From Haloquadratum walsbyi J07HQW2 (GTDB taxonomy: Archaea; Halobacteriota; Halobacteria; Halobacteriales; Haloferacaceae), in NCBI RefSeq assembly GCF_000415985.1, contig NZ_KE356561.1:1547487-1611486 (forward strand): DNA of 64,000 nucleotides, written 5' to 3'. The position numbers and the translations under genes were made by a program. Shown here one piece after another: positions 1-64,000 of the stretch. The notes beneath the pieces are model-generated. The model saw only the letters and a list, made by a program, of their open reading frames with translations. It searched no databases and had not been told where the DNA came from. Numbering within the stretch: position 1 is the first letter of the stretch; each line of letters begins with the position of its first letter.

Positions 1-1
1 T

Positions 2-328
2 CTTACTCGTGCCGGCTTTACAGTCCACCCAACTGCTCGAGCCCCATTCAAGGCTGTTGGAGAAGATGACGACCATCGTCATGGGGTAATGTCACTGCTC
101 ACAGGTCACTCTTCATTCACAAAAAGTGCGAAAAAGCGGGCACGAATTATGTCCTCGTTGGGTGAGGTTACGCAGACACGTGCTGTATATTTCACTGAAA
201 CTGATGCAAAGCAGGATGCGGTCAAAGGAACTGCGCTTGTTAGTTGTGCAGAACTCACTAATATTGAGGATCCAGCGGCAATTCGTGATCTCATTCGTGA
301 ACGATCACAAAAGCCAACTGAAGCGTAA
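2..328 (+). CDS. C-terminal part of an unrecognised protein, cut by window start
   Basis: The reading frame is open from the first bases of the window to a TAA at 326-328, so only the last 108 residues are visible and the true start lies outside. The visible part begins LTRAGFTVHPTARAPFKAVG and contains a basic stretch (TKSAKKRARIMSS) and a C-terminal segment resembling a helical tail (IRDLIRERSQKPTEA). An ATG at 89 is internal and not a convincing start, because the frame is coherent upstream of it. I do not recognise the family; no membrane segment or catalytic motif is visible. The Arg/Lys-rich patch could contact nucleic acid, but that is a guess. Confidence 0.6.
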   Translation, partial: LTRAGFTVHPTARAPFKAVGEDDDHRHGVMSLLTGHSSFTKSAKKRARIMSSLGEVTQTRAVYFTETDAKQDAVKGTALVSCAELTNIEDPAAIRDLIRERSQKPTEA

Positions 329-513
329 TAAATAGTAGATATTGTCAGATGACGAATAATGGTCATTTCTGAGCATAGTATTAATACGGATACTATGTCG
401 TCACCTGCCAGATCATACGATCTACGGTAAAAATATTTTATTTTATTTTACAAGTCAGTAAGAATATTTAGTTTACCGATATCGATGATGTGGCGATATC
501 AATACCGGTAAGA

Positions 514-762
514 TTAGTTTCCGTATGTCTTCTCAAGATAGGCAACGATATCATCGCTTTCTGGCATTCCTGAGACATCGTTCGCCTCATCAACAAGCAC
601 AGGAACTCCGGTTTGACCGCTAACTGACTCAACTTCTGTTCGCTCACTATGTGATCGCGGAACTGAAATAGAATCATATTCTAATCCGAGTTCATCGATC
701 TTATCGATTACCTTTGCGCAGTATGGACAACCGCCAAGTTCGTACAGCGTAAGATCAGACAT
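514..762 (-). CDS. Glutaredoxin / GST N-terminal domain-like thiol protein
   Basis: 82-residue thioredoxin-fold protein with the active-site motif CPYC at residues 13-16, right after the first beta strand (LTLYELGGCPYC), and the conserved cis-proline segment TGVPVLVDE at about residues 52-60. This size and motif pair are those of glutaredoxin-like proteins, which reduce disulfides in the cytoplasm. Haloarchaea generally use gamma-glutamylcysteine instead of glutathione (known), so the electron donor here is open. The start is the ATG at 762; the longer frame begins with TTG at 768 and adds only two residues. A paralogue with the same motifs lies at 62419-62664. The gene stands alone on the minus strand. 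Confidence 0.85.
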   Translation of the reverse strand: MSDLTLYELGGCPYCAKVIDKIDELGLEYDSISVPRSHSERTEVESVSGQTGVPVLVDEANDVSGMPESDDIVAYLEKTYGN

Positions 763-1014
763 CACCAATAATAGTACATAGACGAGTAAGAATCTAGTGG
801 GTTTGTGCGGATCAACATCCTCCCGCCGATAAAAAGGTAGGGGCTTTCACTCACTAGTGCCGTACTGTCGGGAAATACTGAGTTAGATTCGGCTTTTTCA
901 TCTAAATTATACTGACAACAGCATAAGAGCCGTTTTCTGGGGTGACGGATCGTTTCAAACACATTATTGATTATTTTCGCCGCATTTTGTATGAGAGTAC
1001 TGAGGTTATACTAA

Positions 1015-1569
1015 CTAATTTGTCTCCTCAAATCGCTCAACGACATCAGCGAAAGCAACCGTTTCTTTGACAGATGTAATCTCGATGGCGACGCGGTCGC
1101 CCTCTGTTGCATCAGGAACGATAACGACGAACCCCCGTTCAACCCGGGTGAGACCATCACCGTAGTCACCGGTATCTTCGATGGTAACAATTCGCTGTTC
1201 ACCTTCATCAACTGGCGGGTCCGGTCGATCCGTCTCGGTGTCAGGCGCGCTGTCTGGGTTTGTTTCTGTAGGCGATGAGATAGATGATTGTGCAGTGGAT
1301 GATGATATTGATACATCTTCACCTGCGGGGCTATCGGACTGTATCGCAATATCACTTTCCGATGTTGTAGAGTCAGCATACCCAGTGGTGGTAGTTTTAC
1401 TCTGGTCAGTCTCCGTCAGTGACTCCGAGAGAAGTGCTACCTGGTATGTCGTCTCAGTATCGATATCGCCGAGTGAAATCTCGTTTGTTGGGATTTCAAT
1501 GACTGACTGTCCGTCGCTTTCCTGTACTTCTGCAGAAAATAAACACTCAAGTTGACCTTCAATATCCAT
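1015..1569 (-). CDS. TRAM domain protein with Ser/Thr/Asp-rich linker
   Basis: 184 residues in three parts: an N-terminal beta-rich segment (1-50) containing VIEIPTNEISLGDI; a low-complexity acidic Ser/Thr linker (about 55-115); and a C-terminal TRAM domain (about 120-180), recognised from the order GEQRIVTIEDTGDYGDGLTR, then GFVVIVPDATEGDRV, then IEITSVKETVAFADVVE. TRAM is a small OB-like RNA-binding fold seen in tRNA-modifying enzymes and, in archaea, in stand-alone proteins that may act as RNA chaperones (family knowledge). No catalytic domain is attached, so binding rather than modification is inferred. Start is the ATG at 1569. A second TRAM protein is at 22712-23212. Confidence 0.8.
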   Translation of the reverse strand: MDIEGQLECLFSAEVQESDGQSVIEIPTNEISLGDIDTETTYQVALLSESLTETDQSKTTTTGYADSTTSESDIAIQSDSPAGEDVSISSSTAQSSISSPTETNPDSAPDTETDRPDPPVDEGEQRIVTIEDTGDYGDGLTRVERGFVVIVPDATEGDRVAIEITSVKETVAFADVVERFEETN

Positions 1570-2291
1570 TCATTGACCTCACGCGTCCGTCTGTCGTCGC
1601 AAACATTGAGCTAATATTCGATATATCATATCAGATGTAGTCATCTCAATAATATTATGATGGATATACCGTATAAAAGTTCTGTACCGTGGTGTCCCCA
1701 ATTAATGATATTATCTCTAAGTGACTTCATGCGCACGCTGTCTTGCATTGTTGATGAATCTCATAGACAGGCATATGAGATGGTAATTGAGACAGATATC
1801 GATTCATTCGGTATATCAGTATTACGTAATATCTTCTACAGCATGACTTTCATCCGGTGACAATTGGCAGTCCATCATCATCTTACCGAAATTTGGAGTC
1901 TTTTGAGCTGCATAAATAATGAATATATGTTGTCATAACGTGGCGAAATAATGTATTTTTCAGCTGTATATGTGTAAAATTCGGTTAATATCTTATGATA
2001 GAAATTAGCGAAAATAGATTATGATTGCAATCAACTCATACATACTGATAGTATCGCTCAGATTATTCGATGTGAGTTTCCACTGTCAGGATAACTGCGG
2101 TACATTGATGATATGATATGGCACTGAGAATCGACAAGACAGTATGACCAAACATTCTAACAGCGTCGAAACACTCAATGCATAGTATTTAAGCGTATGT
2201 ATATGAATGGTTTTCAGATAATGACAAAAACATACTTAAATCAGAGAACAGATTTCAGATTCAGATTACTACAAATCAACAGGGTACCGTA
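1570..2291. other. AT-rich intergenic region between divergent genes
   Basis: About 720 bp of AT-rich DNA between the minus-strand TRAM gene and the plus-strand Lrp gene. It includes a 67-codon frame (1657-1860) with no recognisable motif and unconvincing codon use. TATA-like stretches occur near 2234-2241 (CTTAAATC), which would give the Lrp gene a leader of about 30 nt. I see no RNA gene or repeat. Confidence 0.5.
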
Positions 2292-2834
2292 ATGAAGGAT
2301 GGTGAGCTTGATTCAGTTGATAAGAAGATTCTTTATTACCTCCAACGGGATGCTCGTGGGGTCTCCTCTCGTGATATCGGCGAAGAACTCGGGTTATCGC
2401 CTAGCACGATCAGGACGCGATTGAATAAACTTGAGGAAAGTGGAATCGTCCGAGGGTATTACATCGATATTGATTATGATTTAGCTGGATATCCACTGTA
2501 TACAAAAATCATCTGCACGGCACCTGTTCCTGAACGGGATATGCTCGCAAACCACGCTCGTGACATCCATGGCGTGACAGCGGTTCGTGAGATCATGACA
2601 GGGAAGCGAAATATATACGTGAATGCGATTGGGCAATCTCATGATGATCTAAATCGCATTGCAGGTGAGATTGATGAACTTGGACTGGATATTGTCGATG
2701 AACAGTTAATTCGTGATGAATATGTTTGTCCATACCACGGTTTTCTTGAACCTGGAGATGTCGAATCAGCCGACACTAACGATGCTGAACACGATGCTGA
2801 GAGTAGTGTCGATATTAATACTGATGCTAAGTAA
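2292..2834 (+). CDS. Lrp/AsnC family transcriptional regulator
   Basis: 180 residues. The N-terminal AsnC-type winged helix-turn-helix spans about residues 5-60 (LDSVDKKILYYLQRDARG, then SSRDIGEELGLSPSTIRTRL, then LEESGIVRGYYIDIDYDLAG). A ligand-binding alpha-beta domain follows (about 65-145). Family members are feast/famine regulators that sense amino acids or small metabolites and bind DNA as dimers or octamers. The segment EYVCPYHGFLEP near residue 145 carries a Cys and a His just after the sensing domain, which is not part of the usual Lrp core. The tail is acidic and disordered. Convergent with the halorhodopsin gene; no operon partner. Confidence 0.9.
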   Translation: MKDGELDSVDKKILYYLQRDARGVSSRDIGEELGLSPSTIRTRLNKLEESGIVRGYYIDIDYDLAGYPLYTKIICTAPVPERDMLANHARDIHGVTAVREIMTGKRNIYVNAIGQSHDDLNRIAGEIDELGLDIVDEQLIRDEYVCPYHGFLEPGDVESADTNDAEHDAESSVDINTDAK

Positions 2835-3086
2835 CAACCGATGACACGGATCAGTGTGGACTGTCGGTTAGTTGATCATACGGTAGTCATCTAGCGGTGT
2901 AATGTCGATAATATAATTATCAACTATTGATTTAACCTCAACTAGCGTCTCTTCAGATGAGCTAGAAAGTGCATCAACTGGGTAACGTAGCAATATGTTG
3001 TTAAGTTATACCTTTGCTACATCGGATTATGAGTTAGTCGCATGATGAAATCATCACGCGTGAGTCCGAGCTAATTAGTGGGATCT

Positions 3087-3923
3087 TTAATCATCAGCGA
3101 CCGCCCCACTTTCGGCGGTATTACTTGCTGGTGAGGATACGGTTGGCTCATTCTCAGCCACCCACCGCAGTAATAAGAACGAGAACGCATACTTCGCAAG
3201 GATATCAAGTGCGGAATAGCCCCAAGATGTGAGTCCGACCGAAGTCGTCAGGGCAAATCCCTCAACTCCAATAGCCCAGACAGCAGGGTATCCAATCCAT
3301 AAAACAACTGTTAGTAGGCGGAGCGTTGAGAAGATGTCGTCAGTGCCTGCTGAAGCAGCTGAGACTGGCCATTCGAACAGTAGCGCAAATAGTACAACAA
3401 CAAAGAATGTACAGCTAATAATATAAAATGCCCAGCGGAACAGATATGATGAAGTAATGAGTGCAGCACCAAGTCCAGTGACGCACATTCCGATATCAGC
3501 AGCAATCACGGTGAATAAGCTCCCGCGATCTACGTCTGCGAGCACTCCAAGTGCCAGCAGAATCATTGGCGTTGAAAGCGCCCATGTGAGATATCGCCCC
3601 CACTGACTCGTAACTTCCTGACCGGCAAGTGCATGACCGGCTGGCATTTCAATAAATCCGACTGTAAGTCCGGACGCCAATCCAAGGTAGCTTGAGATTG
3701 AAACAAGTGGGATCATCAATGTTGCACCCCAGATAAATTTGGCACGCCCGCTGGTAATATTTCGACCCATATATACAAATAGGAGAATCGACAATCCAGC
3801 GAGAGCGATATTTACCCACAGTGAGGAACTTAATAATACATCGTTTTGTATCTGTGAGAACACATCTGATTGCGTAAGTTGCAATACAACACTATCTAAC
3901 TGTTCGGGACCAATCAGCGACAT
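3087..3923 (-). CDS. hop: Halorhodopsin, light-driven chloride pump
   Basis: 278-residue seven-helix retinal protein. The helix C segment WGRYLTWALSTPMILLALG places Thr at residue 113, where proton pumps have the acceptor Asp, and Ala at 124, where they have the donor Asp. This Thr/Ala pair marks an inward chloride pump. Arg110, Asp240 and the retinal Schiff-base Lys244 (ALDILAKYAF) are in place, as is the conserved YPAVWAIGVEG of helix F. Expected in the cell membrane, hyperpolarising it in light. The frame is open 42 nt further upstream, but a TATA box centred 28 bp before the ATG at 3923 argues for a leaderless start there. It stands alone, convergent with the Lrp gene. Confidence 0.95.
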   Translation of the reverse strand: MSLIGPEQLDSVVLQLTQSDVFSQIQNDVLLSSSLWVNIALAGLSILLFVYMGRNITSGRAKFIWGATLMIPLVSISSYLGLASGLTVGFIEMPAGHALAGQEVTSQWGRYLTWALSTPMILLALGVLADVDRGSLFTVIAADIGMCVTGLGAALITSSYLFRWAFYIISCTFFVVVLFALLFEWPVSAASAGTDDIFSTLRLLTVVLWIGYPAVWAIGVEGFALTTSVGLTSWGYSALDILAKYAFSFLLLRWVAENEPTVSSPASNTAESGAVADD

Positions 3924-3946
3924 ACAGCATGGATTCGCACTTCGGG

Positions 3947-3956
3947 CATATAAATG
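3947..3956 (-). promoter_or_regulatory. TATA box of the halorhodopsin gene
   Basis: On the minus strand this reads CATTTATATG, centred about 28 bp upstream of the ATG at 3923. The spacing fits a leaderless transcript starting at or next to the A of the ATG and decides against the longer 292-codon frame. Confidence 0.6.
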
Positions 3957-3965
3957 CTGAGACAT

Positions 3966-4355
3966 AACGAGATATTTAGGACGAAAAAGTATCGCTTCGT
4001 CAAAATGACTAGGTGATTTGGGTATCTAAATAACTGCACAATTAATCGATAACCTGCTGATAATGGTTCTGAGATTCCCCGCATGCGATCATAGGTAGAC
4101 TCAGACTTTGACCCCCGAATACTAAAACCATCAGCACTATTTGCGACTACTCAGATACGGCATCAATTCGATGGTAGAATTAGCTGTGTTGATAGTTTTG
4201 AATGCTACCTTCGATGACTCAGAAAAGGTATTCATGAGTAAGAATCGAGAATTTCTGGTGTTTGTTTGTGTCCTCTACATTGCATTAACTTCTTGATGAG
4301 ATATTCCAGCTTTTAAAATCTTGAAAATATCTGATAGTTATACAAGTAATATAAT
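3966..4355. other. Intergenic region, no gene seen
   Basis: About 390 bp of AT-rich DNA between the 3' end of the helicase gene and the halorhodopsin promoter, both on the minus strand. No conserved frame or RNA fold was recognised. It could contain upstream regulatory sites for light- or oxygen-dependent control of the halorhodopsin gene, but no specific inverted repeat stands out. Confidence 0.4.
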
Positions 4356-6479
4356 TCACTCGTCATTTTCAAGTTCCATCGTTGCAACAATTTCATACGG
4401 ATCTGCATCATTCCGAATTTGATCGAGCAGCATGAATGCGTCCTGTGGTGAGAGAAAATGACGACAAACAGCTCGTCCAAGCGGGGTTGGATCGAGTCCT
4501 TCAATAAATTCCCACTGTAGAAGTTTTCCAACAGCGCGTTTTGTCGGCACTTCCCCAATCATACGCTCATTGACTTGTTTTGCATGCTTGCCAGCAACAA
4601 CAACATTCGCAAGCGTCTCCTCAGCAGCAGCAGACTCATCGTATATTGTCATTACGTCTTCCATCTCGCCTTTCAACAATGTGAACGCAACCTCATCCTC
4701 GGTTCGGTCCATTGAGTTGTGATACGCCCCATCGGGTTCAACGAGTAAGTACACCGTTCCTTCATCATGATAGTCTGGGCGACCAGCACGTCCAAGCATT
4801 TGCTCAAACTCTTGTACAGAAAGCCATTCGATACCCATCGCCAGTGAATCAAACACTACCTGTGAGGCTGGAAAGTCAACACCAGCTGCAAGAGCTGCAG
4901 TCGTGACAACAGCAGCAAGGTCCTGATTCCCAAAGTCCTGTTCGACGCGTTCTCGTTGGGTATAATCTAATCCAGCATGGTACGGAGCTGATGAGTATGA
5001 GAGTTTTCGTGAAATCTCATGACACCGGCGTCGTGAGTTAGTAAAAATAATTGTTTGCCCGCGATAGCCTTTTGATGATCTTGTATCAAACTCACGGCGA
5101 ACGAGTTTATTTGTAATATCAACTTTTTCACGCGCGTCAGCAAATGTTACATGACGATCGATTGGGATTGGGCGTTCTTCAAATTCAATTAATTTTGCCT
5201 GAAGACGTTCGGCAAGCGTTTCAGGGTTCCCAACAGTTGCGGAGAGATAGATTGATTGTGCGCCATCATATCCACTATGTCGAGTGGCACGGGTTGCACA
5301 GTAATATCTAAGTCGGCTGATAAGTCCATCAAGTCGGTGACCGCGTTCGCCTTCTTTGAGAGTATGAACCTCATCGATGACAATCGTGCCAATATCTCCG
5401 AGATCTTTATTCGTTCGAAGCGCATGATCGATGCCCTCATATGTTCCGACAATGACATCTGCGTCCGGATCAAATCGATTATCCTCATCAGCAATACGTG
5501 AGGCACCGACCCGAATTGTTACATCAAGTAAATCTCCATATCGCTCAGTAAAGTCCTCGTATTTTTGATTTGCAAGAGCGACTAACGGTACCAGAAATAG
5601 TAGTTTTCCGTTCTCAGTGAGAATACGGTCCACCCCAGCAAGTTCACCGATAAGTGTCTTTCCAGTCGCCGTTGCGCTTACGACAAGTTGATCATCACCA
5701 TCGAAGAGACCATTATTGACGGAAAGAGATTGTACTGGAAGAAGCGTATCAAACCGTTCCTCAAGCAGTGGCTGTAGTTCGGGATGAAGATCAAGAGTTG
5801 TTGTTTCAACAAGGTCAACTTCATCAGTCGTTGCACTAACTGTATCAAATCGAGTAAGATCAGGGTCAAGACCGCCTGAGAGAAGGTCAGTGATTCGATC
5901 GAGATCTTGTGTTTCTATGAGAAGTTCTTCAAGCCTTTTTTGTGCGGCTCCAGTCAGACGACCCGTGCCTGTTGAGAAATCAAGTTCACGTTCCAGTTCA
6001 CGCTTCGCACAGTCAGGACAGATATACTCTCGGTCAGTCGCAATTGCAGTATCATCAGTAATTGGCGAATATCGACCATTTGATGCACAATAACGGCATG
6101 TGCGCACTACAAGCGCATCAAGTTGATATCCATCAAGTAACTCGGAGAGTGCTGTTCGTTTTGTAGGTGACGTTTGTTGTGAAATCCGAATGCGAGAAGC
6201 CTCTCGAGCAATATCGACGAAGCTGCTCGGATCCTGCGGCTCTTCATTATCGCCATGTTTGACTCGGAATTTTGCTGGACGAGGACCAGCATTTGTCTGT
6301 TTTAACTCAAGTGTTCCTTGAAAAACGCGCCCACCATCACGTCTAACGACGACGAGGAAATCCTCTCCTATCTCGTGGAGGAATAGGGTGTCGACGCGAC
6401 TAACCTGTCGAGACACATCATAATTATGTCGACGGGGTATTTTAGCTGTTCGTCTGATATCGCCATACAAGATGAACAT
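4356..6479 (-). CDS. Ski2-like DEAD/DEAH-box helicase with N-terminal zinc ribbon
   Basis: About 707 residues. An N-terminal domain (1-220) carries a four-cysteine cluster, Cys128/131 (CRYC) and Cys154/157 (CPDC), a probable zinc ribbon. The helicase core follows: Q-like motif LLPVQ (about 247-251), Walker A ATATGKT (269-275), Walker B variant DEVH (369-372), motif III SAT, motif IV region TIIFTNSRRRC, and motif VI QMLGRAGRPD. DEVH and motif VI are typical of superfamily 2 Ski2-like helicases acting on RNA or branched DNA. The zinc-bearing N-domain is not that of Hel308. The ATG at 6479 was preferred over TTG at 6482. Divergent from the protease gene. The substrate is unknown. Confidence 0.85.
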   Translation of the reverse strand: MFILYGDIRRTAKIPRRHNYDVSRQVSRVDTLFLHEIGEDFLVVVRRDGGRVFQGTLELKQTNAGPRPAKFRVKHGDNEEPQDPSSFVDIAREASRIRISQQTSPTKRTALSELLDGYQLDALVVRTCRYCASNGRYSPITDDTAIATDREYICPDCAKRELERELDFSTGTGRLTGAAQKRLEELLIETQDLDRITDLLSGGLDPDLTRFDTVSATTDEVDLVETTTLDLHPELQPLLEERFDTLLPVQSLSVNNGLFDGDDQLVVSATATGKTLIGELAGVDRILTENGKLLFLVPLVALANQKYEDFTERYGDLLDVTIRVGASRIADEDNRFDPDADVIVGTYEGIDHALRTNKDLGDIGTIVIDEVHTLKEGERGHRLDGLISRLRYYCATRATRHSGYDGAQSIYLSATVGNPETLAERLQAKLIEFEERPIPIDRHVTFADAREKVDITNKLVRREFDTRSSKGYRGQTIIFTNSRRRCHEISRKLSYSSAPYHAGLDYTQRERVEQDFGNQDLAAVVTTAALAAGVDFPASQVVFDSLAMGIEWLSVQEFEQMLGRAGRPDYHDEGTVYLLVEPDGAYHNSMDRTEDEVAFTLLKGEMEDVMTIYDESAAAEETLANVVVAGKHAKQVNERMIGEVPTKRAVGKLLQWEFIEGLDPTPLGRAVCRHFLSPQDAFMLLDQIRNDADPYEIVATMELENDE

Positions 6480-6735
6480 CAATGCAAAAATATGAGTGAC
6501 GTAGCCACATCCCAGGATGTTGAATGTACTAAATATGCGGTCGGAGTGTAATTTATTATTTTTGCTTTTAGTGATTAATAATTCTCCGTGATTTATTGAC
6601 TATCTGAAACGCTCTAAGATCAAATCTTGAGACAGTTGTCCCGCTGTGCGTAGATCACCTAGGATTAAGCACTAATATACTGTCAGTCAATTATCGGTAC
6701 CAACTGCTAAGACCTAGCACAGACAATGCACCCAT

Positions 6736-7914
6736 ATGCGAGGTATCCGAATCGGCAGCGCGTTCGGCATTCCAATCAAACTTGATATCACATTTTTACT
6801 TATTCTTCCGTTGTTTGCCTGGCTCATCGGTAACGATATTGCACAGCTTACTGGTATTGTGAATGATGTTTTCGGGTCGACGATTAGTGCTGACCCACTC
6901 ACCACCGGCTTGACACAGTGGATTCTTGGCACTGCAACAGCTATCGGATTGTTTATTTGTGTGCTTTTACACGAATTTGGTCACTCGCTGGTTGCGATGT
7001 ATTATGGATATACGATTGATTCAATCACATTGTGGCTTTTCGGGGGAGTAGCAAGCTTCACCGAGATGCCTGAGCGTTGGCAGCAGTCGCTTATTATTGC
7101 CATTGCAGGGCCGATTGTGAGTGTCGGGGTTGGAATCATCTCATATATTGGGTTTATTATATTACCACTGACAGCATCACTCGAGCCAGCAAAGTTTGTG
7201 ATTGGGTACCTCGCGCTAACAAATGTAATGCTGGCTGTGTTCAATATGCTACCTGGGTTCCCTCTTGACGGTGGCCGTGTGCTCAGGGCGTTACTAGCGC
7301 GGACTCGATCACATGCACGTGCTACACAAATTGCTGCAGAGGTAGGCAAAGTATTTGCATTTTTACTTGGTATTGTTGGATTGTTTGCAAATTTGTTTCT
7401 CGTTGCACTTGCATTTTTCATATACATTGGTGCGTCCTCAGAGGCACAGCAGACAGTTATGAAAGCTGCCTTCGATGGGGTCACTGTCAGTGATATCATG
7501 ACTGAGCAATCTGATCTTGATATTGTTGACCAGAACGTATCAGTCGCAACGTTGCTTGAGCGGATGTTTACTGAACGGCATACTGGCTATCCTGTCGTTG
7601 ATAATGGTGTTCTTATTGGTGTTGTAACGCTAGACGATGCACGCTCAGTCGATGAAGTCGAGCGCGAAGCATATCGTGTTGATGACGTGATGACGCCTGA
7701 TGTGACGACAATCGATCCGAGTGCAGATGCAATGGATGCGATGCAACGGATGCAAGAAAATGATATTGGTCGGCTGCCGGTTATCGAAGATGACGAGCTC
7801 GTTGGACTCATTTCTCGATCAGATCTCATGACTGCTTTCACTATTATCAAATCGCGAGGGTCAAAGACGGCATTGACCGAGCGTGATTCAACATCATTTC
7901 CAAGTCCACGGTGA
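6736..7914 (+). CDS. Site-2 protease family zinc metalloprotease with two CBS domains
   Basis: 392 residues, M50 family intramembrane protease. The zinc motif HEFGH is at residues 79-83, inside a membrane helix, and the third ligand lies in the conserved NMLPGFPLDGGR at about 170-181. Four to six hydrophobic segments occupy residues 15-240. Two CBS domains fill the cytoplasmic C-terminus (about 250-310 and 315-375: VSDIMTEQSDLDIVDQNVSV and VDDVMTPDVTTIDPSADAMD), and usually bind adenosine nucleotides and gate activity. Members cut membrane-bound regulators within the bilayer; the substrate here is unknown. Start is the ATG at 6736, with RGIRIGSAFGIPI matching the usual N-terminus of the family. 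Divergent from the helicase gene. Confidence 0.92.
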   Translation: MRGIRIGSAFGIPIKLDITFLLILPLFAWLIGNDIAQLTGIVNDVFGSTISADPLTTGLTQWILGTATAIGLFICVLLHEFGHSLVAMYYGYTIDSITLWLFGGVASFTEMPERWQQSLIIAIAGPIVSVGVGIISYIGFIILPLTASLEPAKFVIGYLALTNVMLAVFNMLPGFPLDGGRVLRALLARTRSHARATQIAAEVGKVFAFLLGIVGLFANLFLVALAFFIYIGASSEAQQTVMKAAFDGVTVSDIMTEQSDLDIVDQNVSVATLLERMFTERHTGYPVVDNGVLIGVVTLDDARSVDEVEREAYRVDDVMTPDVTTIDPSADAMDAMQRMQENDIGRLPVIEDDELVGLISRSDLMTAFTIIKSRGSKTALTERDSTSFPSPR

Positions 7915-8135
7915 ACAACAGCCGTAGATAAGCGTGCTAGTGACTCAAACTACCATCGCCAAAGCAACACGATGTGACGTAGACTTCGACATTAGTCTCA
8001 GATAACTCATAAATCGACATACGACACCGGATATCTATTCGTGGCTCTGACATGGTCTTTGAGCATATGTTTAGTTCACTTCGTCAGCAGCACTGGGAAC
8101 TGACCGTAGAAAGCAATGAAAGCAAAAAAAGTAAC

Positions 8136-8178
8136 TCCGGGTGCGAGAGTCGAACCTGCGTCTCAGCATCCACAGGGT
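8136..8178 (-). repeat. Degenerate copy of the tRNA-His 3' half, putative att site
   Basis: This stretch repeats, in the same orientation and with about four mismatches in 43 bp, the 3' part of the intact tRNA-His at 16801-16873, from the anticodon loop to near the 3' end. It cannot fold as a tRNA, because the 5' half is missing. Such partial tRNA copies are the signature of integrase-mediated insertion into a tRNA gene. The intact tRNA would be one att end and this copy the other, 8.7 kb apart. The mismatches imply that the element is old. Confidence 0.75.
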
Positions 8179-8310
8179 CGGGATACAGTATGATAGTTCT
8201 CGCAGTTGAATCCAGTGTCGTGCAGCGGGTTTTCCGTGTTGTGGTAATTGACAGAGAGGACTATGTTTAAACAAGCCTACCGGTTCTAATACCCAGGTTA
8301 ATAGAAAAGT

Positions 8311-8451
8311 ATGACTGCTTGGGTGGATCAGAAATATAATCGCTGGTTGGTCTCTAAAACAGAAGAAGACGGTCTCCTTCGATGTTCTCAGTGCCGTCTG
8401 AGTTCAAAACAGTCATATCTCCTGTATGCATTCTCTCATCGAATTACATAG
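8311..8451 (+). CDS. Possible small CxxC protein or gene fragment
   Basis: A 46-codon frame from ATG to TAG. It is rich in Trp, Tyr and Lys at the start (MTAWVDQKYNRWLVSKTEED) and then has one CxxC pair (RCSQC). It lies just inside the left att-like repeat, in otherwise empty DNA. One CxxC without a second pair suggests the N-terminal remnant of a zinc-binding protein, or a half-site that needs dimerisation. I do not recognise it and it may not be a gene. Confidence 0.25.
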   Translation: MTAWVDQKYNRWLVSKTEEDGLLRCSQCRLSSKQSYLLYAFSHRIT

Positions 8452-8577
8452 ATTTTAATTTCGTCAGATCCTCAGCATCGATTTGTGTGATCTGTTCTGT
8501 TTCATTCGCTATTGAGTCACGAGACTAATTCGTCTCCCCTTCCGTGTCTGTCTCGGTATTGTTTCTGTGTGTCTCAT

Positions 8578-9297
8578 TCACTGTGTACCAAGATAGAGCT
8601 CCTGTGCCTCATCAGACTCTAAAAGTTCTGTTCCGGCTCCTCGCATCTTCGTCTTGCCGAGGTCTAACACGACACCCCTATCTGATTCCTCAAGAGCGCG
8701 TCTCGCATTCTGTTCAACCATTAAAACGGCTGTTTCTGATTGTCTATTTATTTCAACAATCTTCTTAAATACATCATCAACAAGTTGTGGGGCAAGACCG
8801 GCGGAGGGTTCATCTAGGATGAGAAGATCTGGGTCAAGTATGAGTGCAGCACCCATTGCAACCATCTGCTGTTGTCCTCCTGAGAGAGTTCGAGCTTTTT
8901 GTTGTGGTCGTTCCTCAAGAACCGAAAATCGCTTATATACTTCTGTGACCCGGTCGTCGAACGTATCATCGGTGGAATCAAGCGCCCATGCACCCATCTT
9001 AAGATTCTCAAGAATCGTCAGATTCGGGAAGACGTTGTCAACTTGTGGAACATAACAAATTCCGTTGTATATCTTCTCCTCAGGTGGGACATTCGTTACA
9101 TCAATGTCGTCAAGAAAGATTTTTCCTGTCTTGATATCGGTGAGACCGACGATGCTTTTCAGCAATGTTGATTTTCCGGCACCGTTAGGACCAATAATGG
9201 TCACCATTTCGTTTTGCTCGATAGATAAATCGACATCTTGGATAACGGTGAAATCTCCGTATCCACTCTTTAACCCTGAGACATCAAGTAACGTCAT
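8578..9297 (-). CDS. livF: Branched-chain amino acid-type ABC transporter, ATP-binding protein LivF
   Basis: 239-residue ABC ATPase. Walker [10 protein letters not shown] is at about residues 36-44, the signature LSGGQQQMVAMG at about 140, and Walker B LLILDEPSAGLAP directly after it. The signature and its spacing, and the LivF-type ending LYLGTQ, place it in the HAAT group, which imports hydrophobic amino acids or amides. It would form the cytoplasmic ATPase pair with LivG. The ATG overlaps the livG stop by 4 nt (ATGA), so the two are translationally coupled. Last gene of the minus-strand operon livK-M-H-G-F. Lies between the two tRNA-His repeats. Confidence 0.92.
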   Translation of the reverse strand: MTLLDVSGLKSGYGDFTVIQDVDLSIEQNEMVTIIGPNGAGKSTLLKSIVGLTDIKTGKIFLDDIDVTNVPPEEKIYNGICYVPQVDNVFPNLTILENLKMGAWALDSTDDTFDDRVTEVYKRFSVLEERPQQKARTLSGGQQQMVAMGAALILDPDLLILDEPSAGLAPQLVDDVFKKIVEINRQSETAVLMVEQNARRALEESDRGVVLDLGKTKMRGAGTELLESDEAQELYLGTQ

Positions 9298-10070
9298 ATT
9301 GCTCCACCTCCAAGGTACGCTTCAAGCAACTCCTCATCCTGCTGTACCTCATCAGGATTCCCAACAGTCAGGATCTGTCCATTATGCATACCAATGACCG
9401 TATCGGAAATCGACATAATCGTCTGAATATCATGCTCAACGATCAGAAATGTCATTTCCTGATTGTTACGAAGCGACATTATTCTATCTAGCAGATGGTC
9501 TGTAAGATCGGGATTTACTCCCGCCATAGGCTCATCGAGTAAGAGCAAATCCGGATCCGACATCAACGACCGACCAAGTTCGAGTAACTTACGTTGTCCG
9601 CCTGAGAGATTTCCTGCATATTCATCACGGAGATCCCACAGTTCGATATACTTGAGTAGTTCTTCTGCTCGTTGCTGATGAGTTTGTTCGAAGTCACTGA
9701 CCCCTCGTGGCTCTGTGAGAAGCGATATCACGCTCTCACCCGGATTATTTTGTGCTCCAAGAAGCATATTATCCATGACAGTCATTCCGGCTAGTTCACG
9801 GGTCAGTTGGAATGTTCGAATTAGACCACGCTCTGCACGTTGCTCAGGTCGAAGGTCTGTGATATCGGCTCCATTAAACTGAATTGATCCGTCATCGACT
9901 TTATAAAACCCACTCATCAGATTGAATAATGTCGACTTTCCAGCACCATTTGGACCAATAAGTCCAGTGACCTCTCCGGACTCAACACTTACAGAGACAT
10001 CATCAACAGCAACCAACCCACCAAATGTCTTTGTCACGTTTTCAGCCTGAAGAATCGGTGTTCGACTCAT
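9294..10070 (-). CDS. livG: Branched-chain amino acid-type ABC transporter, ATP-binding protein LivG
   Basis: 258-residue ABC ATPase with Walker [10 protein letters not shown] at about residues 37-45, signature [13 protein letters not shown] near 153, and Walker [14 protein letters not shown]. The LivG subfamily is shown by the MAGVNP after Walker B and by the long helical insert containing [20 protein letters not shown]. It pairs with LivF on the cytoplasmic side of the LivH-LivM channel. Its start overlaps the livH stop by 4 nt and its stop overlaps the livF start, consistent with one polycistronic message. Composition matches the chromosomal surroundings, unlike the block at 13.7-16.8 kb. 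Confidence 0.92.
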
Positions 10071-10927
10071 CGCGTTGCCTCTCCAAATAACCCATTTGGA
10101 CGGGTCAAAAGTCCAATTATCAATATGAGCAATGCAAATGCTGGCGTATATTCACTCGGAATGAAGATAATACTCAGATTCTGTCCGATACCCAAGGCGT
10201 ACCCTCCGACAACGGCACCAACTGGATCACCAATCCCTCCAAGGATAACAGCTGCAAAAATGGGAATCAGGAATAAGAATCCCATCGTCGGAGTGATATT
10301 TGAGTCGATCCCGAGCATCGTCCCTGCAATACCCGCAATAACCCCACCGATGAGTGAGACATAAATGACTAATCGTTTTGTGTTGATTCCTCGAATCCGG
10401 GCTAAATCTGTGTCATCTGATGCTGCCCGCATCGCGATTCCAATTCGGGTCTTATTGAGTATCAAGAAGACAAGTGCGAGAATGAGTACACTCAGTGTGA
10501 CGATGACGATTTGTGCTGGTAAGACCCGAATACCAAGGACAACTGGTGCCTCCCCGCTAATCTCATAGAAATATGTACTCCCACCATAGACAACTCGTAT
10601 CAAGTTACGTAACATAAACGCCACGCCAATTGAGACAACAAGCAAAACAACCGGGTCGCGGTCTGAGAACTGCTTGAAAACAACGCGATCGGTGATGACA
10701 GCGATTACTCCCGCACCAATCGCGCCAAGAGTAATCGCGAGAATGAATGGAACGTCAGCCCACTTTGCGCCGAGGGCAATATACGCTCCCCATGCTAGGT
10801 ACTCACCGTATGCGAGATTGATAAAATTAAGAAGACCAAATAAAAGGGTCAATCCTAACGCTGCAAGCGCGATGAGACTTCCAAGCACAACCCCATTCCA
10901 GAGTAGTTGTGGATCGAATGCAACCAT
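10067..10927 (-). CDS. livH: Branched-chain amino acid-type ABC transporter permease LivH
   Basis: 286-residue polytopic membrane protein. The N-terminus (WNGVVLGSLIALAALGLTLLF, read in part) and the following FGLLNFINLAYGEYLAWGAY are the hallmark first helices of LivH permeases. The EAA-like cytoplasmic segment RIGIAMRAASDDTDLARIRG lies at about 175-195. Eight or so hydrophobic stretches follow one another to the C-terminus. The frame is open 30 nt upstream, but the ATG at 10927 starts one base after the livM stop and gives the usual N-terminus. It forms the transport path with LivM. Confidence 0.9.
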   Translation of the reverse strand: MVAFDPQLLWNGVVLGSLIALAALGLTLLFGLLNFINLAYGEYLAWGAYIALGAKWADVPFILAITLGAIGAGVIAVITDRVVFKQFSDRDPVVLLVVSIGVAFMLRNLIRVVYGGSTYFYEISGEAPVVLGIRVLPAQIVIVTLSVLILALVFLILNKTRIGIAMRAASDDTDLARIRGINTKRLVIYVSLIGGVIAGIAGTMLGIDSNITPTMGFLFLIPIFAAVILGGIGDPVGAVVGGYALGIGQNLSIIFIPSEYTPAFALLILIIGLLTRPNGLFGEATR

Positions 10928-10928
10928 A

Positions 10929-11894
10929 TTAGTTTTCCTCCATACCAGCAAGCGCACGTTCTTTGTTGCCTAATAGTCCCTCTGGTCGGTAATATAGAAT
11001 AAGCACGAGCAATGCACCGATAATGATGAGCCGGATATACGGAAGCTTGCTGCCCAGAGGAACATCACTCGGAATAAACCTCGTGGCTTGTCGAATGAGA
11101 GTAATGAGTGTCATGCCGGTGATTGCACCGAGATAACTGCCGGCGCCCCCAATGATGACCGCAGCCCAAATAGAGAACGTGAGGTCGGGTGTGAACATCG
11201 TCGGTTGTAATGCGAATATAAAGTGTGCCCACAACGACCCAGCAAGCCCCGCAACGGCGGCACCGAGTCCAAATGATTTGAGCTTGAACTGCATGGTATT
11301 ACGTCCAAGTGCTTTTGGGACATCCTCATCCTCGCGGATCGCATGAAGCACTCGCCCGAATGGACTATTTGCAAGGTAACGAAAGGTGAGATAACACGCG
11401 ATGAGAACGACTAGCACAAACAGAAAGTAATAGACTCCATATGGGAGCATGCTTGGAAGTGTCCCCTCAAGTGGGCGTGGGATATTTTTCAGTGTTTGCT
11501 GACCACTTGTGAGCCATCCCTCATTTGAAATCCCAAGTCGAAGGATCTCAGCTCCTGCAAGGGTTACAATGGCAAGATAGTCACCGTCTAATCGGACGCT
11601 TGTGGCACCGATGAGCACACCTGCTACTCCAGCAAGGATTGTTGCAGTTATCATACCAACAACAATCGGGAAGTCGAAACCGATGATCCGGTTGGCAAGT
11701 AAGCCGGAACCGGAACCGGAGGCTGGTGTCGTCAAAATTGCAGACGTATATGCACCGATCGCAAAAAATCCCGCGTGAGCAAAATTCAATAAGCCAGTAT
11801 CGCCCCAGTGCATGTTCATCCCGATAGCCAGGATCGAATATATGCCTGCGATATTAGCAACAAGGACAAGAAGTTGAAGCGAAATAACTCCCAT
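10929..11894 (-). CDS. livM: Branched-chain amino acid-type ABC transporter permease LivM
   Basis: About 321 residues, polytopic. The LivM signature region GMNMHWGDTGLLNFAHAGFF (about 25-44) and the loop FGRVLHAIREDEDVPKALGR, equivalent to the EAA coupling helix, are clear. The start at 11894 (MGVISLQ) is favoured over the longer frame from 11924, because the ten extra residues (rich in Cys, Arg and Lys) do not fit a LivM N-terminus. It partners LivH. The 83-bp gap before livK may hold a weak promoter or processing site; otherwise the gene belongs to the operon that starts at livK. Confidence 0.9.
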   Translation of the reverse strand: MGVISLQLLVLVANIAGIYSILAIGMNMHWGDTGLLNFAHAGFFAIGAYTSAILTTPASGSGSGLLANRIIGFDFPIVVGMITATILAGVAGVLIGATSVRLDGDYLAIVTLAGAEILRLGISNEGWLTSGQQTLKNIPRPLEGTLPSMLPYGVYYFLFVLVVLIACYLTFRYLANSPFGRVLHAIREDEDVPKALGRNTMQFKLKSFGLGAAVAGLAGSLWAHFIFALQPTMFTPDLTFSIWAAVIIGGAGSYLGAITGMTLITLIRQATRFIPSDVPLGSKLPYIRLIIIGALLVLILYYRPEGLLGNKERALAGMEEN

Positions 11895-12007
11895 TTTTAT
11901 CTTACACCTACAGGGGTTGTACAACTATGTTGGATATGTGTTACTATGTTCATGATCCGCTGGATAAATACAAATTAGATATCAATACAGGCGATCCCTC
12001 GGTGGGA

Positions 12008-13339
12008 TTAGTAGACTTCCTGTAGTGTTGATGCTTCGTATGTCGTCACTGGGTTCCACTCGCCATCCTGCGCTTGAACAACATTAAATGGTCCAACGAC
12101 ATTTCCATTCTCATCAAAGTTTTGTGGGTTTGATGCTCCGGTGTAATTTATTTCATCGCCGTTAGCCAGTGCTTCCTTCCCCTCCGCAAAGGTTGTCACC
12201 TCTGTGCCTGGTGGTGTTGCGACCTTTGGCAGATGCTCTGGGATGACACTTCGGGATACCTCTCCGGCTGACTGGAACGCCAATGCAAATAGATTCGCAG
12301 CATCATAGGCTGCTGCAGAGAATGTCCCTGGTGGTTCGCCGTGCATTTCCTCAAAGGATGCAACGAACTGGTCATTTGCGGGACCTGCAGCGGGTGCTTG
12401 TCCAATCATTCCCTCCATGACCTCAGCACCAGCCGTTTCAATGAATCCTGGTGTGAGGACGTCATTTCCAAGTGCGAGATTAAATTCCTCCTTTGCACCT
12501 AACTCATCGTAATTTTTCATGAATAATCCACTCACCTCGGTCGCAGCAGTCATCTGAACGAAATCGACGTCCATCTGCTGAAGTTCTTGAATCTGGCTTC
12601 GGTAATCACTCGCATTTATTGGAAGCGGAACCTCGCCAACGATTGATCCACCAAGAGATTTGAAGGCTTCTCCAACCGATGCGGAGAAACTCTGTGAGCC
12701 CTTGTCGTTCTTGTACGCGAGTGCCATTTTTTCATGTCCAAGGTCTTCATATGCGTACTTGCCTGCGGCAGCCCCACCGACAGCGTCGCTCGGAACTGAG
12801 CGCCACAACCACTCACCTCCGGTGTCATCAAGTTGGATGGTCCCTGCCATGACGGTATTGACTGGCACTTCGTTGTTTTGTATTGGCTGAATAAGATTCG
12901 GCATGACGGAACTTGACGGACCGATTATTGCCGGAACACCTGCTGAATCAAGTGTCTGAAGACCGCTCAATGCCTGTTGTGGATCGGTGGCTGAGTCCTG
13001 TTCGTTCGCCTCAAGAGACATTCCACCGAGAATCCCAGCTTCCTCTATTTCAGAAAACGCAAGATTATATGCTGGTTTTGTGTTCGATGCAATCCAGTCA
13101 AATCCACCAGTGAACGGTTGCAAAGCACCGATGGTGAGTGTTCCGTCATCACCACCCATCGTTCCGCCGTCACTAGCCTCGGTGTCGGTATCAGTGTTCG
13201 TATCATCACTGCCACCACCGTCACCATTACTGCTCCCACTGCACCCTGCGAGAAGCACTGTTCCTGCTGTGCCAAGTCCCTTCAGGTATGTTCGTCGATT
13301 GGCTATGCGCTGTGTTTTGTTTTCATTTTCGCTTGACAT
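12008..13339 (-). CDS. livK: Amino acid/amide ABC transporter substrate-binding lipoprotein (Tat-exported)
   Basis: 443 residues. The N-terminus has a twin-arginine motif (NRRTYLKG, about residues 14-21), a hydrophobic stretch and a lipobox LLAGC, followed by a Gly/Ser/Asp-rich tether: a Tat-exported lipoprotein, as is usual in haloarchaea. The mature part is a type I periplasmic-binding fold of the Leu/Ile/Val and AmiC type (LTIGALQPFTGGFDWIASNT; PAIIGPSSSVMPNLIQPIQN). It captures the substrate outside the cell for LivHMGF; the substrate could be branched-chain amino acids, amides or urea. The start at 13339 is favoured over 13351 because a TATA box lies 28 bp before it. First gene of the operon. 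Confidence 0.9.
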   Translation of the reverse strand: MSSENENKTQRIANRRTYLKGLGTAGTVLLAGCSGSSNGDGGGSDDTNTDTDTEASDGGTMGGDDGTLTIGALQPFTGGFDWIASNTKPAYNLAFSEIEEAGILGGMSLEANEQDSATDPQQALSGLQTLDSAGVPAIIGPSSSVMPNLIQPIQNNEVPVNTVMAGTIQLDDTGGEWLWRSVPSDAVGGAAAGKYAYEDLGHEKMALAYKNDKGSQSFSASVGEAFKSLGGSIVGEVPLPINASDYRSQIQELQQMDVDFVQMTAATEVSGLFMKNYDELGAKEEFNLALGNDVLTPGFIETAGAEVMEGMIGQAPAAGPANDQFVASFEEMHGEPPGTFSAAAYDAANLFALAFQSAGEVSRSVIPEHLPKVATPPGTEVTTFAEGKEALANGDEINYTGASNPQNFDENGNVVGPFNVVQAQDGEWNPVTTYEASTLQEVY

Positions 13340-13361
13340 ACTACATAACATTCATGATTTA

Positions 13362-13372
13362 AGGTTATACTT
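13362..13372 (-). promoter_or_regulatory. TATA box of the liv operon
   Basis: On the minus strand this reads AGTATAACCTT, centred about 28 bp upstream of the livK ATG at 13339. The spacing supports a leaderless livK message and the shorter N-terminus. Confidence 0.5.
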
Positions 13373-13827
13373 TGTGGTTTGCGTCTTCAAATATAACTCA
13401 AATAACATTCTCTTTTAATGTTATTCATGAGCTTACATCTCGGGCAGTTCCTGCGTGCTATCGTAGCCGTATTGATTATACAAGATTGTATCAAATATAC
13501 GATACATTTTAGATTAAACCGACAGTACACCTCGACAGCTATTATCGAGTTTCCAGAGACGCTTTTGAGAGCAAACTCTAAGTATAGACTGTGTCGATCC
13601 CAGACCAGCAGAACATTCAAATTCTCTGTGTTAATACTAATTCACGGTTCACTCAGTATTCGTACTATGGATGTGGCGTCTCCGTTTTCTGTCTGGGGTC
13701 TGTGATCCTGGTCGTGTTCTGTCATGTGGTATGTGTTATATTGATCGTTGGGTTGTGGGGGGCTGTTTAGGACCTGTCTGTGGAACCTGACGTCAGGATG
13801 GTCAAAACCCTCCAACTGTCAGACTAG

Positions 13828-13855
13828 TTTATAAATGTGTCTTACGATATGTAAG
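13828..13855 (+). promoter_or_regulatory. Promoter with inverted-repeat operator
   Basis: TTTATAAATG at 13828-13837 is a good archaeal TATA box. It is followed at once by the inverted repeat CTTAC-GATAT-GTAAG (13841-13855), which lies between the TATA box and the expected transcription start near 13857. In archaea a protein bound there blocks polymerase recruitment, so this looks like a repressor operator for the gene at 13950. The binding protein is unknown. Confidence 0.45.
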
Positions 13856-13949
13856 ATAAATGGTATAATTTTGACACCACACGACACAGACAACAGCAAA
13901 AACCAGCAAACACCGGGAAGCGGTCCAGCGGTAGCCCCACCGGCTCACG

Positions 13950-14510
13950 ATGAAGCGAGACCTCGAGTTCGAGGAACGCCTCGACAAGAAGGCACTGGAA
14001 CGGTTCGGACCCCAGACCGTCCAGGCACTGCGCCGAAACCGGGAAAACGCCCACGGAGGCACCTACACCGAGGTAATCGCAGAGCAGTGTCAGGGCGACG
14101 ATATCGAACCCGGTGACCTCTCCCGCGAGGAGAAACCCGAGTTGGTGCTCGAAAACATCAGCGAGCAGGCTCACAACCTGGGAATCCCAAGAGCGGCAGA
14201 GAAATCGATGCAGCGCTACGAACACGCCGAGAAAGCGTACGAACTCCTCAACGAGGCGTACCAGGAACTCAGCCAGGCTGGTCGCTTCAAACTCGCCGAC
14301 AGAACAGAAGTCCTCATCAAGAACCTGCTGATGAAAAGCGCCGATCAACACCCAGAGGTCGACCAGCGAGCATCTCCCCCACAGAATAACAAGCCCGGGA
14401 CCAGCTCCCATCTGAGCGGGAGAGAGACCGGTTCTATATCAATGGGAACAACAACCTGTGCGCCACGTTCACCCGTGCCGGGTATGTACTCGGGTTGTAG
14501 TGGGCGTTAG
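13950..14510 (+). CDS. Unrecognised protein of the integrative element
   Basis: 186 codons. Residues 1-130 are highly charged and mostly helical (FEERLDKKALERFGPQTVQA; AEKAYELLNEAYQELSQAGR), with Arg/Lys/Glu-rich codons and a GC content well above the neighbouring liv operon. After about residue 140 the sequence turns into Ser/Pro/Gly-rich text with no structure. In the next frame (about 14405-14500) a more protein-like ending (ERERDRFYINGNNN) runs to a TAG at 14498-14500, so a frameshift may have replaced the native C-terminus. I do not recognise the family. Position beside an Orc1 relic and an integrase relic suggests a plasmid or virus accessory protein. Confidence 0.5.
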   Translation: MKRDLEFEERLDKKALERFGPQTVQALRRNRENAHGGTYTEVIAEQCQGDDIEPGDLSREEKPELVLENISEQAHNLGIPRAAEKSMQRYEHAEKAYELLNEAYQELSQAGRFKLADRTEVLIKNLLMKSADQHPEVDQRASPPQNNKPGTSSHLSGRETGSISMGTTTCAPRSPVPGMYSGCSGR

Positions 14511-14627
14511 TTGTTTACCAGGCTCATTTTGATTATGTTTGTTTTGTGCGGCGCCAGGTGTTACACGGGGACGAGGGAGGCTGTGTTTCGAATTGATTTT
14601 CTTGATTACTGCTGTTTTGCGGGCTGA

Positions 14628-15526
14628 TTGTTTTGTTTTCATTCAAAATGCGGGGGTATTCCTAGTTTAAATCGGTCGGTGTTCCGGTGTCTGGCATCGA
14701 AGAGGGAGCTAGTTGTGTTTGACAAGTCGAGGACGTCGGGAGTGTTACGTTCTGAAACCTATTTGGCGAGAGGTTTCACGCCACAGGAGCCAGTGGGTCG
14801 CAGCGATGAGATCAGCTGGGTTGCTGAGGCTGTGAAGCCGTTGACTCGAAATGAGAGTGGGGAATCTGCTGGTTCATGGACCGGCTGGTGCCGGGAAGAC
14901 GACCTGTGTGCGTCATGTGTTCGAGCAGCTGGAGGATGAGACCTCAACCAGGGCGATATATATCAACTGCCGGCAGTACAACATCCGGTCCTCTCTCCTC
15001 ACGGAACTGCTGATCGAGATTGGATATCCGGCGCTGAGGAAGGGTCGTCCGGTGGATGGGATACTGTCGCGGTTGCAGGAGTTTATCCGGAAGAATCGGA
15101 GCGGTGTGGCTATTGCATTGGATGAGCTCGACTGTTTAGGCGACCAGACTGAGGTGGTGTATAACTTGGAGATGTTGAGTAGCAGCATCGAGAAGGACAT
15201 AGGTTTGATGATGGTGCCGAACCGGGATCCACGTCAGCTCTGGTCTGATCTAAGAAGCGAGAGCCGTCTAGACTGCTCGATACTATGCTTCGATCCTTAT
15301 TCGGAGGCGGAGTTTGTCGATATTTTTAATCAGCGTGTGACGCAGGCTTTTCGACCTGGAGTTGTCGAGGACGGGATTGTGGAGGTGATCGCTGAGCAGG
15401 TGGCTCCGGACAGCGGGGACTGCCGAGAAGCTCGGGTCGGCTGCTGAACTTCGGTAGGTGGCGGACAGAAATGGGCTGGGTGATATCGGTGTTGAGCAGT
15501 ACAACGAGTTCCGTAACCGGGGCTGA
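14628..15526 (+). pseudogene. Broken Orc1/Cdc6-type replication initiator
   Basis: AAA+ initiator pieces are spread over different frames. The first (to about 14850) reads ETYLARGFTPQEPVGRSDEI, the usual N-terminal linker of haloarchaeal Orc proteins. A frameshift near 14845 leads into the frame of 14851-15447 with NLLVHGPAGAGKTT (Walker A), IALDELDCLG (Walker B) and the sensor region MMVPNRDPRQLWSDLRSESR. It ends early after PDSGDCREARVGC; traces such as VADRNGLGDIGVEQYNEF continue in another frame to about 15526, with a stop in between. The C-terminal winged helix that binds origin DNA is absent. It once probably started replication of an integrated plasmid. The exact start cannot be set. 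Confidence 0.8.
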
Positions 15527-15554
15527 ACTGGAGAGGAATCCCTGTGTTAGTTTT

Positions 15555-16661
15555 TCAGCCCATTCTGTCGAGGGCGTCTCGTCGGTCTTTGACTGGTGCC
15601 TGGTCGTATCGCATTGTGGTGCGTTCGTCTTCATAGCGTAGTTGTGTTTGTGTGGCTGCGAGTCCTTCTTGTCGTGTCATTTGTGTGCCGACTGAGTGCC
15701 GGATTATGTACCAGGTCATGTCCCGGTTCTCATAGCTTATGTCGGCTTCGTCGCACAGGTTTTTCATCAGGTAGCTGAGTGAGTTGCTGTTGTATGGGTT
15801 GCCTCTGCGCGTGAGCCAGATTTCGTCCCTGCCGTCGTATTTTTCATGTTGGCTGCGTTCCTCCAGCCATTTTTGAGTGCGGTGGTGGTTCTGTCGGTTA
15901 GTGCGGCGACCCAGTTGTTCGTGTTTTTGATGGAGTCTTTTTTCGGTATACGGAGCACGTTGTTTTCGAGGTCTATCCAGTCGGTGACGGTTCTTTCGAC
16001 TTCTACGGGTCTTAGTCCCGCGTCTAGACTGGTCCAGACGAGCGATGGGAATTTGTAGCTGTTTGCTTGTTTCCAGTGTTTTTTTGACCTGGGTTTTCGG
16101 GAGTTCAAATCTTCGTGTGAGGTGGGCTTTCCATTTATCGCGTTCCTGGGCTGTCAGGTTGGAATAGCTGGGTATGGATCGGTAGTTTAGGGCGGCTTCT
16201 CTGATCTGTATTCGTTCTTGTTCTGAGACGAAGTCTCGTGGTTGGTGGGTGGATCCGGAGTCGTAGTAACTGATCTCAGGGTCCCATTCTTGGGTTCCGC
16301 GGCGGTGCCTCCGGTATTTCATCTCGCGCTTAACGGACTTCTGGAGACTTGTTTTGTAGGATTGCTGCCAGTCTTTGACCGCGATGTGTTGCATGAACTG
16401 GTCTGCGTGATCGGTGGTGATCTGTAGTGTGTATCCGTCTTCTACCTGGTCCTAGATGAAGCGGTGGAATTTATCGATCTGGTAGACAGCGGTTTTGACG
16501 GTGTAGTTGCTGTATCCCTGTGCTTTGTCGGGTTTCTTTCCGACGTTGAGCAGCCAGTCCACCAGTTGCTGCATGTATGCTTGGTAGTCGGTGTGTTGTC
16601 TGTCTTCGAGTCGTGATTTGGTCTTATCTGGTACTGCGTTGATTTCGTGGTTGTCGGACAT
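15555..16661 (-). pseudogene. Decayed tyrosine recombinase (integrase) beside tRNA-His
   Basis: An ATG at 16661 (MSDNHEINAV) opens an N-terminal SAM-like core-binding domain (YMQQLVDWLLNVGKK; IDKFHRFI). An in-frame TAG at 16452-16454 then replaces what was probably a Trp codon (FHRFI-stop-DQVEDGY). The frame continues to a T7 run (16079-16085 on the plus strand), moves to the frame holding the catalytic box SLDAGLRPVEVERTVTDWID, and returns at a T5 run (15870-15874) to the frame with WYIIRHSVGTQMTRQ and the nucleophile region TTMRYDQAP. So R, RH and Y of the catalytic set survive, but in broken frames. Its place next to the tRNA is typical of the integrase that made the insertion. Confidence 0.88.
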
Positions 16662-16800
16662 ATGAAAGTGTTTTAGCCCTGATACTTTTAGTAGGTCTGC
16701 GCCGTCCTGCGGTTTTGATGTGATAGCTTTTCGGCAGCCGTGAACGGAATGTTGACTCTCACTGAACAACCTAGAAAAACGCCGTACAGCACCGGTAGAA

Positions 16801-16873
16801 GTCCGGGTGCGAGAATCGAACCCGCGTCTCAGCCTCCACAAGGCTGAAGGATAACCACTACCCTAACCCGGAC
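16801..16873 (-). tRNA. tRNA-His (GTG anticodon)
   Basis: Read on the minus strand, the sequence folds as a cloverleaf. The acceptor stem is GTCCGGGT paired with ACCCGGAC over 8 bp, including the extra G(-1):C73 pair that identifies tRNA-His and is here encoded in the gene. The anticodon stem-loop CAGCC-TTGTGGA-GGCTG gives anticodon GTG, and the T-arm is GCGGGTTCGATTCTCGC. No intron is present and CCA is not encoded. The 3' half is repeated at 8136-8178. Confidence 0.95.
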
Positions 16874-17060
16874 ACTGTGTATGCACATATTAATACCTTT
16901 GTTGAAGTAAAATACGTTACGACTTAGCTGTAAGTCGTTTCAACGCTATGCACTCTATTTTTGCGTATGTGCCTATCACTGTGTCTGCACATGCAGTTTA
17001 ATACTAATAAGTTATCCATCGACGTGTTTTTGCACCGTACAGTGTAATTTATTTATAACT

Positions 17061-17516
17061 ATGGCTATCACTGATAAGGTATATCTCAAAAACCACAGAC
17101 AGATTGTATCACAGCTAGATACGTCGATTCCCAAAGGAGCATTCAAGGGGGCAACAATTGACGTATTATATTCGGGAGACGGGCTCACGAAGCTTGACGA
17201 TACAACTCGTGATCGACTACTCGATTTCGCGGAGGATTTTCTTGACCCTGAACAACCAGAAGATCTCTACACGGGATATCCAGAACGACAGTTCATGTCG
17301 TATTTGCTTGAACTTCGTGCACAGGGGCTCAATCCAGATGCAATTGTGGACGTAATGACCGATGAATATTTTCTCTACGCATATCCTGGTGACATACTCT
17401 CATTTTTAGATAGTGCAGTTCGGACCATCGAAGCTGCTGAGACACTTGCTGATGTCGATGGAAATACCGAGACAGAAGAAAAGCTCCACGAGGCTCGGGT
17501 CGTTCTTTCATCATAA
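17061..17516 (+). CDS. Unrecognised acidic protein, probably conserved in haloarchaea
   Basis: 151 residues, soluble, acidic and helical, with no signal peptide or metal-binding pattern. Distinct stretches are YLKNHRQIVSQLDTSIPKGA, FLDPEQPEDLYTGYPERQFM and YLLELRAQGLNPDAIVDVMT, followed by a segment rich in Tyr/Phe (DEYFLYAYPGDILSFLDSAV). Codon use resembles the chromosome and the frame is clean, so I take it as a real gene. I do not recognise the family and assign no function. It lies just outside the tRNA-His boundary, transcribed away from the tRNA, and is convergent with the RHH gene; the microsatellite lies between them. Confidence 0.75.
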   Translation: MAITDKVYLKNHRQIVSQLDTSIPKGAFKGATIDVLYSGDGLTKLDDTTRDRLLDFAEDFLDPEQPEDLYTGYPERQFMSYLLELRAQGLNPDAIVDVMTDEYFLYAYPGDILSFLDSAVRTIEAAETLADVDGNTETEEKLHEARVVLSS

Positions 17517-17550
17517 TTGATAACTCAAACGAATAAAACTAAACTAAATT

Positions 17551-17601
17551 ACAGTACAGTACAGTACAGTACAGTACAGTACAGTACAGTACAGTACAGT
17601 A
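17551..17601. repeat. (ACAGT)10 pentanucleotide microsatellite
   Basis: Ten perfect tandem copies of ACAGT (17551-17600) plus one base, in the gap between the convergent genes at 17061 and 17704. Pure pentamer runs of this length are rare in archaea and change length easily by slippage. No coding frame crosses it, so copy number would affect only transcript 3' ends. Confidence 0.97.
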
Positions 17602-17703
17602 GAGAGCTGATCTCCTCTTATCGCTGAAAGACATAGTCCTCTCTATAATCAGCGTCGTAGCTTCAACGTACGCGTGAAAGAATCTGCTATTTCTGTGATA
17701 TAC

Positions 17704-18138
17704 TTACTCAAGTCTGAATGACTGACCATCTGTCTCTGGTCGGTCGAGGTCTTCAAGATGGATGATTTCTTCTTCCTCATCGAGTTGATCTTGAAGATGA
17801 TTGAGATATTGTTTGTGCTCCTCAAGCTGTTCACGAAGATGTTCAGTCTCCAGTTCAAGCCGTTCGTGCTCACGGACGAATCCCTTTGGGACGGTCACAG
17901 TTGGAGGAAAGGAGTCTGTTATATCATCATCGCCTGATTGAGTTTTTTGAACTTCATGATCAGGAACGAGTTGTACAGCACCTTCATGTGCGACAAGTGT
18001 GTCAACATATTCCCGAAAGACAGCAGAGAGTGAAATATCACGCTCCTCAGCAATTTCACGAAGTGTCTCAAAGGCGTCTTCATTCACCCGAAACGAGATT
18101 GTCTTATTTTTGTTTTTATCCGCGTTTGCACTGCCCAT
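17704..18138 (-). CDS. Ribbon-helix-helix protein with C-terminal coiled coil
   Basis: 144 residues. Residues about 10-50 (KTISFRVNEDAFETLREIAE, then ERDISLSAVFREYVDTLVAH) fit a CopG/MetJ-type ribbon-helix-helix: a beta strand with alternating polar residues, then two helices. Residues 85-130 are a heptad-rich, acidic coiled coil (REHERLELETEHLREQLEEH and following), likely to extend the dimer. Such proteins bind DNA as dimers of dimers, often as autorepressors. No toxin-like partner gene lies beside it, so a toxin-antitoxin role is not supported. The start at 18138 gives a short polar lead before the strand. Confidence 0.75.
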   Translation of the reverse strand: MGSANADKNKNKTISFRVNEDAFETLREIAEERDISLSAVFREYVDTLVAHEGAVQLVPDHEVQKTQSGDDDITDSFPPTVTVPKGFVREHERLELETEHLREQLEEHKQYLNHLQDQLDEEEEIIHLEDLDRPETDGQSFRLE

Positions 18139-18384
18139 CTGTATATTAACCTAACTCAGGCAGTTCACTTAATAATTCGTCGGACACACGTCTGTTGCAT
18201 TGTTGGCTGTACGATATGAATACAAGAGAGAGATGCGATGATCACCATCAATCATAATCGTGCTGTGAATATAACTGCATACTACCGAAAACCACTATCA
18301 CGGTTGCTTAACAATTGTGAGGCTACCCCGAACCCTCAGTGTCAATGAAGTCGACAGATATGGGGGAGTAAGTAGTGAAGCAGT

Positions 18385-19008
18385 TCACAGATTTTGTGTA
18401 GTCCCTTCGGGAGATGCTGTGTTGAGTTCGTCACCGGACTCATCAAGACTTTCAACGGCAGAAACAGTCGACTCGATATATTGATCAACAGACATTTCAT
18501 ATTCGTCGTTTGCCATTCGAGCATACTCGTTTCCTTCGTCCCCAAATGCAGCAATTCGGTCAAGTGTTCGCTCAGCTGTCTCAACAACCCAGCGGTCTCG
18601 TGTTGCTGCATCAACGACGGTGATTGATTCTGGACGAACAGATACATTCGTCGTACCATCGTCAGTCTCAAACGTACGCGGTTTTCCACTGACAGCAACG
18701 TATGCTGGAGGGTCAAGCTCACGAAGTTCCTGTGCTGCCTCAGGCTGGTACTGACCAGCATACACAAAAAACGTTCCTGTTGGGTCAACGATCCGACCAC
18801 GCCAGTATTCGTTATCCTCACCAACGTCTTCAGTTTCAGTGAGTGTTCCTATGACGAAGACACGATTTGCTTTCGCACCAGTCGGGAATAACAAATATAC
18901 CGGTGCTCGATCATCATCCGATTCCTTGAAACTAAATGCAGCGTCGTTAAACTCTGCAGCAAACGCACGCTTTGCGACCTCACGTGTCGGAATATCATCA
19001 GCACTCAT
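18385..19008 (-). CDS. rpap3: RPA-associated protein (COG3390)
   Basis: 207 residues. One OB-fold region covers about 35-120 (APVYLLFPTGAKANRVFVIG; WRGRIVDPTGTFFVYAGQYQ; YVAVSGKPRTFETDDGTTNV). This matches the haloarchaeal COG3390 proteins that are co-transcribed with an RPA gene and interact with its product in single-stranded DNA binding and repair. The start lies one base after the stop of the RPA gene. The remainder is helical and acidic, and the tail after about 180 is disordered. The assignment to the third RPA pair rests on the length of the partner (about 310 residues) and is an inference; rpap1 is the alternative. Confidence 0.85.
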   Translation of the reverse strand: MSADDIPTREVAKRAFAAEFNDAAFSFKESDDDRAPVYLLFPTGAKANRVFVIGTLTETEDVGEDNEYWRGRIVDPTGTFFVYAGQYQPEAAQELRELDPPAYVAVSGKPRTFETDDGTTNVSVRPESITVVDAATRDRWVVETAERTLDRIAAFGDEGNEYARMANDEYEMSVDQYIESTVSAVESLDESGDELNTASPEGTTQNL

Positions 19009-19009
19009 C

Positions 19010-19942
19010 TCAGATCGACCTCGCTTTAATCAGGACCGATTCTGGATCAGTTGGATTAGTAAGGTGATCAACAGTATCTGCAAGAATATATCGACCTAGT
19101 TCCGGTCCAGAGATACGGTAATATGCACCGATAAGATCTTGACGAATTTCCTCAACAACAACTGAGGTATCAAGCGCGTCCCGAGCCATCTGTTGTGCCT
19201 CAGTTAGTGTAATCCCGCTTAATTTTTCAGTCATCTCACGGGTGAATATGACTTCAGTGACAGCTTCACCATCGTCAATAACACCTTTGATTCGGAGATC
19301 AAACTCACCATCCACTGTTCCATGTTCGGAGCATCGACCATTTTGAAGAACGCGCGTACATCCATCAATAGGACATCGCTTGATCAGTCCACTGCCAGAT
19401 TGGATATCAATGAGTGCCCCCTCGATCGTTGTTGCACTGTCACCAACTTTGATATCAGTATTGAGCTGTTCAATCGCGGTCGTTCGATTGAGCTTTACCG
19501 AGTAATCGCCCTGATATTCATCAGTAACAACATTTTCGAGCGAATAAACGGCACCTTCTTCGATTGGTGGGAGATCAGATGTCTCGAAGGCAACGAATTT
19601 AGTGCGTCCTGATTCATCACCAATCAAGCCAACCTGTGCGATAGCCTCGTTTTGTGGTTCCCAGAGTTCGACAACTTTTGCAGTGACATCGATCCATCGT
19701 TCATCCTCATCGATTGATGCCAGTGGAACCTCCTCATTCTCTCCAGCTCCGCTTAGTTCGTCTCGGTCAATACCAGCTTCTTCAAGATAGCTGTTGACAA
19801 CTGATCGACGAGCCTCATCAGCTGGAACACTGTATTCCTCTACCAATGTGTCGAGACGGTCACGGACCGTCGCCTCATCAACATTTAGCTCCTCAGAGAA
19901 CTGTTCCGCAATCTCCGCTGCATGCGTTTGCAGGTCTGTCAT
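19010..19942 (-). CDS. rpa3: Single-stranded DNA-binding replication protein A
   Basis: 310 residues. An N-terminal helical domain (about 1-60: AAEIAEQFSEELNVDEATVR) is followed by an OB fold (about 75-165: WIDVTAKVVELWEPQNEAIA; GRTKFVAFETSDLPPIEEGA). Then comes a second region with a zinc-binding cluster, CPIDGC...CSEHG (about 190-210), as in the C-terminal domain of RPA70. It coats single-stranded DNA in replication and repair. The ATG at 19942 (MTDLQTHA) is preferred to 19972, because the ten extra residues do not fit the family N-terminus. It forms an operon with the COG3390 gene. The paralogue number (rpa3, not rpa1) is inferred from length and the single OB domain. Confidence 0.85.
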   Translation of the reverse strand: MTDLQTHAAEIAEQFSEELNVDEATVRDRLDTLVEEYSVPADEARRSVVNSYLEEAGIDRDELSGAGENEEVPLASIDEDERWIDVTAKVVELWEPQNEAIAQVGLIGDESGRTKFVAFETSDLPPIEEGAVYSLENVVTDEYQGDYSVKLNRTTAIEQLNTDIKVGDSATTIEGALIDIQSGSGLIKRCPIDGCTRVLQNGRCSEHGTVDGEFDLRIKGVIDDGEAVTEVIFTREMTEKLSGITLTEAQQMARDALDTSVVVEEIRQDLIGAYYRISGPELGRYILADTVDHLTNPTDPESVLIKARSI

Positions 19943-20278
19943 AATATTACTCGCCTCCACCCTGTTTTTCAATGGGAGGCATAGAATGATAATTTCTCTG
20001 TGGATAATAAACTGTCGTGAGTATGGTGAAAGTGAAATTTTGATCCCGTGATCGTGAATGTAATAATCTGTCTTATAATATCATACACGGTCACACAAGA
20101 AGCTTCAATTTGAGGTACTCATCTTTGTCGCCCGTGATGTGCTACTTTCACTGATGTCTCCTATATTAATTCAAAAGCACACTGACAGGGAATTTGTGAG
20201 GATTCTTTAATATATTCTATGATGCTTTCTTAGCTACACCAGTGAGATTATATTTACTGGATGATTGAAATTATATCA

Positions 20279-20671
20279 ATGGACGAACGACTCAAGTCGT
20301 TCCTCCGGAAGCAATTTCGTGAGGCTGGTCGAGAGTACGCTCGTGCACGAGATGCGTATCAATCGGGTCAAAAATGTGCTGAGACTGAGGATAACACAGA
20401 CTCAGTAACGAACGGTCAAGAAAATCAAAACGAAGCTACGTCTGAACAAGAAGAAATGGACACACTCAGAGTTAGACACAGACACACACACCCATCATCC
20501 GTGTTTGCATGCGATGACACAGGGCAAGTCCGAATTGTGTGTCGGCGCGCCGCAGAAAAGCGCAGTGTCACGGTGGATAGCGAGGCTCGTCCATCCTGTT
20601 TCGAGTCCGGACATCCTGATTGTGAGGGGTGCGTGCGAGATATTCGGGATGGAATCGTTGAAACATGGTAG
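20279..20671 (+). CDS. Small haloarchaeal Cys-rich protein, function unknown
   Basis: 130 residues. The N-terminus is basic and helical (MDERLKSFLRKQFREAGREY). A charged, Gln/Asn/Glu-rich linker follows, then a C-terminal domain with Cys and His (HRHTHPSSVFACDD; VRIVCRRAAEKRS; RPSCFESGHPDCEGCVRDI) that could bind zinc. The internal ATG at 20279 is chosen over 20261 because the TATA-like GATTATATTTAC lies 28 bp before it, giving a leaderless message. The stop is 10 bp before the start of the sugar nucleotidyltransferase gene, so the two probably share a transcript. No function is known to me. Confidence 0.7.
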   Translation: MDERLKSFLRKQFREAGREYARARDAYQSGQKCAETEDNTDSVTNGQENQNEATSEQEEMDTLRVRHRHTHPSSVFACDDTGQVRIVCRRAAEKRSVTVDSEARPSCFESGHPDCEGCVRDIRDGIVETW

Positions 20672-20681
20672 CACGATAACG

Positions 20682-21830
20682 ATGGAAGCAACAAATGATG
20701 TTGACTCAACTGCCACCAATATTGTCGGCGTTGTTCTTGCTGGTGGGATTGGATCAAGACTATATCCCGCAAGCCGAGGACATCGACCAAAGCAGTTTCT
20801 CTCACTTTTCGGCAATCGCTCATTTCTCACACGAACAGTTGATCGGCTTCGTGGAGTCACTGACTCAGTCTTCATACTCACCCGCGATGAATTTGTTGAA
20901 GCAGTCACAGAACAGGTCTCGGACGTGACAGTAATAACCGAGCCAGCTAGACGAGACACGGGACCAGCAGCTCTGTATGCGACACAACATATTAGAAAAA
21001 CATACGATACTGACCCAGTCGTGCTTCTTGCGCCAAGTGACCATGTTGTTGGAGCAGGATTTGATACTGCTATGAAACGTATGAGTACTGTTGCTGCGAA
21101 GACTGACCGACTCGTGACTCTTGGCATCACTCCAACCCGACCGGAGACAGGATATGGATATATCGAGCCAGCAGAATCATCTAATACTGTTGATAATATC
21201 AATGGCGACGCAGTATCTTGGCAATCGGTTCACTCATTCCATGAGAAGCCAAAACCCGAAATGGCAGAACAGTATATCGAGGCGGGACACTATTGGAATG
21301 CTGGAATATTCGCCTGGCGACCCACGGTGTTCAATGCTGTTGTAGCCGATTCACCACTTGCATCATTACAGGTCGTCTTGCGCGATGATACAGATAAGTC
21401 AGTCGCCGACGCGTTTGCTGCAAGCGACTCACAGAGTGTTGATCGAGCTATCTTTGAGCAATCTGAGGCAACTGCGGTCGTTCCAACTGAGATGATATGG
21501 GACGACATCGGCACATGGGATGCTTTTGATCGACTTGCCACGCAGGACGAACTGACCGATGGAACTGTTGATACACAAGCTGTATCAGGGCATAATAAAC
21601 AGTCTAATACCACAACATGCGAAGAAACCGTCACCGTTGGTGACGTTGAGGTTCAGGTAATTGATGGTACAGATAATATTATTGCAGGCAATGGTGGTCA
21701 CATATCGGCAGTTGGTGTCTCTGGACTCATTATCGTCACATGGGATGACCGGACGCTTGTTATAGATAAAGATGAAGCTCAATCGGTTAGAACACTTGTC
21801 TCAAAGCTTCGTGAAAACGGGGTTTTCTGA
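20682..21830 (+). CDS. manC: Mannose-1-phosphate guanylyltransferase (GDP-mannose pyrophosphorylase)
   Basis: 382 residues. The nucleotidyltransferase signature VVLAGGIGSRLYPASRGHRP, followed by KQFLSLFGNRSFLTRTVDRL, is at about 14-50. LLAPSDHVV carries the metal-binding Asp near 115. HEKPKPEMAEQYIEAGHYWN and GIFAW, near 190-215, match the mannose-1-phosphate family. It makes GDP-mannose for glycoprotein or polysaccharide synthesis. The isomerase cupin domain of bifunctional ManC/AlgA is absent; a short left-handed beta-helix-like tail (about 290-380) ends the protein. The long frame from 20505 is rejected, since its first 59 codons overlap the preceding gene and look non-coding. The start at 20682 is 10 bp after that gene. 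Confidence 0.85.
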   Translation: MEATNDVDSTATNIVGVVLAGGIGSRLYPASRGHRPKQFLSLFGNRSFLTRTVDRLRGVTDSVFILTRDEFVEAVTEQVSDVTVITEPARRDTGPAALYATQHIRKTYDTDPVVLLAPSDHVVGAGFDTAMKRMSTVAAKTDRLVTLGITPTRPETGYGYIEPAESSNTVDNINGDAVSWQSVHSFHEKPKPEMAEQYIEAGHYWNAGIFAWRPTVFNAVVADSPLASLQVVLRDDTDKSVADAFAASDSQSVDRAIFEQSEATAVVPTEMIWDDIGTWDAFDRLATQDELTDGTVDTQAVSGHNKQSNTTTCEETVTVGDVEVQVIDGTDNIIAGNGGHISAVGVSGLIIVTWDDRTLVIDKDEAQSVRTLVSKLRENGVF

Positions 21831-21859
21831 TTTTGACGCTGCTTCAATCGGATAAAATA

Positions 21860-22474
21860 TCAAAATCTTGTTGTGTCAGGATTCCGATTTGGATTTGTTT
21901 TGATATCATTATTTTTTTTATTACCAGAACGTCGAACTTGTATGGTTCCATCATTTGTTACGCCGACCAACAGCCACTGTTTGACTTCTCTCCCACGGAC
22001 GGCATCACCAGCAGCATCAGCTACTGCTTTCATTAATTCAGGGGCAGTTCGTGTTACCTTCACTCCTTCAATATCACATGCATCATACACTTTTTTTGGC
22101 ACATCATAGAGATCGGTTCCAGCTTCAATTGAGACCTGTACAGGTGCAGTGAGTGCCTCAGCGAATCCAACAGTCTCACGTGCTTTCTTGACATTCTCTC
22201 GGGCACTTGATTCGACGCTTGAGACGTTTGCCCGAGAGGTACCAAGAGCAGTAGCAATTCGAGACTGCCGATATCCGCGCTCACGCAGTATGAGTACTTC
22301 CGCTTGGCGTCGTGTGAGGACATTTATGTCAGGATCGAATCCAATTTCTCTAAGGATCGCATCGACATCAAGATCCTCGGTGTCATTTTCTTTTTCTTTT
22401 TTATCTGAATGTGAGTCAACGCTATTGTCAGAAGTGGTTTCTACCTTCGTATCGAGTTTTTCATTATCTGTCAT
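21860..22474 (-). CDS. Tfx family DNA-binding protein
   Basis: 204 residues. After a disordered acidic, Lys/Asp/Ser-rich lead (1-40) comes the Tfx helix-turn-helix (about 52-90: VLTRRQAEVLILRERGYRQS, then RIATALGTSRANVSSVESSA). The C-terminal domain (about 95-170) includes VQVSIEAGTDLYDVPKKVYD. Tfx proteins are archaeal regulators, first described as activators binding near molybdoenzyme promoters. The C-terminal tail is basic and Asn/Lys-rich (NKKNNDIKTNPNRNPD). It is transcribed toward the manC gene (convergent), with a short T-rich gap between. Confidence 0.85.
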   Translation of the reverse strand: MTDNEKLDTKVETTSDNSVDSHSDKKEKENDTEDLDVDAILREIGFDPDINVLTRRQAEVLILRERGYRQSRIATALGTSRANVSSVESSARENVKKARETVGFAEALTAPVQVSIEAGTDLYDVPKKVYDACDIEGVKVTRTAPELMKAVADAAGDAVRGREVKQWLLVGVTNDGTIQVRRSGNKKNNDIKTNPNRNPDTTRF

Positions 22475-22711
22475 ATGCTGTAATATTATAAACTTCTCTA
22501 TTTGATTAATCGTCTGACATAAATATCTCGATAGAAACGATTGTGGTTGATTAATACTGTATTGTTGATATCAATTGTGTTGTCTCTATCATATTATAAT
22601 ATGAGTACCCCCAAGAGCGCCACGGTGAGTAGCGATGGGACGTGTTCTGTCGATTTCGTCCTCAACACCGGTTGCAATCATCTATATCTGCTATTTAGTA
22701 AAAGAAGTGAT

Positions 22712-23212
22712 TTATCCGCCCCAGAAATTATCCCGACTTCCAAGTGCAGTTGATCGGTCTGACCCAGAACTGCTGTTCTTGCTGCCAGTATTTGTAGTTG
22801 ACTCATCGTCATGAACCACGTCGTTGTTGAGCTCATCAGTATCGGTATCGGCATCGTCATTATCATCGTCCTCATCGGTTGGAAGTCGTTCAACGATTTC
22901 TTTCGCTGTCGCATGATTTGATTTGACGCGATCAATTCGTACAACGGCTTGCGATGTCGGTAGCAATCCATCAATAAGGATTATGAACCCATCGTCAGTG
23001 CGCCCAACACCTGCTCCGCTCTCATGAATATCATCAACTTCAACAATGACCTCCTCACCAGGCTTAACAGGCTGAGCTTTTAGATCCTGAATTGGTTGAT
23101 CATAACTACTACACCACTCAGCTCCGCCGCGGTCACCGTAAAACTGACATCCCATTCCACTGATTCGCTCGGAGTATCTGGGGCAGTCATCTGCAAGCGG
23201 ACACTCGGACAT
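22712..23212 (-). CDS. TRAM domain protein with N-terminal Cys cluster
   Basis: 166 residues. The N-terminus has four Cys in 35 residues (SECPLADDCPRY; GMGCQF; EWCSS), a possible metal site. The TRAM domain spans about 48-110 (VKPGEEVIVEVDDIHESGAG, VGRTDDGFIILIDGLLPTSQ, AVVRIDRVKSNHATAKEIVE). The last 50 residues are an Asp/Asn/Ser-rich disordered tail. TRAM proteins of this size bind RNA, and the Cys cluster makes this one distinct from the protein at 1015-1569. Divergent from the membrane protein gene that starts at 23302. Its exact role is unknown. Confidence 0.8.
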   Translation of the reverse strand: MSECPLADDCPRYSERISGMGCQFYGDRGGAEWCSSYDQPIQDLKAQPVKPGEEVIVEVDDIHESGAGVGRTDDGFIILIDGLLPTSQAVVRIDRVKSNHATAKEIVERLPTDEDDDNDDADTDTDELNNDVVHDDESTTNTGSKNSSSGSDRSTALGSRDNFWGG

Positions 23213-23301
23213 ATTATATTGTACAATTGCCCAGTCTAAAGAACTTGCGAGGAAATATTGATATAAACAATGCTTTTTATCATATTAAGATAGCTGTGCG
23301 T

Positions 23302-24054
23302 ATGAACGTTAGCACTAATCAGTATGTCCCGGAATTTGCCATCATAGTAGGTGTATTCTTCGGTCTTGTTGCTATTATCTCAGGAGCTATTCTTAATTGG
23401 GGGCTCACTGCGACGGTCTTCGCGTGCGCTACCGGTTCGTATCCTTTTATTGGGTTTGGAGTGCTTCGTGATGAAAATCCAGCTGAAACAATTCGACCGC
23501 GGTGGGTGTTGATACTAGGAGCATTGATTGGAATGCTTGGAACTGTTGGAACGCTTTATACAATGTTTGGAGGGCACAATTCGGTCGCTGCTGTAATCAA
23601 CTCTCTGTTTATTGGGTTTATTCTCATGTCACCACCAGCGAGTTATGCGGTTCACTACGGCGTGAACGTCAATCCACTTACTCCACAAGTGACGGCTGGA
23701 GGGTGTCTTCTCGTCGGTATTGGATACATGTTTGTCGGTTTAATCTCAGTACCGTTGATCGGTGTTCTTCTTGGTTCTGGAATTGGAATTAGCGGCGCCT
23801 TGTATGCGACCGCTCGTGGTGTTACGCCAACTCAACAAACAAAACGACAAGTAGCAGTCTTGAGTGGTATCGTTGGTATCACCGTTGCATTTATTGGAAC
23901 CGTTGGAGTCGGATATGTTGGTAATAGCGGGAATATCAATAGCGGTGAATGGCTCTTCGTCGGGGCGGCAATAGCGTTTGCACCAAGTCTGTATACTGCA
24001 TTGACTGGTGGACAGACCAGCAAGCAGGAATCAGCGTGGTTCTTCAATAAATAA
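23302..24054 (+). CDS. Polytopic membrane protein, function unknown
   Basis: 250 residues with seven or eight hydrophobic segments, Gly-rich in the manner of small transporters or channels (VPEFAIIVGVFFGLVAIISG; LILGALIGMLGTVGTLYTMF; ALIAFAPSLYTAL-like C-terminal helix). No charged catalytic motif is seen in the membrane. The start is the ATG at 23302: the TATA-like TTTTTATCAT at about 23272 sits roughly 30 bp before it. The longer frame from 23227 adds a polar stretch that does not look like a signal. Neighbours (TRAM protein, radical SAM protein) give no clear functional hint. Confidence 0.75.
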   Translation: MNVSTNQYVPEFAIIVGVFFGLVAIISGAILNWGLTATVFACATGSYPFIGFGVLRDENPAETIRPRWVLILGALIGMLGTVGTLYTMFGGHNSVAAVINSLFIGFILMSPPASYAVHYGVNVNPLTPQVTAGGCLLVGIGYMFVGLISVPLIGVLLGSGIGISGALYATARGVTPTQQTKRQVAVLSGIVGITVAFIGTVGVGYVGNSGNINSGEWLFVGAAIAFAPSLYTALTGGQTSKQESAWFFNK

Positions 24055-24069
24055 AATAGCGAACAATAA

Positions 24070-25065
24070 TTACGCTAGCGGCGTCCGCTCAACAACTGTC
24101 CCATCGACTGTTGGATACTGTTCAACAATTTCACCGTCATCAACATCGCCATCCTCGATCATCTCTTCAAGTAGCCACCATGCGATTTCGACATGGTCCG
24201 ATTTGACAGTATAAAATTCATCTGGGACACCAAGCATATCAAATGTTTTTGGAGCAACCCATGTTTTACCATATACAATCGTCCCATCGTCTGTAATCTC
24301 ATCAAATGAGCGACCAACAATCTGTGCCATTCGCTTGAGACGATTCCGATGCTGTGCAGCGTCCTTGAATACAGATGTACAGAAGTACACTTGCTCGTGA
24401 TTCCCCATAGTGTCGAGAATCGCCTCTTTAGATCCTTCAACAGCCGACATATGCCCATCTTGAAGTTCATATCCCTTCTGCTGCATCCGACGATAATTGC
24501 CGTCTGACATCTCAAACTCATTCACGTTACAGAACTCAGCGGCACCCTCATCGAGGAATTCAAGAAATTCTGACTCTGCACGAATTCCTGGAATTTCAAA
24601 TGCAGGGGTAAGTCCCTCTTCGCGTGCAATATAGAGAATATCTTCCCACTCAGTACCGTGGAGACTACCCCACTGTTCGTATGGCGGGTGGAATCGAATC
24701 TCATCAAGTCCAGCTGATGCAAGTGCACGCATGTTTTCTCGCCCTCCGGTGATTCCAGTGTATAAATGCGTATGATGATCCGAACCAAATTCGTCCTTCA
24801 GAAGTGATAGATAACGGGTTGTCTTTGCTAACGCCTCCTGTGGTTCGCCACCAGTAATTGAGGTGCCAAGCGCATCCATGCGACGTGCTTCTGCAATAAT
24901 ATCGGAGTCGGACTCGACAAGCCGTTCATTTGCGTACACGTCAGTGACGTTTTTTCGATTCTCACCTAGGGGGCAATAAAAACAGTCACGCTGATCACAG
25001 TAACCGTAGACAAAAAGTACCATTTTGCCGCCTTTTGCGCACTGTTCGCACCCCTTTGAAATCAT
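24070..25065 (-). CDS. Radical SAM protein (COG2108-like)
   Basis: 331 residues. The N-terminus has CEQCAKGGKMVLFVYGYCDQ, then RDCFYCPLGENRK. The iron-sulfur cysteines therefore sit as C-x4-C-x2-C (CDQRDCFYC), against the usual x3, with an additional CxxC upstream at residues 6-9. SITGGEPQEALAKTTRYLSL is the GGEP motif that binds the SAM amino group. The remainder follows a TIM-barrel pattern (LHTYTG-like strand, EIRFHPPYEQW, PAFEIPGIRAESEFLEFLDE). It resembles archaeal COG2108 enzymes, whose reaction is not established. Start at 25065. Convergent with the membrane protein gene, 15 bp from its end, so no operon. Confidence 0.85.
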   Translation of the reverse strand: MISKGCEQCAKGGKMVLFVYGYCDQRDCFYCPLGENRKNVTDVYANERLVESDSDIIAEARRMDALGTSITGGEPQEALAKTTRYLSLLKDEFGSDHHTHLYTGITGGRENMRALASAGLDEIRFHPPYEQWGSLHGTEWEDILYIAREEGLTPAFEIPGIRAESEFLEFLDEGAAEFCNVNEFEMSDGNYRRMQQKGYELQDGHMSAVEGSKEAILDTMGNHEQVYFCTSVFKDAAQHRNRLKRMAQIVGRSFDEITDDGTIVYGKTWVAPKTFDMLGVPDEFYTVKSDHVEIAWWLLEEMIEDGDVDDGEIVEQYPTVDGTVVERTPLA

Positions 25066-25525
25066 ATATTAGGTGTAGTCAATGAAGCCTCAAAAGTCGT
25101 GCTACTTGCGATGGAACAGAATAACCGTCGAAGATACATGTGCCCAGTAACAGTTACTCTGATAGATTTAATATTCAATACAATCTGTACAAATGGATAC
25201 TCTTATTCTTACTCTTACCTCCGGAGAACAGCATGAAGTAAAAAATCTCTGTATTGCTCACTCTGTAAAGTTCATGAATCATCAAGAGGATAGAGTGTAT
25301 TACTCTTCTGTTTACTCAACATAGGTTCAATACGACATCTAAACGGGACATCCGGTTTCGCTGTTAATCCCAAGTAGAAAATTCCCATATGCAATGATAA
25401 CTATACCTTTGCACATACTCACATTACTCCGGTTTAGTTCATTACTCACATTATATTGGATTAAAAATATGAGCCACGGTGGTGTTGCCCCCGAAAACAG
25501 ATATATGCTTAGGATGTATCACTGA
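25066..25525. other. Intergenic region, no gene seen
   Basis: 460 bp, AT-rich, between the divergent radical SAM and DUF373 genes. A TATA-like AGATATATGCTTA at about 25498-25510 lies some 25 bp before the ATG at 25526. No repeat or RNA gene was recognised; it may hold promoters for both genes. Confidence 0.4.
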
Positions 25526-26665
25526 ATGATGCTCTTGGTCCTCTGTGTTGATCTTGATGACGATCTGGGTCGGAAGACCGGTCTTCAGACGCCTGTCATC
25601 GGTCGTGAGACCATCGAACGTGCGGCTGTCGATCTTGCGACAGCAGATCCAGAGGATTCAGATGTAAATGTATTATTTCAAGGAATCCATCAATATGATA
25701 ATCTAACCAATGATACAACCGTTGGTGAAGATGTTGCGGTCGCCGCTGTGACTGGCGTTGACGGGGGAGATGTCGAGGCGAACCGTGTTATTGGGGAGGA
25801 AATTGACCGCGTACTTGCTGGACTCTCAACTGGTGAGAATATTAATGCGATTGTGATTACCGATGGTGCACAGGATGAATCTATACTGCCAGTGATCCGC
25901 TCTCGAGTCCCAATCGACAGTGTTAGACGTGTCGTTGTACGACAGGCACAAGATCTTGAATCGATTTATTATACGATGAAACAAGTACTTGCGGACGCTG
26001 AGACACGGGGAACCGTTCTTATTCCACTTGGTATTTTGCTTCTCATCTACCCATTTGTCACGGTCGCAAGTCTGTTTGATGTCCCTGGTGCAGTCGTACT
26101 TGGGATTATTTCAGGACTCTTAGGCTTGTACACACTCTCACGGGGGCTTGGTATTGAGGATGTACTTGATGATATGGTTGCTCGGACACGAGACGTGCTC
26201 TATGAGGGACGTGTGACGTTCATCACGTATGTTGCTGCGATTGCACTTATTATCGTAGGTGGATTCCGTGGATATGCACTCCTGCAACTTGTTCGCCAGG
26301 CAGTTTCTGAGATGACTCTCGTACTCGGGGCAGCAGCGTTTGTCCACGGGTCAGTTCAGTGGTTCGCAGCCGCGGGTGTCACATCTAGTCTTGGTCAAGT
26401 GACAGATGAGTATCTCGCTGATCGATTTCGATGGCGATATTTGAACGCCCCGTTCTATGTGGGTGCTATTTCCATCGTATTATACGTTGTCTCTGGATTT
26501 TTTCTTCCTGGAGGTGCTGCTGCAGGGCAGTCGTTTTCGCTCGCACAACTTGCCGTTGGACTAACCGCAGGAACACTACTCGGGGTGCTCAGTACACTGG
26601 CGTTTGCGGTTGCTGAATCCCGATTTCCAACGACAACATCAGGTTCAGATCCACCGCGAGGATAA
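25526..26665 (+). CDS. DUF373 family membrane protein
   Basis: 379 residues. The cytoplasmic N-domain (1-165) begins LLVLCVDLDDDLGRKTGLQT and has the conserved GGDVEANRVIGEEIDRVLAG and VITDGAQDESILPVIRSRVP. The second half has six or so membrane helices (TVLIPLGILLLIYPFVTVAS; FITYVAAIALIIVGGFRGYA and others). This is the archaeal DUF373 (COG2237) architecture, whose function is unknown; the Asp-rich N-domain suggests nucleotide or metal binding. There are adjacent ATGs at 25526 and 25529. Convergent with the prenyl synthase gene, 16 bp away. Confidence 0.9.
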   Translation: MMLLVLCVDLDDDLGRKTGLQTPVIGRETIERAAVDLATADPEDSDVNVLFQGIHQYDNLTNDTTVGEDVAVAAVTGVDGGDVEANRVIGEEIDRVLAGLSTGENINAIVITDGAQDESILPVIRSRVPIDSVRRVVVRQAQDLESIYYTMKQVLADAETRGTVLIPLGILLLIYPFVTVASLFDVPGAVVLGIISGLLGLYTLSRGLGIEDVLDDMVARTRDVLYEGRVTFITYVAAIALIIVGGFRGYALLQLVRQAVSEMTLVLGAAAFVHGSVQWFAAAGVTSSLGQVTDEYLADRFRWRYLNAPFYVGAISIVLYVVSGFFLPGGAAAGQSFSLAQLAVGLTAGTLLGVLSTLAFAVAESRFPTTTSGSDPPRG

Positions 26666-26681
26666 CGATACAACTGAGCGT

Positions 26682-27524
26682 TCAACGCTCACGGATAACA
26701 ACAAACTCTGCCAAATCACGAAGATATCCAAGTGATTCAGTATCATCAATATTTGCAGCAGCAAGTGCATCAAGCGCCTGTTGGGACTCATCATGCGCTC
26801 GCTCATTTGCCTCTGTATCGTCAAGTGTCGTTACTTGGATCAATGACGGACGGTCCATTGCTGCATCCTGCCCTGTTGGTTTCCCAAGGTCAGTGGCGTC
26901 CGCGGTCGCATCAAGAACATCATCACGGATTTGGAATGCAACACCAACCCGCTCTGCATACTCACCAAATAGATCAACAGTAAACGGATCGGCTCCGCCA
27001 GCAACAGCTCCAACCTCTGCGGCTGCTCGGAATAACGCTCCCGTTTTTCGTCGAGCCAGTTGCATATACTCCGCTTCATTTGTTGGTCGCGCGACGAGCT
27101 CTGTTGCCTCACCCTCGCCGAGTTCAACCATCGACTCGGCAACAATCTCAGTCGCACGCTCATCAGCAGCAAGAAGTGCAAATGCCTCACCAAGAAGTCC
27201 ATCAGAGGTAATCAGTGCCGGTCCATACCCAAACGCTGACCATGCACTTTGTGTGCCGCGACGAACATCTGACCGATCGATGATGTCATCGACAACTAAT
27301 GATGCGTTGTGAACCAATTCGACTGCAACAGCAAAGTCAACCGCGTCCTCAGGCGCACCACCACAAGCTTCACACACAAGAACTGTCACTGCTGGTCGAA
27401 CACGTTTCCCGCCCGACAACGCAACGTGAGCAACCTCATCTGACAGCACCGCGGGGTCAATCGTATCGACGACCGATTCCAGTCGGTCCTCAACCATCGA
27501 TACCCGCCGTTCCAGATACTCCAT
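26682..27524 (-). CDS. Polyprenyl (geranylgeranyl/farnesyl) diphosphate synthase
   Basis: 280 residues, all-alpha isoprenoid synthase fold. The first Asp-rich motif DDIID is at residues 79-83 and the second DDVLD at 201-205, preceded by FQIR; GGKRVRP near residue 40 is the usual diphosphate-binding segment. It condenses isopentenyl diphosphate with an allylic diphosphate. In a haloarchaeon the likely products are the C20 or C25 chains of ether lipids or longer quinone chains; chain length cannot be read with confidence. It is shorter than the typical IdsA (about 350 residues). The start at 27524 is an ATG; the one at residue 10 is an alternative. CarS, a later enzyme of lipid synthesis, is at 50820. 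Confidence 0.88.
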   Translation of the reverse strand: MEYLERRVSMVEDRLESVVDTIDPAVLSDEVAHVALSGGKRVRPAVTVLVCEACGGAPEDAVDFAVAVELVHNASLVVDDIIDRSDVRRGTQSAWSAFGYGPALITSDGLLGEAFALLAADERATEIVAESMVELGEGEATELVARPTNEAEYMQLARRKTGALFRAAAEVGAVAGGADPFTVDLFGEYAERVGVAFQIRDDVLDATADATDLGKPTGQDAAMDRPSLIQVTTLDDTEANERAHDESQQALDALAAANIDDTESLGYLRDLAEFVVIRER

Positions 27525-27739
27525 TAATTTTCAGTCTCATCGGCGAAGTAAAATGGGTTCCGGCTATCACAAGACAAAATGACCAGTCGGTCCTCTCTGT
27601 AGATAGGGAACCAAGCATGTAGATGACTCTGGATCAATAATTATACACTGACGGTAACACGATCTAATATCCGGATGAGATATATCATACGTCGGCACAT
27701 TGAGTCCGAATGTATCTATGGGTAGACAGAAACAGATAT

Positions 27740-29281
27740 CTAATCGGTGCTCATTTGCTCATCATCTGTTTGTGTACTTGTCGTTGATCCATCAGGAAGT
27801 GAAATGAGATTCTCACGACCCAATCGAAGTTTATCCACCCGGTCATCCTCAGCCATCATTGAGAGAACTTGTGATACTTTTGCATCTGACCATCCCGTCT
27901 TATCGACAATCGATGCCTGTCGCATCCGTCCCCCGTTACGTGAGAGTAGCTGTTCAACACGTTCTTCATCGGAGAGTAATGCTGGGTCGGTCGAAATATC
28001 TGGCATCGAATCGCTCTTTGATTGCGGGTCCATCTCTGAGGTTGATTCTGTTGTCGTCGATGAATCAGCAGTGTCAACATCTGTTGTAGCATTCATCTCA
28101 GAAGGGGTATCAGATGATAATGGCTCTGTCTCAGCTGATTCCACACCGTCTACAGAAGGTGGACTATCACTTGAATCCGAAACCGATGTCGATGTTGGTT
28201 CTGATGTTGGTGATGCTGAATCACCAGAAACACCTGATGAGGAAGCGGTATCCGCATGCCTTGGCATCGATGGATTATTTTCAGAAGAATCGAAGTTGTC
28301 CTCGCCCTCAACATCGCCAGTAGCTGTCGGAGGAAGTCCAGATCCTGGTGATGACGAATTATTATCTTCCGTTCCGTCAGGGTCTCCATTGTCGGTCCGA
28401 TATCGACGACTACCATAGAGAATTCCAATTATTCCAAGGAATCCAAGAATTGCTCCAGCGATTAATGCTGTTGGAATAGAGTTTTCTTCAACCGCAGAAT
28501 ATCGTATTTCAAGTCCTGAATTTCCCGCAAAGTCAGATGGTTGTGTAAGGACGACTGCACTCTCTCGTTGTTGAACTGGAATACTTGTTCGAGAAACGGT
28601 ATATCGATTTGGTGGATGGATGATAATTTGTTGATTCACACCGACAATTGACATCCATGTACGCTGGACATCTGCCTCATCGGTCGCAATTTTAAATACA
28701 TCACCAATCAATAGTGTTTCATTCTGCCCTTGCTGAGCAAAATTCGACCAGCGAAACGAGAGAGCAAGCGTGCCGCGATTATCGCTAACGTTCGCATGAT
28801 AGCTTACATTGCGGATTTGCATTCGCCGGTCAGTTGATGCGGTCGCTTCCGTCTGAAGTGTCCTGAACAGTGTAATTTGTGGTCCAATGTTGATATTGTT
28901 TCGCTCATACTGACGTGCGATTTCTTCGAATGCACGTGTCTCGTTTGGATTAGTGAGTGCATATTGGGTTTCAATCCGCCAGAAAGCACTCTGATCAGCG
29001 TGAACAGAAATAGTGATTGTCGTTTGAGATTCTGACTGTGGTGTCGTATTTGTCGTATCAATCTGTGCTGGCGATGACGTTGTGTCAATATTTGATAGCT
29101 CAGTTGTATCAGACACAAATGACGCTGAAGATGAGACTGATGTCGTCGCTGGCTGAGTGGGTACCGGATGAGTGACACCAGCACCAGCACTCGTACCTGC
29201 AGCTACACCTGCAACGGGAGCAACAGCGAGGAGGAGGACAACTAATAGCGCGGACATCCGCATGTGATGCCGATTGTACAT
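27740..29281 (-). CDS. Membrane-anchored protein with secreted domain and cytoplasmic winged helix
   Basis: 513 residues. Order: signal peptide (about 9-28: SALLVVLLLAVAPVAGVAAG); Ser/Thr-rich stretch; an extracellular beta-rich domain (about 80-275: TTITISVHADQSAFWRIETQ and following); one membrane helix (about 285-307: TALIAGAILGFLGIIGILYG); a basic stop-transfer (SRRYR); a 130-residue Ser/Asp/Glu-rich linker; and a C-terminal winged helix (about 440-495: ERVEQLLSRNGGRMRQASIV, then DKTGWSDAKVSQVLSMMAED). This is the layout of a transmembrane regulator that senses outside and binds DNA inside. The ATG at 29281 is chosen because the longer frame from 29506 runs across the promoter and into the divergent gene. 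The ligand and target are unknown. Confidence 0.85.
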   Translation of the reverse strand: MYNRHHMRMSALLVVLLLAVAPVAGVAAGTSAGAGVTHPVPTQPATTSVSSSASFVSDTTELSNIDTTSSPAQIDTTNTTPQSESQTTITISVHADQSAFWRIETQYALTNPNETRAFEEIARQYERNNINIGPQITLFRTLQTEATASTDRRMQIRNVSYHANVSDNRGTLALSFRWSNFAQQGQNETLLIGDVFKIATDEADVQRTWMSIVGVNQQIIIHPPNRYTVSRTSIPVQQRESAVVLTQPSDFAGNSGLEIRYSAVEENSIPTALIAGAILGFLGIIGILYGSRRYRTDNGDPDGTEDNNSSSPGSGLPPTATGDVEGEDNFDSSENNPSMPRHADTASSSGVSGDSASPTSEPTSTSVSDSSDSPPSVDGVESAETEPLSSDTPSEMNATTDVDTADSSTTTESTSEMDPQSKSDSMPDISTDPALLSDEERVEQLLSRNGGRMRQASIVDKTGWSDAKVSQVLSMMAEDDRVDKLRLGRENLISLPDGSTTSTQTDDEQMSTD

Positions 29282-29387
29282 GGAACGCTCAAAACCCTTT
29301 CTATCGGTATTTTCGAATATTAAGAGGTAAGTATGGGATAAAACGGTAATGATAGTGTTTTTATTATCACCTGATATAATCGAATAT
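29282..29387. promoter_or_regulatory. Shared divergent promoter region
   Basis: 106 bp between the winged-helix membrane protein (minus) and the secreted coiled-coil protein (plus). GTTTTTATTATC at 29355-29366 is a TATA-like element about 28-31 bp before the plus-strand ATG at 29388. On the minus strand CTTAATATT at about 29310-29318 stands about 30 bp before the ATG at 29281. Both genes can be controlled from one site, possibly by the encoded winged helix. Confidence 0.45.
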
Positions 29388-30716
29388 ATGCGTGCCGTCT
29401 CTGTCTTTCTTGCCATCATCCTTGTTACTGCGACTGTCGCCGGGGCTGTTCCAGTGGCATCTATCGGTGACGCACAAACAAGTGGCAAGAGTATCTCGCA
29501 AATCAATCAGGAAGGAAGTGGACCAATCCTATCAACACTTGGTATTTCACCAGTCGAAGTGCAACGATCTGCATTGCAAACGACATATGTTGAACTCGGT
29601 CGTGGACTTGAGTTCGCTTCAATAGCGACTGAAACGAGAATTCAAACGGAGACAACATTAAATCGAATTCAGTCAGCGTCAACACCATCTGTGCGTCAAC
29701 AACGATTATTACAGGCACTTAGCGAAACTGAGCAGCGAATAGTGATACTTCGTTCGCAACAACGAACTCAGATATCGGCATATGGAGATGAAAATGTCAC
29801 CACCGAAGAGTTTCTTGCTCGTCTTGCTGCAATTGATACTGAATCACGTGCACTGATTGCACGATTATCACGACTGGAGTCAGCCGCGAACTCAATAGAT
29901 GGATTCAGTATTCCTGCGTCGCGATTCGAGACACTCCGTATTGAGTTACGGACACTCACAAGTCCGGTTCGTAAACATGCTACAGAGGTCATCACAGGAA
30001 CAACTGAGCGAAGTCGATTTGTCATTCAGTCAGGACCGCAAAGTGTTGTAGTTGGTACTCTCATTAATGATGCATACGTGCGAGAAGCATATCGGGGGCG
30101 ACTCAGAGGGACCAACGTTGGAACCGAGCTGAATATAACAACTCCAACAAATGTGACCACTGAGGCTTATCCGACGATTACGTCATTACGTCGGGAAAGA
30201 GCAGTTACAGCACCAGAGGGTCCGATTACTCGTGTGAGGATCAATCATGACCGTGGTCGTCTCGTGAGTTTCATACATACCAGTAATACACGGATATTTA
30301 AAGAAATTCAGCATCGACCACTTGCACAGACGTCGACGCGACGATCACTTTCAGCGGTAAAGGACGGACTTCGGCTCACTGCACATCCGACATATCCTGG
30401 TGGACCGGTTCGATTCCAACTAAACAGCACTGCTACAGAGCAACCAGTCGATGCACCATTGACTCTCGGTCCACCGAGTGGTGAAAGTACGATTGTTGGA
30501 GAAACAGGGTCTGATGGGTCGCTGTGGACACTCGCACCTGATGGAACATATCAAGTGACTGCTATCGATAGGAATTCTGTTGTATTGGTCTCTATTGACC
30601 CATCATTCCCACCGTTAATATACGGCGCTGTCGGAAACAGCACCCGTGAGAATAGCACTGAAACAGGCGTTAATGATGCTGGTAGCAATGTTCGAGTATC
30701 AGGTGGAGACAGCTAG
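29388..30716 (+). CDS. Secreted protein with coiled-coil N-domain, function unknown
   Basis: 442 residues. A signal peptide (RAVSVFLAIILVTATVAGAV) is at the start when translation begins at 29388; the longer frame from 29349 would hide it. Residues about 50-195 are a helical coiled coil rich in Gln/Glu/Arg (TETRIQTETTLNRIQSASTP; LLQALSETEQRIVILRSQQR). A beta-rich domain follows (about 210-410) with FQLNSTATEQPVDAPLTLGP and a Gly/Thr-rich segment typical of surface proteins, and an Asn/Ser-rich tail. No clear membrane helix closes it. It is paired head-to-head with the membrane-anchored winged-helix protein, which suggests a linked role at the cell surface. Confidence 0.75.
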   Translation: MRAVSVFLAIILVTATVAGAVPVASIGDAQTSGKSISQINQEGSGPILSTLGISPVEVQRSALQTTYVELGRGLEFASIATETRIQTETTLNRIQSASTPSVRQQRLLQALSETEQRIVILRSQQRTQISAYGDENVTTEEFLARLAAIDTESRALIARLSRLESAANSIDGFSIPASRFETLRIELRTLTSPVRKHATEVITGTTERSRFVIQSGPQSVVVGTLINDAYVREAYRGRLRGTNVGTELNITTPTNVTTEAYPTITSLRRERAVTAPEGPITRVRINHDRGRLVSFIHTSNTRIFKEIQHRPLAQTSTRRSLSAVKDGLRLTAHPTYPGGPVRFQLNSTATEQPVDAPLTLGPPSGESTIVGETGSDGSLWTLAPDGTYQVTAIDRNSVVLVSIDPSFPPLIYGAVGNSTRENSTETGVNDAGSNVRVSGGDS

Positions 30717-31454
30717 GCTGTCGACAGATTCGTTTGTAGATACGGTATAGAGTATTGGATTATAAAGTACCTCGGGGCAAGCCCTCTAAGCCGAGGCTTC
30801 CCTGTGTCGACCGCACTACCCCAGCAAGGGAATTTCACTCAATTCCTCCCGACCTCTTCCTTTCCCGTGAGGAATCGGCTGGAAGTCACACCCGAAAACA
30901 CCGCACTGCACCGCAGCGTCCGTGAGTGGCAGTGGGAGTCGGTCACTGTCACTCCAGCATCACCATGACCCTGACCCGGTGAAACCCCGACTCCCCCCGA
31001 GGCACTCGCCTTGTTTATCTGTAGATTACGCAACTCTCGCCTCTTAGTTCTTGATTATGTTGCGCTCACTGTTGACTTTGATATTACTTACTGAAATCAA
31101 CAAGCGAGTCCATACCGCTCATCTTGACCGTCACATTGTGCAAGCGCACAGTCATTGACAATCTACAGGCAGATAGATCGAATACCTCCGGGATTTGACT
31201 CCGGGGCGATTCACATAATCAAGCTGTTATACAAAAAGGAAGTACCCAAGAGTGATCAAGAATCTTAGTGATTGCACACATATGCCTTCTTATGTCGTAA
31301 TCTGCATGAGTATCTCATCTGTATGTCAAATGCTAAATATTTCATCTGCAATCTGTTGTGATTGCTTGGTCACGGTGATTCAAAATATGTATTCTGATGA
31401 ACAGAGGCAAAGCTTCATGAGCAACATAGACATCAGAAACGTCGTAAGTATTTC
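30717..31454. other. Long intergenic region around the GC-rich relic
   Basis: Apart from the hairpin-flanked relic at 30768-31206, the rest (31207-31454) is AT-rich and shows no gene. A 68-codon frame at 31252 has no recognisable feature. Together with the pilin pseudogene this gives 1.3 kb without an intact gene. Confidence 0.5.
30768..31206. repeat. GC-rich relic with hairpin-forming ends, possibly an IS1341-type derivative
   Basis: A GC-rich island in AT-rich DNA. Its left end, TACCTCGGGGCAAGCCCTCT at about 30768, continues AAGCCGAGGC and can fold as CCTCGG/CCGAGG. The right end, at about 31183-31206, reads TACCTCCGGGATTTGACTCC followed by GGGG and also pairs with itself. Such hairpins are usual at the ends of haloarchaeal IS200/IS605-group elements. 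No transposase frame survives; a 64-codon minus frame inside has no recognisable motif. It may be a small non-autonomous element. The exact borders are uncertain. Confidence 0.4.
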
Positions 31455-32007
31455 TTGAACTCATTGTCGACTACAGATCGGGTGTCAGCCGCGATAACTG
31501 GTATTGCACTGCTGCTTGTCGTCAGTGTTACACTTGCGAGTGCTGTTACAGTCAAAACTACCCCACTGCAGATAATTATTCCCTCAGGTACCTGTCAGAT
31601 CAGTGAGTATTCAAGTGCTAATCGCATTGATACTTCAGTATCATCAGAGTTACCAAACATCAAACAGCAAGTACTGCACTGTCACTCACTGTGTCTGAGA
31701 CGCTGATAACTCTCACACATGAGGCTGGACTGTCGCTGCGTCTTGCGATGGTGAATATACGAGTCAACATCGATCAAGAACCACCATCGTATCAAGCATC
31801 TATTCCGTTTTCTGCCGCGAAATGGTTTCCTAGCGGTCCATATGGATTATATAATAACGTAAATGATGGCGTGTGGTCGGTCGGCGAGCAAGGGAACTTC
31901 GAGTCGCTGGGACGAACAGTCCTCAGCCACTACCAGGTCGCTCCGTGAACGTGACTATTTTCTATCGTGGTGTCATCGGAGAGATTGGTGCAACAGTTCG
32001 GCGATAG
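31455..32007 (+). pseudogene. Type IV pilin-like protein, broken by two frameshifts
   Basis: Piece 1 (31455 to about 31685) reads DRVSAAITGIALLLVVSVTL then ASAV, the hydrophobic N-terminal helix of haloarchaeal pilin-domain proteins. Piece 2 (about 31685-31930, another frame) continues SETLITLTHEAGLSLRLAMV and ASIPFSAAKWFPSGPYGLYN then VGEQGNFES. Piece 3 (about 31920-32007, a third frame) ends LPGRSVNVTIFYRGVIGEIG, ATVRR, stop. Joined, they give one protein of about 180 residues with the usual order of hydrophobic helix and beta-rich head. Neither frameshift lies in a long homopolymer. No intact pilin gene or assembly ATPase is adjacent. Confidence 0.7.
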
Positions 32008-32086
32008 ACCCGGGCAAAGATCTCAAACGTGAGAGAAAATGCATTCAAAGTAGAGAAAAATAAAGAATCAGTCTCAATTCTAATGT

Positions 32087-32776
32087 CTAATCGTTGGTTG
32101 GTGCGACCGCTGGGTCACCCACCTGTTGTTGGACTGATGTATCAACAGTATCACTTGCTGTCGGTGCACGAGCAATCGTTGTAATCGCCCGTGGAGTTCC
32201 AGGGTGTGCTTGCTGGATGTGATGTTCGATGTCAACAAACCCTGCGGTTTCAAACATTTCTTGTGCTTCCGCTTCATCATAGAACAGCATAATCGCATCA
32301 GCAAGTTGCTGGAAAAGCCATGAATCAGGATAGTCTGGACCAACGACAAGAACGCGATTACCGGGCTTGACCACACGTCGGAACTCACAGAGCGCAGCAA
32401 TTGGATTTGGCCAATACTCGATTGAGCCTGATGACCAAATTGCATCAAAACTGTCATCGGCGAACGGAAGTCGCTCGGCATCACCACGGTGAAATTTGAC
32501 ATCATCAGTCCGACCAAACTTATTGAACGCTCTTTTCATCTGATGGGCGCTCTGGTCAAGTCCATGAATATTCTTGCTGTATTGAAGCAGTCCCTCAGTC
32601 GCAAATCCAGTTCCACATCCAACATCAAGAACGCGATCAGTTGAGTCAATATCAAGTTCTCTGAGCGCTTCATCACGCATCTCTGCATTCCAAATAAATG
32701 GATTAATTCGGTCATACACCTGTGAGAGATATTTATAGAACAACCGCGCGTTTGCTTTGTCCTCAAGTATTCCCAT
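32087..32776 (-). CDS. SAM-dependent methyltransferase
   Basis: 229 residues. Class I methyltransferase: an N-terminal cap (ARLFYKYLSQVYDRINPFIW), motif I VLDVGCGTGFATEGL (about 48-62), motif II end Asp in NIHGLDQSAHQM, motif III region DVKFHRGDAERLPFADDSFD, and post-motif VVKPGNRVLVVGPDYPDSWL. The cap and motif resemble quinone (MPBQ/UbiE-like) and sterol-type methyltransferases, so a role in menaquinone synthesis is possible but not proven. The C-terminal 30 residues are disordered. Start is the ATG at 32776. Divergent from the ATP synthase cluster. Confidence 0.85.
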   Translation of the reverse strand: MGILEDKANARLFYKYLSQVYDRINPFIWNAEMRDEALRELDIDSTDRVLDVGCGTGFATEGLLQYSKNIHGLDQSAHQMKRAFNKFGRTDDVKFHRGDAERLPFADDSFDAIWSSGSIEYWPNPIAALCEFRRVVKPGNRVLVVGPDYPDSWLFQQLADAIMLFYDEAEAQEMFETAGFVDIEHHIQQAHPGTPRAITTIARAPTASDTVDTSVQQQVGDPAVAPTND

Positions 32777-33139
32777 TTAATCTCGTATGGACACGCCAGA
32801 ATCATAACGCTACGGATTCAGCGTCTTCGAATAAAAGGAATATACGACGTGAAAACTGCAGAAACGCACGGATACACTTGTTGCTGTGTCGGCTCATTTT
32901 CTTGATTTCATCTTTCCATACACACCGACTCACAGGCGCTCATTCAGTGATGAATATTACTTATAGTTCGATGAATTAGATAATTTACAGACGAATGTCC
33001 GATAATTACCTCAAAATTGGTATATAGAGTTGTTACCCGGTCCTACGGCAAGTCGGGTTACTTGATAGCTAATGGGATTGGTACTATCGTTCCGGAAACA
33101 CCTTATATCCCGGTTACAAACTATTTTATTGATACGAGC
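32777..33139. other. Divergent intergenic region before atpH
   Basis: About 360 bp. Contains the promoter of the ATP synthase cluster: CCTTATATCC near 33102-33110 could be the TATA box of atpH, leaving a short leader before the ATG at 33140. The 41 codons upstream of that ATG in the same frame (from 33017) are not conserved-looking. No RNA gene was recognised. Confidence 0.45.
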
Positions 33140-33472
33140 ATGCCGAGACCAGAGGTTCTCGAACGGATCAAAGTAGCCGAAGATGAGGCAGCAGAAATCA
33201 TCGACGAGGCCGAGGTTGAGCGCGAAAAGCGTATTGCGTCCGCCGAAGAGGAGGCTGAGACGATTCGCGAAAAGGCACAACAAGAAGCTGATGAATACGA
33301 ATCCAAACGGCTCTCGGAAGCCCGCAAGGAAATTGAGACTGAGCGCGAGCAAATTATCGAGGATGGAAAAACAGCACGAGAGCAATTGATTGAATCTGCA
33401 GAGGACCGAGTTGATGAAGCCGTTGAGTATACAATTAATCAGTTTGAACAGGAAGTAAATGATCAGACCTGA
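33140..33472 (+). CDS. atpH: A-type ATP synthase subunit H (peripheral stalk)
   Basis: 110 residues, one long charged helix: Ala/Glu/Arg heptads from PRPEVLERIKVAEDEAAEII to the C-terminus, as in archaeal AhaH, which forms the right-handed coiled-coil stator with subunit E. The start at 33140 (MPRPEVLERI) matches the usual N-terminus; the longer frame from 33017 adds a hydrophobic, unrelated 41 residues. The stop overlaps the atpI start (33459), consistent with translational coupling. First gene of the ATP synthase cluster. Confidence 0.9.
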   Translation: MPRPEVLERIKVAEDEAAEIIDEAEVEREKRIASAEEEAETIREKAQQEADEYESKRLSEARKEIETEREQIIEDGKTAREQLIESAEDRVDEAVEYTINQFEQEVNDQT

Positions 33473-35801
33473 ACAGATGAGTAGGGTGTCGGTGACTGGG
33501 TCCAAACAAGTATTGGAAACGGTCATTGAAGCGACACATGATCTCAATCTATTCCATATTACTGATTATGACGGGTCATGGGATGGATTTGACCCTGGTA
33601 GGTCAGTTCAGGGCGCAGAAACAGCCGCAGACAAGCTTGTGACGGTTCGTTCACTGAAAAGTATCCTCAATGTTGATGACGCAGACGCTGGACCAACACG
33701 AATCGTTACTGATGAAGAAATTTCCGAAGAACTCGAATCAATTCGAACAACGGTTAATCAGCTTGATGACCGCCGACAAGAATTAAGACAAGAACTCCGA
33801 GAAATCGAAGATCGAATTGAAGCCGCAGAGCCATTTATTGAACTTGGCGTTGATCTGGATTTACTTACCGGATATGACACGCTACAGGTGGCTATTGGTC
33901 GTGGCGATCAGCAATCAGTCGAACGAGCAATCGATAGTGCTGATTCACTCAGCACGTATGAGATATTTACTGGCAGTGATGTATTGGCTATCTTTGCCCG
34001 TCCGACGGATGCCGCAAGTGATACAGCACTCACTGATGTACTTGTGGGTACTGAGTTTGTCTCAGTCGATCTACCAACACCAATCACGACTGAGACAGAT
34101 ACAGTCACAGCATCTGGAGATAATACTGTTTTCGACAGTGATACCAAGCAGTTATCGCCGAAAGAGTATGTTCGTAATCTTGAACAGAGGCGTCAGCAGT
34201 TGGAACAAAAGTTCCAGGAGATTGAAGAGGAATTGGAGAATGAACGCGCCGATACTGCTGGATTTCTTCTTGCTGCAGAAGAAAAACTGGCAATTGATGC
34301 CGAAAAAGCAGAAGCACCATTATCATTTGCAACAACAGCGAATGCATTTATTGCCGAGGGATGGATCCCCAGTTCGCGGTATGACGAACTGAGGCAAGCG
34401 CTCGCTGAAGCTGTTGGTGACCACGCTCAAGTTGATGAAATTGAGCGTGCAACGTTCTCTGCAAGCGGAGATGATCATGTACGTGAAGATATCCCTGCAG
34501 GAAGTGGTGGTGGTGGCAACGCAGGCGCACCAGCCCCGACAGCCGCAGATGGAGGCGATATTGACTCAGATGCTCGTGCCGATGGTGGGACTGCGGTCGT
34601 CATGGACGATGATGAACCGCCGACGGTACAAGACAACCCAGGTGCGGTCAAACCATTTGAAATCCTTGTTCAAGCAGTCAACCGACCGAGTTATTATGAG
34701 TTTGATCCGACTATCATTTTGTTTTTGACATTCCCAGCATTTTTCGGATTTATGATCGGAGACCTCGGATATGGATTAATATACACCGTCATTGGTTATT
34801 TCCTCTACACTAGCTCTAGATTTACAGACCGCCCAGCGTTCCGCAGCATGGGTGGTATAACGATCACTGCAGGTATTTTCACCATTATCTTTGGGATTCT
34901 ATATGGGGAAGTGTTCGGACTCCATCTTGTTGCAACATACCTTTGGGAAGGAGTGGTTGGACTCTCACACGCTCCGATTGAAAAGGGTCTCTCACCGGCT
35001 GGTATCGAATGGGCTCGTGGATGGCTCGTTGTGAGCGTATTAGTCGGAGTTGTTCATCTCAATATTGCATGGATTTTCGGACTCTTTGAAGATATCGAAC
35101 TTCATGGTGCAAAGGATGCGTTTCTTGAGAATGGTTCATGGCTCTTGATGATGAATGGATTCTGGATATGGGTGTTCAGCGATGCACTTCGCCCGGTTGC
35201 TCCAGAGTTTATTTACACAACGTTCTCGGCTGAGGGTGTGCTACCGCTTGGATTCAATGGATTCCCTGCAATGGAGGTATTCACCATTCCAGGTATGGGA
35301 GCAATCACAGTCCCACTCGCAATATTTGTGTTGGGGCTTGTTCTTCTTGCAGTTGGTGAACCAGTCGAAGCGATTGAATTTCTCAATATTCTTGTCAATG
35401 TGTTATCATACACACGACTTGCTGCAGTCTTACTTGCTAAAGCAGCAATGGCGTTTACTGTGAATCTTCTGTTCTTCGGTGTTTATGTCACGAATGCTGG
35501 TGATGGAGCAGAGTGGCACTTTGGGCTTGAGAAAATGCCACAGGTTGGGGAAGTATATCATGGGCATGAGGTCACTGATGTTATGTTTGGAGGGCTCATC
35601 CATGGTGATGCAGCGACGATTTTGATTGGATTGGTCGTTCTTATACTTGGTCATATCCTTGTTCTGGCGCTTGGTGTTACAAGCGCAGGACTGCAAGCAG
35701 TTCGACTTGAGTATGTGGAATTCTTCAATAAGTTCTATGACGGTGGGGGACGCGAATATAGCCCATTCGGGTACGAACGAGAATTCACAACTGAAGACTA
35801 A
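33459..35801 (+). CDS. atpI: A-type ATP synthase subunit I (membrane stator, a-subunit type)
   Basis: 780 residues. The cytoplasmic N-half (1-330) has two long coiled coils (ELESIRTTVNQLDDRRQELR; EQKFQEIEEELENERADTAG). A Gly/Ala/Asp-rich spacer (about 345-395) follows, then eight or so membrane helices (FDPTIILFLTFPAFFGFMIG; FLNILVNVLSYTRLAAVLLA). The Arg in SYTRLAAVLLAK faces the c-ring Glu and is essential for ion flow. It holds the proton half-channels and links the stalk to the membrane. The spacer between the halves is longer and more acidic than in non-halophiles, as far as I recall. It starts inside the atpH end; a T-rich terminator-like tract follows the stop. Confidence 0.93.
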   Translation: MIRPEQMSRVSVTGSKQVLETVIEATHDLNLFHITDYDGSWDGFDPGRSVQGAETAADKLVTVRSLKSILNVDDADAGPTRIVTDEEISEELESIRTTVNQLDDRRQELRQELREIEDRIEAAEPFIELGVDLDLLTGYDTLQVAIGRGDQQSVERAIDSADSLSTYEIFTGSDVLAIFARPTDAASDTALTDVLVGTEFVSVDLPTPITTETDTVTASGDNTVFDSDTKQLSPKEYVRNLEQRRQQLEQKFQEIEEELENERADTAGFLLAAEEKLAIDAEKAEAPLSFATTANAFIAEGWIPSSRYDELRQALAEAVGDHAQVDEIERATFSASGDDHVREDIPAGSGGGGNAGAPAPTAADGGDIDSDARADGGTAVVMDDDEPPTVQDNPGAVKPFEILVQAVNRPSYYEFDPTIILFLTFPAFFGFMIGDLGYGLIYTVIGYFLYTSSRFTDRPAFRSMGGITITAGIFTIIFGILYGEVFGLHLVATYLWEGVVGLSHAPIEKGLSPAGIEWARGWLVVSVLVGVVHLNIAWIFGLFEDIELHGAKDAFLENGSWLLMMNGFWIWVFSDALRPVAPEFIYTTFSAEGVLPLGFNGFPAMEVFTIPGMGAITVPLAIFVLGLVLLAVGEPVEAIEFLNILVNVLSYTRLAAVLLAKAAMAFTVNLLFFGVYVTNAGDGAEWHFGLEKMPQVGEVYHGHEVTDVMFGGLIHGDAATILIGLVVLILGHILVLALGVTSAGLQAVRLEYVEFFNKFYDGGGREYSPFGYEREFTTED

Positions 35802-35803
35802 AT

Positions 35804-35840
35804 CTAATTTTAATTTTGGTTTTCGTTTTTGTTATATTTT
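35804..35840 (+). terminator. T-rich terminator-like tract after atpI
   Basis: Directly after the atpI stop there is a series of T runs (TTTT, TTTT, TTTT, TTTTT, TTTT) separated by one to three other bases. Archaeal RNA polymerase ends or reduces transcription at such tracts without a hairpin. It probably separates atpHI from atpK to some degree. Confidence 0.5.
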
Positions 35841-36206
35841 GAGTCTGATCGATACAGACGATATTATGTGCGTGTAACCACATAGTATATTGACATACCA
35901 AGCTGTGAACATGTAGATCGTAATAGCGCAACGGTTAGTCACCCGGATTTTTTGTAAACAATCAGGAATACAGCATACTAATATTTCCCAAATTCTGACA
36001 TATAATAGAACTACAATACGGCACCATCTCGAGTAAAACGTGTACTCGCTTTGTTGTCAGCATGAATAGCTATTGGCGTTATGTCAGTATGTTAGATAGA
36101 ATCTATCCGTGCTGTATTTACAGTCGGTGCATTTGAGAAGCTTTATGATATTTGTCTGTCCATCTACGTATGTTCGGAAACGACAACACGGTCGTGATTT
36201 AATACA
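35841..36206. other. Gap between atpI and atpK, probable internal promoter
   Basis: About 365 bp, AT-rich, no gene seen. TTTATGATATTTGTC at about 36143-36157 is TATA-like and would give atpK a leader of some 25-30 nt. A separate promoter would suit the need for many c-ring copies per complex. This is inferred from spacing alone. Confidence 0.4.
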
Positions 36207-36443
36207 ATGATTGGACTACTACAGCAGGCTCAGGAAACCGCACCAGCTATCGAACCGAATGCCGCCGCCGCAATTGCTCTTGGTCTTGCCGCCCTCGGCG
36301 CGGGGTACGCAGAGCGTGGAATTGGCGCCGCTGCAATGGGTGCTATCGCAGAGGATGACAGTCTCTTTGTCACCGGACTGATTCTTACTGTCCTTCCAGA
36401 GACGATTCTCATTCTCGCGCTCGTCGGGTTCTTCCTGATATAA
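36207..36443 (+). CDS. atpK: A-type ATP synthase subunit K (c-ring proteolipid)
   Basis: 78 residues forming one hairpin of two membrane helices (AAAAIALGLAALGAGYAERG; FVTGLILTVLPETILILALV). The polar loop GIGAAAMGAIAEDD joins them. The Glu in VLPETILIL on the second helix is the ion-carrying carboxylate of the rotor ring. It is a single-hairpin proteolipid, not the doubled or tripled forms of some archaea. Likely start ATG at 36207. Downstream atpE begins 24 bp later, so both are on one message. Confidence 0.93.
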   Translation: MIGLLQQAQETAPAIEPNAAAAIALGLAALGAGYAERGIGAAAMGAIAEDDSLFVTGLILTVLPETILILALVGFFLI

Positions 36444-36466
36444 TTCTTCTCGTTGGGTTTTTATCA

Positions 36467-37048
36467 ATGAGTCTGGACACTGTCGTCGAAGATATTCGGG
36501 GCGAAGCGCGCGCGCGTGCAAACGAAATTCAAGCAGATGCCGATGAGCGCGTAGAAAAGATCATTAGCGATGCAGAATCTGATGCAGAGGCTATCCTTGA
36601 AAAACGAAAAAGTGAAATTGAAGAACAAATCGAGCGGGAACGTGAGCAAGCACTCTCAAGTGCAAATCTCGAGGCAAAGCAAAACCGTCTAGAAGCACGA
36701 CGTGATATTCTTGATGATGTTCTTGATCATGTTGAAAGTGAGCTTGCATCAGTATCAGGGACAAGACGAGAGAGATTAACCGAGCCATTATTGACCGCAG
36801 CGATTTCCGAGTTTGATGACGATGAGACAGTCAAGATTTATGCTCGTGCTGATGATACCAATCTCCTCAATTCATTATTAGAGGAGTACGAAAGAGCGGA
36901 GTATGCCGGTGAGTATGATTGTCTTGGAGGAGTTGTTGCTGAGGGGCAGCGCTCACGTGTTCGAGTGAATAACACATTCGATTCGATTCTCGACACTGTC
37001 TGGGAAGAAACGCTTGGAGACGTCAGCGAACAGTTATTTGACCAATGA
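36467..37048 (+). CDS. atpE: A-type ATP synthase subunit E (peripheral stalk)
   Basis: 193 residues. A long charged N-terminal helix (about 1-85: VVEDIRGEARARANEIQADA and following) pairs with subunit H. A globular C-terminal domain (about 100-190) includes EYDCLGGVVAEGQRSRVRVN, which is the conserved GGV motif of the family. It binds the A3B3 head and keeps it from turning. The stop overlaps the atpC start by 4 nt (ATGA). Confidence 0.92.
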   Translation: MSLDTVVEDIRGEARARANEIQADADERVEKIISDAESDAEAILEKRKSEIEEQIEREREQALSSANLEAKQNRLEARRDILDDVLDHVESELASVSGTRRERLTEPLLTAAISEFDDDETVKIYARADDTNLLNSLLEEYERAEYAGEYDCLGGVVAEGQRSRVRVNNTFDSILDTVWEETLGDVSEQLFDQ

Positions 37049-38088
37049 GTGCATCAGGTTCGAATCCAGAGTATGTAACGGCGCGGGTCAAAGCACGGGG
37101 AAGCGCATTGTATGACGATGAGGAGTATCGTAAGTTAGTTCGGATGACCCCCGCAGAAATCGCCCGTCTGATGGAAGAATCAGATTATGAGCGAGAGATC
37201 AATGCACTCGGCTCTCGGTACTCCGGTGTTGATCTCATTGAATATGCGCTAAATCAGAATCTTGCAAGACAGTTCGATGACTTACTCAAGTGGGCGAACG
37301 GTCGTCTATACGATCTTATCGCACGATATTTGAGAAAGTTTGATGCGTGGAATATTAAGACACTAATTCGTGGTATCTACTCAGGAGCAGAAGCTAATAC
37401 TGTTGATGATGATTTAATCCGAGCGGGCGAGTTTGATGATACCCTTCTCGACACTCTTCTTGATGCGGGTAGTATTGAAGAGATTGTCGAGCAATTATCG
37501 GCAGCAGGAACTATCTATGGATCAGAGCTTGAGAGAGCATATGATGATTATGATGAGAGTGGGGTGCTCATACCGCTTGAGAACGCTGTCGATCGAACAT
37601 ACTACGAGCAGTTACTCGCTGATCTGACAGTTGATGAGGCGACAGCACAATATCGGGAATTTCTTCAAGCTGAAGTTGACTTTCGAAATGTTCAGAACAC
37701 GTTCAGACTTGCACAGAGCGGTGCAGACATTGACCCTGCAGCGTACTATATCGAGGGTGGATCGCTGTTCACTGCAACTGAACTTGCAACACTCGCACAA
37801 AATAGGACCGAACTTATCGAGGCAATCCGTCAGTCTCGGTACGGCGATGACCTTTCTGAGGCACTCAATCGGATTGAGACCGCAGACAGTCTTATTCAGT
37901 TCGAACGCGCACTTGATAATGCTTTGTTAGAATACTCCGATACGCTCGGAACGGTACATCCACTATCGGTTACCCCTATTGTATCATACATCCTTGCGAA
38001 AGAGCGGGAAGTCGATAATATTCGTGCGATTGCCCGTGGACGTGAAGCAGGGTTGAGTGATGATGAGATTGAGCAGGAGTTTATGTAG
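37045..38088 (+). CDS. atpC: A-type ATP synthase subunit C (central stalk adaptor)
   Basis: 347 residues, mostly helical, with three repeated helical lobes. Recognised by EYVTARVKARGSALYDDEEY at the N-terminus and by the C-terminal VTPIVSYILAKEREVDNIRA then IARGREAGLS, which is diagnostic of subunit C/AC39. It links the central rotor (D, F) to the membrane ring (K). The start overlaps the atpE stop; atpF begins 2 bp after its stop. Note that GGTTCGAATCC at its 5' end is coding sequence, not a tRNA arm. Confidence 0.92.
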   Translation: MSASGSNPEYVTARVKARGSALYDDEEYRKLVRMTPAEIARLMEESDYEREINALGSRYSGVDLIEYALNQNLARQFDDLLKWANGRLYDLIARYLRKFDAWNIKTLIRGIYSGAEANTVDDDLIRAGEFDDTLLDTLLDAGSIEEIVEQLSAAGTIYGSELERAYDDYDESGVLIPLENAVDRTYYEQLLADLTVDEATAQYREFLQAEVDFRNVQNTFRLAQSGADIDPAAYYIEGGSLFTATELATLAQNRTELIEAIRQSRYGDDLSEALNRIETADSLIQFERALDNALLEYSDTLGTVHPLSVTPIVSYILAKEREVDNIRAIARGREAGLSDDEIEQEFM

Positions 38089-38090
38089 CG

Positions 38091-38420
38091 ATGAGTCAGG
38101 AGATTGCGGTCGTCGGCAGTCCAGAGTTCACAACAGGATTCCGGCTTGCTGGTGTCCGAAAGTTCGAAACTGTCCCAGACGAAAATAAAGACGAACAGCT
38201 TGATGAAGCCGTGCAGTCGGCGCTTGGTGATGATGATGTTGGAATCATTGTAATGCATACTGACGATCTTGAGCACCTATCTCGAACGATCCGCGAAGAT
38301 GTCGAGACAAGCATCGAGCCGACGCTTGTGACTCTTGGTGGTGGGGCAGGTGCTGGCGGCCTTCGTGATCAAATCAAACGAGCCATTGGGATTGACCTGA
38401 TGGAAGAAGACGAATCATAA
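38091..38420 (+). CDS. atpF: A-type ATP synthase subunit F (central stalk)
   Basis: 109 residues with a Rossmann-like CheY fold: SQEIAVVGSPEFTTGFRLAG at the N-terminus, VGIIVMHTDDLEHLSRTIRE in the middle, and the C-terminal helix LRDQIKRAIGIDLMEED that inserts into the A3B3 head with subunit D. It modulates ATP hydrolysis. The length and motifs fit the family exactly. It follows atpC after 2 bp and leads atpA by 23 bp. Confidence 0.92.
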   Translation: MSQEIAVVGSPEFTTGFRLAGVRKFETVPDENKDEQLDEAVQSALGDDDVGIIVMHTDDLEHLSRTIREDVETSIEPTLVTLGGGAGAGGLRDQIKRAIGIDLMEEDES

Positions 38421-38443
38421 CGTAACTCAACATAATTTATCTT

Positions 38444-40201
38444 ATGAGCCAGACAGAACAAGCAGTCCGTGAGGATGGCGTTATCAGAAGTGTAAGTGGT
38501 CCTGTCGTGACCGCGCGTGGACTTGATGCCCGAATGAATGATGTTGTCTATGTAGGTGACGAGGGGCTGATGGGTGAAGTCATCGAGATTGAAGATAACG
38601 TCACGACAGTGCAAGTGTATGAAGAGACATCAGGAATTGGTCCTGATGAACCGGTCAGAAACACAGGCGAGCCGCTCAGTGTTGATCTTGGTCCGGGATT
38701 ACTTGATACGATTTATGATGGCGTTCAGCGTCCACTCGATATTCTTGAAGACAAGATGGGAAGTCCATATCTTGATCGAGGTGTTGATGCGCCAGGAATT
38801 GAGCTAAATAAAAAATGGGAATTTGAGCCAACTGTCACTGAGGGTGATGTTGTTGAATCCGGTGATGAAGTTGGTGTCGTCGAAGAGACAGTAACAATTG
38901 ATCATAAGGTACTCGTCCCACCGAATTATGAGGGTGGTGAGGTAACCGCTGTCAACTCTGGTGAATTCACAGTTGAGGAGACTGTTGTCGAGCTTTCAAG
39001 TGATGAATCAGTCCAGATGCGACAGGAGTGGCCAGTTCGAGAACCTCGACCAGCTGTCGAGAAGAAAACCCCGCGTGAGCCACTCATTTCTGGACAACGA
39101 ATTCTTGATGGACTCTTCCCAATCGCAAAGGGCGGAACAGCAGCGATTCCAGGACCGTTTGGGTCTGGAAAGACAGTCACACAACATCAATTGGCGAAAT
39201 ACGCTGATGCAGACATCATTATTTATGTTGGATGTGGAGAGCGCGGGAATGAGATGACAGAGGTCATCGATGACTTCCCCGAGCTTGAAGATCCATCGAC
39301 CGGAAACCCGCTCATGGCACGAACATCGCTCATTGCCAACACATCGAATATGCCGGTCGCTGCGCGTGAATCCTGTGTGTATACAGGAATCACCATTGCA
39401 GAATTCTACCGTGACATGGGATATGATGTTGCATTGATGGCTGATTCTACATCACGATGGGCTGAGGCAATGCGTGAGATTTCCTCACGACTTGAAGAAA
39501 TGCCCGGTGAAGAAGGATATCCTGCGTATCTTGCAGCACGATTAGCGCAGTTTTATGAACGAGCGGGCTACTTCGAGAATGTCAATGGGACCGAAGGATC
39601 AGTCTCGGCAATCGGTGCTGTGTCCCCGCCAGGGGGAGATTTCTCAGAGCCAGTCACTCAAAATACGCTTCGAATTGTGAAGACATTCTGGGCACTGGAT
39701 GCTGATCTTGCTGAACGTCGGCATTTCCCATCGATTAATTGGGATGAGTCATACTCGCTGTATAAAGAGCAACTGGACCCATGGTTCCAAGAGAACGTCG
39801 AAGATGACTGGCCGGAAGAGCGGCAGTGGGCTGTTGACGTACTTGATGAGGAAAGTGAACTACAAGAAATTGTTCAACTTGTCGGAAAGGACGCATTACC
39901 GGACGATCAACAGCTTACACTTGAGGTCGCACGATATCTGCGTGAGTCATATCTTCAACAGAACGCTTTCCATCCGGTTGATACATACTGTTCCCCAGAA
40001 AAAACGTATCTTACCGTGACAGCGATTCATCGATTCAATGATGAAGCGTTTGAGGCACTTGATGCTGGAGTGCCAGTCGATGAGATTGTCAACATCGATG
40101 CGACACCACGTCTGAACCGGATTGGTGTACAAGAAGATTACGAGGAGTATATCGCGACACTCAAAGAAGACATCGCCACACAACTACAGGAGCTTTACTG
40201 A
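38444..40201 (+). CDS. atpA: A-type ATP synthase catalytic subunit A
   Basis: 585 residues. A beta-barrel N-domain ([20 protein letters not shown]) is followed by the bulge or non-homologous domain typical of A/V-type A subunits (about 120-190). The catalytic domain has the P-loop GPFGSGKT near residue 235, Walker [21 protein letters not shown], and the segment [20 protein letters not shown]. It hydrolyses or makes ATP at the A-B interface. No intein is inserted at the P-loop, although A-subunit genes of some archaea have one there. The stop is one base before the atpB start. Confidence 0.96.
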
Positions 40202-40202
40202 G

Positions 40203-41630
40203 ATGAAAGAATATCAAACCGTCACCGAAATTAGTGGTCCACTAATATACGCTGAAGTTGATGAACCGATTGGCTATGATGAGATCGTCGAGATTGAAAC
40301 GCCAAACGGTGATATCAAGCGAGGACAAGTACTTGAGTCTGAGGATGGGATCGTTGCGATCCAGGTTTTTGAGGGAACGTCAGGAATTGATACAAACGCA
40401 TCGGTTCGTTTCGCCGGCGAGACGCTCAAGATGAAAGTCACAGAAGACCTGTTGGGGCGAGTACTTGATGGGTCAGGACAGCCAATTGATGGTGGTCCAG
40501 AGATTCTTGCTGATGAGCGTCGAGAGATTGTTGGTGCTGCCATCAATCCATATGCTCGGGAATATCCCGAAGAATTCATTGAAACAGGCGTTGCTGCCGT
40601 CGATGGTATGAACACGCTCGTTCGTGGACAGAAGCTGCCGATCTTCTCTGGGTCTGGACTGCCACACAATGACCTAGCGTTACAGATTGCCAGACAGGCA
40701 TCAGTGCCTGAGGAGGAAAACGCAGATGATGATACAGACGATGGGTCAGAATTTGCTGTGATCTTTGGAGCAATGGGAATCACCGCAGAGGAGGCAAATG
40801 AGTTCATGGAGGACTTCGAGCGTACTGGTGCACTCGAGCGCTCAGTCGTCTTCATGAATCTTGCAGACGACCCAGCTGTCGAACGGACTGTTACTCCCCG
40901 GATGGTCCTGACAACGGCGGAGTATCTTGCATTTGACAAGGGATATCACGTTCTTGTGATTCTGACCGATATGACGAATTACTGTGAGGCTCTTCGTGAA
41001 ATTGGTGCTGCCCGCGAGGAAGTTCCTGGACGACGTGGATATCCTGGATATATGTACACTGACTTGGCGACGCTATATGAACGCGCTGGACGTATTGAAG
41101 GGCGTGAAGGATCTGTGACACAGATTCCAATTCTCACGATGCCAGGTGACGATGATACTCACCCAATCCCAGATCTAACTGGGTATATTACAGAAGGACA
41201 AATCTACGTTGACCGCGATCTGAACAGTCAAGGCGTTCAACCACCGGTTAATGTTCTTCCAAGTCTATCACGCTTGATGGATGATGGAATTGGTGAGGGA
41301 TTGACTCGTGAAGACCATGCTGATGTTTCTGATCAGATGTATGCTGCATACGCTGAAGGTGAGGACCTTCGCGATCTGGTGAATATTGTTGGACGTGAGG
41401 CGCTTTCAGATCGTGATAATAAGTATCTCGACTTTGCTGACCGTTTCGAGACAGAGTTCATTGATCAGGGATTCGATATAAATCGGTCAGTTGATGAGAC
41501 ACTTGAGATTGGATGGGACCTCCTATCGATGCTTCCGAAAGAAGAACTTAATCGGATTGATGAAGACCTCATCGAGAAGTATTATCGCGAAGAGACCGCT
41601 GGTGAAACAGCAGAAGTCGCTGTAGAGTAA
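40203..41630 (+). CDS. atpB: A-type ATP synthase regulatory subunit B
   Basis: 475 residues. N-terminal beta barrel ([20 protein letters not shown]), then a nucleotide-binding domain where the P-loop is replaced by [15 protein letters not shown], as in all B subunits, and [20 protein letters not shown]. It forms the non-catalytic half of the hexamer. A short acidic insert ([14 protein letters not shown], about 175-188) fits the halophilic nature. The start at 40203 (MKEYQTVTE) is chosen over 40122, which would overlap atpA by 80 bp. It ends the long transcript; atpD follows only after 320 bp. Confidence 0.96.
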
Positions 41631-41950
41631 TTATAAAATCATAAGTACGGTTTTTATCGCAGACATGGTGTTGTAGCACTAGCACTCACACCTCTCATGT
41701 AGCAATATCAGAGAGATGACTAAGCGATATGAGAACAAAGGGTACAACCATGTCTGATGTCTCGAATATCCGTATGATATTCGAAGTGCATACATACAAA
41801 AGCACATAGTCAGCTAATCATATAAACGGGGAATTCACTGCGGTGACTACGATACAATCGAGAGTATATTACACCGCCACATAATGTTCATATATGTCGA
41901 TTCAGTAATTCAAAACCTTTAGCATCTCTGTGCGTAATTATATTGTATAA
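41631..41950. other. Gap between atpB and atpD, probable promoter
   Basis: 320 bp without a gene. The DNA before the atpD ATG is AT-rich; CCTTTAGC at about 41917-41924 stands at TATA distance (27-30 bp), and AATTATATTGTATAA is directly upstream of the ATG. A separate atpD promoter is likely, but I cannot fix which element is used. Confidence 0.4.
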
Positions 41951-42655
41951 ATGGCTGAGGACGTCAAACCAACCCGAAAGAATCTGATGGCAATTGACGA
42001 TCGGATCCAGCTTTCCGAGCGCGGTCATGATACGCTTGAACAGAAGCGTGATGGACTGATCATGGAGTTTATGGATATTCTTGATCAGGCACAGGATGTC
42101 CGCGCAGATCTGAATACTAATTATGAGACTGCGCAGCAAAAACTGAATATGGCACGAGCGATGGAGGGCGACGTTGCCGTTCGAGGTGCTGCTGCCGCAT
42201 TAGAGGATTATCCTGAGATCACAACACGATCAAAGAATATAATGGGAGTTGTGGTTCCACAGATCGAATCATCGCGTGTCAAAAAATCACTAGATCAGCG
42301 CGGATATGGACTTCTTGGATCATCTGCACGTATCGATGAGGCTGCGGATGCGTATGAAGAGCTCATAGAGACAATCATTCTAGCCGCAGAAGTTGAAACA
42401 GCGATGAAAAAAATGCTCGAAGAGATTGAAACTACGAAGCGTCGAGTCAATGCATTGGAATTCAAGCTTCTGCCAGATCTCTATGAAAATAAAGAGTATA
42501 TCGAGCAGAAGCTCGAAGAACAGGAACGTGAAGAGATTTTCAGACTCAAGAAAATCAAGAACAAAAAAGAAGCTGAGGAAGAAGAGGAAGAGCAAGAAGA
42601 AGACGAGTCTGAAACAACCGATGAAACTGTTGTTCAAACGCCGGCAGACGATTAA
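41951..42655 (+). CDS. atpD: A-type ATP synthase subunit D (central rotor shaft)
   Basis: 234 residues. Long N- and C-terminal helices form the rotor coiled coil: [40 protein letters not shown], and near the end [20 protein letters not shown], which is the conserved RRVNALE motif of the family. The last 30 residues are an acidic Glu-rich tail ([20 protein letters not shown]) beyond the usual end. It turns inside the A3B3 head and couples to K through C and F. The long gap after atpB suggests its own promoter. Confidence 0.93.
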
Positions 42656-42959
42656 TCCAGTTCCGAATACGGTCTCAAAATATTAAGTATACAGAGGTCT
42701 TGCGGGTCTAACCGTGCAAGGTGCTCAGAGAAAGATGATTAACATAACAATTGTAACACGATCGGTATACATATTTGACTTTTATAATGCACATTGATTA
42801 ATAGATACAACTATGCTGAGAACTCTACAATATTAGCCAAGGACTTGCCGCTCGCGTGTATTGGATAGATATTTTTGGACTTCACTCGCGGGTACACGTC
42901 AGCGTAGAAAGATAAAATCAAGTCATAATGTAATCATCCACTCTAAGCGTGTCAATTGT

Positions 42960-42998
42960 GACGTTGGGAATGTAACTGTAAATAAAGAGCCCAACGTC
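42960..42998. other. Inverted repeat between convergent atpD and aRF1 genes
   Basis: GACGTTGGG (42960-42968) and CCCAACGTC (42990-42998) form a perfect 9-bp inverted repeat around a 21-nt loop. It lies between the ends of two convergent genes, so a bidirectional transcript end or an RNA stem is possible. The remaining intergenic DNA (42656-43069, about 410 bp) shows no gene. Confidence 0.45.
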
Positions 42999-43069
42999 CA
43001 ATTAATATAGCTTAGCGATGTTCCAAGATAATGATTCATCAACATTGCAGTATACGGAAACTGATTCAA

Positions 43070-44320
43070 TTATATTCCGGTTGCGTATCGAAGAATCCCA
43101 GCAATGCCACCGAAGGCATCGTGTAATTGCTCGCCTTTCTCAAAATCAGTCGAAATGAACTTTGTTTCAGTACCACGCTGTTCGGCGATACTCATCAGAT
43201 ATTCAATGACATCCTCTCGTTTAACCTTCTCAGACGTACTTCCACAGTCACTACAGGTGTGATCTGGGTCATCATGTCGACGATCAATTACCTCATACTC
43301 CTCATGCTCGTCAGGACATTCATACACGACGACATCAGATCGAAGATCCTCAGAAAGTAGGAGTCTATCAACGGATCCCATCATGAGATTTTGTCGCGTC
43401 GGTTCAAAGCCATATGTTGCTTCCTCACCGCCATGAAGTTTCTCAAAGAACTCTTCCATCTCGGCTTTGTCTTTCATTACCTCCTGATCAGCGAGAACCT
43501 CCTGAGCAGAGTCAACAAGATCGTGTAGCCCCGATTCATCCGTATAAGAAACATCAAATTTCCCGACAACGACGTCTCCAAGTTCATGATGAAGATAATC
43601 TCCATCCAAGAACTCATCCTTTGTCGGTGAGGGACCACCGACCAGTACGCCATCTATCTCATGTCGCTTCGGAACAAAGAGATCATCCGCCATCCCAGCG
43701 ACTTCCTGATAGAAATTATCAATTGCCTCAAGCCGGAGGCGGGCAAATCGTTGTGCGGATTGACCACCTTTTCGTTGCTTTCCTGGAACAAGCGACGACG
43801 CTGATTTGACCGGCTCAACACGTTTTCCTTTTAACCATCCTACATTTGCTTCTCGACGATCAAGAACAATAAGTCCGAACAAACCCTTATCAGCAAGCAT
43901 ATTCTCAAGCGGGTCTGTTAAAAAGTCAGAATCGCAATGATATCGGAATGATTGGATTGGCTCAGGTGGGCTCTCAAGCGACCGAGTCACCATTGTCGTC
44001 TGTCCACCACCTGTGCTGACAGCGCCAGAGAATAAGACAATACCATTATCTGGCGGGTATGTATCATAATATCGGAGTCGGTCTTTAATTGAGGTAAGTG
44101 CGTCTTGGACGTTTGTGCGTGTTTGTTTTGATTTAATATTGGCTGCTTCGGAGTGTTCCTGTGTAACATGAGCGACGACATCGGAGACTTGCCTATCAGG
44201 CGGAATATAGATCGTAACAAGTTGCGTACCAGACCCTTCGTACTCTCTAAGTTCCTCGATAACTTTTCGGAACTCGTACTTACGACGGTCCTTGCTCACG
44301 TTTTCGGTGTCGGTACTCAT
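43070..44320 (-). CDS. prf1: Peptide chain release factor aRF1
   Basis: 416 residues. The N-domain holds NIKS (residues 61-64), the stop-codon recognition motif, and the M-domain holds GGQ (185-187, in KQRKGGQSAQRF), which enters the peptidyl transferase centre to release the peptide. The C-domain has a zinc-like set, CPDEHEEYE then HTCSDCGSTSEKVKREDVIE. It ends translation at all three stop codons in archaea. Length and order are typical of the eRF1/aRF1 family. Divergent from the small membrane protein gene at 44449. Confidence 0.97.
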   Translation of the reverse strand: MSTDTENVSKDRRKYEFRKVIEELREYEGSGTQLVTIYIPPDRQVSDVVAHVTQEHSEAANIKSKQTRTNVQDALTSIKDRLRYYDTYPPDNGIVLFSGAVSTGGGQTTMVTRSLESPPEPIQSFRYHCDSDFLTDPLENMLADKGLFGLIVLDRREANVGWLKGKRVEPVKSASSLVPGKQRKGGQSAQRFARLRLEAIDNFYQEVAGMADDLFVPKRHEIDGVLVGGPSPTKDEFLDGDYLHHELGDVVVGKFDVSYTDESGLHDLVDSAQEVLADQEVMKDKAEMEEFFEKLHGGEEATYGFEPTRQNLMMGSVDRLLLSEDLRSDVVVYECPDEHEEYEVIDRRHDDPDHTCSDCGSTSEKVKREDVIEYLMSIAEQRGTETKFISTDFEKGEQLHDAFGGIAGILRYATGI

Positions 44321-44448
44321 TGATTATCTTTCTATATTCGGCGGTAAGTATGCTGCGACTATAGCAGATAAGAGCCAGTATGCGGTAATACAATGATTTT
44401 GAAAAGCGAAACAGGAGCTTCTTTTATTCTCTGCAATGAATCAGGAGT

Positions 44449-44568
44449 ATGGCAGCTGATGATACTAATTCTGGGGTGCCGTTTTGGTGGCTGATTATGT
44501 TTTTACTTATTACGCTTGGTGCAGGTGCAGCGACTGTTTTTTTCGTTGGTGGATCGCTGATTACCTAG
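44449..44568 (+). CDS. 39-residue single-helix membrane protein
   Basis: ATG to TAG, sequence MAADDTNSGVPFWWLIMFLL then ITLGAGAATVFFVGGSLIT. A short acidic head is followed by one long hydrophobic helix (about 11-38) rich in Phe, Leu and Gly. A TATA-like CTTTTATTC at about 44421-44429 lies 25 bp before the ATG, so a leaderless message is expected. It stands between the aRF1 and argS genes, which point away and toward it. Short single-helix proteins often modulate larger membrane complexes; no partner is evident. It is too short to be proven from sequence alone. Confidence 0.5.
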   Translation: MAADDTNSGVPFWWLIMFLLITLGAGAATVFFVGGSLIT

Positions 44569-44741
44569 ATTGGTGTGGTATCTCAGCAGCTACTGACAAC
44601 GCTGGTAGTGACACCCGATTCAATGATAATGAAGATCTCATGGGTTCCATTCTCAGATAATTATCAGCAGCTGTCACGGGGAGTATTTTACCGACGGCAC
44701 GGCAGAGCAGATGAAATAGCTAGCAGATATGGTGTACTACA

Positions 44742-46532
44742 TTACATAGATTGGGGTGCGTCAACGCCGACGATATCGAGCGCATTTGCAACGGTATTGC
44801 GAGCGGCGCGGACAAGAGCGATTCTAGCCGCAGTCACGGCTTCACTCTCTGCGTTCAACACCGAGCATTCACGATAGAATGTATTGAACTGTTCGGCGAA
44901 TGAGCGAGCGAATGTGGCAACAACGTGTGGCTCAAGATCTGTCGCTGCTGATTCGACAACTGACGGGAATCGAGCGATCTCTCGAAGGAGTGCACGCTCA
45001 GCGTCCGAATGAAGTGCTGTAGCGCCAGGTATCGACTCAGATGTGAAATCAGCAATATTGAGAGTTGTACTCGATTCAACTTCCGCTTCAATACCACAGC
45101 AGCGTGCGTGGACATACTGAATATATGGTGCAGATTGTGCTTCAAAATCAAGCGCGCGGTCCCACTCGAAGGTTATTCCTTTTGTTGGTTGTTTCGAGAC
45201 AATATCATATCGAACAGCACCGACACCAACCTGTCGGGCAATGCGATCGATATCATCGTCGGTGAGAGAGTCATCACGATCGCGTGAATCAAGTCTATCA
45301 TATACTTCTTGACGAGCACGAGCGATGGCTTCATCAAGTAAATCATCAAGATCAACACCAGTTCCCTCGCGAGTCGACATACCGCCTTCCGGAAGGTTAA
45401 CCCATGAATAAAACGGTTGCCTGAGTTGATCGGTGTCATTTCCAAGGATCTGAAGGGTCGCATCAAGCTGCTCAGCCTGGAGTTTGTGATCCTCACCAAG
45501 AACGGTCACTGAAGCGTCATAATTATTAAACTTCCATTCGTGATGAGCGAGATCACGTGTCGTGTACAATGTTGTCCCGTCAGAACGAAGAAAAACGAGA
45601 TTTTTTTCAATATCGTGCGAACTGAGATCAATCTGCCACGCATCATCCTCATAAACCGCGGAATCAGCGGCTTTGAGTCGTTCAACTACGGCATCGGCAT
45701 CTCCATTCCGGATAAACCGTGTCTCTTTGATGAATTCATCAAATGCTGCTGAAAGGCGTCCAAATGAAAGTTGCATGCCTTCAATAACTTGATCCACAAC
45801 AGTCTCGACGCGTTCATACGTCTCAGTGTCGCCTGCGTCGAGACCATTAATTATCGCTGCAATCTCAGCCTCAGCGGATTCGACAGCAGTATCATCGGCA
45901 TTTTCAAGAAATTCATTACCACGACGATAGTACCGGACAAGTTCATAATCGATGCGGTCACGCTCTGGATCTGGAAGTGAATCAGGATCAAATTTCTCGT
46001 ATGCCCAAGTGAATACGCCTACCTGGCGACCAGCGTCATTGAGATAATAATGCCGATCCACAGTGTCGCCATTGTATTCGAGTAATCGAGCGACTGCGTC
46101 GCCAAAGATCGTATTTCGCCCGCGTCCAACATGGATTGGTCCTGTTGGATTTGCACTCGTATGCTCGACAACAACAGACTGACCGGTATCAGGAAGGTGT
46201 CCGTATTCGGGATCCTGCCCAGCGGCAAGCGTATCCGTATAGTATTCATCGTTGACATGAAAATTAACGTATGGTCCGCGCGTATCCACATGCTCAATGT
46301 ACTCATAACTCTGAGAGTCAGGATCAAGATCAATAGCGGCAGCGATATCATCTGCCACAACTGGTGGTGAGTCGTTGGCAGATCTCGCAAGACGAAATGC
46401 GACGCTCGAAGCGAGCGTTGCTGGAACATCCTTAGGCGGCGTCTCCACCCCTAAATCATCGGTCGGGAATGCAAGTGTTTGCAGGGCTGATTCAATTGCG
46501 TGTTCCACCTCCGACCGAAAAGCTCTGAACAT
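44742..46532 (-). CDS. argS: Arginyl-tRNA synthetase
   Basis: 596 residues. The N-terminal additional domain (1-105) binds the tRNA D-loop. The catalytic part has the HIGH-equivalent [20 protein letters not shown] near residue 125 and [16 protein letters not shown] later segment with [20 protein letters not shown], then [18 protein letters not shown], is the end of the catalytic domain and the start of the anticodon-binding helical domain. The KMSK motif is altered to a MSTREGTG form, as in many archaeal ArgS. It charges tRNA-Arg. Standing alone on the minus strand. The start at 46532 is the only ATG that gives a normal N-terminus. Confidence 0.96.
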
Positions 46533-46753
46533 ATCTCATATTTATAAAGAGTAATTAAAGACTTTTCCGAACAAAATAGAAGCATACTCACTGTGATCAT
46601 GAATCAATATTTGATACTGTGATCACGCCAGCTGACTCTATACAAGTGATTAATTTCTGGTATTGGATTTTTGATCGTATGTTAGTACATATCAATTTTG
46701 AGAAGCATCACATACCCGTTATTCTTAACATGCATCAAGCTATAAGTATAGTA

Positions 46754-47458
46754 ATGTCAGAGTCGACGACAGCCGTTGGTCATGATGAACTTGCGGCATT
46801 GAAATTCGTTGCCTTAGAAGGGGCACGATCAGAGCCGATCAAAATATCTTGCTCAGGACTGAGTGACCAACTTGAGGTGTCAACTCAGACTGCATCACGA
46901 CGACTTCGACGACTTCAGACGGCAGGGTATCTTGACCGTGACGTTGTCACGGATGGACAGTGGGTTTCACTGACCGAAGACGGTGAAACAGCGCTTCATA
47001 AAGAGTATACACAGTATCAGGAGATATTTGAAGACAACTCATCAGTTGTTGAACTCGCTGGAACCGTCACAAGCGGGATGGGTGAAGGACGTCATTATAT
47101 CTCATTATCCGGGTATATGGAGCAGTTCGAAGAGCGACTTGGATATGAGCCATTCCCTGGAACGCTTAATATTGATCTTGATGATGATAGTACGCGAACA
47201 CGGGCGGCTGTTTCGTCTCTCACGGGGATTCAAATCGACGGCTGGGAGGATGAAGAACGAACGTTTGGTCCAGCAACATGCTACCCGGCTGAGATTATAC
47301 TCACTGAGAAAACTGCAGGAACGGCACATATTATTGTCCCGGAGCGAACGCATCATGATGAGACACAACTTGAAGTTATCGCGCCAAATCGGCTTCGGGA
47401 TAGTTTGAATCTTACCGACGGAGAGAACCTTACAGTGCGATTAAAACCTAAAGAATGA
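46754..47458 (+). CDS. ribK: CTP-dependent riboflavin kinase with N-terminal winged helix
   Basis: 234 residues. Residues 5-80 are a winged helix (DELAALKFVALEGARSEPIK; VSTQTASRRLRRLQTAGYLD). Residues 95-230 are the archaeal DUF120 riboflavin kinase: GTVTSGMGEGRHYISLSGYM, FPGTLNIDLDDDSTRTRAAV, PATCYPAEIILTEKTAGTAH. The enzyme phosphorylates riboflavin to FMN with CTP. The fused DNA-binding domain suggests that the protein also regulates the riboflavin genes, as shown for the archaeal RbkR family (established knowledge). The start at 46754 (MSESTTAVG) is preferred over the 45-codon longer frame. Followed after 128 bp by ribB. Confidence 0.93.
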   Translation: MSESTTAVGHDELAALKFVALEGARSEPIKISCSGLSDQLEVSTQTASRRLRRLQTAGYLDRDVVTDGQWVSLTEDGETALHKEYTQYQEIFEDNSSVVELAGTVTSGMGEGRHYISLSGYMEQFEERLGYEPFPGTLNIDLDDDSTRTRAAVSSLTGIQIDGWEDEERTFGPATCYPAEIILTEKTAGTAHIIVPERTHHDETQLEVIAPNRLRDSLNLTDGENLTVRLKPKE

Positions 47459-47586
47459 GTTTATCGCAATTCAATAACACAGTAGCTGTGATGGATAATA
47501 AATGAATATGTCTAAAAGAACAATATTCAGATCACGGTCTCATAGAAGTGCATACGAATACCGATATTAATCCGGGTGCTGCTAAT

Positions 47587-48279
47587 ATGGATACTACAAC
47601 TAACACACATATTGAATCGAGTGAGGTCATTGCCGATGCGGTGACAGCATTTAGCAACGATGAGCCGGTGCTTATTCACGATTTTACCGACCGGGAAGGT
47701 GAGACCGATATCATCTATCCTGCTCGCGCTATTGATGCAGATGCCATCGCTCGGCTTCGCAATGATGCTGGGGGATTGATCTGCACTGCAGTATCGGATG
47801 CTGTTGCAACAACGCTTGAGTTGCCGTTCTTAGAGGATGTATTGGAACACCCTGCCACAGCAGATCATGACCTTGGGTATGATACTCGCTCATCATTTTC
47901 ATTGCCGGTGAATCATCGTGAAACATTCACTGGTATCACTGATGATGATCGGGCAAAGACAATTCAGCGTCTTGGTGTCATTGCAGCAGCAGCAGATACC
48001 GGTAAATACACTGCTGAGGACTTTGCGGCTGAATTCCGGACGCCTGGACACGTCAATGTGCTTCGGGGAGCACCAGGGTTATTATCGGACCGAAGAGGTC
48101 ACACAGAACTAGGACTTGCACTTGCTGATGTGGCTGACTGCGCACCGGCGGTTGTTGTCTGTGAGATGCTTGATGATACAACTGGAAACGCAACGGCACC
48201 CGCCGATGCACAGACATACGCCGCCGAGAACGATATGGCATTTATTGATGGGGCTACATTAGTTGAAGAACTAGCTTAG
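47587..48279 (+). CDS. ribB: 3,4-dihydroxy-2-butanone-4-phosphate synthase
   Basis: 230 residues. The RibB active site includes FTDREGETDIIYPARAIDAD (the acidic loop; most bacteria have DDEDRENE here), then RNDAGGLICTAVSDA and SLPVNHRETFTGITDDDRAK. FRTPGHVNVLRGAPGLLSDR and GHTELGLALADVADCAPAVV close the fold. It converts ribulose 5-phosphate to the four-carbon unit of riboflavin. The ATG at 47587 was chosen over GTG at 47548; its N-terminus is still somewhat long and polar. With ribK upstream, the pair covers a start and an end step of flavin synthesis, and the winged helix of RibK is the likely regulator. Confidence 0.93.
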   Translation: MDTTTNTHIESSEVIADAVTAFSNDEPVLIHDFTDREGETDIIYPARAIDADAIARLRNDAGGLICTAVSDAVATTLELPFLEDVLEHPATADHDLGYDTRSSFSLPVNHRETFTGITDDDRAKTIQRLGVIAAAADTGKYTAEDFAAEFRTPGHVNVLRGAPGLLSDRRGHTELGLALADVADCAPAVVVCEMLDDTTGNATAPADAQTYAAENDMAFIDGATLVEELA

Positions 48280-48480
48280 GGTTCGTATACAGCATATCTA
48301 TGACGATCATCAGTACTATTTATATCGGGTGATGATCAACTTGGATAGTATCAGTATATTTGATTTGAATTCATTGTATACATAAGAAATCGATCGTCGA
48401 CTTACAAACGAAATGAGTGATAATTTATAATTATCGCATACGGACTGAGTAAGACGATTATTGAAAAGCTGTTGTCGGGC

Positions 48481-48490
48481 ACTCTTTATA
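48481..48490 (+). promoter_or_regulatory. TATA box of ilvE
   Basis: ACTCTTTATA, centred about 28 bp before the ATG at 48514. It supports a leaderless ilvE message and the short N-terminus. Confidence 0.55.
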
Positions 48491-48513
48491 CGTCAGACCG
48501 CAAACGACGACAT

Positions 48514-49443
48514 ATGGATTTTAACGAGATGGATGTCGAAACGATCTGGCAGGATGGGTCGTTTGTCGATTGGGATGATGCAACGGTACATGTTCTTACG
48601 CACGGACTTCACTATGGGACGGGTGTTTTCGAAGGTGTGCGGTGTTATGATACGCAAAATGGTCCTGCAATCTTTCGATGGGATGAACATCTCGAACGGT
48701 TGTACCAATCAGCACAACCATATGATATGGAGATCCCATACACGCGAGAGGAGCTCACAGAAGCAACATTAGAACTACTTCGTCGAGAACAATTAGAGTC
48801 ATGTTATATCCGCCCGGTCGCATTCTACGGGTATGGTTCACTTGGCGTGAGTCCGGGCGATAATCCAGTTGACGTTGCAATTGCTGCATGGCCGTGGGGA
48901 GCATACCTTGGTGAGGAGGCACTTACGAATGGTGTTGAAGTGATGATTTCCTCGTGGCGAAAGCACGCATCAAGTCAGATTCCGACGAACGCAAAAACGA
49001 CCGGTCTGTATGTAAATTCATTGCTTGCTGGCGAAGAAGCACGACGAAACGGATATACTGAGGCGATTGTACTTAATAAGGAGGGTAATGTTGCAGAGGG
49101 TCCTGGAGAAAACATCTTTATGATTCGTGACGGAGAAATATATACACCAGGGCTTTCAGAAAGCATTCTCGATGGAATAACTCGTGATACTGTCATTGAA
49201 CTTGCTCAAGATCGAGGATACACTGTCCATGACCGTGCAACGATATCACGTGGTGAGCTTAATACTGCTGATGAGTTGTTTTTCAGCGGTACAGCTGCTG
49301 AGGTGACACCAATTCGAAAGGTCGACAATGTTGTAATTGGAGATGGAGGCAGAGGTCCAGTGACAGAGGAACTCCAACAGGCATTCTTTGATCTTATTAA
49401 TCGAGAGACAGATGCACATGCAGAGTGGTTTAGTTATGTCTGA
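48514..49443 (+). CDS. ilvE: Branched-chain amino acid aminotransferase
   Basis: 309 residues, fold-type IV PLP enzyme. THGLHYGTGVFEGVRCYDTQ near the N-terminus is the IlvE signature, and the PLP lysine is Lys161 in NAKTTGLYVNSLLAG. The later TEAIVLNKEGNVAEGPGENI and LFFSGTAAEVTPIRKVD bind the cofactor phosphate and substrate. It moves amino groups between glutamate and the keto acids of Leu, Ile and Val. The ATG at 48514 is supported by a TATA box 28 bp upstream; the longer frame begins with TTG. It stands alone; liv-type uptake genes elsewhere in the window are related only in metabolism. Confidence 0.95.
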   Translation: MDFNEMDVETIWQDGSFVDWDDATVHVLTHGLHYGTGVFEGVRCYDTQNGPAIFRWDEHLERLYQSAQPYDMEIPYTREELTEATLELLRREQLESCYIRPVAFYGYGSLGVSPGDNPVDVAIAAWPWGAYLGEEALTNGVEVMISSWRKHASSQIPTNAKTTGLYVNSLLAGEEARRNGYTEAIVLNKEGNVAEGPGENIFMIRDGEIYTPGLSESILDGITRDTVIELAQDRGYTVHDRATISRGELNTADELFFSGTAAEVTPIRKVDNVVIGDGGRGPVTEELQQAFFDLINRETDAHAEWFSYV

Positions 49444-49686
49444 GCTGTACGCGCCGGCTATCTGAATCATCATATATCTTTGTCGGAATCGACTGTTGAT
49501 TATTTGAGACTAATTCATCCTGGGAGACTCAAATAAACTAAACGTAGGCAGTATATGACAGGTGTAAATATGAGATTAGAGTCTATTGAGGCGAATGTTA
49601 TAAGGATTGATTCCGAAGTGGTCCACTAAAACAACATACGTCTGTAGTTTTTAATTAATGCAGTCGTCCTCATTCTCGTAGTCCCA

Positions 49687-50313
49687 CTACTTATCTGTTG
49701 AGTCGATGTTTCCAGTATTACCAAAGTCGGCTCCTGCAGAGATATCAGTGCCTGTATTACGATTCTCATCCCCATCCCCGAACCCAGCTGATAATGTTCG
49801 TGTCAGTGCCTCCTCAACAGTCTCATCGGTTTCAGTGATGTCTGAAGTATCGACTTCAATAATAAATCCAGTGGTAATATTGGGCGCGGTTGGCATGAAT
49901 AACACCTCTCGACCATCTGCTGTCGTTTTTCCTGTTTTAAATGCCGTCATACGCATTCCAGGCCACGTTTCGACCTTGACAGGCGTCTGGAGCTCTTCAG
50001 TGCCACTAAGTGCCGTTTCGACAGCAAGTTTCGATGCATTATACAGAACGCGAATGAGCGGGACACGATTCATCGCTGCATCAAGATAATTTTCAATCAG
50101 TCGTCCAGCTGTTGTTCGCATCAAGTATCCAACAGAGAAAATTAACATCACAAAGATAATAATGGCAGCAAAGAATCCAAATGGCTCTTGCAGTCGTCGG
50201 ACGAAGGGTAGTCCGACAATTCGCGAGTAAAGGTAATTGACCACGGTTAGTATAACCAATATCGGAATAACAACGACAAGCCCACTCGCGAAATCACGTC
50301 TCCAGGAAGACAT
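49687..50313 (-). CDS. DUF502 family membrane protein
   Basis: 208 residues. Two membrane helices occur in the first 65 residues (FASGLVVVIPILVILTVVNY; FGFFAAIIIFVMLIFSVGYL), followed by the conserved AAMNRVPLIRVLYNASKLAV and a beta-rich soluble domain (VKVETWPGMRMTAFKTGKTT; VLFMPTAPNITTGFIIEVDT). This is the DUF502 (COG2928) layout; the function is not established. The tail is Asp/Gly/Asn-rich. On the minus strand CTTTATATC at about 50337-50346 gives a TATA box some 28 bp before the ATG. Confidence 0.88.
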   Translation of the reverse strand: MSSWRRDFASGLVVVIPILVILTVVNYLYSRIVGLPFVRRLQEPFGFFAAIIIFVMLIFSVGYLMRTTAGRLIENYLDAAMNRVPLIRVLYNASKLAVETALSGTEELQTPVKVETWPGMRMTAFKTGKTTADGREVLFMPTAPNITTGFIIEVDTSDITETDETVEEALTRTLSAGFGDGDENRNTGTDISAGADFGNTGNIDSTDK

Positions 50314-50819
50314 TGATTGTACTAAATTTCACCTGTGAAGATATAAAGTGACTCTTATTTATATTCCTGCAGTTGATTCCCAATCAACTTATTTATGATA
50401 TCCACTGGTTCAGTTTTGGGTTTTTTATCGACCAATAACACACATACATTCTCGGAGGATCTAATCATGAGAATATGGAGCGTTGAATAAAATATATTGA
50501 ATCCAATTCAGCGTCTAGTGCGTATCTCCATCTTCGGTCTTCGATGAAATCTACCATTCTGACAGAATTACAAGATTTATATATTTACTTGATGGATACA
50601 GACGCACTGATAGATAATACTGATCTAGTTACGTATCAGAACGTATCTTTGGTCTAATTATTGAACATTGTATTGTCCTATGTGTCACTCCTGTAGTGAT
50701 GGAGTCATCTAATTCAGGTCTGAGTGATCATGCATTAACTACTGGTAGAGATATAATACAGCAACTGCATATAAACGCGTATCAGTACTGACTTTATGAA
50801 CTCTGTATAACTTATCAGT
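50314..50819. other. Intergenic region between divergent genes
   Basis: About 500 bp, AT-rich. Holds the TATA box of the DUF502 gene (about 50337-50346, minus) and that of carS (CTTTATGAAC at about 50788-50797, plus, 28 bp before the ATG). The middle 400 bp shows nothing I can name. Confidence 0.45.
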
Positions 50820-51359
50820 ATGATTATCGAAGTAGTCACCACTGCAGTATGGACCATGCTGCCAGCGTATGTTCCAAATAACGTTGCGGTGCTGGCTGGC
50901 GGCGGAGCGCCGATTGATGGCGGGCGCACACTTGATGATCGACGAGTGCTCGGTGATGGAAAGACGTGGCGGGGAACGGTTGTTGGAACCTTTGTTGGGA
51001 TAGCAGTCGCGTTTGGATTAAATGGAATACTTCCGGTTCTCACACGTATGGGGGCTGATCTTGAGCCATTTTCGCTCGGGGCAGCTGTAGGGCTTTCATT
51101 TGGGGCGATGCTTGGTGATATTGCTGCCTCATTTATTAAGCGTCAGAGCGGTCGACAGCGAGGAGTGCCATTTCCTGTCGTTGATCAGCTTGACTTCGTC
51201 GTTGGGGCGATTTTTTGTGCGACCGTTCTTGCACCCCGTTGGACTATTGTAACATTTACACTGCCTGTCATGGTTGCTGTACTCGTTTTAACACCAGTGT
51301 TGCACGTTGGAACAAATGCCGGAGCATATGTACTTGGACTCAAACAAGAACCGTACTAA
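50820..51359 (+). CDS. carS: CDP-archaeol synthase
   Basis: 179 residues with four or five membrane helices. [20 protein letters not shown] and [20 protein letters not shown] are the diagnostic stretches; the Asp/Lys cluster DGKTWRG binds CTP and the lipid phosphate. [19 protein letters not shown] lies near the end. The enzyme activates 2,3-di-O-geranylgeranylglyceryl phosphate with CTP, the branching step to polar archaeal lipids. The start at 50820 follows a TATA box by 28 bp. Lies upstream of pyrE and gfcR, with a gap of 190 bp. Confidence 0.93.
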
Positions 51360-51549
51360 TTAAGAAAGATGTATCCTCTGACACTCACGTGAGAATTTAA
51401 CGATATTCGGTTTGAGCGCCATTTGTATCAAATAGATAATTACCTGTAGATTTGATCTACCACGTGTGGTCAGATCAGTTGGTGCATATGAGTCTTGAAT
51501 CGTCCGGTTTAATTTGTTGGACAGTAGGATTGTACCAACGACTTTGATA

Positions 51550-52098
51550 ATGACACCATCACAATCACCGACAACCGACGATATTGTTGATACCCTTCGA
51601 AATACTGATGCTGTCCAGTATGGTGAATTTGAACTTTCACACGGGGGGACCTCAGAATATTATGTAGACAAGTACCTATTTGAAACTGACCCAGAGTGTC
51701 TACAGGTAATCGCATCCGCGTTTGCCGACCGGGTTGATGGTACGACTCTTGCTGGTGTCGCACTGGGTGCTGTTCCACTCGTTGCTGTGACAAGTACGGT
51801 TGCAGGGCAACCATATGTCGTTGTTCGAAAGAAGACAAAACAGTACGGGACAGGAAATCGAATTGAGGGAAGACTGGATGCAGATGAAGAAGTTGTTGTA
51901 ATTGAAGATATTGCAACGACCGGAACAAGTGCAGTTGAAGCGGTGAATGCACTTCGAGATGCAGGGGCGAGTGTTAATCGTGTACTCGTCGTTGTTGATA
52001 GACAAGAAGGTGCACATGAGCGTCTTGAGTCAAATAACATCGAAATGGAATCACTCGTGACAGCCACTGATTTACTTGTCGATAAAGAGGACACATGA
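51550..52098 (+). CDS. pyrE: Orotate phosphoribosyltransferase
   Basis: 182 residues, type I phosphoribosyltransferase. The PRPP-binding motif [20 protein letters not shown] is near residue 118, and the catalytic loop lies near [20 protein letters not shown] (about 92-111). [20 protein letters not shown] is the N-terminal substrate region. It joins orotate and PRPP to orotidine 5'-phosphate, the step before PyrF (63194-64000). The ATG at 51550 is chosen over TTG at 51514. The next gene, gfcR, is a diverged relative of this enzyme. Confidence 0.93.
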
Positions 52099-52172
52099 TA
52101 TATACAGACACTCGAAGCGACCTGAAATGAGAGTACAGACGGCTGAACACGGTCATCCGTGTCCTGGAGTCT

Positions 52173-52202
52173 ACATGTATCGCTGTATTCATACATACAT
52201 GT
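52173..52202. promoter_or_regulatory. Inverted repeat overlapping the gfcR promoter
   Basis: ACATGTAT (52173-52180) and ATACATGT (52195-52202) form a perfect 8-bp inverted repeat with a 14-nt spacer. It covers the place where the TATA box of gfcR would be (about 27 bp before the ATG at 52219). Two half-sites one and a half to two helical turns apart suit a dimeric helix-turn-helix protein, so GfcR may control its own gene. This is an inference from position. Confidence 0.45.
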
Positions 52203-52218
52203 CCGTGGGAACAAACAC

Positions 52219-52938
52219 ATGAATCGCGCGGAGAAAGCAGCATTACAGTTACAGGCTATAGCCGTTCTTCGGATGCTGAAAGAAACGCGGACATATGACG
52301 AACTTGCTGAATTAACCGGGTTACCGTCTGGGGACCTCAATCGATACGTCAACGGACATGTCCTTCCAGGAGCGAATCGTGCGAGTCAACTGGTTGATGA
52401 TGTTGGACAGGAAGCACTCGCTACTGAGTTGCATGCACGAGTCGAAGTTGATAATGAGGGTTATGTAGACAATTCAAGCATTGTATTTGATCAGTCATTT
52501 CTTGATCTCGTTGCTCCTGTTGCTGCAGACACGTTCGCGTTTGAGCGTCCAGATGTTGTATTGACAGCTGCGACAGATGGGATTACACTCGGTGCAGCAA
52601 TGGCGAGTTACTTCGATTCCCGCGTTGCATACGCTAAGAAATCTAAAGAAACCGCCGTTGAGGAGTTTATAGAATCTCGCCAGCGTCTTACATCAGGTAT
52701 TGAATTAACATACTATCTTCCTGCGTGTGCAATCGAAACTGGAGAGTCAGTTCTTGTCGTTGATGATTTAATTCGATCAGGGGAAACACAGGAATTGTTA
52801 CTTGACATTGTCAAGCAGGCGGATGCGAAACTCACAGGCGTATTCGCGCTTATTGCTGCCGGGACAAGGGGAATTAAAAAAGCACGCGCACAGACTGATG
52901 TCCCTGTCAAGGCGTTATCGCAAGTTGATACTCGTTGA
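52219..52938 (+). CDS. gfcR: GfcR-type regulator: helix-turn-helix fused to phosphoribosyltransferase-like domain
   Basis: 239 residues. The N-terminal helix-turn-helix (about 15-60: LRMLKETRTYDELAELTGLP, then SGDLNRYVNGHVLPGANRAS) is fused to a type I PRTase fold with the PRPP motif VLVVDDLIRSGETQELL near residue 175 and the binding stretch VVLTAATDGITLGAAMASYF. In Haloferax GfcR, a protein of this design, activates genes of central carbon metabolism and responds to sugars (established knowledge). The PRTase fold is probably a sensor, not an enzyme. The ATG at 52219 is chosen over GTG at 52159, which would run through the inverted repeat. Confidence 0.88.
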   Translation: MNRAEKAALQLQAIAVLRMLKETRTYDELAELTGLPSGDLNRYVNGHVLPGANRASQLVDDVGQEALATELHARVEVDNEGYVDNSSIVFDQSFLDLVAPVAADTFAFERPDVVLTAATDGITLGAAMASYFDSRVAYAKKSKETAVEEFIESRQRLTSGIELTYYLPACAIETGESVLVVDDLIRSGETQELLLDIVKQADAKLTGVFALIAAGTRGIKKARAQTDVPVKALSQVDTR

Positions 52939-52958
52939 TTCCACAGTCTTGACATCCT

Positions 52959-52978
52959 CCTCCGCGTTCACGCGGAGG
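52959..52978. repeat. Terminal hairpin of the IS1341-type element
   Basis: CCTCCGCG-TTCA-CGCGGAGG: a perfect 8-bp stem with a 4-nt loop at the 3' end of the tnpB-bearing element. Such subterminal hairpins define the ends of the IS200/IS605 group and form part of the guide RNA scaffold. Confidence 0.75.
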
Positions 52979-52997
52979 AATCCTAAGCGTGGGGATA

Positions 52998-54323
52998 TTA
53001 ACATCTACAGTCCACTACCTCCGTCTGCGGTTGGAATCCGCAGGAGAGGTCATACAGGTAGACTGAAGACTGTGCCGACCAGCCGGTACACATATCCTCT
53101 GACGAGGACTCGGAGTTACTTTCGCTGTTGTTTATATCGAAACGAATGTTCTCCGCCCCTGCCCCATTCACGTCTGGATTGAACGCATCGTTGTGTTCCC
53201 CGCACACCTATAAGCCGCGTTCGACACGCTGACTGTCGTCGTTTCTACCACAGATACAATACGTCTTCGACGTATCTCGCTCAGACACTTCCATCACCTC
53301 GATACCTTCGACTTTCGCCTTGTACGTGAGTACCTTCCTGAAGCGGTCGAACGCCCACCCGTGCAAGTCAAGATTGCCGTGCCGACCCCAATTCTTCGCC
53401 TCCCCATCGTCGGTTTCACGCACTCCTTCCAAGTTACCAATATTGACTCGACCAACCTGTTTCTCAACACACCGTTCAACGATGTGCTTGGCGAAACTGT
53501 GGAAAAAGTGAGTACGACGCTCCGACCATTTTGCGTGCAGTCGAGTCGCACGCTCACCACCGCTATCATCACATTGAGCAATTTCTCTGGGGAAGTAGTA
53601 CCCGTCTTGTTTCAGCCGGGTGCCCGGATATAACTCGGCTTCTTCCGTGTTGTAGGCAACGGCGGCGAAATTGCAGATGCCGAGGTCGATGCCAACGGTT
53701 TCCTCACCAGGAGCGTCTGGAGTGTCACTCTCGTCTTTGCAGACGATGTGAAGCTCCCACCGACCTTTCGCCGGGTCATACACGGCACGCACTTGCTGGA
53801 CAGTCTCAACAGTCGCGTCAGGTCGGGTTGCATATTCGACCAGCATATACCCCACGCTTTCGGGTGTTCCTTGTGATTCGCACCTTTCGACAGGCGAATT
53901 TTGTTGTGTTTCTGGTCGTCGTTGAACCCGTTGTTTCCATGTCACTGTGCTACGAGGATATTCTTCGTGAACGCGGTTGCCGTCTTGGTCGTAGTAGTTG
54001 CGTTTACGGTAACCGGGCGGGTTTGCACGGTGATCGGACTTGCGTTTCTGATACCACGAGTGAAAGCTTTCAGCAAGCTCCTCCAGAACTCGCTGACTGG
54101 ACTGGCTATGCAGACCCTTGTATTTGATATGGTTTTTCAACTCTTCATGATTGGGGATTTCGCCGGTTTCGTCCCAGACTTCTCGGGTATGGTAGTTGCC
54201 GACGTTCCAGAGTTTACTGGCGCTCCACCCATGCCGGTCGAGCGACTCTGCAACCTGTGAGTGGTTGCAGATTTTGGCTTGATAGGTGCGGTGGACTTCC
54301 ATCATTTTGTGGAACGCTCGCAT
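52998..54323 (-). pseudogene. tnpB: TnpB RNA-guided nuclease, interrupted by a TAG codon
   Basis: An ATG at 54323 begins a 371-codon frame with the N-terminal helical domain and the RuvC core: VGIDLGICNFAAVAYN (first catalytic Asp) and RVNIGNLEGV (catalytic Glu). The zinc ribbon begins TYCICGRNDDSQRVERGL and is cut by TAG at 53208-53210, where relatives have a Tyr codon. The same frame goes on with VCGEHNDAFNPDVNGAGAEN, holding the last catalytic Asp, and ends at 52998. Beyond the stop one zinc Cys appears as His (CGEH), and the GAENIR motif has two extra residues, so decay is wider than the single stop. A truncated product would lack the third catalytic residue. Confidence 0.88.
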
Positions 54324-54582
54324 AACTGTTTATACCAGGCTAACTTGTAACGATTGAGATTGTGGTTGTGGGTGAATATCCAGCCGTGGTGTAGCCGGTA
54401 GTTTGGTCGTCGGAGTGTCGGCTTCATCACGCGGCTGTTCAGTTCTCGATTCGGACTGACGGTCGGAACAGTCGTCCCTCACAGGAAGGCGGGTATATTC
54501 GTCTCAAATCTCTATAATATGAGATTGGGTGGGCAATAGAAATATTTATGTTGTTTGTTAGATGCATGCTCAAACGTGCATT

Positions 54583-55995
54583 ATGGGACTTTCTGAGACG
54601 GTAAATGACTATTTCGATATACAAGAACATGGATCATCTATTCGCACTGAGATTCTTGCAGGAGTGACAACGTTTCTGACGATGTCATATATTGTTATCG
54701 TGAATCCATCTGTATTGACTGATCAACCAGGAATTCCAGGAGCGGATGGGATTGCAATTTCTGGGATGGCTCCTGGCGAGGTTCAATCAATGTTAGCAGT
54801 GGTGACGATTATCGCTGCAGCAACGGCAACATTCATAATGGCGATATATGCAAATCGACCATTTGCACAGGCGCCAGGGCTTGGATTGAACGCATTTTTT
54901 GCATTTACTGTTGTTGGAGCGCTTGGTGTTCCATGGCAGACCGCGTTAGCAGCGGTCGTTGTTGAGGGGGTTATTTTTATTATACTCACTGCAGTCGGCG
55001 CTCGTGAGTATATTATCCGGGTTTTTCCAGAGCCCGTAAAGTTCGCTGTCGGAACCGGGATTGGATTATTTTTAACGATCATTGGACTGCAGGCAATGGG
55101 AATTGTTGTTGATGATAGTGCGACACTCATCACACTTGGATCGGTCGCATCAGACCCGGTTGCCTTTCTCTCGGTTCTTGGGTTGTTCGTCACATTCGCG
55201 CTATATGCACGCGGAATTCCTGGGTCGATTATTATTGGGATTGTCCTGACGACGGTGAGCGGGTGGGCAATTACTACCTTTGGACCATTCACTCCTGATG
55301 CCGGTCTTGTAGCTGGGTCGACAGCCGTCTCGTATGATATTACCCCGCTTGCAGGGGCATTCATATCTGGACTTGGTAATGTTGAAGCATTTTCATTTGC
55401 GCTTATTGTCTTTACATTCTTTTTTGTAGATTTCTTTGATACTGCCGGTACACTCGTTGGGGTCGGGCAAGCAGGTGATTTTCTTGATGAGACAGGAAAT
55501 TTTCCAGATATTGACCGGCCACTCATGGCAGATGCAGTTGGAACAACTGTCGGTGGAATGCTTGGAACATCAACAGTGACGACATATATTGAGTCTGCTT
55601 CAGGAGTCGAAGAAGGTGGCTCAACCGGTCTCACTGCATTGACTATAGCGGTGTTATTCGTTGGATCACTGCTCTTAGTCCCGCTTGCAGCCGCAATCCC
55701 ACTTTATGCATCACATATCGCGCTGGTGGTGATTGGAATTATTATGTTACAGAATGTCATTGATATCGAATGGAATGATATCACACATACGATTCCTGCA
55801 GGGATGACAATCTTGGTCATGCCATTCACATATTCAATTGCATATGGAATTGCTGCTGGCATTGTTTCATATCCAATCGTCAAACTCGCTGCTGGAGAGG
55901 TGTCTGATGTGCGCGTCGGTCATTGGGCGTTAGCACTCGCATTTGTCGTGTATTTCTTTGTTCGGACAAGTGGCGTGCTCACTGGTCAACTATAA
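54583..55995 (+). CDS. NCS2/AzgA-type purine permease
   Basis: 470 residues, about 12-14 membrane helices. The N-terminus (RTEILAGVTTFLTMSYIVIV, then NPSVL) and the motif FVDFFDTAGTLVGVGQAGDF are typical of the AzgA branch of NCS2, which imports adenine, guanine and hypoxanthine with protons. TSTVTTYIESASGVEEGGST is the second conserved region. The start at 54583 (MGLSETVND) is chosen over ATG at 54562; AATATTTATG at 54541 is TATA-like. The TnpB element lies between it and gfcR. It may serve purine salvage. Confidence 0.92.
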   Translation: MGLSETVNDYFDIQEHGSSIRTEILAGVTTFLTMSYIVIVNPSVLTDQPGIPGADGIAISGMAPGEVQSMLAVVTIIAAATATFIMAIYANRPFAQAPGLGLNAFFAFTVVGALGVPWQTALAAVVVEGVIFIILTAVGAREYIIRVFPEPVKFAVGTGIGLFLTIIGLQAMGIVVDDSATLITLGSVASDPVAFLSVLGLFVTFALYARGIPGSIIIGIVLTTVSGWAITTFGPFTPDAGLVAGSTAVSYDITPLAGAFISGLGNVEAFSFALIVFTFFFVDFFDTAGTLVGVGQAGDFLDETGNFPDIDRPLMADAVGTTVGGMLGTSTVTTYIESASGVEEGGSTGLTALTIAVLFVGSLLLVPLAAAIPLYASHIALVVIGIIMLQNVIDIEWNDITHTIPAGMTILVMPFTYSIAYGIAAGIVSYPIVKLAAGEVSDVRVGHWALALAFVVYFFVRTSGVLTGQL

Positions 55996-56178
55996 ATTAT
56001 ATCGAGGGTCATACCCAGACCCTCTAGAGAGGTGGTCTGATCAGTCGGTAAATGAATCAGCCATTGTGTGTGCCAATATTATCAGTAAATTGGTAAATAC
56101 TAGATGAAACGATGCAAAATTTCATTATCATAATCCGTATCGCAAGGCATTCAGGAAGGAGTATATTCACCACGTGAT

Positions 56179-57570
56179 GTGTTTGCCGCATTGCGTCCAC
56201 AATCTAATCGGATCCGGCTGATAGGTATCTGTCTCATTATCATATTGATTACCCCAGCGGTTACATCAGCGATTACGTACGATTCATCTGCACAATCGGC
56301 ACTCAACGAAGGGACAATCACAGACCCTGCGAATGGGTCAACCGTTATTAGCACTCAAGGATACACATTTCAAGGAAATACAAATCCAAAGAAACCAGCT
56401 CGATTACTTGCTGTTGGTGAGCAGGGTAACCTCAGATGGACACATGATGATACTGTAGGCGGAAGTGCATGGTTTTTTGATGTTGACCCACTTCCAAATG
56501 GTAATCTACTCGTTTCATCACCACGCGATGGCAAGACAGTCGTATTTGAGTTCAATCGAACAACAAAAACACGTGTCTGGCAACAGCGGTTTGCAATGGA
56601 GGACACCCACGATATTGATTATCTTGGAGAAGATCGTTTCGTGATTGCGAACATGCGTGAATGGAACGAATCAGCGGATGTGAGTGATGACCGGATTGTA
56701 ATTTATAATCGATCAGAAGATGCAATCACATGGGAGTGGACATTCCGGAATTATTTCTCAGCTGAGACAGACGGTGGATACAGTAAGGATTGGACACATG
56801 TCAACGATGTTGACCCAATCAGCGAGAATCGATTATTACTCTCACCACGAAATTTTGATCAGGTAATCGTCGTCGATATCGAAACAAAAGCAATCGTCGA
56901 ACGACTTGGTCGTGATGGCGCACACGATATTTTACATGAACAACATAATCCTGACTGGCTAATAAGTGAATCCGGGACCCCCACTATTCTTGTTGCAGAT
57001 AGCGAGAATGACCGTGTTGTCGAGTATGCAAAGCTGGATGATGAATGGAAACGAACCTGGACTGTTGGGACAAATACACTCACATGGCCGCGAGACGCTG
57101 ATAGACTTCCAAACGGGAATACGCTCATCGTTGATAGCTTAAATCATCGAGTGGTTGAGATTACACCGACAGGTGAGGTTGTTTGGGAGTATTATGCAAC
57201 ATGGGGGCCGTATGATGCTGAACGGATAGCACATGGTGATGAGTCAAATGGACCAACGATACGTGAGATGAACGCTTCTGGGAACTATCCAATCACAGGA
57301 AGTGCGAATCTGACGACTGTAAGTAGTGGGGGTGCTGGTGTCGCCGGTTGGGTACGAACAACATTCACAGAAACACCACTTGCAGAACCAGCGAATACAA
57401 TAGCAACACAGTGGGCGCATATCACGCCATGGATCCGCCCTGTCTGGATGACTGAATGGGATCTTGTATTTACGCTAGCTTCTACGATTACTGCGACGAC
57501 CTGGTTAGTTGCTGAACTCATCGCTGCCCGACAGCGATTCCGAATTATATTCCACCGTCTCTTGAGATAA
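56179..57570 (+). CDS. Arylsulfotransferase (ASST)-like secreted beta-propeller protein with C-terminal membrane anchor
   Basis: 463 residues. An N-terminal signal or anchor helix (about 13-32: IRLIGICLIIILITPAVTSA) is followed by a repeat-rich beta-propeller: GNLRWTHDDTVGGSAWFFDV, DTHDIDYLGEDRFVIANMRE, and further W-D/N-G-N repeats (LPNGNTLIVDSLNHRVVEIT). A second helix near the C-terminus (about 425-445) would anchor it. The pattern matches the ASST/aryl-sulfate sulfotransferase-like proteins, but I cannot confirm the catalytic His. The frame starts with GTG at 56179. It lies alone between the permease and the YdjM-like gene. Catalytic function is not assured. Confidence 0.75.
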   Translation: MFAALRPQSNRIRLIGICLIIILITPAVTSAITYDSSAQSALNEGTITDPANGSTVISTQGYTFQGNTNPKKPARLLAVGEQGNLRWTHDDTVGGSAWFFDVDPLPNGNLLVSSPRDGKTVVFEFNRTTKTRVWQQRFAMEDTHDIDYLGEDRFVIANMREWNESADVSDDRIVIYNRSEDAITWEWTFRNYFSAETDGGYSKDWTHVNDVDPISENRLLLSPRNFDQVIVVDIETKAIVERLGRDGAHDILHEQHNPDWLISESGTPTILVADSENDRVVEYAKLDDEWKRTWTVGTNTLTWPRDADRLPNGNTLIVDSLNHRVVEITPTGEVVWEYYATWGPYDAERIAHGDESNGPTIREMNASGNYPITGSANLTTVSSGGAGVAGWVRTTFTETPLAEPANTIATQWAHITPWIRPVWMTEWDLVFTLASTITATTWLVAELIAARQRFRIIFHRLLR

Positions 57571-57647
57571 AAAATACACGCAGAGGATTCCATTCAATTA
57601 GCATGTGCGTGAGCGCGGGCCGGGTGGGTTTAGTTTGATACTTTTCA

Positions 57648-58142
57648 TTAGGAGTTTGTATCGCTGGGTTCAGTTTTTGTATCGGCGAGTGGAGTATATC
57701 GATCTACGATAATAATCCATAAGGCAATTATGACAGGAATGAACTCGATAATACCAGTAATACTCGTTGCATAATCAATCCAATATTGAATTACAGGATC
57801 ATCGGGCGTTGGACGCTGTGGAAGAATCGGCCAGAAATAATTTGTGAGAAACTTGGGATATGCGACTATCAGATCGGCAATGATATGACTTCCATATCCA
57901 GGGAGAATTGGAATCAAAAAACGAAGTCGTGAGATTGAGATGAGCAATATACTGATAACGCTAAATGTCAAGACTGAATGACCGATTGTATGCCCAGTTA
58001 TTGATACGCCAATCGCAAATAGCGGCTTATCTATGATATCTGGAAGAAACGTGGCGAGTAAGCACAATCGAAGTGCAGTTGTGTTATACTTCAGTGTCCG
58101 ACCAATAATCAATGCGAGTGCAAGATGTCCAAGTGGGGTCAT
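57648..58142 (-). CDS. YdjM-type (DUF457) membrane-bound metal-dependent hydrolase-like protein
   Basis: 164 residues with four membrane helices. The pattern PLGHLALALIIGRTLK, LLATFLPDIIDKP, GHTIGHSVLTF and GYGSHIIADLIVAY places His/Asp pairs at helix ends, as in YdjM/LexA-regulated DUF457 proteins, where they may bind metal. Enzymatic activity is not proven in the family. On the minus strand GCTATAATCC near 58161-58170 lies about 24 bp before the ATG at 58142. Convergent with the ASST-like gene. Confidence 0.8.
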   Translation of the reverse strand: MTPLGHLALALIIGRTLKYNTTALRLCLLATFLPDIIDKPLFAIGVSITGHTIGHSVLTFSVISILLISISRLRFLIPILPGYGSHIIADLIVAYPKFLTNYFWPILPQRPTPDDPVIQYWIDYATSITGIIEFIPVIIALWIIIVDRYTPLADTKTEPSDTNS

Positions 58143-58491
58143 AATACCGCCACGTTTGGATTATAGCCTCCCAGACACATTGCTGTGTGGATTTCAAATA
58201 AAGAAATTGCTACTGTTGATTACGTTGATGAATCCTGGTATGAAATGAATACGGATGTACTCAAAGTCGCATCTTGCCGTATGTAGCAGGGTCTATTGGA
58301 AGATCAGCCGAGGGCTGATGCGAGGTATAGATCGAATATACATGAGACCGATACACGACAACTTTTCTACAGAGGCAGCAGGCGGAGTGTTTGGGGCTTG
58401 ATTCTTCAATAGTTCACGAACGGGATTAGATGTCAAGATATGAATATTTCCTGAGGACAGAAGATTGGTTATCATACGATTGTATATCTAA
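58143..58491. other. Intergenic region, no intact gene seen
   Basis: About 350 bp. It holds the promoter of the YdjM-like gene at its left end and a TAA at 58489-58491 just before the damaged SDR frame. ATTGTATATCTAAG near 58479-58492 is TATA-like. No repeat or RNA gene was recognised. Confidence 0.4.
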
Positions 58492-59224
58492 GTTGTACTA
58501 AGAGTACTTGTCACAGGTGCGAGGAGGGGTTGGGCGGTCAGTCGCATTGACCCTCACAGAGGATCATGACATCGCTATTAATTACCGAGTCTCAGATGAA
58601 GCCGCTACCGAAGTTGTTGAACTAGCTAAAAAAGGCAGTAATGTGATCACTGTACGTACTGATGTCTGCAATCCTGAGGCTGTCGAATCGATGATTGCTG
58701 AGGTCGTAAATGATCTTGGTGGTCTTGACGCGGTCATCAATAACGCAGGCATCATTGAACCGGATCTTGTAACCGATATTGACAATCAGCAGTGGGACCA
58801 AGTTCTTGATACGAACCTCATCGGAGCATTTTATATCACACGTACGGCTATTCCTCATCTTGAGCCAGACGGTGATATTGTACTCATTTCCAGTATTGGG
58901 GGAACCGGTGGGACCGTCGATGCTAGTTATGCCGCGAGCAAAGCAGGACTTCATGGGCTGACTCGGTCACTGGTTCGGGAATACGGTGATAGAGGGCTTC
59001 AGGTCAATGTCGCCGCTCCTGGTCCTGTTGAAATAGAAATGAATGACACAATTGTCAAATATCTGGAAGCAGTCGACTTTCGGGGACATGAAAACGTTGA
59101 CACACAGCTTCCTGAGTATGCATGTCAACCGGAGTATATTGCTCATACCGTAGAATATCTGTTAGAAAACAAATACATTTACGGTGAGATTGCCAATATC
59201 AATGGTGGTATGCAGTTCCAATAG
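58492..59224 (+). pseudogene. Short-chain dehydrogenase/reductase (FabG-like), 5' end damaged
   Basis: Residues from the main frame (58508-59224) show a classic SDR: NNAG, the catalytic Ser in LISSIGGTGGTVDASYAASK, and the Tyr and Lys in YAASK. The first strand and nucleotide loop are split: VLRVLVTGARRG lies in one frame (from 58492) and RGGVGRSVALTLTEDHDIAI in another. Joined they give TGxxxGxG, so one indel near 58530-58540 has shifted the frame. No ATG precedes the first part; TAA is directly upstream. Translation from TTG at 58508 would give a protein without the coenzyme loop. I call it a probable pseudogene; a sequencing error remains possible. Confidence 0.6.
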
Positions 59225-59338
59225 TGGAACCAATCTCTGTGCTACTCTGGTGATTGAGCGGTCTATGTCCTGATGCGAGCTTCAACAAGATTTCGAGAGA
59301 TAGAGTGTATGATGTTTTCTATGATGCACTGAACATTG

Positions 59339-60238
59339 CTACTGGTCAGCACGCCGATTAGATCTAAACCGCTCACGCAGTCGGTTAGCTGTAGTTTCGA
59401 CAGTTATAATCAATATAAGGATTGCAAGGATGACCGCCATCACACGAGTATAATTACGTGCCCGAAACGCCATGATCAGTGGGAAACCGAGGCCGCCAGC
59501 GCCGACGATCCCGAGCACCGAGCTTTTGCGGGCATTGATTTCCAAATAAAATAGCGTCCATGCGATGTATGCAGTCTTCACTTGTGGCAATCGAGCAGCG
59601 GCTGTTACCGATACCGCGCTTGCACCGCTTGACTGGACAGCCTCAATTGGCTGCTCATTAATTTCTTCCATTTCATCGGCGAATAGTCGTCCCAGATCAC
59701 CAATACTTCCAACGGCGATTGCCAATGCGCCGGCGACTGGACCAAGCCCAGCGAGGATAACGAACAGCAGGGCGTAAACCATACTTGGGACAGCACGGAC
59801 TCCACCAAGCAGCAACCGAACAGGCATGTGAACCCAGCGCGGCGTTACAGTATTAGCTGCGATGGTTCCGAGACAGAGTGCGATCGGGAGACCAAGTGCG
59901 GTGCCGACAGCAGCGATTGCGAGCGTTTCAGCGGCTGCTGGCACTAGCATGCCCGCGTCGCCTTGTAGTTGCGTCAGTAACGCTTCCGGCGCGAGCATCT
60001 CCTCAGCCAGTACTGACCACAGGTTCCCTCGGTGTGCATAGAGGTAACCGATATCGAAGCCAAGCCACCGAGCAACAGCAATGACCAAGATTACGAGGCT
60101 GACAACAATGACGACTCGACCGACAAACTGACGCCGCCACTGTTGCTGGTGTTGTCGGAATTCGGTGTCGACACTGGTGGATTCGTTGATATCACCTGTA
60201 TTTCCACCCGCATCACCTCTCGTAGCTCGTTCAGACAT
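59339..60238 (-). CDS. phnE: Phosphonate-type ABC transporter permease PhnE
   Basis: About 299 residues. The N-terminus is a disordered cytoplasmic stretch (about 1-40), then a membrane helix (VGRVVIVVSLVILVIAVARW) and a five-helix permease core. The EAA loop is EAVQSSGASAVSVTAAARLP, which docks on the ATPase. AVGTALGLPIALCLGTIAAN and FGAGGLGFPLIMAFRAR-like segments near the end match PhnE. The start at 60238 overlaps the phnC stop by 8 nt. It makes the channel for phosphonate or phosphite uptake with PhnD and PhnC. Composition in this operon is somewhat GC-richer than its neighbours. Confidence 0.9.
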   Translation of the reverse strand: MSERATRGDAGGNTGDINESTSVDTEFRQHQQQWRRQFVGRVVIVVSLVILVIAVARWLGFDIGYLYAHRGNLWSVLAEEMLAPEALLTQLQGDAGMLVPAAAETLAIAAVGTALGLPIALCLGTIAANTVTPRWVHMPVRLLLGGVRAVPSMVYALLFVILAGLGPVAGALAIAVGSIGDLGRLFADEMEEINEQPIEAVQSSGASAVSVTAAARLPQVKTAYIAWTLFYLEINARKSSVLGIVGAGGLGFPLIMAFRARNYTRVMAVILAILILIITVETTANRLRERFRSNRRADQ

Positions 60239-60935
60239 TAGTGTATACCCGATTGATGTCGTTCCTATCGACTTGAGCAGCGGGTTGATCAAGCACCAGC
60301 CGACCATCGGTCATTCCAAGATAATGGTCAGCAACTGCTGTTGCCAATTCTGGCTGGTGGAGACTTACTAACCCGATTAGATTATGATTGTGTACGGCCT
60401 CAGCTAACACCGACAGCACTGACTGCCCGGTTTCGGGATCAAGTGATGCGACCGGTTCGTCAGCCAATACTACATCAGGCTGCTGTTGGAGCGCACGAGC
60501 GATGCCGACTCGTTGCTGCTGACCACCAGAGAGGTCTTCAACTGGTCGGTCGGCATAGCCAGCTAGCCCAACGTCGTGAAGACGCGTAATAGCAGTTCGT
60601 TTCTCAGTCTTTGAGTGCCAACCGATTAATTCACGCCACACCGATTCGCGACAAAGCGCGCCGTCAAGGACGTTTTCAAGGGCAGACTTGCCCTCAACAA
60701 GTGCACCGGACTGAAATACGAGGGCTGTGTCAGTTATCGTAAGTGGCGAGTCGTCGATAATGATTGTCCCCTCAGTAGGCTGCTCTAGCCTGTCAAGACA
60801 CCGGAGCAGTGTAGTTTTGCCTGCACCGGAGCGACCAATAAGCACAGTAAGTTCGCCGCGAACTAATCGTGTTGAGAATCCATCAACCGCTGTTTCACTC
60901 CCATAGCGCCGAGTGAGGTTCTCTATATCGAGCAT
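60231..60935 (-). CDS. phnC: Phosphonate-type ABC transporter ATPase PhnC
   Basis: 234 residues. Walker A VLIGRSGAGKTTLLRCLDRL near residue 32, signature LSGGQQQRVGIARALQQQP near 135, and Walker B DVVLADEPVASLDPETG. The H-loop is SLHQPELA. PhnC is indicated by its neighbours and by SALENVLDGAL, which follows the Q-loop. It drives PhnE. The start at 60935 (MLDIENLT) gives the usual N-terminus; the seven extra residues of the longer frame do not. Overlaps phnE by 8 nt, so the two are coupled. Confidence 0.9.
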   Translation of the reverse strand: MLDIENLTRRYGSETAVDGFSTRLVRGELTVLIGRSGAGKTTLLRCLDRLEQPTEGTIIIDDSPLTITDTALVFQSGALVEGKSALENVLDGALCRESVWRELIGWHSKTEKRTAITRLHDVGLAGYADRPVEDLSGGQQQRVGIARALQQQPDVVLADEPVASLDPETGQSVLSVLAEAVHNHNLIGLVSLHQPELATAVADHYLGMTDGRLVLDQPAAQVDRNDINRVYTNV

Positions 60936-61057
60936 TGTGTGTTGACTGATACGCAATCGTCCGTCAGCGTTTATATACTACTCCTGTTAGTAGGCGGTTT
61001 GTTCATTATCGAGTGGTTGGCTGTCGGTATATTGATTATCCTAATTTCAGTCATTGA

Positions 61058-61984
61058 TTATTCGGTTTCGGGTTCGGGTTCTGACTCAGGATCAAGTGTT
61101 TCAATGTCGACACCCATCTCCACGGCAACGCTGCGAACGGGATCATAGGTGCCTTCTGATATTTCGCCGAAACGATCGATTCGATGCTCTTCAAGAACTG
61201 ATTCTGGAGTATTAAGTAGTCGATTGAGCAAGGCTTGCTGGATCGAATCTGGAGTATCAGGTTTGGCGACGATTGGATCGAATGGGATTGGGTCACTTTC
61301 AGTGAGCTTAATGATATTATCATCGTCTGCAGGATGCTGAAAGTCACCGTAAGCTGCCGCATCAACATGACCGTTCTGGAGTGCCGCTAGTGAGGCATCA
61401 TGACCACCAGCCCACTGAATGTCGAAGTCTGACGGTTGAGTGGTCATATCGCCAGCATTGAGTCCAGCCTGCGACAGCATGTATCGAGGGAAAAGCCCAC
61501 CACTGGTCGATAATGGATCAACCATCGCAATTGTTGACCCAGCGATGTCCCCAACTGTATCAATGTCTGAACTAACGCGGGTTGCGATATAAGAGTAGTA
61601 AGCTTCTGCACCGTGTGACCAGTTGATTGCAAGAGGGTTGACGCCATCCTCACGAGCCAACGCCGAAATAATTGGCGAAAGGTTCGCCATCTCAGTGTGA
61701 CCATTGACGACGCTCTCGACGGTGGCACTATAACTTGTCGTTTGAACACCCTCAACGGCGTCAACACCGTCAAAACCACCAGCGAGCCAATCGAAAACAG
61801 GCTTATATTGTGATTTGAGCTGTTCAGCATCCTCGAATGGCGGTAGACCAAATTCGATTGTACCGTCTTCGACCCACTCACCGACTGTTTCTGGGGTGCT
61901 GCCGCTCTCGGTACTTCCGGTGCAACCCGCAACTGCAACCGCACCTATACCTCCGACCGCTTGCAAAAGTCTCCGTCTGTTCAT
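61058..61984 (-). CDS. phnD: Phosphonate/phosphite-binding lipoprotein PhnD (Tat signal)
   Basis: 308 residues. Tat motif RRRLLQ (3-8), hydrophobic stretch and lipobox AVAGC near residue 20, then a Ser/Thr/Glu tether. The mature part is a PBP type 2 fold: EFGLPPFEDAEQLKSQYKPV, TSYSATVESVVNGHTEMANL, GSTIAMVDPLSTSGGLFPRY and ALQNGHVDAAAYGDF, which is the anion-binding pattern of the PhnD family. It captures the substrate outside the cell. The C-terminal tail is an acidic Glu/Pro stretch. First gene of a phnDCE operon on the minus strand; no C-P lyase genes are in the window. Confidence 0.9.
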   Translation of the reverse strand: MNRRRLLQAVGGIGAVAVAGCTGSTESGSTPETVGEWVEDGTIEFGLPPFEDAEQLKSQYKPVFDWLAGGFDGVDAVEGVQTTSYSATVESVVNGHTEMANLSPIISALAREDGVNPLAINWSHGAEAYYSYIATRVSSDIDTVGDIAGSTIAMVDPLSTSGGLFPRYMLSQAGLNAGDMTTQPSDFDIQWAGGHDASLAALQNGHVDAAAYGDFQHPADDDNIIKLTESDPIPFDPIVAKPDTPDSIQQALLNRLLNTPESVLEEHRIDRFGEISEGTYDPVRSVAVEMGVDIETLDPESEPEPETE

Positions 61985-62188
61985 GAACTGGATTGCTATT
62001 ACTCAGTCATAACACCCACGAAACCGTGCTGAGTCCGGGTCGTGGACCACGATGAACAGTCATTGTCAGTATGTTTCAAAATGCGGGCAGTCAACCCTCG
62101 GAGTCGACTCTAAGAGTTATTACCCTATGGTAGGGGGCTTTGAAAAATTGGAGAATTCGAGCTATCATACTCCGTCCGAAATTAGTAT

Positions 62189-62262
62189 GGGTTGGGGCGG
62201 ATTCGAACCGCCGACCTGCTCCGTGTGAAGGAGCCGTCATAACCGTGCTAGACCACCAACCC
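62189..62262 (-). tRNA. tRNA-Val (CAC anticodon)
   Basis: Read on the minus strand it folds as a cloverleaf: acceptor stem GGGTTGG/CCAACCC, anticodon stem-loop GCTCC-TTCACAC-GGAGC with anticodon CAC (reads GUG), and T-arm GGCGGTTCGAATCCGCC. The D-arm GGTCTAGCACGGTTATGAC is normal. No intron and no encoded CCA. No duplicated 3' half was seen nearby, so it has not been used for integration in this window. Confidence 0.95.
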
Positions 62263-62418
62263 TGTGAATTAAGTACTTAATCTTGAGACTTAAGCGTTCG
62301 TTTTGACTGATGTGTGTTCAGTGAAGCTCTGTCGTATCGGTGGCTCAACAGAGACTGATGAGCACCAGACGATATTATCAATCATAATAATCATCGGTGA
62401 CCGGAAATAGAGGAGATG

Positions 62419-62664
62419 TCACTCGCTAGCGAGGGTTTGTTGAATATATGTTTCGATATTTGTGCTCTCACACATTATTATGCCTCGCGTTTCATCGACT
62501 AATACAGGAACACCGCGTTGTCCGCTAACGCGACGAACCCCATCTCGCTTGGAGTGAAGTGCATCAACCCAAATAGTGTCGTACTCCACACCTGCGTCTG
62601 TGAGTGCCTCATGTACAGTTTCACAGTATGGACACCCATCAAGTGCATAGATTTTAATACCCAT
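62419..62664 (-). CDS. Glutaredoxin-like protein
   Basis: 81 residues, thioredoxin fold with CPYC at residues 11-14 (IYALDGCPYC) and the cis-proline segment RGVPVLVDE at about 51-59. It resembles the protein at 514-762 in motif and size, with the shared VSGQ-x-GVPVLVDE, and is its paralogue. It reduces disulfides or mixed disulfides in the cytoplasm; the low-molecular-weight thiol partner in haloarchaea is gamma-glutamylcysteine. ATG at 62664. Alone, just after tRNA-Val. Confidence 0.88.
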   Translation of the reverse strand: MGIKIYALDGCPYCETVHEALTDAGVEYDTIWVDALHSKRDGVRRVSGQRGVPVLVDETRGIIMCESTNIETYIQQTLASE

Positions 62665-62825
62665 ACTTTAGCTTGAGATTGTGTATTAAAGAAGATTGAT
62701 ATTAATCTGAGGACATCGTAAGCTGTATGATGTTACTCGTAGAACCCTACTGCGTTTGCGTCGACAATGCTTAGTTGTAGAAAGGCGTCCCAGGGAATAA
62801 AATACTCTCATACATACATTCAATC

Positions 62826-63035
62826 ATGAGCATCTCAGGGCTGTGCAAGGTCGGAGAAAAGAGAGAAGCAACATGCGTATGTCAGCGTTGTGGTGGTGCT
62901 GTATGCGATAATCATTATGTTGAGGAGGTTGGAGTTTGTGTCAAGTGCGCGGACCAGCATGGGCAGGGAGATATCGGTGGGGGTGAGCCAGGCGACACCG
63001 ACAAAGATCGGGATGACGTTCCACGATTTCGATAG
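62826..63035 (+). CDS. Small zinc-finger protein, function unknown
   Basis: 69 residues. Cys and His occur in the order C-x9-C-x-C-x2-C-x4-C-x2-H, then C-x2-C (GLCKVGEKREATCVCQRCGG, AVCDNHYVEEVGVCVKCADQ), enough to bind two zinc ions. The tail is Gly/Asp-rich and disordered. ATAAAATACT near 62797-62806 is TATA-like, 25 bp before the ATG at 62826. Many haloarchaea have such short zinc-finger proteins, some tied to adaptation and biofilm formation (established in Haloferax), but this one I cannot place. Confidence 0.75.
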   Translation: MSISGLCKVGEKREATCVCQRCGGAVCDNHYVEEVGVCVKCADQHGQGDIGGGEPGDTDKDRDDVPRFR

Positions 63036-63193
63036 GTCATTTTCGTCAGCTTAACTAGTATCTCAATATACGTATCTCTGATATTTTCATGTTGAATCCT
63101 GTATTTGAGTATGTGTTACTGCTATATTTTAACAGAGATGGTAGGCGATGCATCAGGTGATTCAAAATGTATATTTGATCCTATGAGTATCTA

Positions 63194-64000
63194 TTACGAA
63201 ATGTCACGGAACTGATTTAGTTGTTTTTTTAGCCGTTTGGCAGCAACCCCAGCGGCTTCCGCAAACATTTGTCCATTGTCTTCTCCAGCGAATATAATCC
63301 CACGTGAAGAGTTTATAAGTCCAACATCATCAATGAGCCCGTGTGTTACGGCTACCTTTGGGTCTCCATCTTGGGCACCAATCCCAGGCACGAGGAACGG
63401 AAGCTCTGGAACATATTCACGAATTGATTCAAGTTCTTCAGGGGCAGTCGCTCCGACGACAAGTCCAACGTTTTCATGGGTATTCCACAGTTCTGCGAGT
63501 GCAGCAATTCGCTCATACACGGTCTCACCGGTGGCAAGTTCAAGATCCTGAATATCCGCACCACCTGGATTTGAGGTTCGGCAGAGTATGAAGACCCCTT
63601 TATTCTCGCGATCAAGAAATGGCTGAACCGAATCTCGACCCATATACGGATTTACTGTAATCGCATCGGCCTTGTCAAGTAGTTCTGCGTACTGACGCGT
63701 CGTATTCCCAATATCGGCTCGTTTCGCATCAAGTAGCACAGGCACATCCTTCCCATGTGCATATGCAATTGTCTCTTGAAGCGCACGCCATCCTGCAGGG
63801 TCTTCATAAAAGGCAACATTGGGTTTGTAACAAGCAGTATATTCGTGTGTAGTATCGATAATGCGGCGATTGAACGCCCATCGGGGGAGATCAGCTGTTT
63901 GAAGATGCGTGGGAATCCGATCAGGATTTGAGTCAAGCCCAACTGAAACAACGCTATCAATACGACTGATTCGTGTTGCCAGGCGCTCAAAAAATGGTTG
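63194..64000 (-). CDS. pyrF: Orotidine 5'-phosphate decarboxylase, cut by window end
   Basis: The frame is open to the last base of the window, giving 268 residues and lacking only the first one or few. It begins QPFFERLATRISRIDSVVSV, then GLDSNPDRIP. The catalytic DAKRADIGNTTRQYA (Lys and the Asp pair) and the phosphate-binding PGIGAQDGD are clear. It turns orotidine 5'-phosphate into UMP, the step after PyrE. The GTG at 63745 is internal, not a start. It belongs to the longer archaeal/actinobacterial type of PyrF. The last residues (KRLKKQLNQFRDIS) form a basic helix. Confidence 0.93.
   Translation of the reverse strand, partial: QPFFERLATRISRIDSVVSVGLDSNPDRIPTHLQTADLPRWAFNRRIIDTTHEYTACYKPNVAFYEDPAGWRALQETIAYAHGKDVPVLLDAKRADIGNTTRQYAELLDKADAITVNPYMGRDSVQPFLDRENKGVFILCRTSNPGGADIQDLELATGETVYERIAALAELWNTHENVGLVVGATAPEELESIREYVPELPFLVPGIGAQDGDPKVAVTHGLIDDVGLINSSRGIIFAGEDNGQMFAEAAGVAAKRLKKQLNQFRDIS

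Follow-up and report, generated by a model that had tools for sequence, protein, structure and literature searches.

The window, a 64,000-nt stretch of Haloquadratum walsbyi J07HQW2 DNA, contains a divergent gene pair that encodes a transmembrane winged-helix regulator and a secreted partner, and the same divergent arrangement recurs in 132 of the 146 genomes that were sampled across the order. We propose, with a probability of roughly 55%, that the regulator is a one-component transmembrane transcription regulator acting on the divergent promoter from which it is itself expressed, and that the dedicated secreted partner tunes it. An earlier reading made from the sequence only had suggested a signalling unit of this type. 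It is partly supported here, by the linkage of the two genes, the predicted membrane topology, and private conserved elements in the shared control region. The features are listed in Table 1.

Table 1. Features of the divergent pair, its control region, and a candidate protease in the window
Feature	Coordinates	Strand	Details and evidence
Transmembrane winged-helix regulator	27740..29263	(-)	507 aa; conserved start 29263
Signal peptide or N-terminal signal anchor, regulator	29180..29263	(-)	Sequence; relatives likewise hydrophobic at N-terminus
DUF7345 ectodomain (PF24036), residues 84-221	28601..29014	(-)	79/79 relatives; pLDDT >90 over most of the domain (model)
Membrane helix, residues ~265-290	28394..28471	(-)	Structure model, hydrophobic-segment and K/R counts
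Ser/Thr/Asp-rich disordered linker	27980..28393	(-)	Low pLDDT, low complexity
DUF7343 winged helix (PF24034), residues 429-490	27794..27979	(-)	Pfam; 15/18 invariant alignment columns
Shared divergent control region	29264..29387	.	124 bp
Element 1, GATAGAAAGGGTTTT	29291..29305	(-)	Near-invariant in relatives; regulator core-promoter position
Possible single AAAACGT-type half of element 2	29340..29351	(+)	Sequence
TATA-like box, partner gene	29358..29366	(+)	About 22-30 nt upstream of partner ATG
Secreted partner	29388..30716	(+)	442 aa; signal sequence
DUF7096 helical bundle (PF23379)	29391..30008	(+)	Pfam, structure model
DUF7094 beta domain (PF23375)	30018..30332	(+)	Pfam, structure model
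Fn3_arc domain (PF23374)	30351..30587	(+)	Pfam, structure model
S2P-like M50 peptidase with CBS domains	6736-7914		Elsewhere in the window

Domain organization and predicted topology

Both genes and all of the parts named in the sequence-only reading are present, as judged from Pfam, sequence, and structure models. The regulator consists, in order, of a signal peptide, a DUF7345 ectodomain, a single membrane helix, a disordered linker, and a C-terminal DUF7343 winged helix. The Pfam matches lie above the curated cut-offs for DUF7345 (E 2e-37, 128.6 bits versus 27.5) and for DUF7343 (E 1.5e-29, 102 bits versus 27.6), and Pfam detected the winged helix in 79 of 79 regulator relatives. In an alignment of these 79 regulators, out of 90 listed, 15 of the 18 invariant columns fell within the winged helix and the remainder of the protein was diverse, as would be expected if the DNA target is fixed and the exterior is variable. 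Structure comparison aligned the winged helix with MarR/ArsR-type domains (Z about 10 to 11), a likeness at the level of the fold only; MarR_2 matched 9 and HTH_IclR 43 of the 79 relatives, with E values up to 0.01. COG2512, which we take to comprise membrane-associated winged-helix proteins, is a candidate grouping. Neither a histidine kinase or receiver domain nor HAMP was among the Pfam matches of the regulator and its relatives. Structure searches with DUF7345 gave weak matches only, to the FMO protein (Z 9.6, rmsd 6.3 over 144 residues) and to LppM (Foldseek); they yielded no convincing known relative, and no function was drawn from them. There was no NCBIfam match above cut-off for the regulator or the partner, and PDB sequence searches with the two proteins returned nothing convincing.

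The regulator start was placed at 29263 (MRMSALL...), which is the second ATG, because homologues start there (they begin MRxSxALL...) and because the conserved element 1 described below is constantly spaced from that position. A start at 29281 would add six residues.

The partner had been described as a secreted coiled-coil protein. Secretion agrees with the prediction, but the plain coiled coil does not hold: in the structure model (pLDDT 88.6), two beta domains come after a long helical bundle. Its three Pfam matches are at 86 (DUF7096), 83.2 (DUF7094), and 94.6 (Fn3_arc) bits, against cut-offs of 27, 27, and 28.9. The sequence contains no lipobox and no membrane segment past residue 60, and the latter was also true of the partners at 135 of 138 loci; in the three exceptions (L124, L153, and L172), the start had been picked too far upstream. 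No function was drawn from the partner fold, since the Fn3-like domain has hits to many beta-sandwiches (best Z, 12.6 over 78 residues) and the resemblance of the helical bundle to STAT coiled coils is at a level common among helical bundles.

Of 136 regulators, 132 have a single membrane segment, located between DUF7345 and the winged helix. Lysine and arginine residues were more numerous on the winged-helix side of this segment in 126 of 134 proteins, equal on the two sides in 7, and fewer in 1, with flanking means of 2.19 on the winged-helix side and 0.34 on the other. Together, the segment count and the charge bias predict that DUF7345 is outside the cell and the winged helix is inside, whereas an external winged helix had been named in advance as a finding that would speak against a signalling unit.

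Conservation of the divergent pair

Among the 146 genomes, the regulator query matched 145 and DUF7096 matched 139. The DNA around the best DUF7096 match was examined in 134 genomes (133 fetched loci and the window), with the profiles iterated on these same loci, and the divergent pair was present in 130, including L176 after correction of an over-long frame. Two further genomes bring the total to 132: in G013 the pair is on another contig (L199), and in G030 it is present though Pfam misses DUF7096 (L200). Twelve of the 146 genomes were judged by profile, 7 of them without a Pfam DUF7096 match and 5 with weak unlisted matches. The intergenic gap had a median of 154 bp with quartiles of 132 and 169 bp (132 loci). 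The two genes are therefore linked across haloarchaea, a point on which the signalling-unit reading had been made to depend. The other neighbours in the window were mostly not near the pair (idsA at 42, radical SAM at 17, and DUF373 at 11 of 141 loci, by profile counts), and their functions were dropped as clues because they are not conserved beside it.

Several of the 14 genomes without the divergent pair are incomplete assemblies. The regulator and partner genes are apart in G063 and G129, and both are far apart in G010; in G001 the pair is interrupted by a contig end. A regulator and a DUF7096 homologue lie in tandem in G127, G096, G015, and G028 and converge in G048, and in G011 DUF7096 adjoins a DUF7345-only protein. 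Finally, the profiles found DUF7345 or the winged helix without DUF7096 in four genomes (G009, G025, G037, and G042). Judging from gene content, the partner is not strictly required by the regulator, since G063 and G129 have the two genes at separate places and DUF7096 was not matched in four of the 146 genomes. One family, f9 (G009, G025, G037, and G048), has DUF7345-winged-helix regulators with DUF7096 absent in three of its four genomes and converging in the fourth; in G037, a converging DUF7345-only stretch takes the place of DUF7096. One genome carries a second divergent regulator-partner pair (L203, G002:C45), which is without element 1.

Conserved elements in the shared control region

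The two genes had been said to share a 106-bp promoter region. The region is indeed shared, but from the conserved regulator start it measures 124 bp. Motif counts were made on 127 of the 132 shared regions, the other 5 being omitted because the automatic start gave a gap outside 60-400 bp.

Several trends were apparent. First, element 1, which reads GATRGAAAGNNTTTT on the regulator strand, is near-invariant across the shared regions. Of the 127 regions, 119 scored above 8 bits for it, whereas 20 shuffles averaged 0.05 such regions, with a matrix trained on the same sequences that it scored. The element begins at a distance of 19-24 nt from the start of the regulator (5th-95th percentile). Second, element 1 is nearly private to the regulator promoter. 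Its exact form had 18 matches spread over 17 of 50 whole genomes, compared to 2 for the reversed control, and by coordinates 16 of the 18 were at the regulator promoter and the other 2 were elsewhere in G010. At a threshold of at least 12 bits, the matrix found 129 matches in the 1.21 Mb of fetched loci, of which 122 were assigned to the regulator promoter by script, 4 by inspection (L136, L144, L169, and L172, where the automatic start choice failed), and 3 were elsewhere (L068, L077, and position 39955 of the window). A generic promoter was rejected as a full account of element 1 for this reason. Third, where the pair is split, element 1 is found with the regulator (L197 and L198; 31.7 and 27.2 bits) and not with the partner (L082 and L192; -9.6 and -2.9 bits). 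The element is absent from some loci, for instance L116, L127, L156, L190, L194, L196, and L199, and it was not found in 13 paralogue loci (best score, 6.0 bits).

A one-mismatch search of the window's own genome gave 8 matches compared to 6 for the reversed control, which is chance level, and no regulon was derived from it; the only exact match of the 8 was at the regulator promoter. A second element-1-like match (16 bits) occurs just beyond the 3' end of the regulator in L068 (near 2705) and L077 (near 6077). Another, at 39955-39975 of the window (17.4 bits), lies within the coding sequence of A-type ATP synthase subunit A and is probably due to chance.

Element 2 consists of two AAAACGT/AAAnGTCTC-like boxes with a spacing of about 21 bp. 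It scored above 8 bits in 62 of 127 shared regions and in none of the shuffles, and its degenerate pattern had 9 matches in 50 genomes, all 9 at the pair locus, with 0 for the control. The full paired form had no match in the window's own genome, where a possible single half is present, and by eye it was at neither gene in G063, in which the genes are apart. On the partner side, 103 of the 127 regions gave a score above 8 bits with a TATA-like matrix, compared to 4.1 in shuffles. The distances of the promoter elements from the two starts suggest that both transcripts may be leaderless.

Recurrence of the link in paralogues

At 9 of 13 loci of haloarchaeal regulator paralogues (hand-chosen, one per genome), a DUF7096 homologue adjoins the paralogue in tandem on the same strand. 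These homologues have the DUF7096 part only, without DUF7094 and Fn3. Across 20 genomes of the phylum search in which DUF7096 matched, there were 37 such matches; 32 of them had a DUF7345 match no more than 3 kb away, and the five that did not are weak (E above 1e-6). The recognition-helix region reads WSnAKVSQLLS in orthologues versus Wt.AKTSqVv in paralogues. Outside the order, DUF7345 matches occurred in 13 of 120 sampled genomes, and the six methanogen-type loci there (one per genome examined) have DUF7345 and the winged helix with no DUF7096. At G172:C4:11-1931, also outside the order, a DUF7345 match and a weak DUF7096 one stand side by side, and the pairing may thus predate the order.

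The window's own genome also encodes a DUF7345 protein of 282 aa with one membrane segment and no winged helix (L260:3540-4385; C1 near 3476674). L247 and G096 have comparable receptor-only proteins, located after DUF7096.

The distances of the ectodomain and of DUF7096 were correlated across the 41 loci holding idsA (r 0.46; partial r 0.36 after removal of the IdsA distance), and none of 2,000 permutations gave a partial r as high. The C-terminal half of the partner likewise gave a partial r of 0.36 with the ectodomain. These values lend weak support to co-evolution of the ectodomain and the partner.

Proposed mechanism and alternative explanations

In the mechanism that we propose, the regulator would reside in the membrane with DUF7345 outside and the winged helix inside, and the winged helix would bind elements of the shared divergent region. 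Binding to element 1, which lies over the regulator's own core promoter, would for that reason probably lead to negative autoregulation, and in many genera the paired element between the two promoters may set partner expression. The secreted DUF7096 bundle would bind, or compete for, DUF7345 and thereby report the state of the cell surface. The self-regulation step is suggested by the privacy of element 1, its fixed position, and its behaviour in split pairs, and action of the partner back on the ectodomain by a linkage that follows DUF7345 through duplication.

A lesser but real possibility is that the partner, as a surface or S-layer-associated protein, is a regulated output only and not a ligand; DUF7345 would then sense salt, ions, or envelope stress, and the regulator would adjust the output gene. 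Regulators are commonly arranged head to head with their targets, and a conserved control region between both genes fits this possibility, as do the 4 of 146 genomes that have DUF7345 or the winged helix without DUF7096 and the methanogen-type relatives that lack DUF7096. However, DUF7096 follows DUF7345 into paralogous loci with another gene order and without DUF7094 and Fn3, and it occurs beside DUF7345 proteins that have no winged helix (L247, G011, and G096), which pure target regulation explains poorly.

The position of element 1 raises a different objection to a private operator. The element occupies the BRE/TATA place upstream of the regulator start and may in part be a specialized core promoter or a site at which a different regulator binds. 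That it is simply an unusual core promoter or another factor's site, with the pair co-regulated by that factor, is nevertheless unlikely: a generic promoter or a global factor would be expected at many genes, whereas the exact form is at this promoter in 16 of 18 cases (50 genomes) and the 1.21 Mb scanned with the matrix contain hardly any other match.

Regulated intramembrane proteolysis, in which a dormant membrane regulator has its winged helix freed by an M50/S2P or rhomboid protease, is quite unlikely. The S2P protease to which the sequence-only reading had pointed at 6736 is present, being an S2P-like M50 peptidase with CBS domains in the same window, and the long disordered linker between the modelled membrane helix and the winged helix could permit release. 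However, transmembrane regulators are able to act from the membrane, according to the available text of two reports (PMC10269533, PMC6396743). Adjacency without function is very improbable, as it has nothing in its favour beyond general gene-order conservation, whereas neighbours shuffle while the pair stays and the link recurs in paralogues.

To return to the tuned one-component regulator, a broader version of it can be put forward tentatively, in which a self-contained surface-surveillance circuit is near-universal in haloarchaea. DUF7096 would be the ligand or decoy of DUF7345, and the winged helix, while staying at the membrane, would have its own divergent promoter as essentially the one target in the genome. 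The duplicated receptor-ligand modules would form an envelope-sensing family. If so, the tandem DUF7345-DUF7096 operons, in which some receptors have no DNA-binding domain, would represent an archaeal family of this kind.

Relation to known systems

Transmembrane transcription regulators (TTRs) are described as widespread in bacteria and archaea in the portion of PMC10269533 that was available; a word search of that text returned no mention of "Halobacter-". Archaea are said to have membrane-bound regulators commonly, few of which are studied in the papers covered here. TTRs likewise combine a DNA-binding domain and a transmembrane region in one chain, as one-component systems with no kinase. 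The predicted regulator fits this definition, having both regions in the same chain and no kinase or receiver domain. It differs from the TTRs in that text in its combination of signal peptide, ectodomain, helix, and C-terminal winged helix and in its head-to-head secreted partner.

ArnR/ArnR1 of Sulfolobus acidocaldarius is likewise an archaeal membrane-bound one-component regulator. In the available part of PMC6396743, the HTH of ArnR is N-terminal and its two membrane helices are C-terminal, with a putative HAMP and sensor domain as further parts; ArnR controls the archaellum and pili, and no secreted partner is described, in contrast to the pair in the window. Membership in the ArnR family was rejected, given the C-terminal winged helix, single internal membrane helix, and absence of a HAMP match in the regulator. 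ToxR-ToxS and TcpP-TcpH of Vibrio cholerae likewise couple a membrane regulator with a dedicated tuning protein. Going by the descriptions in the accessible text (PMC7496328, PMC11323476), TcpH is a single-pass membrane protein, whereas the partner in the window lacks a membrane segment and its gene is transcribed divergently.

This kind of regulator is thus already known, as TTRs. In the Pfam tables consulted, the entries PF24036, PF24034, PF23379, and PF23375 carry no functional description, and neither the pairing nor the control region is stated. The literature search, which covered open-licence papers and not subscription journals, found no paper on these families, the pair, or the control region, in keeping with the earlier remark that no function had been described for the pair. 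Two candidate papers were set aside on the text available from them: that on CsmR (PMC13286277) concerns hvo_1209, which was not identified as a family member, and a silver-stress study (PMC10694973) contains no identifiable member. The regulator is near-universal in the order, including the genetic model Haloferax volcanii (matches to DUF7096 and DUF7345), and the candidate operator and candidate ligand offer a testable kinase-free route from outside the membrane to an archaeal promoter.

Other features of the window

Rfam matches within the window were limited to two tRNAs. Directly 3' of the partner gene, positions 30750-31000 have a G+C content of 0.588 compared to about 0.48 around them and no assigned feature; this stretch is possibly a mobile-element remnant.
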